From positions 1,749,001-1,813,000 of the forward strand of contig NC_083532.1 of assembly GCF_032362555.1 (NCBI RefSeq): a stretch of DNA of 64,000 nt, given 5' to 3'. Positions within the stretch are counted from its first letter, which is position 1; the number at the start of each line of letters is the position of its first letter. Below are positions 1 to 64,000 of the stretch, piece by piece. The notes beneath the pieces were generated by a model that searched no databases, was not told the DNA's origin, and worked only from the letters and a program-made list of their open reading frames with translations. The DNA comes from Amyelois transitella. Lineage: Eukaryota; Arthropoda; Insecta; Lepidoptera; Pyralidae. The translations under genes were made by a program, and so were the position numbers.

Positions 1-146
1 TATTCAACGTATAAATTCAGAAAATCTAACAATAAAAATATTTTTTTGACATATCCCACTATTGTCCCACTAACAAAACCATGGCAACCGTTGCTATGGC
101 GTCTAGCAAGAAGGTTGCCTACAGCCGGGAACCACACGGCACCAAA
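1..146 (+). repeat. ATGGCAACC repeat fragment with TATG-SINE head
   Basis: The words ATGGCAACCGTTGCTATGGC and AAGAAGGTTGCCTACA recur around 18840-18885 and, more weakly, at 11997-12035, so this is a dispersed repeat. It ends at about 126-146 in a reversed GCCGTGTGGTTCCCGGCACC head, the 5' end of the TATG-SINE/LINE. No coding potential seen. Confidence 0.5.
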
Positions 147-397
147 ATGGAAGTAAAATGCTTACAATACGTGTAGGTACCTACGTTGTTATTGTGTCAT
201 TCGTGTGACCTCATTTTGGTGCTGATATGATGTTGACCAACTTGCAAGCCGTTACTCTCCAATCGCCCGTGGTAGAAAGAGAAAGGTGCTGGTATATAAG
301 GAAGTCGTAGTTGTATCTTCTATTAATAGCTTCGCGGTTAGGTACAGTCAATACAATCAAATTTTTTGATTGAGTTATCAACATTAAAATATGATTG
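147..397. other. Unassigned non-coding stretch
   Basis: No ORF or recognised repeat. There is a TATATAAGG word at about 293-301 followed by GTAGTTGTATC, which resembles an insect core promoter or an LTR promoter, but no LTR pair or downstream gene was found. Confidence 0.3.
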
Positions 398-663
398 ATA
401 GCTGTGCCCGCAACTCCGTTCGCGTGGAATAGTTTTTTTGGGCATCATTGAAGCCCTTAAGGGTGAATAATTTTTACGTGTTTTTCACATTTTCCATTTT
501 TTCTTTGCTCCTTATAGTTGCAGCATGATGTTATATAGCTTAAAGCCTTCCTCGATAAATGGTCTATTCAACACAAAAATATTTTTCAATTCGAACCAGT
601 AGTTCCTGAAATTAGCTCGTCCAAACAAACAAACTCTTCAGCTTTATAATATTAGTATATATG
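398..663 (-). mobile_element. Helitron-like non-autonomous element
   Basis: Read on the minus strand it begins near ATACTAATATTATAAAGCTG, continues with AAGAGTTTGTTTGTTTG and ends in a GCGGGCACAGCT-type 3' end, the layout of the very common lepidopteran Helitron-like elements. Sequences sharing its 5' part occur at 17265-17325, 43357-43480 and 46440-46500. No protein is encoded. Confidence 0.55.
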
Positions 664-676
664 TCTTATAATCGAA

Positions 677-875
677 TGGAATAGATTTATTATCAAAATT
701 GGATACAAGGTATCACTTATTGACGTCACATCACTTAAATCTAATTATAACTACAACCGCCTCCAAAGCGCATGTGTAGAAGAAGCGGCGGAACAAACTA
801 CACTGCAACATTGTCACCGGACGTCAATTTACAAATATAGATCTCTTAAATCTAAATCGTGGACGAATGCACATT
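677..875 (+). repeat. GACGTC repeat copy
   Basis: Contains TTGGATACAAGGTATCACTT, GACGTCACATCACTTAAATC and AAAGCGCATGTGTAGAAGAA. Related copies lie at 15940-16045, 17327-17465 and 46123-46230 on plus, and at 12345-12400 and 23045-23232 on minus. Short, non-coding and SINE-sized; no tRNA promoter box was recognised. Confidence 0.6.
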
Positions 876-1109
876 GTTTACATTAAAAAACATGAATGAA
901 TGTAAGACTTGATTTCAATACGAATATTTCGTCAAATAAATAAAGATAACACACAAGCATTTAAGAGGCCATTATGTATTATGTCAAGCTTGGGCCACAC
1001 ATGTTTATCATTATTATAATCCTCGGTGCTGTAATAGGCTCTCCTAAATAAATAAATCTACGTACCTAAAGTTAATTATTTGACTAACAAAAGAGAGCTT
1101 TCGGCGCCG

Positions 1110-1375
1110 CCTCCCGCGTACATACATAAAATCACGCCTCTTTCCCGGAGGGGTAGGCAGAGACTACATCTTTCCACTTGCCACGGATCTCTGCATACTT
1201 CCTTCGCTTCATCCACATTCATAACTCTCTTTATGCAAGCTTCTTCCTCCTGGGACAAAGGAAATATCCTTTCTGTTCCTGTGGGAATTTCTTAATGCAG
1301 CCTCAGACCGTATAAATCCGAAAGTAGGTTTATTTGCATGTTATAGCAGGAACCACACAGCACTGCCGGGAACCA
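1110..1375 (-). mobile_element. RTE LINE remnant, internally deleted
   Basis: The segment 1110-1260 matches the extreme 3' end of the full-length LINE: minus-strand translation reads CIKRVMNVDEAKEVCRD, as in the C-terminus of the 1036-aa ORF. At 1345-1375 there is a doubled reversed GTGCCGTGTGGTTCCC head as at the 5' end of the copy at 61.3 kb. Everything between is missing, so this is a dead fragment. Confidence 0.6.
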
Positions 1376-1564
1376 CATGCAACTAACTGACTAAATGTTG
1401 AAGTATGGCCTGGTAAAATTACAGATAAGGACTCACAGATCAAGAACCTTGGCAGATTTGAATTTGACAACACACAGGCTATGTTGTGGCATTAGGCACA
1501 GGTAGGCAAAGAAAATTGTCAGATATAATAAGTACAACAGGTTTCTTGGAGGCCTGTTTATTGG

Positions 1565-2390
1565 TTAAACTCTTGAAACGGGCCACCGCCGGAGAGGGGT
1601 GGGGAGGGGGCAGGGGGATGGGGGAGGGGTTAACACCCCCCCTCCCGTGACCCCCCCTTGCCGGAAGCCTATAGTTTTTTTTTTACGAATTTTTAAAAAT
1701 TTTCATATAAAAAGTGTGCTAAAGGTCATTAACCGCCAGATGGGCAAGGGGGGGGAAAGTCAGAAGGGATGAAAGGGGTGAAGGTGAGTTAAACCTAACC
1801 TAACCTATACGTACTGTCTATTATACTTTTTTACTCAGTTTGAACGCTCCGCTCGCTTCGCTCGCTCCGCTTTGGTGGTTTACACCAACCTAACCTAACC
1901 TAACCAAACCGAGTTTGATTTGTGATTAATTTGTTTCTTTTCATCCCCGACCCCCCCGTGCGGAGGGGCTGCGCCCCCCTGCACCCCCTGCTGTCCGTTT
2001 ACCGACAGCTACTTTCGAAGTCAGTAGATAAGATGACAGTAGCACATAACCAAAACGGCGGATTGCATTCTGTTCATAGTTTGTGTCTTTTTTGTTTTTA
2101 CTTTTAAGCAAAGTTTTTGACTATATTTTTAGTGCTAAAATATATTAATTAATGTGTTGTACATGTTTAATGGACAAACTAATTATTTAATACTAAATTA
2201 ACACAGTTTACAATGACAAACCGAAAATATTGCATTGTTTAGTGCAATTTTTAAGATTTTCAAAAATTCGTATAAAAAAAAGGGGGGGCTTCCGGCAAAA
2301 AAAAATACTTGGGGGGGGTCATACAAACCCTCCCCCACCCTCCCCACCCCCTCCCCAACTTCTCTGGCGGTGGCCCGTTTTAAGAGTTGA
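1565..2390. mobile_element. DNA transposon-like element with TIRs and CCTAA arrays
   Basis: Both ends carry AACTCTT(G/A)AAACGGGCCACCGCC in inverted orientation (1568 onward and ending at 2388), followed by G-rich tracts. The 13 bp outside each end are near-identical (GCCTGTTTATTGG at 1552-1564 and GCCTGTGTATTGG at 2391-2403), consistent with a target-site duplication. The interior has CCTAA arrays at about 1794-1806 and 1889-1903, the lepidopteran telomere unit. No transposase; superfamily not recognised. Confidence 0.5.
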
Positions 2391-2403
2391 GCCTGTGTAT
2401 TGG

Positions 2404-2919
2404 AAGAGCACAATCATGGAGACTGATTTTTTACAAATAACAATTATTTATGTAATTTGTCAATTATAAGTAATCATAGATTTTGAATTTGAAAGAAACA
2501 ATTGGATACAGGCCACTGCCATAAATATATTTGGAGGAGCCTTTATCAAGAAGAATTTATTGTTGTTGGTTGAGGTGATATCCATGATAACGATATTGAA
2601 TGTTTCTATTATTCTTCAGAGGCAATTAAACAGTTATTAACATCCTTCCAATACTAAGCAATACTAAAAGAAAAAATATGGCCTCAATAAAATAAACACT
2701 TATGAAAAAATCATGTTCCTAAAGACTGGGATTCAAAAAGTAAATAAAAGTGGTCAATGCAATCCTATATTTATGGGTCAGTGCAACCAAATGTGAAATG
2801 AGGTTTGATGGTGCTTCTGGTATCATTAAAAGCAAATTATTTACGTAACTAAACTAGCAATAGTCTTTGCACTGTTGTGTTTCAAAATGTTGTAAAGAGA
2901 AAGACTTGACAAAACTTAC
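2404..2919. other. Intronic or intergenic AT-rich stretch
   Basis: No ORF, repeat family or RNA gene was recognised. If the ACBD-like exon at 2920-2980 is real this is the start of its first intron, because no second exon with a continuing acyl-CoA-binding motif was found to its left within the window. Confidence 0.3.
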
Positions 2920-2980
2920 CGCTTTTCGGCAAACTTCTTATTACGTTTACAGCAGCGTTGAATTTCTCCTCCAAAGACAT
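2920..2980 (-). CDS. First coding exon of an acyl-CoA-binding domain protein (ACBD4/5-like), partial
   Basis: The minus strand encodes MSLEEKFNAAVNVIRSLPKS plus one base of a further codon (Gly), then a consensus GTAAGT donor at 2919-2914. The motif F-x-A-A-V-x-V-I-(R/Q)-S-L-P-K-S/N-G is the N-terminal helix of the acyl-CoA-binding domain in the ACBD4/ACBD5 group, whose members bind long-chain acyl-CoA and, in ACBD5, tether peroxisomes. The start ATG has an A-rich leader and in-frame upstream sequence shows no longer extension. The remaining exons, with the YKQAT-type ligand-binding helix, are not visible and should lie left of the window. A single 61-nt exon makes the call tentative, but the donor, phase and motif agree. 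Confidence 0.6.
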
Positions 2981-3109
2981 TTTAGCACAAACAAAAACAG
3001 ACACAGAACTGTAAATAAATTAGATAAAACATCCATGCACTTTGGACCTCGCTGTTTTGTATAATAATTCACATCACAAATTCATTGATACACTCTTTAA
3101 ACAACAACA

Positions 3110-3905
3110 CAATTAAAACCTTCTTCGCGACGCGCTGAATTGTGATAATGACGAATTAAAATTGATAATAATTCGTAGTGAATCGTGGACGAAAACGATA
3201 CGGATCCAACAAAAAGTGAATGAATTGACATAAACATGACAGCAAATCAGATGACATGTCCATGATGACAGCTGGAAAAAATAGTGATGCCGTGTGTATG
3301 CACATAATTTGCAACACCGATTAATAATATAACTTAATAGGAAATAATTCCAGTTCATATATCAATTTAGACATTAGGTAATCTCTACTGGGTGTAACTG
3401 GGAATGCGCAAAGATGAGAGAGGGGGAATCTGACTTAGGACTTTGTCGACTCACTAAATCTCAATGTTGAGGTACTGATTCCTCTCAAAGCATATCGACT
3501 TCCGCTCACAGACGATACAGCGAAATTAATAGACTATATTTAGTTGAAGCGATTCTGCTTTGAGCAAATAGAATGAATTCGATAATATATACCTAATTAT
3601 TATTTTTAATTCAGCATGGTAACTGCACTAAGGTGGTCAGAGTTGCCAGTAAAAATAAGTTTTGTTCTACTACCGTAGTACAAACTTTTACTTCAATGCT
3701 GATCAACTTATTGTGTCGGGGTTAAAAAGGTATTGGCAAAGATTATTTCCAGGATAATTTGACGTAATCTTCCACTCTAATTCTGCATCAAAGATTTTTT
3801 AGAAATCGGCCAGTGCTGTAAGCTTTTAGCTTGTGACATTGAGATCCAGACTTAATGATACTCAAATCTTTAGAATCTTGAACATACTTTGGACTAGATG
3901 AATCT
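3110..3905. other. Intergenic region between the ACBD-like promoter and the NAC alpha 3' end
   Basis: No gene or known repeat recognised. The left part should hold the ACBD-like promoter, because transcription leaves leftwards from about 3.0 kb. Confidence 0.3.
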
Positions 3906-3912
3906 ATCGCAA

Positions 3913-3918
3913 GTATTT
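3913..3918 (-). terminator. Candidate polyadenylation signal of NAC alpha
   Basis: TTTATT on the plus strand reads AATAAA on the minus strand, about 185 bp beyond the NAC alpha stop codon at 4100-4102. It is the first good hexamer in the 3' flank after the terminal exon. Confidence 0.4.
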
Positions 3919-4099
3919 ATTAGACTAGATTACTTTGTACAGAAGTAGTATAGTAGGGATAAGTATATTAAATAAAACAAACATGACAATTAATGTAATG
4001 TAATGAAGTAAATAATTCTATATACACTCCGTACACCAGGCGCAGGAGATGTAGACATTAGTCTCTTTAACGCGAACTTAAAGCTATACTTGTGACTGC

Positions 4100-6766
<2,667 letters not shown>

Positions 6767-7608
6767 TTTGTCTGTTCTGTTGGTTTTTATGGTGACTAGG
6801 AATTCCTGGATAAAAAGGTTTTAATGTCACTAAAAATTTTAAATAACGATAAATGATTTACGTTTATACTAGTATTATTTAGTTTTTATTCACTCAGTTT
6901 GATGCTAGCCTCAGGAAATCCCAGAGCTTAGTATATGGCTAGTTGTATTGTACCTACTTCAGACAAGATTTTATTGATAGGTTTAAATTAAGATTGCTCT
7001 ATTTTTACAATGTCGCTGGTTGATTTTGAAATCATTCAATCACTTACTTTTTCATTTGACACAAAATTACACTTATAACAATGAAATAATTATACAGATG
7101 GGTCAGTTTCGGAAAGTACCTACTATGATCTAGAAAACTAGGTATGTGCATCAAGGCTGGAACGCAATACGCATGTTTAAAATGCACCTATCAGGAAATT
7201 GCAGGGATACGGATCAATAAGCAGTGCATGAGTATGTACTATGTTATTATTTGTTTGATATAAATCATAGGTGCTCACAAAATATAGGTAGGTACGGACA
7301 AAAGAGCGCACCAAATTGGAACCTAAATTTACTTATTAGTTTAGTATACAAATCATGGGGAAATAAAGACTGAGTCTTAAAGTTGATAAAAGCATTCCTA
7401 TTATTCATTTAATATCACGAAAAAAACACGTTCATAGAAAAGAAATAAAAATTTCAGCGGCATAAAAGCGGGCGCGGGTTTCTATCACTGTTTACAAAAC
7501 GTATGAAAATAATATACAAGAAAAGACCAGAATAAGCATTCAAATCACAGAAATAAATGTAGGACCACTACTGTAACAGGATTTGTTTAATATTTTTAGA
7601 TTTATTAC

Positions 7609-7675
7609 CTTGTATTTACAGAAAAATCACTAATAAGATTCACAAGGAATTCGACTTTTTGACAGAAGGAAAAGA
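7609..7675 (-). promoter_or_regulatory. NAC alpha leader exon with TOP-type start
   Basis: On the minus strand a pyrimidine start TCTTTTCCTTCTGTC begins at about 7675 and the leader ends in ACAAG followed by a GTAATA donor at 7608. The TCT/TOP initiator is characteristic of translation-machinery genes in animals, and NAC subunits are established TOP mRNAs. The transcription start is inferred, not measured. Confidence 0.55.
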
Positions 7676-7944
7676 CTGGTTGGTGTTGCCAAAAATAAAA
7701 AACACAAACACAAACGCGTGGTGTATTCTGAACTAAGTGGTTAGTTGTAGAAGTAAACGAGGCATAGCTTTGACAATTTTTATCGTCTTCATATGTCAAT
7801 GTCATATCAAAGACTGTCAGTTCAATTGCTTTTTTGTCAAATAAAATGTCAATTTGACAAAAAGGTTGCATTTTGTTTTGTTTCGGATTTTTGATTCAAA
7901 AATCCATTTTCATCTTACTTTCGTGAAGTGTTAAATTTGTGAAA
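7676..7944. promoter_or_regulatory. Shared divergent promoter of NAC alpha and CCT5
   Basis: About 270 bp separates the inferred NAC alpha start from the CCT5 ATG. The stretch has repeated TGTCAATTTGACA/TGACA-type words and no TATA box is obvious for either gene. A head-to-head pair of co-translational and post-translational folding factors suggests co-regulation, but this is inference. Confidence 0.45.
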
Positions 7945-21230
<13,286 letters not shown>

Positions 21231-21831
21231 TTTGTGAAGTGAAATAATTGATTTACAAAGTGTTTTGTATAATGTACATGGTGGATTTTTTAACATCAGC
21301 CGAAGAATGTCAGTGAATTTAGTTGAGGATTTGATCATTGAATGAAATTTTAAGTTAATTGTGAAAAATGTTGTTTAGTACGTCAAGATGATGTAGCAGT
21401 TTGATCACCATGTTTTTTTAAAACCAGTTTGAACTTGTCAGAATGACTTTAGTTTATGGGATAACGGCTTTCGTTGCATAAGTCCATAGTATCGTAATTT
21501 GTTAATTAATTAATGTACTGCTTTAGTGAACAATTAAGCATTTACTTACATTATATCTACAATATCATTTGTCCATAGTCGAAGGAAAGATTTATTAAAA
21601 AGAATTAAAAAGACATTTAGAATGAGAATTAATTTGATTAATTAACTCATAATAATTAGCGCTCCCTACGATTATCATTCACAGGCCTGATCACTCAATG
21701 TTTTATCAATATTTTTGGGGTGACTTGAAATATCTTTGAAAAGTTGTCCAAATTTCACTCACAAACTTTGGCTGATCTTTAAAAATGCGCTTGATGTGGT
21801 GGGTTTGTGTTATGAGTTGAAGCTTTTGTTA

Positions 21832-21837
21832 AATAAA
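21832..21837 (+). terminator. Candidate polyadenylation signal of CCT5
   Basis: AATAAA about 600 bp after the stop codon, followed by a T-rich run. An earlier signal cannot be excluded. Confidence 0.4.
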
Positions 21838-21859
21838 GAACTTTTTTTTTGTTAATTAA

Positions 21860-22040
21860 TACATATCACGTCTTTGTCCCTGACGGGGTAGACTGGAGCA
21901 TTGGCGGATGCATGGTTTAATGATGGAATTGATATTCAGTAATATTTTCATTGCCTAAAAGAACTATTCCAACTGTGGCTTTACATACATACATATAATC
22001 TCGTCGCGGGATAGACAGAGCCGACAGTCTTGGTGCGGCT
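21860..22040 (-). mobile_element. TATG-SINE fragments, old
   Basis: Two reversed pieces: ATCACGTCTTTGTCCCTGAC at 21866, and ATACATATAATCTCGTCGCG to GACAGTCTTGG at 21985-22035. Confidence 0.5.
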
Positions 22041-22785
22041 TCATCAACTTGATTAATTAAAATTACTGTTCCCATGAGAATTTGCAATAAATATTTTTAA
22101 TAACTTACAACACAAACTCACTTTGATATGTGTATGTATATTTCTATAACACTAGTTAATAGTTTTATCTTATTGGCCTTTTTAAATAATAGACTGATGC
22201 GTTTAATTTTTTAAACCATAGACACCGCAAACCATTGGTTAACTTGTTGTACCACTATAAGAAATAAATAATTTTCAAATTTTACACAAACCTATGAGTT
22301 CAGTCCGCATAAATTATATTAACATAGATGAATAAATATGATTAGCTTGTAGAAGAGACGTTAATCGTATGGTACATACAAGCGACCCGACCCGGTCTCG
22401 CATGTCGTTTGAAAAATGATTTCCATAAACTTTCGGGAATAAATTGTCTATGTAAGAGTGAAAACTGCATCGAAATCCGTAGAATGGCGCAGGCGCAGGG
22501 CGTGTTTTCTCTCTTCAAACAGTAATTTATGCGGACAATTTTTATTTAAACGATAGTATTATGCATTTCGTCTCAATTACTTTAAGTAAGTTACTGTCTT
22601 GGCATTTTGTTGTACAATGATGATGCCTTATTGCACTAATAAATTAATGAGCTAATTTCGTTGGGTTTTATTTTTGAAATATTATACCTTATTTAAGGTT
22701 AAATTAGGTATAAAAATTGTACTTAAACATTGTGATGTATGATAATGGTTCTAATATAGAAATGCCATATTGTGTTTAAATTAAA
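22041..22785. other. Intergenic AT-rich stretch
   Basis: No gene, known repeat or RNA gene recognised between the CCT5 3' end and the LINE fragment. Confidence 0.4.
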
Positions 22786-22953
22786 GACGTCCTGGTAAAG
22801 GGTCAGGTCAATAGTACCCGAAACCGCCGAGCTTGCATGAAGAGAGATATAATGTGGATGAAGCGAAGGAAGTATGCAGAGATCGTGGCAAGTGGAAAGA
22901 GGTAGTCTCTGCCTACCCCTCCGGGAAAGAGGCGTGATTTTATGTATGTATGT
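22786..22953 (+). mobile_element. RTE LINE 3' fragment
   Basis: GACGTCCTGGTAAAGGGTCA through GGGAAAGAGGCGTGATTTTA and a TATGTATG tail, matching the C-terminal coding end and tail of the full-length LINE. Confidence 0.8.
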
Positions 22954-23044
22954 GTTTGAATTAATCTATAGGAATAAACCGTTATGAACTCATTAGTTAT
23001 AAACGTTTTGAAATCATTAGTTTTATACTCATTCACATAAATTT

Positions 23045-23232
23045 AATGTAGACCATGTGCATTCGTCCACGGTTAAGATTCGATATTTGTAAGTTGACGT
23101 CTGGTAAAAATGCTGCAGTGTTTGTTCCGCCGCTCCGTCTACACATGCGCTTTAGAAACGGTAGTAGATATTGTTAGATTTATGTGACGTCAACAAGTGA
23201 TACCTTGTGTCCAATTTTGAAAATAAATCTAT
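23045..23232 (-). repeat. GACGTC repeat copy
   Basis: A long reversed copy including AATGCTGCAGTGTTTGTTCC, TACACATGCGCTTTAGAAAC and AAGTGATACCTTGTGTCCAA. Confidence 0.65.
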
Positions 23233-23754
23233 GTCACGAGTCACGACACATTTACGCATGTAAATGTGCACTTGCCACTTCTATTTCTATACACATTCCT
23301 ATTATTCCAAATTCAATACCTACGTAGTGAAACTTATATTTTTAATTTTCTCTAGTTAAAAGTAGGTTCTATACCAAAGAGTATATACCTAAGTAATTAG
23401 TTCGTTGAACACATAGTTAGGCAAAAAACGCGTCTATGAGAACCATGGTTGGACAAGTGGGAGGGTTTGTCCGGCGAAAGACAAAAGAAACTGCAGAAAT
23501 TACGAATTGTCTATTTTATTTTTCTAATAACATGGTTCATATTCTTCTTCGTGTTTAACAATATCAGTATTTTCAATATCCTTATCATCTTCATTGACAG
23601 ATTGAGGTTGTTCAATGATTTGACCCTGGCACGGCTCTGTTACTTCCGTATCAATGGTTTTAGCGATTTTCCAAGACTCCGGTTTACCTACATGATCATT
23701 ACAAGAATTAGAGATAAAATGAGATGTTAAAAGGACTACATTTCGGACTTTTAT

Positions 23755-23910
23755 AACATAACATAAAAATCACGCCATTTTCCCGGAGGGGCAGGCAGAG
23801 ACTACATCTTTCCACTAGCCACGATCTCTGCATACTTCTTTCGCTTCATTCACATTCATAACTCTCTTAATGCAAGCTCGGTTTCGGGTACTCTTGACTT
23901 TTCAGGGTGC
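23755..23910 (-). mobile_element. RTE LINE 3' fragment
   Basis: Reversed LINE tail and C-terminal coding end (AATCACGCCATTTTCCCGGA; ATTCATAACTCTCTTAATGC). Confidence 0.75.
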
Positions 23911-24401
23911 AAATTCCCGTCTATGGTTGGAAAATTCGAACAATTGACACGATTTTGTTAGTCTCTTGTCCAATGCGACAAAATTGACCCACTTGTCTCA
24001 CCATGAGCTAGTGGGATAGACAGATCAATTCAGTCGTAAATGGGCTGTCAAAAAAACGAATGTTGGACAAGACATCGCAATTTTACATGGATAATTATAG
24101 TTATATGATTAGATAGGGGGGCTACCCTATGGACCTTTTGCCTTTTGTAATGTGTACATCTTATATGTTTGGGTAGTCACCAGGGGTAAAATTCTGTAAT
24201 AAAGAAACTCTTAGAGATATTTGAGTGGAACGTATAACTTTTTTGCGTGTTGCAGTCTTAGAGAAAACTCAAAAATTGATTTCTGCTGGAGTAATGCTCT
24301 TCCAGCAGTTTCTAACTAATAATCGGAGCAGTATTATGCATGGGCAGATATCCTTTGTACGTGGAATCTTTATACTACAAAACTACCACGTAATTTACCT
24401 A

Positions 24402-24629
24402 CTAACCCGTTTCGTAAATAAAACAAACCGACATAGCTAGGCCGGTCAAAGACGCAACCATCGTCGCGTGAAACAGCAGTCTGTCCCACCAACCCCCTTT
24501 CAAAAAAACGGGGTTCCCATCGTCAGCTTGCATATCTTCTTGTTTTTTTCTTAACTTTACCAAGCTTTTCGGCTTGGATTTGGTCGTATATGAACGCTTT
24601 AGGTATTTAACCGCATTAAGGATATGCAT
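24402..24629 (-). CDS. Cytochrome c oxidase subunit 7A-like, single exon
   Basis: Starting at the ATG at 24629 the product is 75 aa; an ORF upstream of it would need a TTG start. The first ~22 residues (MHILNAVKYLKRSYTTKSKP) are basic and Ser/Thr-rich as in a mitochondrial presequence. LVKLRKKQEDMQ, DDGNPVFLKGG and WDRLLFHATMVAS match the COX7A pattern of an amphipathic helix, then (D/N)G-x-P-(V/I)-x-LKGG, then one transmembrane helix near residues 50-70. COX7A sits at the COX dimer/supercomplex interface of the inner membrane. The second COX7A-like gene 1.5 kb away shares SLVKL, DGxP and LK(G/A)G. No intron is visible, so it could be a retrocopy or a tissue-specific paralogue as known for fly COX7A-like genes. 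Confidence 0.75.
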   Translation of the reverse strand: MHILNAVKYLKRSYTTKSKPKSLVKLRKKQEDMQADDGNPVFLKGGWWDRLLFHATMVASLTGLAMSVCFIYETG

Positions 24630-24852
24630 TTCAGGATTTTGAATGTTTGACAATAAATTTACAGTTTATTTTATTCAGGTTGGCTTTGATAAATCTAAAG
24701 TTTTGGTGTGTGAAGCCATGTGGGTGCTTACATTTTTTTTTTGGCTACGCTCATATGGGTCTTGTTAAAATTAACTGTAAATTTTTTGTCAAACAATAAA
24801 AATGATGGCCATAAAAAATTGAAATTATTATCATTACAGTGGTAAACAGTTG

Positions 24853-25113
24853 TGGCCGTGCCGTGTGGTTCCCGGCACCATTACAAAAAAGAATAGGACC
24901 ACTCCATCTCTTTCCCACGGATGTCGTAAAAGGCGACTAAGGGATAGGCTAATAAACTTGGGATTCCTCTTTTAGGCGATGGGCTAGCAACCTGTCACTA
25001 TTTGAATCTCAATTCTATCACTAAGCCAAACAGCTGAGCGTGGCCTATCAGACTTTTCAAGACTAGGCTCTGTCTTCCCCGCTAGGGATATAGACGTGAT
25101 CATATGTATGTAT
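24853..25113 (+). mobile_element. Full-length TATG-SINE with 12 bp TSD
   Basis: Flanked by GGTAAACAGTTG at 24841-24852 and 25114-25125. It has a complete head, body and TATG tail, plus a few extra bases (TGGCCG) ahead of the head. It lies just upstream of the first COX7A-like gene in transcription terms. Confidence 0.9.
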
Positions 25114-25391
25114 GGTAAACAGTTGGTGTTTGCATGCACGTAAGTATGTATGGTGACGGATGTGATGCTCTTATCGTAATAGCAAAAATTTTGCAAGGAA
25201 TCTTGCACATTCAAGCAGAGAAATTAACGATGGACGGAAGTCAGTCGGGAGTAGCTTTTTGTAAAAAACTGGCTCACTCACTTCAAAAGCGTGGGCGTAG
25301 ATGGACCCACAGAGTACATTTGTCGGATGCCGTTCTCCACTGCGCAGACGCAACAAGGAATTACACCAAATGATGGTGATTCGAGAAGACA

Positions 25392-25446
25392 GACCTTGTT
25401 TGGACATCATTTTGGCTTATTGCCAAAATGATGTCCAAACAAGGTC
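25392..25446. repeat. Perfect 25 bp inverted repeat, 5-nt loop
   Basis: The arm from GACCTTGTTTGGACATC to TTTTGGC (25392-25416) and its exact complement at 25422-25446, with loop TTATT. Either strand could fold into a short hairpin. Confidence 0.85.
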
Positions 25447-26147
25447 AAGTATAAATTCAAGACCAAAGATCGTGTGCCCGAAGGTTTGCCTCTATGTACC
25501 TAACATGTGTTCTAGGAGCATTTTTATCAAAATCGGTGCAGTTATCAAACTAATATCTCTAGTTCTTATGGTTGGATTTTTACAATACCTACTTCCTTAT
25601 TTATTAAATAAAATAACTATTTAGTTTACAGTTTTATTTCTCACAAAGATCTAGGACGATAGTGCTAGACTATTTAAAAATTTCAGTCACAATTAATTTA
25701 TGGCGATTACATATAGCACAAATATAACACCAAAATTTATTTATACTTCTGTAATAAAACATTTTTCTATCCTCATTGTTACATGACCTAATACAAAAAC
25801 TCATGTTATACGGCGCCTCATCAGGACCTCAAAGCATTTTCTCACGTCTAGCCAACTTGCAGCTGAATTTTAGTTGGTTACTTATTAATATTTATTATTT
25901 ACTAATTTATGTACACAAAAAATCGAGAATGATAAACAAATTACATTAATAAAGGTAATTTATTTATAATTTTATAATTACATATAATTGTAAATTACAT
26001 TAATTTAATATTGTGAAGATTATAGGTCGTCCAAAGAGTTAAACAAACGGCTAAGAAAAGGCCTATCATTGCGTATGTGAGTAGTCTAAGCCAAAACTGT
26101 TGCATGTACTACAAAAAAAAAAAAAAAAAGAAATTTGACACTCGGAA
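25447..26147. other. Non-coding stretch between the COX7A-like genes
   Basis: AT-rich, with an A-run of 17-18 at about 26111-26128. No gene recognised. Because the A-run lies on the plus strand downstream of a minus-strand gene it is not a retrocopy tail for that gene. Confidence 0.4.
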
Positions 26148-26450
26148 CTAACAAGTGTCCTTCTTCCAAGACGCCGGCTTAGCGTGGTCGTAAAGAAGCA
26201 CAAGCACGTTGAAAACGCCGACATAACACAGAATAATTGTCGAGCTGTACAAAACTCTGTCGAGAAAACCAGCTTTCAGCCAAATCGGCCTTCCATCTTC
26301 GCACTGGAAGTCTTGTTGCAATTTTTTTAATTTGACCAAGCTGCGTGGTTGGTTTCTGACGACTGCGGTGGTTGACAAATTTCTCGGTTCTCCGAAAGTC
26401 ATCCTGGCGATGCGTGGGAACACGGGAACACGTAACATATATTGGAACAT
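26148..26450 (-). CDS. Cytochrome c oxidase subunit 7A-like, second copy, single exon
   Basis: 100 aa from the ATG at 26450. There is a longer basic presequence (FPRIARMTFGEPRN, LSTTAVVRNQPRS), then SLVKLKKLQQDFQ, EDGRPIWLKAGFLDRVLYSS and a hydrophobic helix (IILCYVGVFNVLVLLYD), the COX7A order. It differs from the 24.4 kb copy in most non-motif positions, so the pair is old or fast evolving. No intron. Either this one or neither may be the ubiquitous isoform; expression data would be needed to tell. Confidence 0.78.
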   Translation of the reverse strand: MFQYMLRVPVFPRIARMTFGEPRNLSTTAVVRNQPRSLVKLKKLQQDFQCEDGRPIWLKAGFLDRVLYSSTIILCYVGVFNVLVLLYDHAKPASWKKDTC

Positions 26451-26627
26451 AGCTAATAATTTACAATAAGTTAGTTTTTCGGTTGCTTGACGTCTGCTAT
26501 CGAGTTCGACGACGTGACGTTGTCATTTTTTTTTCTTGTTTTACAGTGTGCCAGTCTTCTTTTTTATCATAGAATCTTAGAGTATTTATTTCACTAAAAC
26601 ATGGTGGTGACAAAAATGATTTGATAT

Positions 26628-26706
26628 TTCATCTGTCTACCCCGTAAGAGATAAAGACGTAATTATACGTAGACAGAGCCAACAGTCTAACAGGCCACGT
26701 TCTGCT
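26628..26706 (-). mobile_element. TATG-SINE 3' fragment
   Basis: Reversed GACTGTTGGCTCTGTCTAC-type end with CCCCGTAAGAGATAAAGACG, partly scrambled. Confidence 0.45.
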
Positions 26707-27007
26707 GTAAGCACATTAAAAAAAAGTATTTTTAAAGTAGGTATTGAACTAAATTCACCTCTTTCTTATTTTTTGGTGTTATTGTTCACGGAATTTTGAC
26801 CACGACAGTTTAAACTGCGGCCCGGAAAACCGCCAGGAGAATGATGATATTTTTTTATTCTGTTCCTGTTATTTACTAACTATAATGCTTCTATAAAACA
26901 CATGCAGCACACAAGTTCGTATCGTTCCATTGTTCAATTCCAACAAGAATCCAAATCAACATTTAACGAGCGAGACACCACTACTCCTGTCTCGCTCGCT
27001 TCCTCCG

Positions 27008-29458
27008 TTATATATCAAACCGTTCGAACGCCAGCGCCTTCCCTTCTTCCTCGTACTCTTCTTTCGTCATACAAAAAGAGTAGAAGTCTGGATCTCTGAA
27101 AATCTTCTTCCCACCCTCCCACGCATAAGTCAACGGCTTCTCAGCCAACGTCACGTTAACATCAAAGTGGTCCAACGCCAGACTTCTCACTTCATTGTAC
27201 ACTCTGTCTCTAAAACCTGGGAACAATGTATTGCCTCCATACATGACTATGTTTTCTAGCAGACTTTCTTTATTCTCCTCCGGGCAAGCGTCAATCGCGT
27301 GGATTACAGCTTCAGGGATCCCCATCTGGGGGATGCCAACGTCTGAGGGGTGGAACAGCAGCTCGGGGATGGAGAACCGTTCGTTGTTAAGCCGTAAGGT
27401 CTGTTGTTCCAGTTCCTCGTCAGGTTTGACGATTTCACGAAGATAGCCGCGCCGGAGTGATGTGTAGTCGGGTAGGACGTAGTCACGTACTATTGTGTTT
27501 TGTGGAGCTGAAATTGCAATAAAAATAACTAAGACCTTAACGGAAACATAATAAAAAACCAAAATATAAGTTTCAGATTCCTTTTCTTCAGATTTCACAG
27601 ATTGAGTTAGCCTTGAAGTCTATGATACTATATTTTACTAGCTGTGCCCGCGCCTGCCTCCGCATGTAATAGTTTATTGCCTCCTCGATAAATGGTCTAT
27701 CCAACACAAAAAGTATTTTTCAATTAGAATCAGTAGAGATTAGCGGCACAGAGGCCTTCATCCACTATCGTTTTATCAGCCATTAAGGTGCCATCAAGAA
27801 CATGGCGCAAAGATGTGAAAGATATGTGTGAGATTCCACCAAATTAACTGAGGTACCCATTTCTGTATCCTGGTCATCAATAATTGAAATACAGACTATT
27901 ATCATCCCCTTGGAATATGTCTTAATTGGTTCCTCACATGTCTCTGCCTACCCCTCCAGGAAAGAGGTAAAATTTATATAGGAGATGAAGAACTAAAGCA
28001 GTGGGCAGCTTTTCAAATTAAAACTTGTCAACAGCCCAATTTGAGGGAGAGGAGGCATGCACAGAGGATGAGAAATCTATGAGACACTTTATTACACAAA
28101 TAGAAAGCGACACCCTGGCTGGTATTCGAATGAGGCTCTTTGGATCGGCTTACTGCGATCTGGAGGACTGCTGGCTTTACGTAACAAGTAACATTGTGAA
28201 ATTCACGCAGTCCCTGTTCAGAGGGTGTGATAAGGGTGAATAATGCGTGGGGTTAGTACAATACAATCCAGAGTTTAAGATGCTTCTCGAAATCAGACGG
28301 TTGCTTGTAATATAAGAATGTAGGTCTTAAATTTTTGTCTAAATAATCCTATTAATATCCTACTACTATTATAAAGGCGAAAGTTTGTATGGATGTTTGT
28401 TACTCTTTCACGCAAAAACTACTGAACCGATTACCATGAAATTTGGTATGTAGGTAGCTGAAGACCCAGAATAACACATAGGCTACTTTTTATCCCAGAG
28501 TTCCCGCGGGATTGATAGGGTTTCCATGCGGACGAAGTCGCGGGCGGCCTCTAGTTATAAATGCAAAAGTTTGTGAGTATGTCAGTATGGATGTTTGTTA
28601 CTCTTTCACGCAAAAACTACTGAACCGATTAAGATGAAATTTGGTATGTAGGTAGCTAAAGACCCAGAATAACATATAGGCTATTTTTATCCCAGAGTAT
28701 TGAGTGTTGATATGGTTTCCATGTGGAAAAAGTCACAGATGGCCTCTAGTAAACAATAATAGTAGTTCCTTACCTTTCTTCCTTGCAAGCTCCATGTCGG
28801 CCATAAAGTCCTGAGACACAAAACACGAATCTTCTTTCACTTGATTGATTACATAAGTCTCGTCCATTACATTCAGCTGTCTGTACGAAATAATTTCTTT
28901 CAAATGATTCGTTAACACTTTACCACCCACATCAATCCTACGGATACCCTCTCTGTACTTCTTACCCTTTATGTACGGAACTATGTACGTATAACTATAA
29001 CCTGAGTCAATGACTACCGTACATTGGTTGTTATGGCTCTTCCGGTAGTTGTACTCGGCCAAATCAGTCGCGTTTACCCTTAGTAACGATTGACATTCAT
29101 ACTCTTCAAAAAAAATTTCGGTCATAGCCTCCTGTATAGACGCAAAATTGTATAATGGTTCGGTCACAATCAAAGGAGTTTCGTTGAAGTTGACGGGGCA
29201 GCATTCCTTGCTAAACATGTAGTCCCAAACAGTCTTTTGTGTATCCCAGTTGATCAGAAAACCTTTTTGAAAGGGCAATATGTAAAACAGACCCGATGCA
29301 TCACGGCATTCGTCTATCTGCGATCCTATGAACGGACGACGTCTTTCCGACTTAGCCTTCATTATACAGTTAGGCACTACCTTCGGCTCCATCGATGAAA
29401 AGCCCACTTTGGCTGTGTAAGCCCCATTGTCGAGGATATAGCAGGATGTTTCAGTCAT
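27008..29458 (-). CDS. Arp6: Actin-related protein 6 (Arp6), 2 exons
   Basis: A nuclear actin-fold protein, core subunit of SWR1/SRCAP-type remodellers that deposit H2A.Z. Exon 1 is 29458-28774 (228 codons plus one base) with donor GTAAGG. Exon 2 is 27507-27008, behind acceptor TTTCAG and in matching phase; total 394 aa, the family length. The N-terminus YILDNGAYTAKVGF is the actin phosphate-1 loop. TVVIDSGYSYTYIVPYI and IRRIDVGGKVLTNHLKEII follow in subdomain 3. ENIVMYGGNTLFPGFRDRV is the adenosine-loop motif, and YAWEGGKKIFRD lies near the end. Both junction and motifs agree. The 1.27 kb intron contains Helitron-like copies. Confidence 0.95.
27640..27740 (-). mobile_element. Helitron-like 3' fragment
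   Basis: Reversed GCGGGCACAGCTAGT-type end (ACTAGCTGTGCCCGC) followed by CCTCGATAAATGGTCTATCC, in the Arp6 intron. Confidence 0.6.
27741..28355. other. Arp6 intron, left part
   Basis: No confident feature. A 35 bp LINE tail fragment (CTCTGCCTACCCCTCCAGG) lies at 27938-27972. The open frame at 28025-28243 (72 codons) matches nothing I recognise and probably is an old repeat. Confidence 0.35.
28356..28750 (+). mobile_element. Two tandem Helitron-like elements
   Basis: 28356-28557 repeats the element at 16306-16512 almost base for base (TTACTCTTTCACGCAAAAAC to GGGCGGCCTCTAGT). 28558-28750 is a second, more diverged copy directly behind, again ending GGCCTCTAGT. Head-to-tail arrays are typical of Helitrons. 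Confidence 0.75.
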
Positions 29459-30139
29459 TATGTAAATGTGAGGTTACCGGCGCGTTTTCTGTATCGTATT
29501 GAATCTTCACATATTTCATCAATTCGCAGTTAGTATTAATCTATGTGAAACAAGTTTTAATACACATTTTAACTTATTTAAATAGAATTATTTAATTTTA
29601 ATTATATCTTTTCTGTAATTAAATAAATCATCAACAAAGCAAACCACCCCAATCAACAACAATCATGTGACAATGACAACTGACAGTGACTTTTTTTTTT
29701 TTCCCGTTTACATTTACTTAGTTCAAAATAAAGATTATGTACGACGTACATAGTTATTTTCAAAAAAACATTATTTTATTGTTGTGTTTTTCACAATATT
29801 ATTTTAAAAAATATTAATTATTAATGAGTGGTGTAAATTACTCCAGCGCTTCAATGTAAGGTCTCGTTCATATGATGTGTGAACTCCAGAGTCCAAGGTC
29901 GTACTTTATAGGCTTGGAATTATTTAAAAGACTCCTTAAATTCAGTTTGATACCTACATTATTTATACAATTGTTTCCTAAAAACTTGGTTTCAGACAAC
30001 GCTAACCATATGTGCTAACTAATAAACAGTCGGGAGTAGAATTTGTAATACAAATTCGTGATTTACTTCATAATGAAGTTAAAATCCTTTTAAAAAATTT
30101 TAAATTATAATTAGCAATTCTATCATCTGATCAAAAAGT
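29459..30139. other. Arp6 promoter and intergenic DNA
   Basis: The first ~70 bp before the ATG (towards 29530) should hold the Arp6 start region; no TATA box stands out. The rest is AT-rich without recognisable features. Confidence 0.4.
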
Positions 30140-30223
30140 TAAACTTAGCCTATCAGTCTTTTCAAGACTGTTGGCTCTGCCTACCCCGCAAGGGATATAG
30201 ACGTGACTTTATGTATGTATGTA
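30140..30223 (+). mobile_element. TATG-SINE 3' fragment
   Basis: CCTATCAGTCTTTTCAAGAC through GGGATATAGACGTGACTTTA and a TATGTATG tail, i.e. a severely 5'-truncated insertion. Confidence 0.75.
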
Positions 30224-30865
30224 TAATTAGCAATAATATTATAAGACAAATATAATGATTTCTATGGGTGTTATAAATTAACCTCATATCTATCATGTCA
30301 CATCATCCATCCATCCAATCATACCTCTTTTTTTCTTTGGGGTAAAATTTCTAAAACCTCCTAAATGTAACAAACACTTTCCTGAAAACCACATCTAAAT
30401 CTGTTCAAATTAAAAAACAAATAATATTCTTTCCTGCCTATCACAAAAATAAAATAAAACTATTTTGAGTTAATTAATGATAATTTATTACATTTCTTAA
30501 CTTATACCTATGGAACTTCTACGATGTTACATACCTGAAAAAGAAATTAAAAAAAAATCACACACAGTTTTATTCATTTTAAATAATCCAATAAGACATT
30601 ATTATATTTTTTATCTGGTGCCAATGAAGAAATGCTTCAAGTGGTGTATGGCCTATGATTGTCACAGAATAAATTGTGAAGCAAAGATCTAGAGCCCAAG
30701 ACTTGAAGAATCAAATTATCATTGCAGTGTCGCCCAGTCAATTCTCCCTTAGGAAATGCCTGGGTGTTGTCTATTACCATGTTTCATGAGTGGGTTGGTA
30801 AAGTAATTATTTGAAAGAACTCTTGTTTTTTGTGACCCCATTATTAGGCTCGCAGATGTTTATCT

Positions 30866-31006
30866 AAAGAGATGATGCCATGTGGTTTCCAACACCAATA
30901 TAAAAAAGAATAGGACCACTCCATCTTTTTCCCATGGATGTCGTAAAAGGCGACTAAGGGATAGGCTTACAAACTTGGGATTCTTTTTTAGGCGATGGGA
31001 TTATAT
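30866..31006 (+). mobile_element. TATG-SINE 5' fragment
   Basis: From GATGCCATGTGGTTTCC to AGGCGATGGG, then unrelated sequence. Confidence 0.65.
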
Positions 31007-31318
31007 GACCTTGAAGGATGCCTTTTCTTGGTATCTCTCTCAAACCCTTACATAAACAATAAAATAGAAAAGAGAGAAAGAAAGTCATGCCTTATCAACA
31101 TTTTGTAAATAATTTCATACCTGCCCATTATCATGAACATTTTTACAAAGCATATTTTGCTTTCCCTTTTTTCTCTTAGCAACATTCATGAACTTTCTCA
31201 TGTTTTGTCTCAGGTTTTTTTTAAATTTAATATTGGATTAGGCATTTGTCTTCCATTTCACGTTAGTGATGATGAAGTTATATTTACTGTATTTTTTTAC
31301 TTACATTTTATCATCATT

Positions 31319-31910
31319 TTACTTCTTGAGGAGCTGGTGGCGGGTGATGAGGTAAGGGGCAGCGATTCCGGAGCCAGCAAATACAATGAACAAGGCAGTC
31401 AGCTTGTACCTGTTGCTGATGTCGAACGGCAAGTTCTGAAATTAGAAATTTACTTATGGGTAATTAACATTTGTAGAGGCATAAACATTACATATAAAAT
31501 TCTTATAAGACTGTATTTATGATCTATGATTTAAGTCATTACTGATGGTAAAGCAAAATTTTAAATAGTACACATTTCAAATATTGACTTTATTGTTGTA
31601 ACCTAAAAAATCCTATTGGCCAAAAACTGAGAATTAAGGTATTTTTAAGATTATAAACTAATTATTGATATAATAACATTAAAACGAGCATACTAGCTGA
31701 AAGCTACATTTATATAAATTAGGTTTTTAACAAATAGCATTATAAAGTTTTAAGTAAAATAACAAATGATGATTATGTAATGTACATTTTCAAAATTGGA
31801 ATTATTCATACCTCTCCAGGGACACCACCGTGTGAGTGACTCCTCACGAAGTTAGAGATAACATTCTTACGTAAATTGTTAGAAACACTGCGGGAAATTG
31901 CTCCGATCAT
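31319..31910 (-). CDS. COX7C: Cytochrome c oxidase subunit 7C, 2 exons
   Basis: A single-pass inner-membrane subunit of respiratory complex IV. Exon 1 is 31910-31812 (33 codons, MIGAISRSVSNNLRKNVISN then FVRSHSHGGVPGE) and exon 2 is 31435-31319 (38 codons plus stop); the intron is phase 0 with GTATGA and TTTCAG borders. The presequence is basic and Ser-rich. Mature COX7C hallmarks are SH-x-GG-(V/I)-PGE-NLPF at the junction, YKLTALFIVFAGSGIAAPYL as the membrane helix, and a C-terminal RHQLLKK. The 71 aa length fits an invertebrate precursor. A diverged paralogue lies directly upstream at 33.4-39.3 kb. Confidence 0.93.
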
Positions 31911-32612
31911 TTTGAAACTTGTTTTATATTGTAATTGCGGAGAGCGCAGAATATTCGATTTCCTTTCCTCAAATATGTTTTTTTTTAATAAAAACTACTA
32001 CTGCGTTCCTGTTCCATATTCCAGCGTATGACAGTAGTAATTTTCGACCATGAACGCAGCAATTATGTTCTACTTTGTGAAATATTTTAAAAATAAAACT
32101 GCAATTTATAGAGATTAAAATTTTAATAAATCGGACAGAGATTATTTACTCAACTACAGTAATACACTCATGTTTATTTTACCTGAAAAGAAAAAAAATA
32201 TTTCTATTAATAAAAGTTAGCTCATAGTATGGCAATACAGAAAACTCTTGACCCTTCTTGACTCTTTTATTTATCGTTTTTTGGCTTTGGCAATGAAAAA
32301 CTATTTGGAAAATTTGGTTGGAGACACAAATATATGTATTTATTTTTAGGGTTCCATATCTTAAAGATAAAAACGGGACTCTATTATTTAGCCTCCGCTA
32401 AGTGTCACAAGGCTGTTTCTCATAAACAGTGATAGCTAGAAAGCGGAATTTTTGTTTATAATGTATTCCGTTGCCGCTATAACAAAAAGTACTAAAATTG
32501 AATAAACAAAAATTAAGGGGTTCCCCATATTTTTAATAACGATAACAGGTAGGCGCTTAAAATTTTCACAGAAAAATTAACTCGTCCTTTTAAATAAATA
32601 ATAAAATATCAA
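31911..32612. other. COX7C promoter side and intergenic DNA
   Basis: AT-rich with no recognised repeat. The COX7C start should be within the first few hundred bases; no specific core motif can be claimed. Confidence 0.35.
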
Positions 32613-32832
32613 TACATACATTCATATAGTCACGTCTTTATCCCTCGCGGTGTAGGCAGAGCCAACAATCTTGAAAAGACAGATAGGCCACGTTCGGCTT
32701 AATAATAGAATTGAGACAGGTTGCTAGCCCATCGCTTTAAAGAAGAATCCCAAGTTTAAAAGGCTATGCCATAGTCGTCTTTTACAACGTGCTTGGAAAA
32801 GTAATGGAGTGGTCTTACTCTTTTTCCACACG
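32613..32832 (-). mobile_element. TATG-SINE
   Basis: Reversed copy from ATAGTCACGTCTTTATCCCT to CCACACGGC, with several small deletions. Confidence 0.65.
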
Positions 32833-32919
32833 GCTTGTAAATAACAATACATTAATTATTAGAGGGCGATTTTAATGAACAGGTTGAAAAATGAAAAAAA
32901 GAAATATTTAAATTACAAA

Positions 32920-32978
32920 CGTGGTGGTGGTACGCAACTACGTGCGCGAGTCCGATTCGCACTTGGCTGGTTTAATTA
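32920..32978 (+). repeat. tRNA-like SINE head fragment
   Basis: GTGGTGGTACGCAACTACGT and GAGTCCGATTCGCACTTGG resemble a tRNA-derived head with a decayed B box. No further body identified. Confidence 0.3.
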
Positions 32979-33423
32979 TAATATGTACGGACGTTAATTC
33001 GGCTAAAGAATATACCTACCTATAACATATTTTGTTGTAACAAGAGATATTTTCCATCGCCTGGGCCCCAGTTGTCTTTTATTATAAGCGATGAGCATTC
33101 TTATAAAATCAAATTATTAATGTGTTAGGTTTGTAACTTTTGTATTGTTTGTAAGGGTTTATCTTCGGAAATACTGAATCGATTATTTTTGCCCTCTATA
33201 AAGGTACAATATCTAAGAGTGTTTTAGGCTGTGGCTAGCCTATATAAGTACACCTATAATCCTATATATCAGAAGACACTTTAAACCAATGTAAAGTCTA
33301 AATGTATGTATGTTATTCTTATCATTATGTGGTCTAGGCGGGTTTACCAAGATTACCTAGACAAAATTCCCGCAGGCACGAAAATGAGGAAGTCTTATAC
33401 ATACTTGTATGAAAGTTCTTCAA

Positions 33424-36400
33424 TTAGCCGCTGTTCTTCCTCAGCTGGTGTAGGACGACGAGGAAGGGTGCGGCGACGCCCGTGCCGAAGAAAAATAAGA
33501 AGTTTAATGTCAACCGCGTCCGATTGTAGATGTTGAAAGGCAGGTTCTGGAAAATAAACGGTTTATAATAAAATAGATGGTAAATATTCTATGCCTATAA
33601 TGTTCTATACTGTCTTCCGCCTTGGGAAAGAGGCGTGATTTATGTATGTTAATATTACATGATAAACAACACTACTAAATAACACAACAGGCGCAACAAA
33701 TTGCACGTAACGTGAGCGAAGCTACAAGTTTTATCCCAAAACGCAATTTTTTTTTTCTGAAGTTATAGAATCAAATAATGTAAGGTCAAGAATACCCGAA
33801 ACCGCCCAGCTCGCATGAAGAGAGTTATGAATGTGGATGAAGCGAAGGAAGTATGCAAAGATCGAGGCAAGTGGAAAGATGTAGTCTCGGCCTACCCCTC
33901 CGGGAAAACGGCGTGATTTTATGTTATGTTATAAAATAACTTCCAGATACAACTACGTTCTTTCTCTACTTTGGATAAAATAGTTCGGAGTCCAATGAAT
34001 GATTTCGAAATTAATACAAAACCTACCTATATGTTAATTTGATCTTATAGCGAGCTTCGCGTACCTAAATAGTGGATATATTTTTTTTATTCCTCATTAA
34101 CCGGCTCAATAAATTCCACCATTCCTGTTTCTGAGTTTAATGTCCTTTACGTGACCGTGGATAGTCCCCGCCCTTATTTTATGACTGTGCCCTTGAGGTA
34201 AGGGCGTGTTGACACGAATCAACAATAGGACATTTTCATAATTTCGTATGATTCCCGCGCGACACTTTATAAGTAAAAGGGCCACTTACTCTGTCTCTTA
34301 TCTCTTTTATAAATGCTTTATAAGGTACTCCTTCCTACATCGACAAATCTAAACTAAGTAAATAGGTTACTTTTTTCTTTTTAGACTGAAAGAAGCCGTG
34401 TGGTTCCCGGCACCAATACAAAAAAGAATAGGACCACTCCATCTCTTTCCCATGGATGTCGTAAAAGGCGACTAAGGGATAGGCTTACAAACTTGGGATT
34501 CTTTTTTAGTCGATGGGCCAGCAACCTCAACTAAAAGTCACTATTTGAATCTCAATTCTATCATTAAGCCAAATAGCTGAACGTGGCCATTCTGTCTTTC
34601 AAGACTGTTGGCTCTGTCTACCTTGCAAGGGATATAGACGCGACCATATGTATGTATGTATGTATGTAGAAGTTAAACGGGAGTAATTCCAAGTTAAACA
34701 TGTCTAATATTGGATTCAAACTTTAAATGTATGGAGCTAAAAAGAAGTGGCCGTGTGGTTCCCGGCACCATTACAAAAGAATAGGACCACTCCATCTCTT
34801 TCCCACGGATGTCGTAAGAGCCGACTAAGGGATAGACTTGGGATTCCTCTTTAATGTAAATCCCTGCCAATCTAAGGTCTGCCGCGCCGATGGATGCATG
34901 GCTAGGGGCGAGCCTAGTCTCGAGCGTGCCACTTCCGCCATGGGGTTGGGCGACCCCCAGGTAATGGCTAGCCTTACCCTGGCATGCGGGGCTCTGCTGG
35001 GGCGGACAAAATTTTTCCCTAGCGTCTCGTGGGAATCGCATGGATGCAAATTTTTTGAAAGAGCACCTAGATGGCGGCGATGGTGTCCGCACCCCATCAC
35101 GTCTCGTTCCCGGCGGGAGCGGTATGCGGTCTGCTGAAAGCCGCTTTGCGACGATGAATGTAAGAGGAGGAATGAAGGATAAGATTGAGGAAGTATGCCA
35201 GATGATGGATGAAAGACGTTTGGATGTGTTGTGCGTGAATGAAACGAAGCGGAAAGGATGCGACGCGACGCAGCACGGCCCTTACACGGCGTATTGGTCT
35301 GGAATTTCCAGTACCAGCCGAGGCTGTCAAGGAGTCGGTCTAATTCTTTCTGCACGAATGGCTGAGTGCGTGAATGAGTATGAGTGTGTCAGCCCTCGTC
35401 TTCTATGGATTAGGCTGAAAGTTGGAATCACTCGGATCTTCGTTCTAGGTGTTTATGCACCTTGGGATGTGGGTTCGAGGGGTACAACATCAGCAAAAAG
35501 CGAAAACGAGGAGTTCTGGAATAGTGTAAGAGAAGTATTGAAAGTTACCAAGCCAAATGAGAAGATTATTATGTTAGGTGATTTTAATGGATGGGTGGGT
35601 GTAAAGCGTGACGGATATGAAAAGGTGCTTGGTGCGTTTGGTGACGAAAAGGTGAATGATAATGGAAGAAGTGTATTAGAAATTTGTCTAGAGTGGGATC
35701 TTTTTGTGTCGAACTCAATGTTTCAACATAAAGAGATCCACACCTACACAAGAGTGGAAGGTATTTTAAAAAGTATGATAGACTTTGTGATTGTAGATGA
35801 AAGATTGAAGAACAAAGTGCTGGATACCCGTGCATATCGCGGTGCTGGCATTGACTCGGACCATTTACTGGTGATATCCCGGATAAGGGGTATCTTCAAT
35901 CGCTGGCGGCACAGGGTAAGGGAGCAAACCAGCGCTTTGGAAAGAGTAAAAGTAGAAAATTTGCAAGATATGGATGTAGGTAAGAAGTATATTAATAGAC
36001 TGAAGGATGAATTTGAAGATTTAGAGGAAATGAGCGATATTGAAGATGGATGGAAGGAATTTAAAAAAAGAATTGTGAAAGTAGCTGTTGAAGTGTGTGG
36101 TGTAAGTAGAAGAAGGAAAGGAAAAAATCACAAAAATGCGTGGATGAGTAAAGATGTGCAAGAACTTGTGCGATTAAAGAAGAAAGCATGGCTGGATTTG
36201 TTAGCAGCAAAAGCTAACTTAAGAATGCAAGAGGTTATAGATGAAGATGTGAATGAAGCACGTAAGGAATATAAGAAAATGAAAGATTTGGTTAAGAAAG
36301 CTGTGATTAGAAAGAAAGAAGAGTATAAAGAGGATTTTGATAAAAGGCTATCAGAAGACTTTCAGTCAAATCTGAAAGTATTCTGGAAATCCGTAAGGTC

Positions 36401-39287
36401 AGCCCGAGGAAATACTATAACCAGAGAGCTGACTAGGATCAGATGCCAGGATGGTAGCGTTGTGAAAGGAGAAGAATGTGTACTAAAGATATGGAAGGAC
36501 TATTTTGAAAGTTTATTTGAAAAAAAGGAAGGAAATAAGAAAGATTTCTGCTATAGCGAAGAAAAAGAGAATGAGATGGAAGGCGAAATTGAAATGTTCG
36601 AAATTGTGGAAGCACTTAAGAGTATGAAAGCGGGAAAGGCTGCTGGGTGTGATAGAGTGTCGGTCGAGATGCTTAAAGCAGGAAAAGGCGTAGTAGCTAG
36701 TCAGTTGTACTGCCTTTTCAATTTGTGTTGGAGAAGCGGCCGAGTACCAAAAGATTGGTGTAAGGCTGTTATCGTGCCACTTTACAAAGGAAAAGGGTCA
36801 CAGCTGGACTGCAAAAATTATCGTGGTATAAGCCTGCTTAGCGTCGTCGGCAAATTGTATGCTAAGGTATTGATTAATAGAGTCAGGAATGAAACTGATG
36901 ACAAAATATGGGATGCTCAAGCGGGATTTCGAAAGGGAATGGGATGTACTGATCAGGTCTTTTCCTTGCGGTGCATAGCCGAAAAGTTTTTGGCCAAGAG
37001 TCAAAAAGTCTATTGCACATTCGTAGATCTGGAAAAGGCCTATGACAGAGTTGAGAGGAATGAATTGTGGTCAGCACTTTCTATGCATGGGGTGAGCAGT
37101 CTCTTAATACGAGCACTGAAATCCTTATATGAGGATTCGAGTGCTTGTGTCAGGATAAACGGAGCGCACACTGAGTGGTTTAAGATTGAGAAAGGCGTTA
37201 GGCAAGGATGTGTTGCGTCACCGTGGCTGTTCAACCTATTTATGGATAGCTGTTTGACAGATTTGAAAGAGTCTAAAAGTGGATTAAGGATGAATGAGTT
37301 ACTCGTCAAATGTCTGCTCTATGCCGACGATCAGGTTATACTGGCGTCATCAGCGGAGGAGTTACAGGAGATGGTAAACTGTATGCATGAAGCTTTAAAA
37401 GAGAAAGGAATGAAAGTGAACGTAAGTAAAACTAAAACACTGGTTTTTGAAATGGAGAAAGAAATGACAGCATGTAATATTTTGATTGGAGGAGAAAAAG
37501 TGGAGCAAGTGAAAGAGTTTGTATATCTAGGATCAAAGTTTACATCAGATGGCAAGTATGATAGTGATATTGAAAGGAGAGTGAACGCGGGGAACATGGT
37601 GAATGGAGCTTTGCATGCCTTTATGAGCAGTCAGAAACTATCCAAAAAGGCTCGACTGGCTGTGCACAGGGGCGTGTTGGTCCCGACATTAATGTATGGG
37701 AGTGAAAGTTGGGTATGGCAAAAGAAACATGAAAGCAGAATAAATGCAGTGGAAATGAGAGCGTTAAGGAGTATGATGGGTGTGAAATTGAGTGACAGGA
37801 TAAGGAACAGCGTGATAAGGGAATGTTGTGATGTGAAAGAAGATGTAGTTACAGGAATAGAAAAGGGTATGTTAAGATGGTTCGGTCATGTGGAGAGGAT
37901 GAATGAAAGCAGGTTGACTAAGCAGATATACAAGGAGAGTGTGGAGGGAAAGGTCGGAGTGGGAAGACCTAGACGAACGTATCTTGATCAAATTAAGGAC
38001 GTCCTGGTAAAGGGTCAGGTCAAAAGTACCCGAAACCGCCGAGCTTGTATGAAGAGAGTTATGAATGTGGACGAAGCGAAAGAAGTATGCAGAGATCGTG
38101 GCAAGTGGAAAGAGGTAGTCTCTGCCTACCCCTCCGGGAAAGAGGCGTGATTTTATGTATGTATGTATGTATGTAAAAAGAAGTATGAAGCTGGGATTTT
38201 GTCCCAGTTGCGAACTCCTTGCGATTATGAGGAGGAGTCCTTGAGGAGTATCCTTTGGTAAGCGATTAGCCAACTGACGATAGTCTTTAGAAACGGCTAG
38301 GAGTGCATAGAAGACACATAATACATTGACCCTGACAACATAACACTTTTATTTACAGTCGCGTAATAGAGGCGTATGCACTAAAATACCAGTTTTATCG
38401 CACACCTACAGCGCTGTGCAAATATTTTTATAGCCAACTTGGTATTGTTCGGTCGAGTTGAATGCACACATACACACACACACGTTCATATATGAAAGTT
38501 TAACAATGCATTATCACACGGTATAATGTAAAAATATTTTGTTTGTAACGCTATTTGTAAGAAGGAAAACGATAAGATGAGTAGAATCGGTAGGATGAGC
38601 GACTTATTTTGAATACGCATAATTTTCATTCAATCTCAATAAGTAAGTAGACGATAAAATTAGGATAAATAACAACATGCTTTTGCCATGAATGCAATAG
38701 GAAATATGTTGGTACGATTATGTAGGTACTTAAAGTTATATTAAATTTAAGTTATTTCCTTGACAGGTTTTTAGTAGTTATTATTACATTACACACAGAA
38801 ATATTTGGAATGCCAAAACAGAAATTTAAGTATAATAAACACTATCTAAGTAATTCATAAAATCATTGTTATTTGGACACCTGATCTACCTACTTATGTA
38901 TTGATTGAATTGTTAGTAGGTAATTAAGAAATCTAAGTAGGTATATATTAAAAACTTCTGTTTATAATAATCAGGTAAAATACTTATTAAATTTCAATTA
39001 AGTAAAAATGAAAACCTTAATGACTCTCTCATCTTTGGATGTTCCCAATAGCACTCTCTTTTCGACATTTCTCACCACGTTTTCCGGACCTTAGAGTCTT
39101 TGTTATAACTTAACACCTCTAACTCCACATGGTATGATGTACTGATTACAATGGAAGTAGTATTACGTAACAAAAGAGAACTTACTTCGCCAGGAATACC
39201 TCCGTGGGAGTGGGAGCCATTTCTAATGAATTTCTTCATAACAACACGCCCAACTTGGTTCGAAATTCTTGCCACGGGTCCAAACAT
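33424..39287 (-). CDS. COX7C-like paralogue, 2 exons around a 5.6 kb intron
   Basis: Exon 1 is 39287-39186 (34 codons, ending RNGSHSHGGIPGE, donor GTAAGT) and exon 2 is 33546-33424 (40 codons plus stop, acceptor TTCCAG). It has the same phase-0 intron position as COX7C, so the two arose by DNA-level duplication, not by retroposition. The mature part has NLPFNIYNRTRLTLNFLFFF, then GTGVAAPFLVV and LHQLRKNSG; it keeps the SHSHGG-PGE-NLPF signature but differs in the helix and C-terminus, which lacks the terminal KK. Flies carry a comparable COX7C-like paralogue with testis expression, so a male-germline role is a reasonable guess only. The intron contains a full-length RTE LINE and other repeats. 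Confidence 0.88.
33612..33933 (+). mobile_element. Two RTE LINE 3' fragments
   Basis: 33612-33650 has only the last bases (GGGAAAGAGGCGTGATTTAT plus tail). 33782-33933 has ACCCGAAACCGCC through GAAGTATGCAAAGATCGAGG and a TATGTTATG tail. Confidence 0.7.
34394..34672 (+). mobile_element. TATG-SINE, full length
   Basis: AGCCGTGTGGTTCCCGGCAC to GATATAGACGCGACCATATG with four to five TATG units. It lies 76 bp upstream of the full-length LINE, in the same orientation. Confidence 0.8.
34749..38173 (+). mobile_element. Full-length RTE-clade LINE, intact, 11 bp TSD
   Basis: 3425 bp between TAAAAAGAAGT at 34738-34748 and 38174-38184. Its 5' leader is about 290 bp, and the first ~105 bp are homologous to the TATG-SINE head, with a GTGCCG/CGGCAC hairpin. 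One uninterrupted ORF follows, then a short 3' end (GGGAAAGAGGCGTGATTTTA) and (TATG)n. It is inserted in the intron of the COX7C-like gene, opposite to that gene's direction. Confidence 0.93.
35040..38150 (+). CDS. RTE LINE protein: AP endonuclease plus reverse transcriptase
   Basis: 1036 aa. The APE-type endonuclease nicks target DNA: N40 (ATMNVRGG), E68 (CVNETK), LGDFNGW near 180 and IDSDHLL near 272. A Lys/Glu-rich linker follows (about 300-500). The reverse transcriptase contains GKAAGCDRVSVEML, VPLYKGKG, NYRGISLLSVVGKLYAKVL, FVDLEKAYDR near 662, GVRQGCVASPW near 718 and catalytic YADDQ near 761. The C-terminus has WFGHVERM and GRPRRTYLDQIKD and no RNase H. A single ORF with APE and RT, a short 3' end and a microsatellite-like tail defines the RTE clade. 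All catalytic motifs are intact, so the copy looks competent. Confidence 0.95.
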   Translation: MDANFLKEHLDGGDGVRTPSRLVPGGSGMRSAESRFATMNVRGGMKDKIEEVCQMMDERRLDVLCVNETKRKGCDATQHGPYTAYWSGISSTSRGCQGVGLILSARMAECVNEYECVSPRLLWIRLKVGITRIFVLGVYAPWDVGSRGTTSAKSENEEFWNSVREVLKVTKPNEKIIMLGDFNGWVGVKRDGYEKVLGAFGDEKVNDNGRSVLEICLEWDLFVSNSMFQHKEIHTYTRVEGILKSMIDFVIVDERLKNKVLDTRAYRGAGIDSDHLLVISRIRGIFNRWRHRVREQTSALERVKVENLQDMDVGKKYINRLKDEFEDLEEMSDIEDGWKEFKKRIVKVAVEVCGVSRRRKGKNHKNAWMSKDVQELVRLKKKAWLDLLAAKANLRMQEVIDEDVNEARKEYKKMKDLVKKAVIRKKEEYKEDFDKRLSEDFQSNLKVFWKSVRSARGNTITRELTRIRCQDGSVVKGEECVLKIWKDYFESLFEKKEGNKKDFCYSEEKENEMEGEIEMFEIVEALKSMKAGKAAGCDRVSVEMLKAGKGVVASQLYCLFNLCWRSGRVPKDWCKAVIVPLYKGKGSQLDCKNYRGISLLSVVGKLYAKVLINRVRNETDDKIWDAQAGFRKGMGCTDQVFSLRCIAEKFLAKSQKVYCTFVDLEKAYDRVERNELWSALSMHGVSSLLIRALKSLYEDSSACVRINGAHTEWFKIEKGVRQGCVASPWLFNLFMDSCLTDLKESKSGLRMNELLVKCLLYADDQVILASSAEELQEMVNCMHEALKEKGMKVNVSKTKTLVFEMEKEMTACNILIGGEKVEQVKEFVYLGSKFTSDGKYDSDIERRVNAGNMVNGALHAFMSSQKLSKKARLAVHRGVLVPTLMYGSESWVWQKKHESRINAVEMRALRSMMGVKLSDRIRNSVIRECCDVKEDVVTGIEKGMLRWFGHVERMNESRLTKQIYKESVEGKVGVGRPRRTYLDQIKDVLVKGQVKSTRNRRACMKRVMNVDEAKEVCRDRGKWKEVVSAYPSGKEA
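38185..39185. other. COX7C-like intron, 5' part
   Basis: No gene. It contains a CACACATACACACACACACG microsatellite near 38464 and many TAGGTA words, but no element that could be delimited. Confidence 0.4.
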
Positions 39288-40428
39288 CTTGAGTCCTTTT
39301 TACAAAAATGATGTCAAAAAAAACGCAGGTAGATAAGATTAACAGGTAAGCAGTTATTGGCTGTTGTCGATATGCATGGGCATCGATGAATGATAAGCCG
39401 GTTGGTCCCATGTTTGAGTAGCCAGCAACCCTGCCGAGTTGAAAAGTTGTTATTGTTGTCCAACGGCAAGCAAGTTGAGAGAATTTTACAAAAAGTTGGA
39501 TTATAATGTTACTGGTAAATTCGGGACGTTTATGGAATTTTAGAAATTACCTACTTACTTACCTGTTTTTTTTTCTGTTGTTTTCATTCATTGAGATGAG
39601 TTTTAATTTAGGTACTATTATAAACTACGCTTTTTCAGAATGCTTGGCTTCCATGGAAGTGTCCAGAAATATTATTATATAATACAATTTGTATTTTTAG
39701 AAATTATATCAATCCAAATAACAAAATCGATGAAGTACCTAGTTTAACTACCTTCACTCGCGCAAATTTAGCGCCACCTACACGCGCGATTTAGCGCAAC
39801 AACACAAAAAGGTTTTTCGCTACGACTGTAACATTAACGTATTTACTTCAAAATAAGTGCAAAATATTAGTCATGTAAAAATAAAATCATTATTTTACAT
39901 TACATAAAAAAATCCGAAGGTTTATCTTTGCAACCTTATCTCATTTATTTATTTCCATCTTTATTTTTCTTCATGTAATTCATAATTCAAAATGAATTTT
40001 CCCACCTTTAAATAAAAATCATGTATATAAAAAATATTTTAAGTGGTATTCTTATTCAGAAGAAATTCTGTAGCAAGGGACCTAACCCATATTAGATCAT
40101 TTGTTTATTTGTATCATTTATAGTTACACATTCACTTGCCTGAATGTGCAGGTTTCTTTCCCCCACGCGTTTTCCTACCGGCGCACCACATTGGAATAAA
40201 AATCAACAAAGCCTTGTTTTTGATATGGCAACATTCTGTTTAGTAGTTATTTATATTTGTAAGGGCAATACATAATCTGCCATTTAAAAAAAAAGAAACA
40301 GTCGGCCACGCTTGCTACAGAAATCATTTCACGTTTTGGGGATAAAATTCCCCAACAATTTCGTTCAAATATTGCTGTAATACCTAATAAATTGAAGAAA
40401 ACACTCCTGTAATACCTCAAAATTCACA
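39288..40428. promoter_or_regulatory. Intergenic region between divergent COX7C-like and CDV3 genes
   Basis: 1.1 kb that must hold the start regions of both genes. No TATA box or known repeat was recognised; the 3' 100 bp before the CDV3 ATG is the likely CDV3 leader. Confidence 0.35.
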
Positions 40429-43400
40429 ATGGCAGATTTAGACGATTTCTTCGCAAAGAAAGACCGCAAAAAATCGAAAGTCAAAAAGTTCGCGACTGCT
40501 GACGAATTAGCTAAAAAAATGGATGACAATAAGCAAAAAGTTGATGTTCGGCCGAAGAAAGAAAGACCAGCGCAAGAAGGAGACGAGCCTGGCAGAGCTG
40601 GGGTGAGTTTTCATTGAGAATACCATGGATTTTACAAATCTACTTGATACCATTTCAGCTGTCAAATGATACAATGGTTAGTAATTTTCTTTAGGGTTTT
40701 GATAAGTTACATCCTCAATTTCTTCGTGAATGTCTAAATCATATTCCTAAGTATCTATAATTGAACGAATTTGTCATTAATGTTCGAAGTTAACGCAGTG
40801 ATTATCCTATCTTGAGGACGTGTTTGTTAGGATGACTATCATTTTGTACTTGTATCAATAATTACCGTCCAATCTACGATTCTAGGTCATCTTGTATGTT
40901 CAACACCAATATTGATGGTTCCTTAAGGCACAGGCTCCGTTGATATCAATATTTATGTATTAAGTTGGGCGTAAACTGATTGTAGGTTAGAAATCCTAAA
41001 GCCAGTTTTCCTTTTGTTACAACCTTAAATTTCTGTCGTGATATTTTTAATCTGTTGCATTAATAATGCGCGTCATATCGCTTTCACCAATAATTACAGT
41101 GTTAATTCAATATCATTAAGATTATTTGTTTCCAAATAGTCTAAAACACATTAGCTAAAGTACCTGATGACATATACTATTTTGTTTGTCAGGAGCATAA
41201 ATTTTTTGTTTACCAAAACAGTACAAAGACCATACCAATGTATAATACAGCTAAACAGAGGGTCTATCAGCAAACATTGACAAGCCAAATGTTTAATCAT
41301 GGAGGATAACTCAAACATATAATGCTTTGTCAACAATTAAATATAACCTCATAGCCCCTTGACTTTAAACAATACATATTGATATTTTAAATCTGAAAGT
41401 GTGTTTGTTCGTCAATCTTTTAATCAATCTCCATGAATTTTGCTTACAAATAGTGTGGAGTACAGAGATGGACATAGGGTATTCACACGAAGGAGTCACG
41501 GATGAAAGCATGTGTGTAGTAACTAGCTTTAGCACGAGGCTTCAGTCCTGTGGGAAATTCTAGAAAACCATTTTTTCTCTAGAGTGGATGGGGATTAAAC
41601 CCATTTTCGAAAGCAGTAACATAGTTGTATGAAGCTGATGTCGCCATGCATTTTTCTTGGGCAGCATTACAAACTTAAAATTAACTTTAAATCTAAATTT
41701 TCATGTGAATTTAAATTAATGTGATTTTTTTCACATGAGTTGTTTTGTAACACATTACATCACTGTTAGTTGCCATAATAAGGAAAATTTATAGGAAAAC
41801 TGGATATTAAATTAAAAAAAATAAATGCTTTATTTAGGTCAACAGTAAATCGGCAAAAATTATCCTTTAATATATCTAATACACAAATTACTGATATGTA
41901 TAAAATTAAAAGACTTGTTGATTTATAAATTCAATTTGATTTATTTTTGGCTTCAGCCTTTACAGATAACTGAGGTAAGCATTTCCCTAGTTAATAGTTA
42001 TATAACTTTCTACCGTTATTATCTCTCGTTTCGCTGAACCGATTTTGATACGGTTTTCTGGAAAGTGTTTGTTACATTTAGGAGATGGTTTCAGAAATTT
42101 TACCGACCTGTAGGAAGGAGGATATCGATTGGAGGCGGTTCTCTTTTTACAAAAGTTCTTTAAATTCCCGGTTTTGTCCTGTAGTTGTTTTCTCTGACAT
42201 AGGATGTGATATGAAGGTTCAAACCTCAACCTAGCTGGGTCCTATCTAAATTCAATAAAGACATATTACGTCAGTACTATTATTGTTCATTGATACATTC
42301 TTTGTTTGTACCACTGAGTTTAGTCCCACTATGTATTAAATATCTCTTTGTCCCAAATAATTTCATTATTTTATTACTACCTCATCCTACTTTGTATAAT
42401 TCTTTGAATCCATTGTTGTGATGTATGAGATAAGAGATGATTTTGTAATCCATAGAATATTTACAACCTTTATTAGAGGACTACTTTATCAATATTTAAG
42501 AGGTTGTGGGTTTAGCTATAGTCACAAGATCCAGCAACTGACAGCCAGATGATAGCGAGCTACTTAACTTGATGAGCGCTGAAGTAAATACTTTGTTGTT
42601 TTAATATGGTCTGTTTTTATCTTATTACAGGGTGTAAAGGTAATTATTTTTTTTATTAAACCCTGTTTCCTTTTACATTTTCCTCGCGAGATTACAAACG
42701 ATGCACTTTTTCCTATTGGCATGGTACTTGTATATAAATTTAAACAATATAAATATTATATTTATCATAGTCGAGTTAGTTAGGACGTCTCCACCATCTT
42801 TCCCATTGATGTCGTAAAATGTGATTAAGGGAAAAACTAATCAACTTGGCATTCTTCTTGTAGGCGATGTGCTAGCAACGTGTCACTATTTGAATCTCAA
42901 TTTCATTAAGTCATACAGCCAAACGTGGCCTTTCATAGTTGTTTCAAGACTGTTGGCCCTGCCTACCCCGCAAAGGATATAGACGTGACTACATGTATAT
43001 TATTGTTTCAGGAGGAAGAAGAATGGAAAGAATACGAGGAGCCCGTAAAAGACTACACGGGCCTCAAGATACAGGTGCTGCAAGGCGGCAACGGAGCCCC
43101 CGAGTCAGGCCGGGACTCGGCCGGCGAGAGCGCCGCGCCGGAACACGGGAAACAGAAGGGGCCGTGGAACAAACCTGTGAGTTTTTTTTTTTTTTTTATT
43201 TAAAGCTCAGGCATTATTTATAAAAGCAAGAGTGAGTATTGTTTGATTTATAAATTGGGGATTGTCAAAGCAAGAGTGAGTATTGTTTGAGATTGCGTGC
43301 ACTACCTTAGGCCTCACCTTACCACCACGCTGATTGAGCGCATTTAAATCTATACTAATATTATAAAGCTGAAGAGTTTGTTTGTTTGAACGTGCTAATC

Positions 43401-45907
43401 TCAGGAACTACTGGTTCGAATTGAAAAATTATTTTTGTGTTGAATAGACCATTTATCGAGAAAGGCTTTAGGCTATATAACATCAGTAATAAATAACACT
43501 TATAAACAAAATTAAATTTTGGCGAGTTTACTTTTCTTTTTACTTGGTAGGTATGTCAGAAATAAAAAGATATCTCGACTTTAGATGACGTATTTAAAAA
43601 AAAAAACCTTATATTAAAACCGTTTTGGTTCATTCAGTACATCAGATATTTTTATGATAAATTTATTTTATCTGCCATAGAAATGCAATAACATTTTTTT
43701 TGTACAAGATTAAGATCTTTAGCCGTCACATACTTAGTCAATTAATATAAAATACCAATACACTACACACTTACAGTGAGGGAAAACATCGTGGGGATAC
43801 CTACACATTCAGGCAAATGTATGTGTAACAGTTAATCGAATATGGGTTAGGTTTACCTGCAAAGGTTGCCGAGTCGCTTCGTGTAAAACACCTGACTCAC
43901 CCAATCCAGGATCCATGGTCGAAGGCAAATGTTTTTTTTTCCAAATTCAAATCTCTTTATTGCGGTAACAAAGGTAGAAAAGATGATACAAAACAGGCAT
44001 ACCCCGGGCTCCTCTCCAGAGAGGTGAGGATGCGACCGGGACTAAAGCCAGGTGGAAGAGACGAAAGAAAGAAAGAAAGAAAAATATTTTATTTGATATC
44101 ACAAACTTAACTATACTAAGTAACAGATTTTACAATTTGTGCGTTTTTGTGACGAGACGAATACACTACATTTGTTCTCTTATGTGCCGTGTGGTTCCCG
44201 GCACCAATACAAAAAAGAATAGGACCACTCCATCTCTTTCCCATGGATGTCGTAAAAGGCGACTAAGGGATAGGCTTACAAACTTGTGATTCTTTTTTTA
44301 GGCGATAGGCTAGCAACTTGTCACTATTCGAATCTCAATTCTATCTTAAAGCCAAATAGCTGAACGTGGCCTATCAGTCCGCGCAGGACTGTTGGCTCTG
44401 TCTACCCCGCAAGGGATATAGACGTGATTATATGTATGTATGTTTGTTGTTCTCTTATTTCTTTATTTTCCAGGCGGAAGTAGAGCAGCCCCCGCCCCCG
44501 CCGCCCGTGGAGGAGAAGCCGCGCGAGAGCAAGCCGGCGGCGTACGTGCCGCCCGTTCAGCGCGTGCGCCCCGCCGAGCCGCTGCGCCGGAACCAGGCCG
44601 TGAGTAGACCGCCTTACAGGTGGAGGGGGAACTGACAGTGGTGAAGCAAGGCCGTGTGGCTAGCTGAGCCGCTGAACAAGAGTGTACCATCTGTTAAGAT
44701 CCTACAGTGACTTTCTTCTTCTTCTTCCGCCTAAGTATATATAGAAGTATATCAGCTAAAAGAAAATCCACGTCAGGCCTGAAGAGCCATTAGATAGATA
44801 AAACTCTTTATTGCACCATAAGAGTAAAACATACAAAACAACACAAAGCAGATATAGATGGTACAAAGGCGGACTTATCGCTAAAGCAATCTCTTCCAGT
44901 CAACCTTTGGGTGGAAGGAAGTCAAACAGGCCATTGTGGGGAACCAGGCTGTGAGTATACCGGCTGTCTACCTCCTAGTCCTCGCAGGTGGAGGAGGAAC
45001 TGACAGTGGTGAAGCAAGGCCGTGTGGCTAGCTGAGCCGCTGGACAAGAGTGTACCATCTATTAAGACCGTCCCGCCTAAGTGGAAGTATATGTATAAGC
45101 TGATGGTGACTGGTTAAAATTTGCAATGCGCAGATAGGCATAGGTTCGAATCCCACCTCGGTCATATGACTATCGTGACCAATGACTATTTTCGAAGTTA
45201 TGTACATTAGTTTGAATATTAACCAATGCTCTTGCTGTGAAGGAAAACATCGTGACGACTGACGACTGCCCATTCAGGCAACTGGATCTGTAACCATGAT
45301 CGATCCAATACTGGTAAGGTTCACCTGCAAAGTTGCGGAGGTCAGACAGGAGTCGCTTCGTGTGAAAACCTGACTCACCTAATACACTGTGCCGTGAACC
45401 GATACAAATAAGAATAGGACCACTCCATCTCCTTTCCATGGATGTCGTAAAAGGAGATTAAGGGATAGGCTTACAAACTTGAGATTATTTTTTTGGCGAT
45501 GGGCTAGCAATTTGTCACTATTTGAATCTCAATTCTATCATTAAGCCAAATGGCTGATCGTGGCCATTCAGTCCTTTCAAGACTGTTGGCTTTGCCTACC
45601 CCGCAAGGGATATAGACGTGACCATATGTATGTATGCATCCAACACACGATCAAAGGCATTAGATTCATAGTGCGCTGCTCTAGTGTAGTAAATAATGAT
45701 GATGATGTGACAATAAATAAATAAATATTGTTTGTATTTTAGAAACACGCGCCCGACATCCACAACGACGACTCGTTCCCGGTGCTGGGCGCGGGCGGCA
45801 AGCGCGGCGGCTGGAGCACGGCGGCCGGCAGCGGAGCCCTGCCGCCGCCGCCGCGCCAGCCGCTAGCGCTCGGCAACCGGTTCACCTCGCTGCAGGACGA
45901 CAGCTAG
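40429..45907 (+). CDS. CDV3: CDV3 homologue, 4 main exons plus a possible 9-nt microexon
   Basis: CDV3 (carnitine deficiency-associated gene 3 product) is a conserved, mostly disordered cytosolic protein of unclear function. Exons: 40429-40602, possibly 42631-42639, then 43012-43176, 44474-44599 and 45743-45907; all phase 0, about 212 aa with the microexon. Signatures are MADLDDFFAKKDRKKSK at the N-terminus, EEEEWKEYEEPVKDYTGLKI, GPWNKP, a proline block (QPPPPPP), AAYVPPVQRVR and DIHNDDSFPVLG with RFTSLQDDS at the end. They are collinear with the animal family (DNFFAKRDKKK, WKELE-VDYSGLR, GPWNK, FPSL). TATG-SINEs lie directly in front of exons 43012 and 44474. A further GT donor after the stop (45911) and an AG at 46570-46571 point to a 3' UTR intron. 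Confidence 0.92.
40603..42630 (+). other. CDV3 intron 1
   Basis: AT-rich 2 kb with no recognised repeat or ORF of note, remarkably free of the repeats that fill the downstream CDV3 introns. Confidence 0.5.
42631..42639 (+). other. Candidate 9-nt CDV3 microexon
   Basis: GGTGTAAAG (Gly-Val-Lys, phase 0) is framed by CTTATTACAG and GTAATT. Reading frame is kept whether it is used or skipped. Confidence 0.45.
42790..42995 (+). mobile_element. TATG-SINE, 5'-truncated
   Basis: From CATCTTTCCCATTGATGTCG to GATATAGACGTGACTACATG. Its tail lies about 16 bp before the acceptor of the 43012 exon. Confidence 0.7.
43357..43480 (+). mobile_element. Helitron-like 5' part
   Basis: CTATACTAATATTATAAAGC, GTGCTAATCTCAGGAACTAC and GAATAGACCATTTATCGAGA, the same family as 398-663 in reverse. 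Confidence 0.6.
43780..44065 (-). mobile_element. SINE-like repeat with a nested ~70 bp insertion
   Basis: AGGGAAAACATCGTG, ACATTCAGGCAAATG, GCCGAGTCGCTTCGTG and CCTGACTCACCCAATCCAGG match the SINE at 45095-45385. An unrelated piece (CAAATCTCTTTATTGCGGTA) interrupts it at about 43931-43998. Orientation is tentative. Confidence 0.45.
44184..44446 (+). mobile_element. Full-length TATG-SINE with 12 bp TSD at a splice acceptor
   Basis: Flanked by TTGTTCTCTTAT at 44172-44183 and 44447-44458. The right copy of the duplication is part of the polypyrimidine tract of the CDV3 acceptor at 44472-44473. Confidence 0.9.
44795..44930 (-). repeat. Probable LINE 3'-end fragment
   Basis: CTCTTTATTGCACCATAAGA, GGTACAAAGGCGGACTTATC and AATCTCTTCCAGTCAACCTT are wording I know from the 3' ends of Jockey-type moth LINEs. 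Family assignment is from memory. Confidence 0.4.
44937..45075 (+). pseudogene. Pseudo-exon: duplicate of the 3' end of CDV3 exon 4
   Basis: GGGAACCAGGCTGTGAGTAT, then GGAACTGACAGTGGTGAAGC, GTGTGGCTAGCTGAGCCGCT and AGAGTGTACCATCTATTAAG repeat 44588-44700. It includes only the last codons of the exon, the donor and about 90 intron bases. No acceptor. Confidence 0.8.
45095..45385 (+). mobile_element. SINE-like repeat with tRNA-type B box
   Basis: GCATAGGTTCGAATCCCACC is a good B box near the 5' end, followed by GGTCATATGACTATCGTGAC and a body ending CCTGACTCACCTAATA. Related pieces at 43780-44065 and 13232-13520. Confidence 0.55.
45388..45640 (+). mobile_element. TATG-SINE
   Basis: GTGCCGTG head shortened, the rest collinear to GGGATATAGACGTGACCATA plus tail. 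Confidence 0.7.
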
Positions 45908-46073
45908 CCAGGTGGGTGTGTTTCAGGGAGAGATTGCATACATATACACACACAGGGATAACTCCGCCCTTGTACATCGTTATTTTTGATGTATTTTTAT
46001 GTATCACTTATAATTTGTTATGTACAATAAAGAATTTACAAACAAACATATACATATATACAAACAACATACA

Positions 46074-46424
46074 TACAAATAATCACGTCTTTATCCCTTG
46101 CGGGGTAGACAGAGCCAACAGTAGAATAGATTTGTTTTCAGAATTGGATACAAGTTATCACTTATTGACGTCACATAACTTAAATCTAATTATAACTATT
46201 ACCGCTTCCAAAGCGCATGTGTAGAAGAAGCCTTCAAGAAGTCTTGAAAAGACTGATGATAGGTCACGTTCAGCTGTTTGGCTTTATGATGGAATTGAGA
46301 TTCAAATAGTGACAAGTTGCTAGCCCATCGTCTAAAAAGAAGAAGCCTTAGTTTATAAGCCTATCCCTAAGTCGCCTTTTACGACATCCATGGGAACGAG
46401 ATGGAGTGGTCCTATTCTTTTTTT
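46074..46424 (-). mobile_element. TATG-SINE interrupted by a GACGTC repeat
   Basis: The tail and 3' end are at 46074-46122, a GACGTC repeat (AGATTTGTTTTCAGAATTGG to AAAGCGCATGTGTAGAAGAA) at 46123-46230, and the rest of the SINE at 46240-46424. Confidence 0.7.
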
Positions 46425-46571
46425 TTCATTTGTGCAATTTACTGAGATTAGCGCGTTCAAACAAACAAACAAACTTTTCATCAAAACAGACAGATCTCTA
46501 TTATCGGACATAGATAATATGTAGTGATCATTAGTGTGTTATTAATTTTATTTGTTTTTCTTCATTTGCAG

Positions 46572-48030
46572 GTACCAGTAAGCAGCTCCGGGAAGCGAAG
46601 AAGTGAAGTGAAGTGTCAGTAAGGACTTTAGATGCGAAGTCTGACGCATACATACAACATACACGTTTCAAACAGAACAGTGCTGAATTTAGGTCTAGAC
46701 CCACACATAGAAGACATCTCGTCCGGTGTCATAAAAGAATTCTGTTCATGTCAGACTTATATCAGGGTGGATATAGGTTTTACCAATTCTTGAGGTACTT
46801 ACTGCAAAATATTTTTGAATATAAAAAAAAAAACTTAAATAAACTATGGTTAATAGCAGAACTGATTCTATGTGACATCTGTTATTTCCTTCTGCTTTTT
46901 CTTCTCATAATTATTTAATCTAGAAATCCTATATTGCAGTACCTACTTAAAGAAATGGACTATCATTTGTCTATGGATTACACTGAAGCTCCATGTGATC
47001 CATAGACATTGTAAGCAACGATATTTTTTTTTTTTGATCTGGACGAGCCGCGGCTCTGATGTGTGGGAATAGAGTTTTATACGGGCTTGTGGCCGCTCTG
47101 TCAGATTTATAAGGCTATGTCTTTTAGGAATTTGTATTACGAGAATAAAAAAATGGGAAAATTCAATTTTATTTTTAAATATACAGGGTCACTAATTTGA
47201 TAAATCTGCACAAAAAAATTATTAAGGTGAAATTTTATAAAATAAAATCCCATGCAATCAATAAAGGTCGGTTCTGCCTTAGGCCCGTTTAAAATAACTA
47301 GATTAAGTGGCTCTATATTATTTTTCAAGTTGTCACTTCGGACCTAAGGCTTCTATCTGAAAATTACCACTAAAAAGCTATAAAGACTAGTGTGAAAAGC
47401 TTCGCATACTAAGATAAAGACTGAAAAAAATGATAATTTTCTTTCGTAGAAGCCTTGCCCGTATAAACGAATTTATACGCAAATATAGTCTTATAAATCT
47501 AACAGGTATGACTTGATATCCTGCAAGTCAACAAAAATGCGGTGAAAAGGCAGTTGCCGTAAATAAAGTCTTCATATTAATGCTCAATTTTTTTTACAAT
47601 AAAGAATAATGGCAGTTTCGTTTTTAATTATATTTTTCATAAAAAGAAGCTGACAATAAAAATCAAATGCCTAATTTCCACGTATATTAACTGTGTCTCA
47701 AAGCTCATTTATTTAAAAAAAAAAGAATCAATATGGCAACTGTCTAAAAAAGTGTAAAAGCAAAACAAAAGTGTTCTATAATAATTGTTATTTTTTATGT
47801 TTGTATTAAAAAAAATGCCTGCGGGCGGGGTTGCTATGTAAAATGAGCTGATTAGTGAAACTATTGTAAAAAAAATGTACTCAAATCTTAAATATATGTT
47901 ATATGGCAACCCCCGTATTGGGAGCGAGCGTGTCTGAACATTTTGGAAACCGCCGGCCGTTTGGGTTACCTGTACAATAGCTGTTATGTACCGTCTCTTT
48001 GGAAACACTGTAACATAGTAATAAATTATG
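46572..48030 (+). other. CDV3 3' UTR exon (inferred)
   Basis: Opens after TTCATTTGCAG at 46561-46571 and continues without recognised repeats for 1.4 kb. AATAAA words near 47598 and 48020 are candidate polyadenylation signals. The 46613-46918 open frame is not supported as coding. Confidence 0.4.
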
Positions 48031-48389
48031 TATTTAAAACTGGATTTGTGGATTTTATTCATTCTTTACTTCAATATTTCTTGTGGTGTATACAGAGTCG
48101 ACAATCATGAGGAGACTGAAAGGCAACGTTCAGCTGTATGGTTGAATGATGTAATTGAGATTAAAATGCACATGTTATTTTAATATCAATTCATTCCTAT
48201 GACATATTACTAGCTCATCGACTATTCAAGACATTGGGTAAGACCGCATAAAAGTAACAGAACAGCAGTTTAGACGCGCTACAAGCGCCGCAGTGATTCG
48301 TATTGTTATGTACTAGCTATCGACCCCAGGCTCAGCCCACGTGAAATATCCTCTACAGTACATTGATGAGAGTCAAAATGGCGGGTGTA

Positions 48390-48599
48390 CCTCAGGCGTA
48401 TTGTCGTAGAAGGCGACTCAGGGATAGGCTTATAAATTTGGGATTCTTTTGTTAGGGTGCTAGCCTAACAACCTGTCATTATTTGAATCTCAATTAAATC
48501 TCAAAGCCGAATAGCTGAACGTGGCCTATCAATCTTTTCAAGACTGTTGGCTCTGTCTACCCCGCAAGGGATATAGACGTGATTATATGTATGTATGTA
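48390..48599 (+). mobile_element. TATG-SINE, 5'-truncated
   Basis: From GTATTGTCGTAGAAGGCGAC to GATATAGACGTGATTATATG and TATG units. Confidence 0.7.
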
Positions 48600-49086
48600 A
48601 TCTAATAATGTTTTCGTACAAGGATATAAAATACAATATAGACATTGATAAAGAAATCGTACTATACGGTATTCATAATAAAAAATAAATGGGAGAGAAT
48701 TTCTCTTCCATTTATTGTACAGTCAACTGTGTCTTGGAAAGTCGGTTGTCTACCCCGCCTGTTTAAATTTAAAAGCGCCCTCTGTTGATTCTGTTTGTAA
48801 ATGATTATTGGCTCTCCATGCTCACTCCGTGCGTAACAGGGTGTATGGTGTATACTTGTGCAAATTTCTAAAAGATGGCGCTAGTGTTACATTTAAGTTA
48901 CCGTGGCATGATTTATGAATATTTTTTTAAAAATAATAAGGCTATTTTAAATTTTTAAATACATTTTTTTATTAGAAAAATAAGTAAGTAAACGACAGAT
49001 ATAACAGTTTTGTATTTGATATTTAAATATGTATATTATCTACTAAAATTCTAAAACGCGCAATTAACTTTTCAAAGTTTTGTTAG

Positions 49087-49094
49087 TATATATA
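49087..49094 (+). promoter_or_regulatory. TATA box of the U6 gene
   Basis: TATATATA lies 23-30 bp upstream of the U6 5' end, where a pol III type 3 promoter needs it. The proximal sequence element should lie near 49045-49070 but I cannot identify it reliably. Confidence 0.65.
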
Positions 49095-49116
49095 CAATGC
49101 TAAGTGAGCAGTTGTT

Positions 49117-49133
49117 GTACTTGCTTCGGCAGT

Positions 49134-49173
<40 letters not shown>

Positions 49174-49223
49174 GGCCCCTGCGCAAGGATGACACGCAAA
49201 ATCGTGAAGCGTTCCACATTTTT
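49117..49223 (+). ncRNA. U6: U6 spliceosomal snRNA
   Basis: 107 nt from GTACTTGCTTCGGCAGTACA to the T run. It has every U6 hallmark: the 5' stem-loop, ATACTAAAATTGGAACGATA, the ACAGAG box, AGATTAGCATGGCCCCTGCG with the AGC triad, and GATGACACGCAAAATCGTGA for the internal stem-loop. It ends TTCCACATTTTTT, a pol III terminator. U6 pairs with U4 and U2 and forms the catalytic core of the spliceosome. The 5' stem has GTAC/GTAC in place of GTTC/GAAC, a paired change that keeps the helix. The upstream TATA box argues for a working gene, not one of the many U6 pseudogenes. Confidence 0.95.
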
Positions 49224-49371
49224 TGAAGAGTTTTGTATTGATACCGCTAAAACTTGTTTTGCGCCCATGCGAATAAAAAAATATTTGGGATTTGGATGTA
49301 TCATATGTATATTATGTAGTATATTATTTTAAATGTAAGCTGAGGTCGTTTGCCTAGGGAATACCTAAATT

Positions 49372-49640
49372 GGTGCCGTGGGGTTCCCGGCAACAATAGA
49401 AAAAAGAATAGGACCATTCCATGTCTTTCCCATGGATGTCGTAAAACGCCTAAGGGATAGGCTTTTATACTTGGTATTCTTCTATTAGGCGATGGGCTAG
49501 CAACCTGTCACTATTTGAATCTCAATTCTTTCTTTAAGCCAAATATCTGAACGTTGATAGGCCACGTTCAGCTATTTGTCTTTTCAAGACTGTTGGCTCT
49601 GTCTACCCCGCATGGGCTATAGACGTGACTATATATACAT
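49372..49640 (+). mobile_element. TATG-SINE with internal rearrangement
   Basis: A head with GTGCCGTGGGGTTCCCGGCA, then a normal 5' half. Near 49540-49575 a short reversed piece (GATAGGCCACGTTCAGCTAT) is inserted before the 3' end. Confidence 0.65.
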
Positions 49641-49961
49641 ATAATTATGTGCCCCTTTTGAAATAGAACAAATAAAATGAATTAGCTTAATAAGTCTTTA
49701 CCAAAATACTTTTCTCTATAATATAAGTAAGTATGGAATGGCGTTCATATAAAAATCGTTTTTTGAGTAGGTAGGTTAGGTATAGATATTCTCTTTTAAT
49801 GTAAGTAATTATTTACGTTTCTATGGGCATACCCGCAGAAATCGGAATAATTCATTTCATAATTACCTAATAATACCTATCTTAGACTTAGATCCTAAAG
49901 GAAAGATTCTAGTTAGAACAGAAGAAGATTAGGCTAGTAGGTACTTACTGGCTTTAATAAA

Positions 49962-49967
49962 TTTATT
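49962..49967 (-). terminator. Candidate polyadenylation signal of the homeobox gene
   Basis: AATAAA on the minus strand about 55 bp beyond the stop at 50020. Confidence 0.45.
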
Positions 49968-50019
49968 TTTTACATTTTCCATCATTGTTTTACAAATATT
50001 TTTGGGGATATCGACGCAA

Positions 50020-50907
50020 CTAAATACTAAAATTTTCTTCCAGTCTCCTCAAATGGTCCACGTTAGCCTCTTGTGGTGGACTATTGTGATTTAAAATATT
50101 ATTTTTATACACGTCCATATTCCTTTGTGCCGTGGCCATATTGTTATAGACTTCTCGCGGCACCACTCTAGTTTGAGCGGGAATTTTGACGTTTGTCAAA
50201 TTCAAATTCCGTTCCATATTCAAGAAAACTCTTTCGTTCGGATATGTAGCTGGCGGTGGAGGGATGAAAAATGGAGGGATATCTGGTTTTGGCATAGTCC
50301 GTAGCATTCCTCTTTCGACGATTTGATTGTGTGTGTTTATGCTTGCGATGTTGTTTATGGATTTCATCCATTGCTGCTGTTGCGTGGGTGGTATCCTGTT
50401 AGGGTAGTTGAAGATCCATAGCCTATCACCAACGAACATAGGCCGAGGCGCTACAATACCTAAGCTGCTGTAGTATTGCTGAGCGAGTAATTCAACGTCG
50501 TTCGTATATTTTCGTTTCCATTTTGTTCGGCGATTTTGAAACCATATCTTTATCTGAAACAAAGAAAAAAACATGTTTTATGTGAAATATAGAAAAGTAG
50601 CCAGTGGATTCTTATTTGACTCAAACCTACCAAAACCACATCACCAGAAGCGTGTGCTGAGTGTACAGGCCACAAGGCAGCCCCTCATCATAGCCGCTTT
50701 CGAGCCCATTTCTAATGGTGTGGAGTTTGATTAATTATTTACCTAAATAGTAACCCAAACTTACCTGAGTTTCAGTGAGCCGAAGCTGCCGGGCCAGTCG
50801 TCCCCGGGCCGCCACAGACAGGTATCGATTCTTCTCGAACTCTGCCTCCAAACTCTTGATCTGTTGAGCGCTGAAAGCGGTGCGGGCGCGTTTGCCGCGT
50901 GAGGATC
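50020..50907 (-). CDS. NK-like ANTP-class homeobox gene, last two exons (partial)
   Basis: Exon 50907-50765 ends with homeodomain residue Q44 and exon 50553-50020 starts at I45, the classic 44/45 homeobox intron. The homeodomain starts GKRARTAF, has LEAEFEKNRYLSVAARGRLA in helices 1-2 and IKIWFQNRRTKWKRKY in helix 3; R5, W48, F49, Q50, N51 and R53 are all present, so DNA binding should be normal. After it come YTNDVELLAQQYYSSLGI, APRPMFVGDRLWIFNYP and a Pro/Asn/Gln-rich tail of about 115 residues. NRYLSV and TETQ fit the NK-like subclass. The conserved post-homeodomain block resembles the little-studied Msxlx-type genes, but I cannot confirm that from sequence alone. The 5' exons were not found and may lie beyond 51 kb or outside the window. 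Confidence 0.88.
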
Positions 50908-52296
50908 CTGCGGAAAAGACGTACGTAAGTAAGAAAAATAAAGAGTGCGAATATTTAAATGAAGTAGGTATCTAATCCACAACTTTTTAAAAGAAACGGA
51001 GTTAAAGCAAAGGATTCGGATGAAGGACATACTCGTTGGTGCGCGCGTATGAGTTAGAAGGTTATCTGCTAGGTATTAATTTTGAGGTAAGTATGTACCT
51101 ACTTATTTCATTTGCTGGCCTCGAGCTCAACAATAATTGGAGCCTTAACTACTTACTTAACTACCTACCTACATTTTCTACTTATTATTTATATAAAAAG
51201 AGAGAAATTACCAAGTAATCAATCATCAATTATCTACGTAATTATTATTAATATATCTATATCTATTTTGCACGTTTGTTTTGAGAAGTAGAGAGCGCTA
51301 GCAGAAGATATTTAAAAATTCGAAGCTCGAAAAGGGAATATAAACGAGATTTTTAGCTGATGAGCACACTGCTATCATGTTCTATCTGGTGTAATTTAAT
51401 GCTCCATTCATTGGCTTTAAATCAGAATGTATCAAGTCTAAGACATATGTAATTAGAGGGTAGGAAGTGTAGGTAGTTTGAATGAACTACCTAACGATCG
51501 CGGAAGCCATTCCTAGCGATCTCCAGTGCTAAACGAAGCGGACATGCCGTGTCGTCACCTAACAGCTATTTTCAATAAACACCTCCCCGCTTGAGTAATT
51601 AGTGGCAATATATCAGCGTGTCATTCGTTTTCTGACACCACGCCATCTTTATCGAGCCCTCTTCTAATGAGCGCGCCAAAATACCTGATAATTTACTTTT
51701 AAAAACCAATCGCAGCTGTATGACAAAGGAATAGAGATCAAAGTTAACATGTCGGATGTTTTATAAATGGAATCGTTATGTTGGCTGTTTAATGTTCGAA
51801 CGATTTATTACATATTCCGGTGTCGTTAAAAAACTTAAGAATATACGATGTCAAAACGGGTTGTATTTCAAATATAACGATTTAATGAGCGATGTTTTAC
51901 TGTTTTTAAATCGTTTTACAGGATGTTATAATGTTATTTTGGTAATCTCTGTGGAAAAAGTTCACAAAGAGTACTTACAAATAGCAGGTCCATTTTTAAA
52001 AACTTATTGATAATAAAATAGGTACCTACATTACAAAAGGCATTTCCCTTTAAGTGAATAACGAAATTTGAAAAATTATTTTATTTTTTTCGGGGAGTCT
52101 GTATTCCTGACTAAAATTGTCACGATAGTTTGTTTTAACTGGAAGAAATTTCTGCTATGAATAAATCCACAATCGGATGATAAGATTGAGAACAATTTGA
52201 AGAAGACAGGTATTTATCAATATAGTTTTCAGAATGCTGTTTAGCATTAGGTTTTACAGAATCGAAAAGCTGGGCCTTCTACCGTGTACGGTAAAA

Positions 52297-52352
52297 ACTA
52301 TTAGATATGTAGGTGTCAGTGATGTATCACTGACACCTACATATCTAATAGT
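52297..52352. repeat. Perfect palindrome, 27 bp arms, 2-nt loop
   Basis: The arm starts ACTATTAGATATGTAGGTGT and ends CAGTGAT; after GT the exact complement follows to 52352. Confidence 0.9.
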
Positions 52353-52952
52353 ATTTATTTTTTCTTGGGTCCACCGTAACTACATACCTACTTTCAATTC
52401 CAAATAACTCCCATTCAAATCTTAAAATAACATTTAAGCGATCAATCAAATCGCTTACAATATTGTTTCGCATCAATTAATTAGGAACCGGAGCCAGGAA
52501 AACAAGACGTAAAACAAGCGCGCAAAACAATTTGACAGCGGTAAAGCAATTAATGTCAATTTATCCACACTTGTCAACGCGCCACATCTTTGTTTCCCGG
52601 CATTGTTGAGAAAACAAAATTAATCCACCGGCAGCAAAATAACAATAAAACCATTAACACATCTATTACCTACGTAATAAAGGCTAAATCAAATGATATT
52701 TCTGTTAGAGAATCGAAGAATAAACGTGGTATTGAATACCGCGTTCAGGAATTCTCCCATCCATCCTCTCGTTGTACAATTTTACAGCTTTTTAATGAGC
52801 TCAAACCACCAACTAAATTTCAGTTCGGAGACACTTTCGTTTCATGTTTGTTTTGTTTTTTTTTTCTTCGACCCGGTGAATGATTGCGGGCGAGAGATTT
52901 AGTTAACGAGACTCAAAACGGTAGCTAGATTTATCTTTTCGTAACAAATTTA

Positions 52953-53063
52953 GAAAATGAGACATCACGATGTGGGGTTGTGTTCGTTATTTTATTTACA
53001 TGTGTGCGTTGGCAACGACGGCTCGAGGAGCAATTCAAACGGCTAATTTGAGTTCCAAACATA
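52953..53063 (+). repeat. 111 bp direct repeat, copy 1
   Basis: CATCACGATGTGGGGTTGTG, GTTGGCAACGACGGCTCGAG and CAATTCAAACGGCTAATTTG; 4 differences from copy 2 at 54593-54703 by eye. Confidence 0.85.
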
Positions 53064-53882
53064 AAAATCTTCGGAGCCGCCGTGTAGCTGGCAGTTAATA
53101 AATATATTAGTCTATGATCGTATTTTCTTTTTCAAATTGCTCATTGAGAAGAGTTATAGCTGTTGTTGAGCACGACATATCAGATTTTTATGTTTTAATA
53201 TATACATTAGCATTTATTAGCTTCTTTTTATGATAAAGGTACATTTTGCGTTGACATTTTGTTATCTCGTATTTTGTTTAATTTTACGTACCTATTTAAT
53301 CAATATAAACCAAAAAATAAATATTTGTGCCTGACTGATGAGATACATACAGCTGAAACTGCTTAGTGGTAGAAAGCTCAAATTTAGCTAAGAATGAAAG
53401 GAAGATTTCCTGAAGTTTCCACGGGCACAGGAGAATAGGTAGGTATTTTAGTTTTACCAAGATGGATTTCTATAATTTATGTTATATTAAAAAATAATGT
53501 AGGTAACAATAGGTATATAATAATAATATAGGTATATAATAGGTAAGAAATAATTATATGTATAATAGCATGATTAAAATACGGTAAGTACCTACTTATA
53601 AACCTAACATAATAATGTAGCAATTAAACTATAAAAGTTCCCGTATTAGATATATAATCGTAATATACTAAGTTACTAAATAAAATAGTTACAAAATTAT
53701 TACTCTACAGTTTTTTAGGCTGATAGCATACCCAATTAGGTGCCTATTTAAAGAGCAGTCCCTGCTAATTTCAGATAAATGGTAATTACTTGGGAAAGTC
53801 ATTTCAGATCTAAAATAAGGAGAACGTAAACAATACAATGACTGGCGGCCCGTCACGGCTTCGGCCATGCATGTCACTTACT

Positions 53883-54099
53883 TAGTAGAGATAAGCAGAG
53901 ACTACATCTTTCCACTTGCCACGATCCCTGCATACCTATAATTTGAAGTACCTACCTACTTACAATTTCCTGTCACTATTTGAATTTAAATTTTTTTATC
54001 AAGCCAAAAAGCTGAACGTGGCCTATCAGTCTCTTCAAGTCTGTTGGCTCTGTCTATCCCGCAAGGGATATAGACGTAACTATATGTAGGTATGTATAC
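53883..54099. mobile_element. LINE 3' scrap followed by a 5'-truncated TATG-SINE
   Basis: 53883-53938 is a reversed LINE 3' coding scrap (GCAGAGACTACATCTTTCCA). 53968-54099 is the 3' half of a plus-strand TATG-SINE ending GACGTAACTATATGTAGGTA. Confidence 0.6.
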
Positions 54100-54235
54100 A
54101 ATTTGACAAGATTTTTGCAATTTTTTGGATTAGATACATGTGCTTCTTTACAGCTTTGTCCTTTTTCCGCGTACTTTTTATTTTTGTGAACAAAATATAT
54201 TTTATAAGTTAGATTTTGTACGGTAAACAAACGTT

Positions 54236-54496
54236 TTGCCGTGTGGTTCCCGGCACCAATACAAAAAAGAATAGGACCACTCCATCTCTTTCGCATGGAT
54301 GTCGTAAAAGGCGACTAAGGGATAAGTTTACAAACTTGGGATTCTTTTTAGGCGATGGGCTAGCAACCCTGTCACTATTTGAATCTCAATTCTATCATTA
54401 AGCCAAATAGCTGAACGTGGCCATTCAGTCTATTCGAGACTGTTGGCTCTGTCTACCTCGCAAGGGATATAGACGTGACCATATGTATGTATGTAA
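54236..54496 (+). mobile_element. TATG-SINE, full length
   Basis: The head TTTGCCGTGTGGTTCCCGGC to tail is complete. Flanks GTAAACAAACGTTTT (left) and GTAAACAAAACGTCTT (right) look like an imperfect target-site duplication. Confidence 0.8.
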
Positions 54497-54592
54497 ACAA
54501 AACGTCTTGGTACTTTTTTCATGCAGAAACAGATAAAAATGTCGGTGAGATCTTTCGAATTGGTGCTTATTAAGTAGTTAGATACTTAATAT

Positions 54593-54703
54593 GAAAATGA
54601 AACATCACGATGTGGGGTTGTGTTCGTTATTTTATTTACATGTGTGTGTTGGCAACGACGGCTCGAGGAGCAATTCAAACGGCTAATTTGAATTCGAAAC
54701 ATA
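54593..54703 (+). repeat. 111 bp direct repeat, copy 2
   Basis: Collinear with 52953-53063, 1640 bp away in the same orientation. Sequences outside the repeat do not match. Confidence 0.85.
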
Positions 54704-54902
54704 TTAGTATTATTTTTCACATAACCACCATAAATATTATGTGCACTTTTGTAATTGAGTTAGTCGCCATTTAAGTCCTATTTAATTAAGTTACATTAGC
54801 AAATGACATCTACATCTAATAATTATATAACAAAAACAGCACTAGGTAAGATATAGTATCCTTATTATCCTATTTTTACTACGCTTTTATTAGCTTGGGT
54901 TG

Positions 54903-54922
54903 TATGTATGTATGTATGTATG

Positions 54923-54952
<30 letters not shown>
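54903..54952 (+). repeat. (TATG)12 microsatellite
   Basis: Pure TATG units without a recognisable SINE or LINE 3' end in front, so either an orphan tail or an independent microsatellite. Confidence 0.9.
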
Positions 54953-54953
<1 letters not shown>

Positions 54954-54959
54954 CGGAAT

Positions 54960-55490
54960 CTTTGAGCTTAATTTTCACTGATTTCTAAACGTCTGATCAA
55001 CTTGGAACTTTGCACACGTATCAAGGACCGATGACAATGCAATATTTTGATAAGAGTTTCTCATTATCCTTATTAAAACTGCCAGGATTAATAAATTCAT
55101 TTTTAGATCCTTCGTATGAGAGTAAGAGAGACAGAGATAGCACCAGTGCCAGTAATCTCCATACAAGAAACCAAGAAGTTCTGACGTATAATGAGTCAAA
55201 AAGAGATGTAATATATTTCCATATAATGTTACTATTAACCTGAGGCTTCTTTATTTCATCGCATTGCTCCATTTAGAATTACCATTAGAAACCATAGTAG
55301 AATTAGTAGAATATTTTAAAACAATAAAAAATATATAAGTAATAAAACAAAAGTAATAAATGAAAATTGAACAACTAAATTTACAAAAAATACAAGAATA
55401 AAGTTACTACCTACAGAACTTTGCGATATTTAATACGTATTTAACATATTAATGCAATTCTTGAATTAACATTAGGTATCTTTTGCCTAT
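54960..55490. other. Unassigned stretch
   Basis: Overlapping open frames of 70-80 codons on both strands (about 55010-55270) have no recognisable motif and are treated as chance. Confidence 0.3.
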
Positions 55491-55887
55491 TTATAATAGC
55501 AACACTGTAATACTCGTTTGGAAAATGAGTGACAGTTTTTTATGTCAAATAAGTTTTGCAGTAAGTTTTGATTGAATTCGATTCGAACACCTGTAAACTT
55601 TCTTTCTGTTGTTTTTTACCGGTGCCTGTGTATTTACCTATTTGCACTTTGTTTTGTGCTGATAACTTGTCGTTATTTGGAGTTTGGAATCTTCCGTTGA
55701 GTCGAGCTTTGTTCTTCCGGATATTCGTGTGATTTTATCATCTGAGATTGGACTCTGACTGTGTTTACTGTGTTGTGCAGATATTTTGAGATAGGACTCC
55801 TGTAAAAAGTACCTTATTATTTGAGATAGGAGTCCCAAGTTTGTGTTTGTTTTTGTGAAAGACAGATTTTACAACAAAAGTGCCACG

Positions 55888-55936
55888 ATGTCTTCAGATA
55901 AACTTTGTTGCGTTCCTGGTTGTAAAGGCAGTGGAG
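55888..55936 (+). CDS. Possible first coding exon of a THAP-domain protein
   Basis: ATG opens MSSDKLCCVPGCKGSG plus one base, then a GTATGT donor. A short N-terminus followed by C-C-V-P-G-C is how THAP zinc fingers (C2CH; first two zinc ligands C-x2-4-C) begin in many insect proteins. About 390 bp upstream (55500-55887) is moderately GC-balanced and could be the 5' UTR. No second exon with the remaining C-x2-H ligands was found to the right. The exon is short, so this stays a proposal. Confidence 0.4.
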
Positions 55937-56104
55937 GTATGTTTGAAATATTTTTGTTCCTGTATCAATCTGCCTCTTAATCTTGTGGTTTGATTCCTGG
56001 CAAGGCCACAATCGAAAATTATTACGTTTGCTGGATAGTCAAAAATATTATTAACAGTGATTTATCACTATAAAATTCTTTTCAACTGGGTTTAACAATC
56101 ATCA

Positions 56105-56265
56105 TACATACATATAATCACGTCTATATCCCTTGCGGGGTAGACAGAGCCAACAGTCTTGTAAAGACTGATAGGCCACGTTTAGCTATTTGGCTTTAAG
56201 ATAGAATTGAGATTCAAATAGTGACAGGTTGCAAGCCCATCGCCTTAAAAAGAATCATGATGATG
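56105..56265 (-). mobile_element. TATG-SINE, 5'-truncated
   Basis: Reversed CATA tail, AATCACGTCTATATCCCTTG and up to CATCGCC. In the first intron of the possible THAP gene. Confidence 0.7.
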
Positions 56266-56460
56266 AGAATATTATGAGATTTAATCCAATCAGGCCACAT
56301 ATAACTTTAAGAAAGTTAGTTGTGAAAACCTCCGGCGATGGGCGCATGGTTGCGAAAGTCTTTTCTAGTAAGATAGTTATACCAGAAGTGTTAACTTCCA
56401 AAAAATAATTGTATAAAAAAACTACCCGTTTTATTGCAAATCGAACTAAAAAATAGAAAA

Positions 56461-56962
56461 TAAATAATAGTTTAAAAAAAACTAAAAAACTACGCTTTTA
56501 TTGCTAATCAAACTAAAAAATAGAAAATAAAAATTAATGACAAAGGAATTCAGTAGTAGCAAGTCGAACAATCAGTTATAGTCAGTTGTAGTAGTAATTA
56601 CCTCGGATTAAAATTATAACAAAATTAAATTTATAAACAAAACAATTTAAATCAGAGTAAAAAGCGTGGGGTGCATTTTACTTCATTTTCATAACTCTCT
56701 TGTCATAAATATATGCTAATAGAATGATTTTAATATTTACTACATCAGGCACCCCACGCTTTTTACTCTGATTTAAATTGTTTTGTTTATAAATTTAATT
56801 TTGTTATAATTTTAATCCGAGGTAATTACTACTACAACTGACTATAACTGATTGTTCGACTTGCTACTACTGAATTCCTTTGTCATTAATTTTTATTTTC
56901 TATTTTTTAGTTTGATTAGCAATAAAAGCGTAGTTTTTTAGTTTTTTTTAAACTATTATTTA
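56461..56962. repeat. Perfect 214 bp inverted repeat with 74 bp loop
   Basis: The left arm is 56461-56674 and the right arm 56749-56962; by eye every base of the left arm is matched by the complement of the right arm. Inner ends are AAAGCGTGGGGTGC / GCACCCCACGCTTT and outer ends TAAATAATAG / CTATTATTTA. A diverged second version of the outer part (AACTACCCGTTTTATTGCAA and ACTAAAAAATAGAAAA) precedes the left arm at about 56410-56460. No ORF. Confidence 0.93.
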
Positions 56963-57884
56963 GGGTTAAGTTTAGGTAGTCACGTGGCACCAGGCTGTTT
57001 GTTACCGGTGACTCGTTTGATGTACTCCATATCATAATAGGTAGTTCTGAGCAGTCTTCAAAGTAAAATAGCATTAATAGTTGCTGACCTCCATAATAAT
57101 TAAACTTTTTGTGATGGCATATGTTACAAAATTAGGTAATTAACATTAAATGAATTAATGTAGGTAGTTATAGTTAGGGGACACTCAATCATACAGATTG
57201 AGCTATCCTAAAAGTAAGTAAGAATCTTGCGTTATGGGATACTAACTCAACGATGCCATATTATTTTAATAATCTGATAAAATTAAAGTCCCTTTGTATT
57301 TATCGGGACTCTTCTCAGCAAATGTAATGGGTGCTTAAAATCCAATGTAACTTCCCTATGTAACTAAACACCAGGAAGATAACACAACACAGATGTACAC
57401 CATTTCTTATTTACTTCAAAAATAAATCGTTGAAAGTGTTGAAAGTTCTTTATTTGACTTTAAAAATAATTGGCGCCAAAAGCGGATACGTTCGAACGCG
57501 CAGTTTGAACCAAACGGGCCGTGAAGGCGCGAAACGGTGACTTTATTCTTTTTAATTTTTTTACCTATCGTGTTTCAGCCTGAGTCGTCTTTCTATGATT
57601 TATTTGTAAAAATCATGATAAAACTATTTTTGAAACGGATTTAGGTATCAGCTTACTTTTGAACTTTTACAACCCTCCGTGTTTTCAATTATATTTGAAG
57701 AAAAAATTATCGTCCTCCTGCCTGGCTTTAGTTCCAATTCTTGGATAGTTAGATAGTGTTTTTTTTGATCGTGCGATCACCTCAGGTTGTAAAAAAGAAA
57801 TAAATCTTATAATTTGCTTCGATTAGATTAAGTACTTATTTCTTTTTTATTTTCACTCTTTAGCATGGTGTTTGTCGAATAAAA
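56963..57884. other. Unassigned stretch with a reversed SINE tail
   Basis: 57168-57262 carries the reversed tail of the tRNA-derived SINE (AGATTGAGCTATCC; GGGATACTAACTCAACGATG). The rest shows no gene or repeat I recognise. Confidence 0.4.
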
Positions 57885-57896
57885 TATACTTTTTAC

Positions 57897-60800
57897 ATAC
57901 ATACATACATACATAAAATCACGCCTCTTTCCCGGAGGGGTAGGCAGAGACTACCTCTTTCCACTTGCCACGATCTCTGCATACTTCTTTCGCTTCGTCC
58001 ACATTCATAACTCTCTTCATACAAGCTCGGCGGTTTCGGGTACTTTTGACCTGACCCTTTACCAGGACGTCCTTAATTTGATCAAGATACGTTCGTCTAG
58101 GTCTTCCCACTCCGACCTTTCCCTCCACACTCTCCTTGTATATCTGCTTAGTCAACCTGCTTTCATTCATCCTCTCCACATGACCGAACCATCTTAACAT
58201 ACCCTTTTCTATTCCTGTAACTACATCTTCTTTCACATCACAACATTCCCTTATCACGCTGTTCCTTATCCTGTCACTCAATTTCACACCCATCATACTC
58301 CTTAACGCTCTCATTTCCACTGCATTTATTCTGCTTTCATGCTTCTTTTGCCATACCCAACTTTCACTCCCATACATTAATGTCGGGACCAACACGCCCC
58401 TGTGCACAGCCAGTCGAGCCTTTTTGGATAGTTTCTGACTGCTCATAAAGGCATGCAAAGCTCCATTCACCATGTTCCCCGCGTTCACTCTCCTTTCAAT
58501 ATCACTATCATACTTGCCATCTGATGTAAACTTTGATCCTAGATATACAAACTCTTTCACTTGCTCCACTTTTTCTCCTCCAATCAAAATATTACATGCT
58601 GTCATTTCTTTCTCCATTTCAAAAACCAGTGTTTTAGTTTTACTTACGTTCACTTTCATTCCTTTCTCTTTTAAAGCTTCATGCATACAGTTTACCATCT
58701 CCTGTAACTCCTCCGCTGATGACGCCAGTATAACCTGATCGTCGGCATAGAGCAGACATTTGACGAGTAACTCATTCATCCTTAATCCACTTTTAGACTC
58801 TTTCAAATCTGTCAAACAGCTATCCATAAATAGGTTGAACAGCCACGGTGACGCAACACATCCTTGCCTAACGCCTTTCTCAATCTTAAACCACTCAGTG
58901 TGCGCTCCGTTTATCCTGACACAAGCACTCGAATCCTCATATAAGGATTTCAGTGCTCGTATTAAGAGACTGCTCACCCCATGCATAGAAAGTGCTGACC
59001 ACAATTCATTCCTCTCAACTCTGTCATAGGCCTTTTCCAGATCTACGAATGTGCAATAGACTTTTTGACTCTTGGCCAAAAACTTTTCGGCTATGCACCG
59101 CAAGGAAAAGACCTGATCAGTACATCCCATTCCCTTTCGAAATCCCGCTTGAGCATCCCATATTTTGTCATCAGTTTCATTCCTGACTCTATTAATCAAT
59201 ACCTTAGCATACAATTTGCCGACGACGCTAAGCAGGCTTATACCACGATAATTTTTGCAGTCCAGCTGTGACCCTTTTCCTTTGTAAAGTGGCACGATAA
59301 CAGCCTTACACCAATCTTTTGGTACTCGGCCGCTTCTCCAACACAAATTGAAAAGGCAGTACAACTGACTAGCTACTACGCCTTTTCCTGCTTTAAGCAT
59401 CTCGACCGACACTCTATCACACCCAGCAGCCTTTCCCGCTTTCATACTCTTAAGTGCTTCCACAATTTCGAACATTTCAATTTCGCCTTCCATCTCATTC
59501 TCTTTTTCTTCGCTATAGCAGAAATCTTTCTTATTTCCTTCCTTTTTTTCAAATAAACTTTCAAAATAGTCCTTCCATATCTTTAGTACACATTCTTCTC
59601 CTTTCACAACGCTACCATCCTGGCATCTGATCCTAGTCAGCTCTCTGGTTATAGTATTTCCTCGGGCTGACCTTACGGATTTCCAGAATACTTTCAGATT
59701 TGACTGAAAGTCTTCTGATAGCCTTTTATCAAAATCCTCTTTATACTCTTCTTTCTTTCTAATCACAGCTTTCTTAACCAAATCTTTCATTTTCTTATAT
59801 TCCTTACGTGCTTCATTCACATCTTCATCTATAACCTCTTGCATTCTTAAGTTAGCTTTTGCTGCTAACAAATCCAGCCATGCTTTCTTCTTTAATCGCA
59901 CAAGTTCTTGCACATCTTTACTCATCCACGCATTTTTGTGATTTTTTCCTTTCCTTCTTCTACTTACACCACACACTTCAACAGCTACTTTCACAATTCT
60001 TTCTTTAAATTCCTTCCATCCATCTTCAATATCGCTCATTTCCTCTAAATCTTCAAATTCATCCTTCAGTCTATTAATATACTTCTTACCTACATCCATA
60101 TCTTGCAAATTTTCTACTTTTACTCTTTCCAAAGCGCTGGTTTGCTCCCTTACCCTGTGCCGCCAGCGATTGAAGATACCCCTTATCCGGGATATCACCA
60201 GTAAATGGTCCGAGTCAATGCCAGCACCGCGATATGCACGGGTATCCAGCACTTTGTTCTTCAATCTTTCATCTACAATCACAAAGTCTATCATACTTTT
60301 TAAAATACCTTCCACTCTTGTGTAGGTGTGGATCTCTTTATGTTGAAACATTGAGTTCGACACAAAAAGATCCCACTCTAGACAAATTTCTAATACACTT
60401 CTTCCATTATCATTCACCTTTTCGTCACCAAACGCACCAAGCACCTTTTCATATCCATCACGCTTTACACCCACCCATCCATTAAAATCACCTAACATAA
60501 TAATCTTCTCATTTGGCTTGGTAACTTTCAATACTTCTCTTACACTATTCCAGAACTCCTCGTTTTCGCTTTTTGCTGATGTTGTACCCCTCGAACCCAC
60601 ATCCCAAGGTGCATAAACACCTAGAACGAAGATCCGAGTGATTCCAACTTTCAGCCTAATCCATAGAAGACGAGGGCTGACACACTCATACTCATTCACG
60701 CACTCAGCCATTCGTGCAGAAAGAATTAGACCGACCCCTTGACAGCCTCGGCTGGTACTGGAAATTCCAGACCAATACGCCGTGTAAGGGCCGTGCTGCG

Positions 60801-61341
60801 TCGCGTCGCATCCTTTCCGCTTCGTTTCATTCACGCACAACACATCCAAACGTCTTTCATCCATCATCTGGCATACTTCCTCAATCTTATCCTTCATTCC
60901 TCCTCTTACATTCATCGTCGCAAAGCGGCTTTCAGCAGACCGCATACCGCTCCCGCCGGGAACGAGACGTGATGGGGTGCGGACACCATCGCCGCCATCT
61001 AGGTGCTCTTTCAAAAAATTTGCATCCATGCGATTCCCACGAGACGCTAGGGAAAAATTTTGTCCGCCCCAGCAGAGCCCCGCATGCCAGGGTAAGGCTA
61101 GCCATTACCTGGGGGTCGCCCAACCCCATGGCGGAAGTGGCACGCTCGAGACTAGGCTCGCCCCTAGCCATGCATCCATCGGCGCGGCAGACCTTAGATT
61201 GGCAGGGATTTACATTAAAGAGGAATCCCAAGTCTATCCCTTAGTCGGCTCTTACGACATCCGTGGGAAAGAGATGGAGTGGTCCTATTCTTTTGTAATG
61301 GTGCCGGGAACCACACGGCACTGCCGGGAACCACACGGCAC
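57897..61341 (-). mobile_element. Full-length RTE-clade LINE, intact, second copy
   Basis: Same family as 34749-38173, in reverse, with a (CATA)n tail on the left. TATACTTTTTAC at 57885-57896 and 61351-61362 is the likely target-site duplication, with about 9 extra bases between it and the 5' end. The 5' end carries the GTGCCGTGTGGTTCCCGGCA head twice in a row. Confidence 0.92.
57919..61029 (-). CDS. RTE LINE protein, second intact copy
   Basis: 1036 aa, identical to the 35040-38150 product except Glu for Lys at residue 343 (FKERIVKV versus FKKRIVKV) in the linker between endonuclease and reverse transcriptase. At least two silent base changes also separate the copies. All endonuclease and YADD reverse-transcriptase motifs are kept. 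Confidence 0.95.
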   Translation of the reverse strand: MDANFLKEHLDGGDGVRTPSRLVPGGSGMRSAESRFATMNVRGGMKDKIEEVCQMMDERRLDVLCVNETKRKGCDATQHGPYTAYWSGISSTSRGCQGVGLILSARMAECVNEYECVSPRLLWIRLKVGITRIFVLGVYAPWDVGSRGTTSAKSENEEFWNSVREVLKVTKPNEKIIMLGDFNGWVGVKRDGYEKVLGAFGDEKVNDNGRSVLEICLEWDLFVSNSMFQHKEIHTYTRVEGILKSMIDFVIVDERLKNKVLDTRAYRGAGIDSDHLLVISRIRGIFNRWRHRVREQTSALERVKVENLQDMDVGKKYINRLKDEFEDLEEMSDIEDGWKEFKERIVKVAVEVCGVSRRRKGKNHKNAWMSKDVQELVRLKKKAWLDLLAAKANLRMQEVIDEDVNEARKEYKKMKDLVKKAVIRKKEEYKEDFDKRLSEDFQSNLKVFWKSVRSARGNTITRELTRIRCQDGSVVKGEECVLKIWKDYFESLFEKKEGNKKDFCYSEEKENEMEGEIEMFEIVEALKSMKAGKAAGCDRVSVEMLKAGKGVVASQLYCLFNLCWRSGRVPKDWCKAVIVPLYKGKGSQLDCKNYRGISLLSVVGKLYAKVLINRVRNETDDKIWDAQAGFRKGMGCTDQVFSLRCIAEKFLAKSQKVYCTFVDLEKAYDRVERNELWSALSMHGVSSLLIRALKSLYEDSSACVRINGAHTEWFKIEKGVRQGCVASPWLFNLFMDSCLTDLKESKSGLRMNELLVKCLLYADDQVILASSAEELQEMVNCMHEALKEKGMKVNVSKTKTLVFEMEKEMTACNILIGGEKVEQVKEFVYLGSKFTSDGKYDSDIERRVNAGNMVNGALHAFMSSQKLSKKARLAVHRGVLVPTLMYGSESWVWQKKHESRINAVEMRALRSMMGVKLSDRIRNSVIRECCDVKEDVVTGIEKGMLRWFGHVERMNESRLTKQIYKESVEGKVGVGRPRRTYLDQIKDVLVKGQVKSTRNRRACMKRVMNVDEAKEVCRDRGKWKEVVSAYPSGKEA

Positions 61342-61683
61342 ACTTATACTTATACTTTTTACTTCACTTCATATTTCTTTTTCCCAGAAATTTAGCGGTC
61401 CGCTTGTACCGCGACCCTAGAGTATAGCTCAGGTTTTACTCGTGCCTATAATAATCGTTTACCAGGTACTTATTTCTTTCAAGATTAACGCGAAGTAGGT
61501 AAGTAAGATATACATACTAACCTACACCCGCGTAAATCGAATTAAGTATTTCCAGGTTATCTACGAAAATTTCGGGAAATCTCTTATTGGTCCTAATTTC
61601 ACACACCACTGTCATTAAGAATCGCATGCTGAAATTCAAATCTTTGGACTCAGCTGTGTGGATTGTGTCAAGTAGGTAGGCAA

Positions 61684-62217
61684 GGGAGCGTTCAAGTATT
61701 ACGTAACGCAATTTTTGAAGATTTTTGACCCCTCCTCCCCCCCTTGTAACGCACCGTAACGTTTTTCTGTATCCCTCCCCCCCCCCCCCCTCTCTAAACG
61801 TTACGTAACACTCAAGTGACCATTTTTACCCTAAAGTTGCAAAAAGTTATGTTATAGTTTTTATCCTTGGTATACTTTTAATTGCCTTTGCGGTAATAAT
61901 ACTAAATAAAACAAGAGATTTTTAATCCGCATCACCTGCTTATATCTAGGGATTCCCCGTGAAATATAAACGAAAAGGTTTGCCAACTTGCGAGGACAAA
62001 GTAAAATTGACGACCAGAATATACAATCGAGGGATTCCCCGTAAAACGTAAATGGGTTGCCAACTTGGGAGTTTTAATTCCCTAATTTTTTATTTAAGAA
62101 AAACAATGTTACGTAACGTGTTGTAAGAAAGACCCCTCCCGCCCTTGTAACGCATCGTAACGTTTCACGAGACCCCCCCTCCCCCCAAATTGCGTTACGT
62201 AATACTTGAACGCTCCC
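61684..62217. mobile_element. 534 bp TIR element (MITE-like)
   Basis: GGGAGCGTTCAAGTATTACG and the following 11 bases at 61684-61714 are repeated exactly in reverse at 62187-62217. Both subterminal regions contain C-rich tracts and further GTTACGTAAC words. No ORF. The superfamily is not clear, and only a CAA-type short flank duplication can be suggested. Confidence 0.75.
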
Positions 62218-62820
62218 CAAGCAAAAATTAATGAAGATCGGTACTGTGAAGAGAAAACAGAATATATGTAGGTACTTAGGCATATAATTGGTTTTAATAA
62301 TGGTTATGCAGTGCAGGGCCGGAATTGGACGTCTTCAAATTATTATGGACCATTTATTATTTATTTCAAAGAAAAATTTGTATTACTGATTAAGTAAGTA
62401 CTTAATATCATTTCCTGAATAGCCCTTATACGTTATGTACTTATGTTAACTACATAATTTTATTTAGAAAATAAATAATGTTTAAAATACAAATATTTAG
62501 ATGACATTCGAATTACGACTCTTACTTAATTGAAAATTTTCTTTATTTTTCCGATTATATAATCAGCAGTAATCAATACAAGAAGTGGCTACTAGCATTA
62601 AGGTTCTAGCAAATAAGTAGTTACCTACACTGTTTTCTTCTTTGCCGTGACTGGCTGTTTTACGTTAATACAATTTCTGGATTTTTATATGTTAGTACTT
62701 AGTTTTTAAATTCCAGAACAAAATAAGTATCTACGAGTAGGTAACTAGCGTACTCACTGTTCGCTTCACTCGCCCTGTTAGCAAACCATTCCGTAATTTT
62801 TACGACGTTCGTTGGTCCCC
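62218..62820. other. Unassigned AT-rich stretch
   Basis: No gene, RNA or repeat family recognised. Confidence 0.4.
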
Positions 62821-62821
62821 G

Positions 62822-62927
62822 GTCAATTCAAATTCAAAATTTTTATTCATTATTATAGGATACTTCATATCGCTTAATAATTGTCAAAACTTTTAGTCTC
62901 ACAACATTGGTTGACGTCAAATAACAA
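62822..62927 (+). repeat. GACGTC-type repeat, inverted partner 1
   Basis: TCAAATTCAAAATTTTTATT, ATATCGCTTAATAATTGTCA and CAACATTGGTTGACGTCAAA; the same words occur in reverse at 63600-63717. Confidence 0.65.
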
Positions 62928-63499
62928 ACACAACAACATTGAACAAATTATAAAATGTCAAATCAGTTGCAACGTTTGGTCGCAAAAAATTATTTTATGT
63001 TTGAAAATAATAAATATTACATAAGTATTCCTTTGACATAAAAAATACTGCTCAAATGAGAGTCAATTAAACCAAGTTTTTCTCAATTTTTCACAACATA
63101 AGTACCTACCTACCTAGGTACTTAATACTTATAAGCAGTTTTAAAAATGAGAGCTGTCTTTTTACATGTGTTTTTATAGGTTGATACCTAAAAGTCTTAA
63201 GATCAATGTAGGTACTTAAGTAAGTAGTTTTTACTTATAAGTAGTTCTTTCAATAAAGAAAATTAAATGCCCAAGGCGATTATTGGGTTGGTACCTACTC
63301 TACCTAGGTAGGCACTACAATTTCTAGACCGCGTGCACCACGTCGAAAAGTAATTAGATACTTTAGTTAGGTAGGAATTGTGTGCAATCTATTAGTAATT
63401 GACACAAAAATTAGTAAGTGTATCTATATGTATAAACTATTTAAGTATTATTTGTAATTTCCACTCAAATGTGGCCCTCACGTGTAACTAGTAGGTATA
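62928..63499. other. AT-rich stretch rich in TAGGTA words
   Basis: Many GTAGGTAC and TACCTACC words, a general feature of moth non-coding DNA. No gene recognised. Confidence 0.35.
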
Positions 63500-63717
63500 G
63501 TTGTAAAGTTGACGTTGTTGAAAAAAATGCTGCAGTGCACTTTATTACCGCTTCTTCTGCACTGACGCCTTGGAAGCGGCAGTAGGTAAACTTAGTTTTA
63601 AGTAATTTATTTGACGTCAACCAATGTTGTGAAACCAAAAGATTTGACAATTATTAAGCGATATGATGTAGGTATCCTAAATAATAATGAATAAAAATTT
63701 TGAATTTGAATTTTAGG
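63500..63717 (-). repeat. GACGTC-type repeat, inverted partner 2
   Basis: A longer copy that also contains AATGCTGCAGTGCACTTTAT and the GCCTTGGAAGCGGCAGTAGG block, linking it to the shorter GACGTC repeats elsewhere in the window. Confidence 0.65.
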
Positions 63718-64000
63718 CGTCACAAGAAAGATATTCATTGGAGAGTGTGACGTGTCTATTATAATGTTTTAAATGTGAGTATTTATAAGTTATTAGGTTC
63801 TTATATTCTGAATAGACGATTGGAATAGTGACAGGTTGCTAACTCATTGCCCAAAAGAAGTTACTAATTATTCCAAGTTTAATAGCCGGCGCCTCAATCG
63901 CCCTTTTGAGTATTATGTTATAAGTTAGAAAATTAGTTACCTAGTACTTAGTATTTTTAGGTGTAACCACATCAAATCAATATTTATGGACGTCGTACCT
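63718..64000. other. Window end, unassigned
   Basis: A weak reversed TATG-SINE scrap (AATAGTGACAGGTTGCTAAC) at about 63818-63880. Nothing else recognised. Confidence 0.35.

Follow-up and report, generated by a model that had tools for sequence, protein, structure and literature searches.

The 64-kb window analysed here (C28:1749001-1813000, in a genome of 327 Mb and 33 contigs) holds an abundant repeat of about 260 bp whose two ends resemble those of a full-length LINE in the same stretch. This raises the question of where the short element acquired its 5' part (head) and its 3' part (tail), and which protein mobilises it. We think it likely that the repeat is a non-autonomous bipartite, SIDE-like derivative of an RTE-type LINE family, which originated in an older sibling lineage and is mobilised in trans.

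Full-length LINE and short element in the window

We found two full-length LINE copies of 3.4 kb, each with one ORF of 1036 aa. A domain search of the ORF of copy 1 detected Exo_endo_phos followed by RVT_1 (E 3.8e-41). The 5' UTR measures about 290 bp, whereas (TATG)n follows the ORF with hardly any 3' UTR in between. RTE elements are recognised by these features, i.e. a single ORF with an APE endonuclease and then a reverse transcriptase, and a 3' UTR that is very short and closes with simple repeats; the anatomy also agrees with that of lepidopteran RTE elements in the portions covered of PMC2887409, and suggests that the host belongs to the Lepidoptera. We assigned the LINE to the RTE clade because of this domain order and the short, repeat-ended 3' UTR, and not on the basis of a tree; the best relatives of its protein in PDB were L1 and R2 proteins. 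An antisense ORF (34825-35355) had no match in the Pfam search.

The median pairwise difference among 21 LINE copies was 0.15%, and the 1036-aa ORF was open in 18 out of 22 copies read, which were best hits and thus a sample biased to young copies. These values from a best-hit sample, together with the 387 exact genome occurrences of the LINE head word, suggest that the LINE has been amplifying in a burst until very recently. In two LINE copies (copy 2 of the window and L067) the first ~20 nt of the head were repeated immediately upstream, and a few other elements (L077 and those at 11732 and 24860) carried an extra CCGT or GCCGT; these additions may reflect template jumping at the RNA 5' end. 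A variant pattern of the LINE 5' UTR was present at 53 places, 23 of them on C32 (12.4 Mb of the 327-Mb genome); this contig may be a sex chromosome rich in repeats.

A profile of the short element, built from eight copies, gave 47 matches in the window, 41 of which were short elements. They merged into 36 loci, many of them fragments and 11 reaching both ends, and covered 6137 bases (9.6% of the window). The initial annotation was right that copies are numerous, but its figure of about 28 copies or fragments has to be replaced by this count. The consensus was 258 bp long, including a little (TATG)n, and the profile also matched LINE heads (E 7e-30) and LINE 3' ends (E 3e-5). That the short element outnumbers the LINE was borne out genome-wide by exact head words (2049 and 387 occurrences, respectively), these being words of 62-64 bases, counted whatever follows them, whose numbers favour young copies. 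Between the two ends, the body of ~90 bp was no nearer to the window LINE than shuffled sequences (25 out of 50 scored as high), as expected for foreign sequence; this comparison covered the window LINE, and its siblings not in full. Compared with the window LINE, the short element is not a strict SIDE, i.e. a pure internal deletion with ends joined without foreign sequence. The AGTCTT/AAGACT mini-hairpin pointed out earlier is present in the consensus, but a function for it found no support in covariation among the copies (114 out of 132 pairs were conserved, as many as in shuffles on average). Searches in viral contigs, prokaryote contigs, phages and plasmids returned no useful relatives.

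Inside some short elements or heads (13523-13790, 49375-49642 and L029:2237-2372), part of the head or body was duplicated in inverted, fold-back orientation. In one head-only copy (L002:1246-1343) the head ended near column 93 and ran directly into (TATG)n, without body or tail. The window also contains a transposase ORF of 303 aa with Pfam Transposase_1 and DDE_3 domains (19393-20304, minus strand), presumably a mariner, and two exon-like ORFs of an actin-family protein (27008-29458, minus strand), which we take to be ARP6.

Table 1. Positions of the LINE copies, short elements and related features in the window.
Feature	Position	Strand	Details
Short bipartite element	34394..34668	+	head 34395-34508, body ~34509-34611, RTE tail 34612-34644, then (TATG)n
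5' target-site duplication TAAAAAGAAGT, LINE copy 1	34738..34748	+	
Full-length RTE-type LINE, copy 1	34749..38176	+	
LINE head common to the short element	34750..34854	+	
Remaining LINE 5' UTR, absent from the short element	34855..35039	+	61% G+C over LINE positions 106-291
LINE ORF, 1036 aa: endonuclease (Exo_endo_phos) then reverse transcriptase (RVT_1)	35040..38150	+	
LINE tail, related to short-element tail	38121..38150	+	overlaps last codons and stop
3' target-site duplication TAAAAAGAAGT, LINE copy 1	38174..38184	+	
Full-length LINE, copy 2	57893..61319	-	ORF 57919-61029; 4 substitutions vs copy 1
Extra partial head copy (first ~20 nt)	61320..61341	-	directly upstream of LINE copy 2, within its target duplication
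Short element with LINE-type head states	24860..25114	+	3 of the LINE's 6 diagnostic states (columns 22, 59, 108)
Near-consensus full-length short element	44186..44447	+	target duplication TTGTTCTCTTAT
Near-consensus full-length short element	54238..54495	+	
LINE 3' fragment, 5'-truncated	17996..18787	-	98% identical
Older LINE 3' fragment, LINE-type tail	33780..33929	+	90% identical

Shared ends and their source

The first ~105 bp of the LINE are common to the short element, as had been proposed. LINE positions 2-105 aligned to the short-element consensus with a score of 152, a value reached by none of 1000 shuffles (best shuffle 27), and the two heads differed by 6 substitutions in 105 columns (99 out of 105, 94% identical) and by gaps of 2 and 8 bp. 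The similarity could have been produced by short elements inserted beside LINEs, and we excluded this case: an 11-bp duplication (TAAAAAGAAGT) flanks LINE copy 1 on either side and lies outside the head, and the head was the starting point of all 20 further copies read. In particular, a genome-wide search with the LINE 5' end gave 40 scored matches (the best 40 of 2378 candidates, including the window copy), 99-100% identical and beginning with the first base of the element or a few bases ahead of it. All 20 further copies that were fetched began at the head, GCCGTG (GCCGTGTGG), and 19 of them spanned the whole element with 3-10 mismatches, L069 being the exception. A target duplication of at least 9 bp, 0-15 bases from the head, was found in 15 of these 20 copies. 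The crossed control was made for the window elements, where duplications of at least 9 bp were present in 7 out of 12 elements (2 of 2 LINEs and 5 of 10 short elements) vs 6 out of 132 crossed pairs. As all fetched copies start at the head and target duplications lie outside it, we conclude that the head belongs to the LINE as its genuine 5' end. Half of the short elements examined in the window (5 out of 10) thus bear this hallmark of retrotransposition; the other five gave no clear duplication, and none was found for the element at 34394..34668.

The 3' ends are also alike, more weakly than the heads. Without the TATG repeat, 32 bp of the LINE and short-element tails aligned with a score of 27, above all of 2000 shuffles (best shuffle 25). 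The tail of the window LINE differed from that of the short element at 8 out of 34 columns, vs 6 out of 105 in the head (Fisher p 0.006), and none of the 91 short elements with readable tails carried its tail type. In a possible tail stem, one pair was changed on both sides between the LINE and short-element families, with a covariation score reached by 56 out of 500 shuffles, and RNAalifold did not predict the stem.

Better counterparts of both ends were found on other RTE copies of the same genome. The tail word of the short element, downstream of AAGTGG, had 57 genome matches: most look like diverged short elements, and five lay at the exact spacing of the LINE ORF end. Upstream of the tail, these five copies were 63/71 to 188/197 identical to the LINE ORF, and their tails scored 90, 45, 67, 56 and 48 against the short element vs 49, 43, 49, 36 and 32 against the LINE, nearly tied in L086 (45 vs 43). 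In L085, an ORF 188/197 identical to that of the LINE runs abruptly into a tail 45/45 identical to the short element's. At the other end, a head with GGCGAC was joined to a LINE 5' UTR word at 15 genome places, three of them with the window LINE's length of 58 bases and 12 with 64 bases. The same 12 heads recurred in two further searches with 5' UTR/ORF-start words (17 and 53 places), at the window-LINE spacing (11 and 162 bases). In the four of the 12 whose letters were read (the last 45 bases), the 8-bp gap of the window LINE was absent and the head continued to TTTTAGGC, differing from the short-element consensus at a few sites. The five tail-matching copies were not located at the 12 gap-free head places, and a single parent with both matching ends was not seen.

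The tail matches and the gap-free heads place the short element's tail and head layout on sibling RTE copies and not on the window LINE. The proposal that the two ends of an RTE-type LINE were combined on either side of foreign sequence thus holds, since both ends occur on RTE copies of this genome, but its narrower form, a chimera built from the intact LINE of the window, is not supported: the tail diverges far more than the head, and other RTE copies carry the short element's tail type and the gap-free head. As far as the sequences allow, the window's intact LINE would be a younger sibling of the short element's source, and neither its direct parent nor its best partner.

The direction of transfer has to be considered as well, since the head could have been a SINE module first, which the LINE took over from an older short element by 5' end replacement. 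The much closer match of the heads than of the tails (6/105 vs 8/34) would fit such a capture. So would the short element at 24860-25114, three of whose five head changes are common to the LINE (chance ~2e-5, for an element picked after the fact among 19 heads), and the 185 exact genome occurrences of a head word with two of these states (22 and 59), whatever follows each. On the other hand, at least two LINE subfamilies carry the head on the same 5' UTR, so it was not a one-off capture by a young LINE; the short-element tail is also RTE coding sequence; and states 22 and 59 occurred together in 1 out of 53 short-element heads read, that of 24860-25114. None of ten gap-free LINE head places on C1-C17 was among the 100 listed of the 185 two-state places, which extend through C18. 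We consider head capture unlikely, and transfer from LINE to short element would be the more probable direction.

Still less probable, in our view, is that LINE and short element form one modular pool, with RTE subfamilies and the short element exchanging heads and tails in either direction; this reading is suggested by the short element with LINE-type head changes together with the L085 ORF that runs into a short-element tail. If true, the parasite would also re-equip its host LINE, and the head common to both would represent a novel type of small start module, one that sets the 5' base and needs no Pol III promoter to do so.

Transcription start and mobilisation

Rfam searches of two short elements and one LINE head gave no match to tRNA, 5S or 7SL families up to E 10; an unrelated family was matched once, at chance level (E 4.3), in the LINE 5' UTR. 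At curated Rfam thresholds the whole window yielded only U6 and two tRNAs, none of them in a head. The U6 spliceosomal RNA is full length (49117-49223, plus strand, 117.9 bits), and the two tRNA-His(GTG)-like sequences have low scores (15162-15233 and 17615-17686, both plus strand; 30.9 and 37.4 bits). Of the A/B box consensus, 9 out of 15 positions were matched in the short-element head, and 298 out of 300 shuffles were as good or better (293 out of 300 for the LINE head). A run of at least four T was present at the head-body junction in 20 out of 24 short-element rows (two of the 26 rows, being LINE rows, were set aside, and the count covers profile columns). The lack of RNA-gene matches, the poor A and B boxes and the T run make a Pol III origin of the short element unlikely, and the earlier remark that no tRNA, 7SL or 5S promoter is visible is upheld.

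We rejected the class of tRNA-derived SINEs (SINE2) for the short element, whose head does not resemble a tRNA with its A and B boxes. An ordinary tRNA-derived Pol III SINE with a head that merely resembles the LINE's would be similar in length and abundance to Metulj, which was described as such (~267 bp, 8.22% of its genome, in the excerpted text of PMC4016481 and PMC6685494). The 94% identity of the heads, the absence of a tRNA model match, A and B boxes equalled or bettered by nearly all shuffles, and the T run ahead of the body, which is expected to stop Pol III, make this origin very improbable.

A self-cleaving HDV-like ribozyme in the head, freeing both RNAs at GCCGTG as in R2 and L1Tc, would account for the common start base of the LINE copies read (20 out of 20), and in some LINEs, as in the short elements derived from them, the 5' end is set by such a ribozyme (PMC3774820 and PMC4035085, in the portions covered). 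The fold of the nested double pseudoknot was sought with a descriptor made by ourselves from general rules and published descriptions, which had no match in either head (0, 1, 20 and 23 of 200 shuffles with a match). The fold energy of the heads equalled that of shuffles (z 0.26 and -0.13), with no recognised RNA structure, and there was no Rfam ribozyme match up to E 10. With all three lines negative we rejected the ribozyme, and a promoter with a fixed start accounts for the same ends; we give this reading hardly any credence. That the short element may borrow the LINE promoter is a fair inference.

Regarding mobilisation, an RTE protein probably moves the short element in trans. The element would have arisen in an older sibling RTE lineage through internal deletion or template switching. 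Its head would allow its RNA to share the 5' nucleotide of the LINE RNA, without a recognisable Pol III promoter, and the RTE protein would take up the tail in trans for target-primed reverse transcription, leaving (TATG)n ends and target duplications, which measure 9-13 bp in the copies that have them.

The initial annotation had named the protein of the window LINE itself as the mobilising one, a claim that is not supported as written. This young LINE could be moving the short element at present: the head is shared, the tail is related, and most LINE copies read (18 out of 22) keep the open 1036-aa ORF. Moreover, a body word of the short element lies near a LINE tail at 14 places (letters seen for two), which could be re-tailed copies. 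Against this, none of the 91 readable short-element tails is of the LINE type, and the short elements read lie at least 3.3% from their consensus (a small sample), whereas LINE copies are 0.15% apart (a best-hit sample). The former figure comes from 53 short elements with head and body, taken from the window and 63 fetched loci (L025 and L084 overlap), which lay 3.3-20.2% from their consensus and whose nearest neighbours differed by at least 3.3%. Some close short-element pairs (L036/L054) look like local duplicates. We regard current mobilisation by the window LINE as doubtful.

Relation to known systems

Bipartite derivatives of LINEs are known from several clades, and the following comparisons draw on portions of the cited papers. 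One of them in Lepidoptera is Persaeus, a SIDE of the CR1 LINE Zenon (PMC6740152), in which the two ends of the LINE likewise enclose a centre unrelated to it, and which also has a high copy number and lacks a Pol III promoter; its parent is a CR1 element with poly(A) ends, unlike the RTE-like parent with (TATG)n and almost no 3' UTR found here. RTE derivatives that unite the 5' and 3' ends of their LINE in one short non-autonomous element have been described in mammals (MAR4, RTESINE1, Bov-A2 and RTE1-N1_LA; PMC3747384) and in hagfish (RTE-2 and RTE-4 derivatives; PMC7245038), all of them vertebrate and likened here by description, not by sequence. R2 SIDEs (PMC3414825) and RIME/NARTc of ingi/L1Tc (PMC4035085) also keep both ends of their LINE and have a shared 5' module; they belong to other LINE clades, and their 5' module is a ribozyme, of which none was found here (in RIME/NARTc it is also a promoter).

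Among lepidopteran elements with an RTE connection, HaSE1 of Helicoverpa (described with HaRTE1) is a SINE with an RTE 3' tail, but it has a tRNA head, a (TGA)n tail and a 386 bp consensus (PMC3272025). RTE-5_PGo of the pink bollworm is an RTE copy with an internal deletion of ~1 kb (PMC6522560), described as one 1.75 kb copy and not as an amplified short family. Metulj of Heliconius resembles the short element in length and high abundance and in an RTE partner suspected by the 3' end; in PMC6685494 that partnership rests on the 3' end, and the portions covered of PMC4016481 and PMC6685494 do not mention a shared 5' end. It differs in being described as tRNA-derived and limited to heliconiines, whereas the head here has no tRNA signal. 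Compared by description only, the short element may correspond to the SINE published as Metulj. The titles and abstract openings searched named no amplified RTE SIDE from Lepidoptera, which leaves room for one in print, and words of the element sequence had no lepidopteran match in the papers searched, where they hit two versions of an unrelated article on bird feathers.

The short element is thus a new member, or possibly one already known under the name Metulj, of an established type of LINE derivative. As an insect example it is a clean one: the element is non-autonomous and very abundant, its ends come from a LINE and it has no Pol III head, and the genome contains 387 exact copies of a sibling LINE's head, which makes the roles of head and tail testable. 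If the short element is Metulj, the tRNA origin of the Metulj family would need revision.
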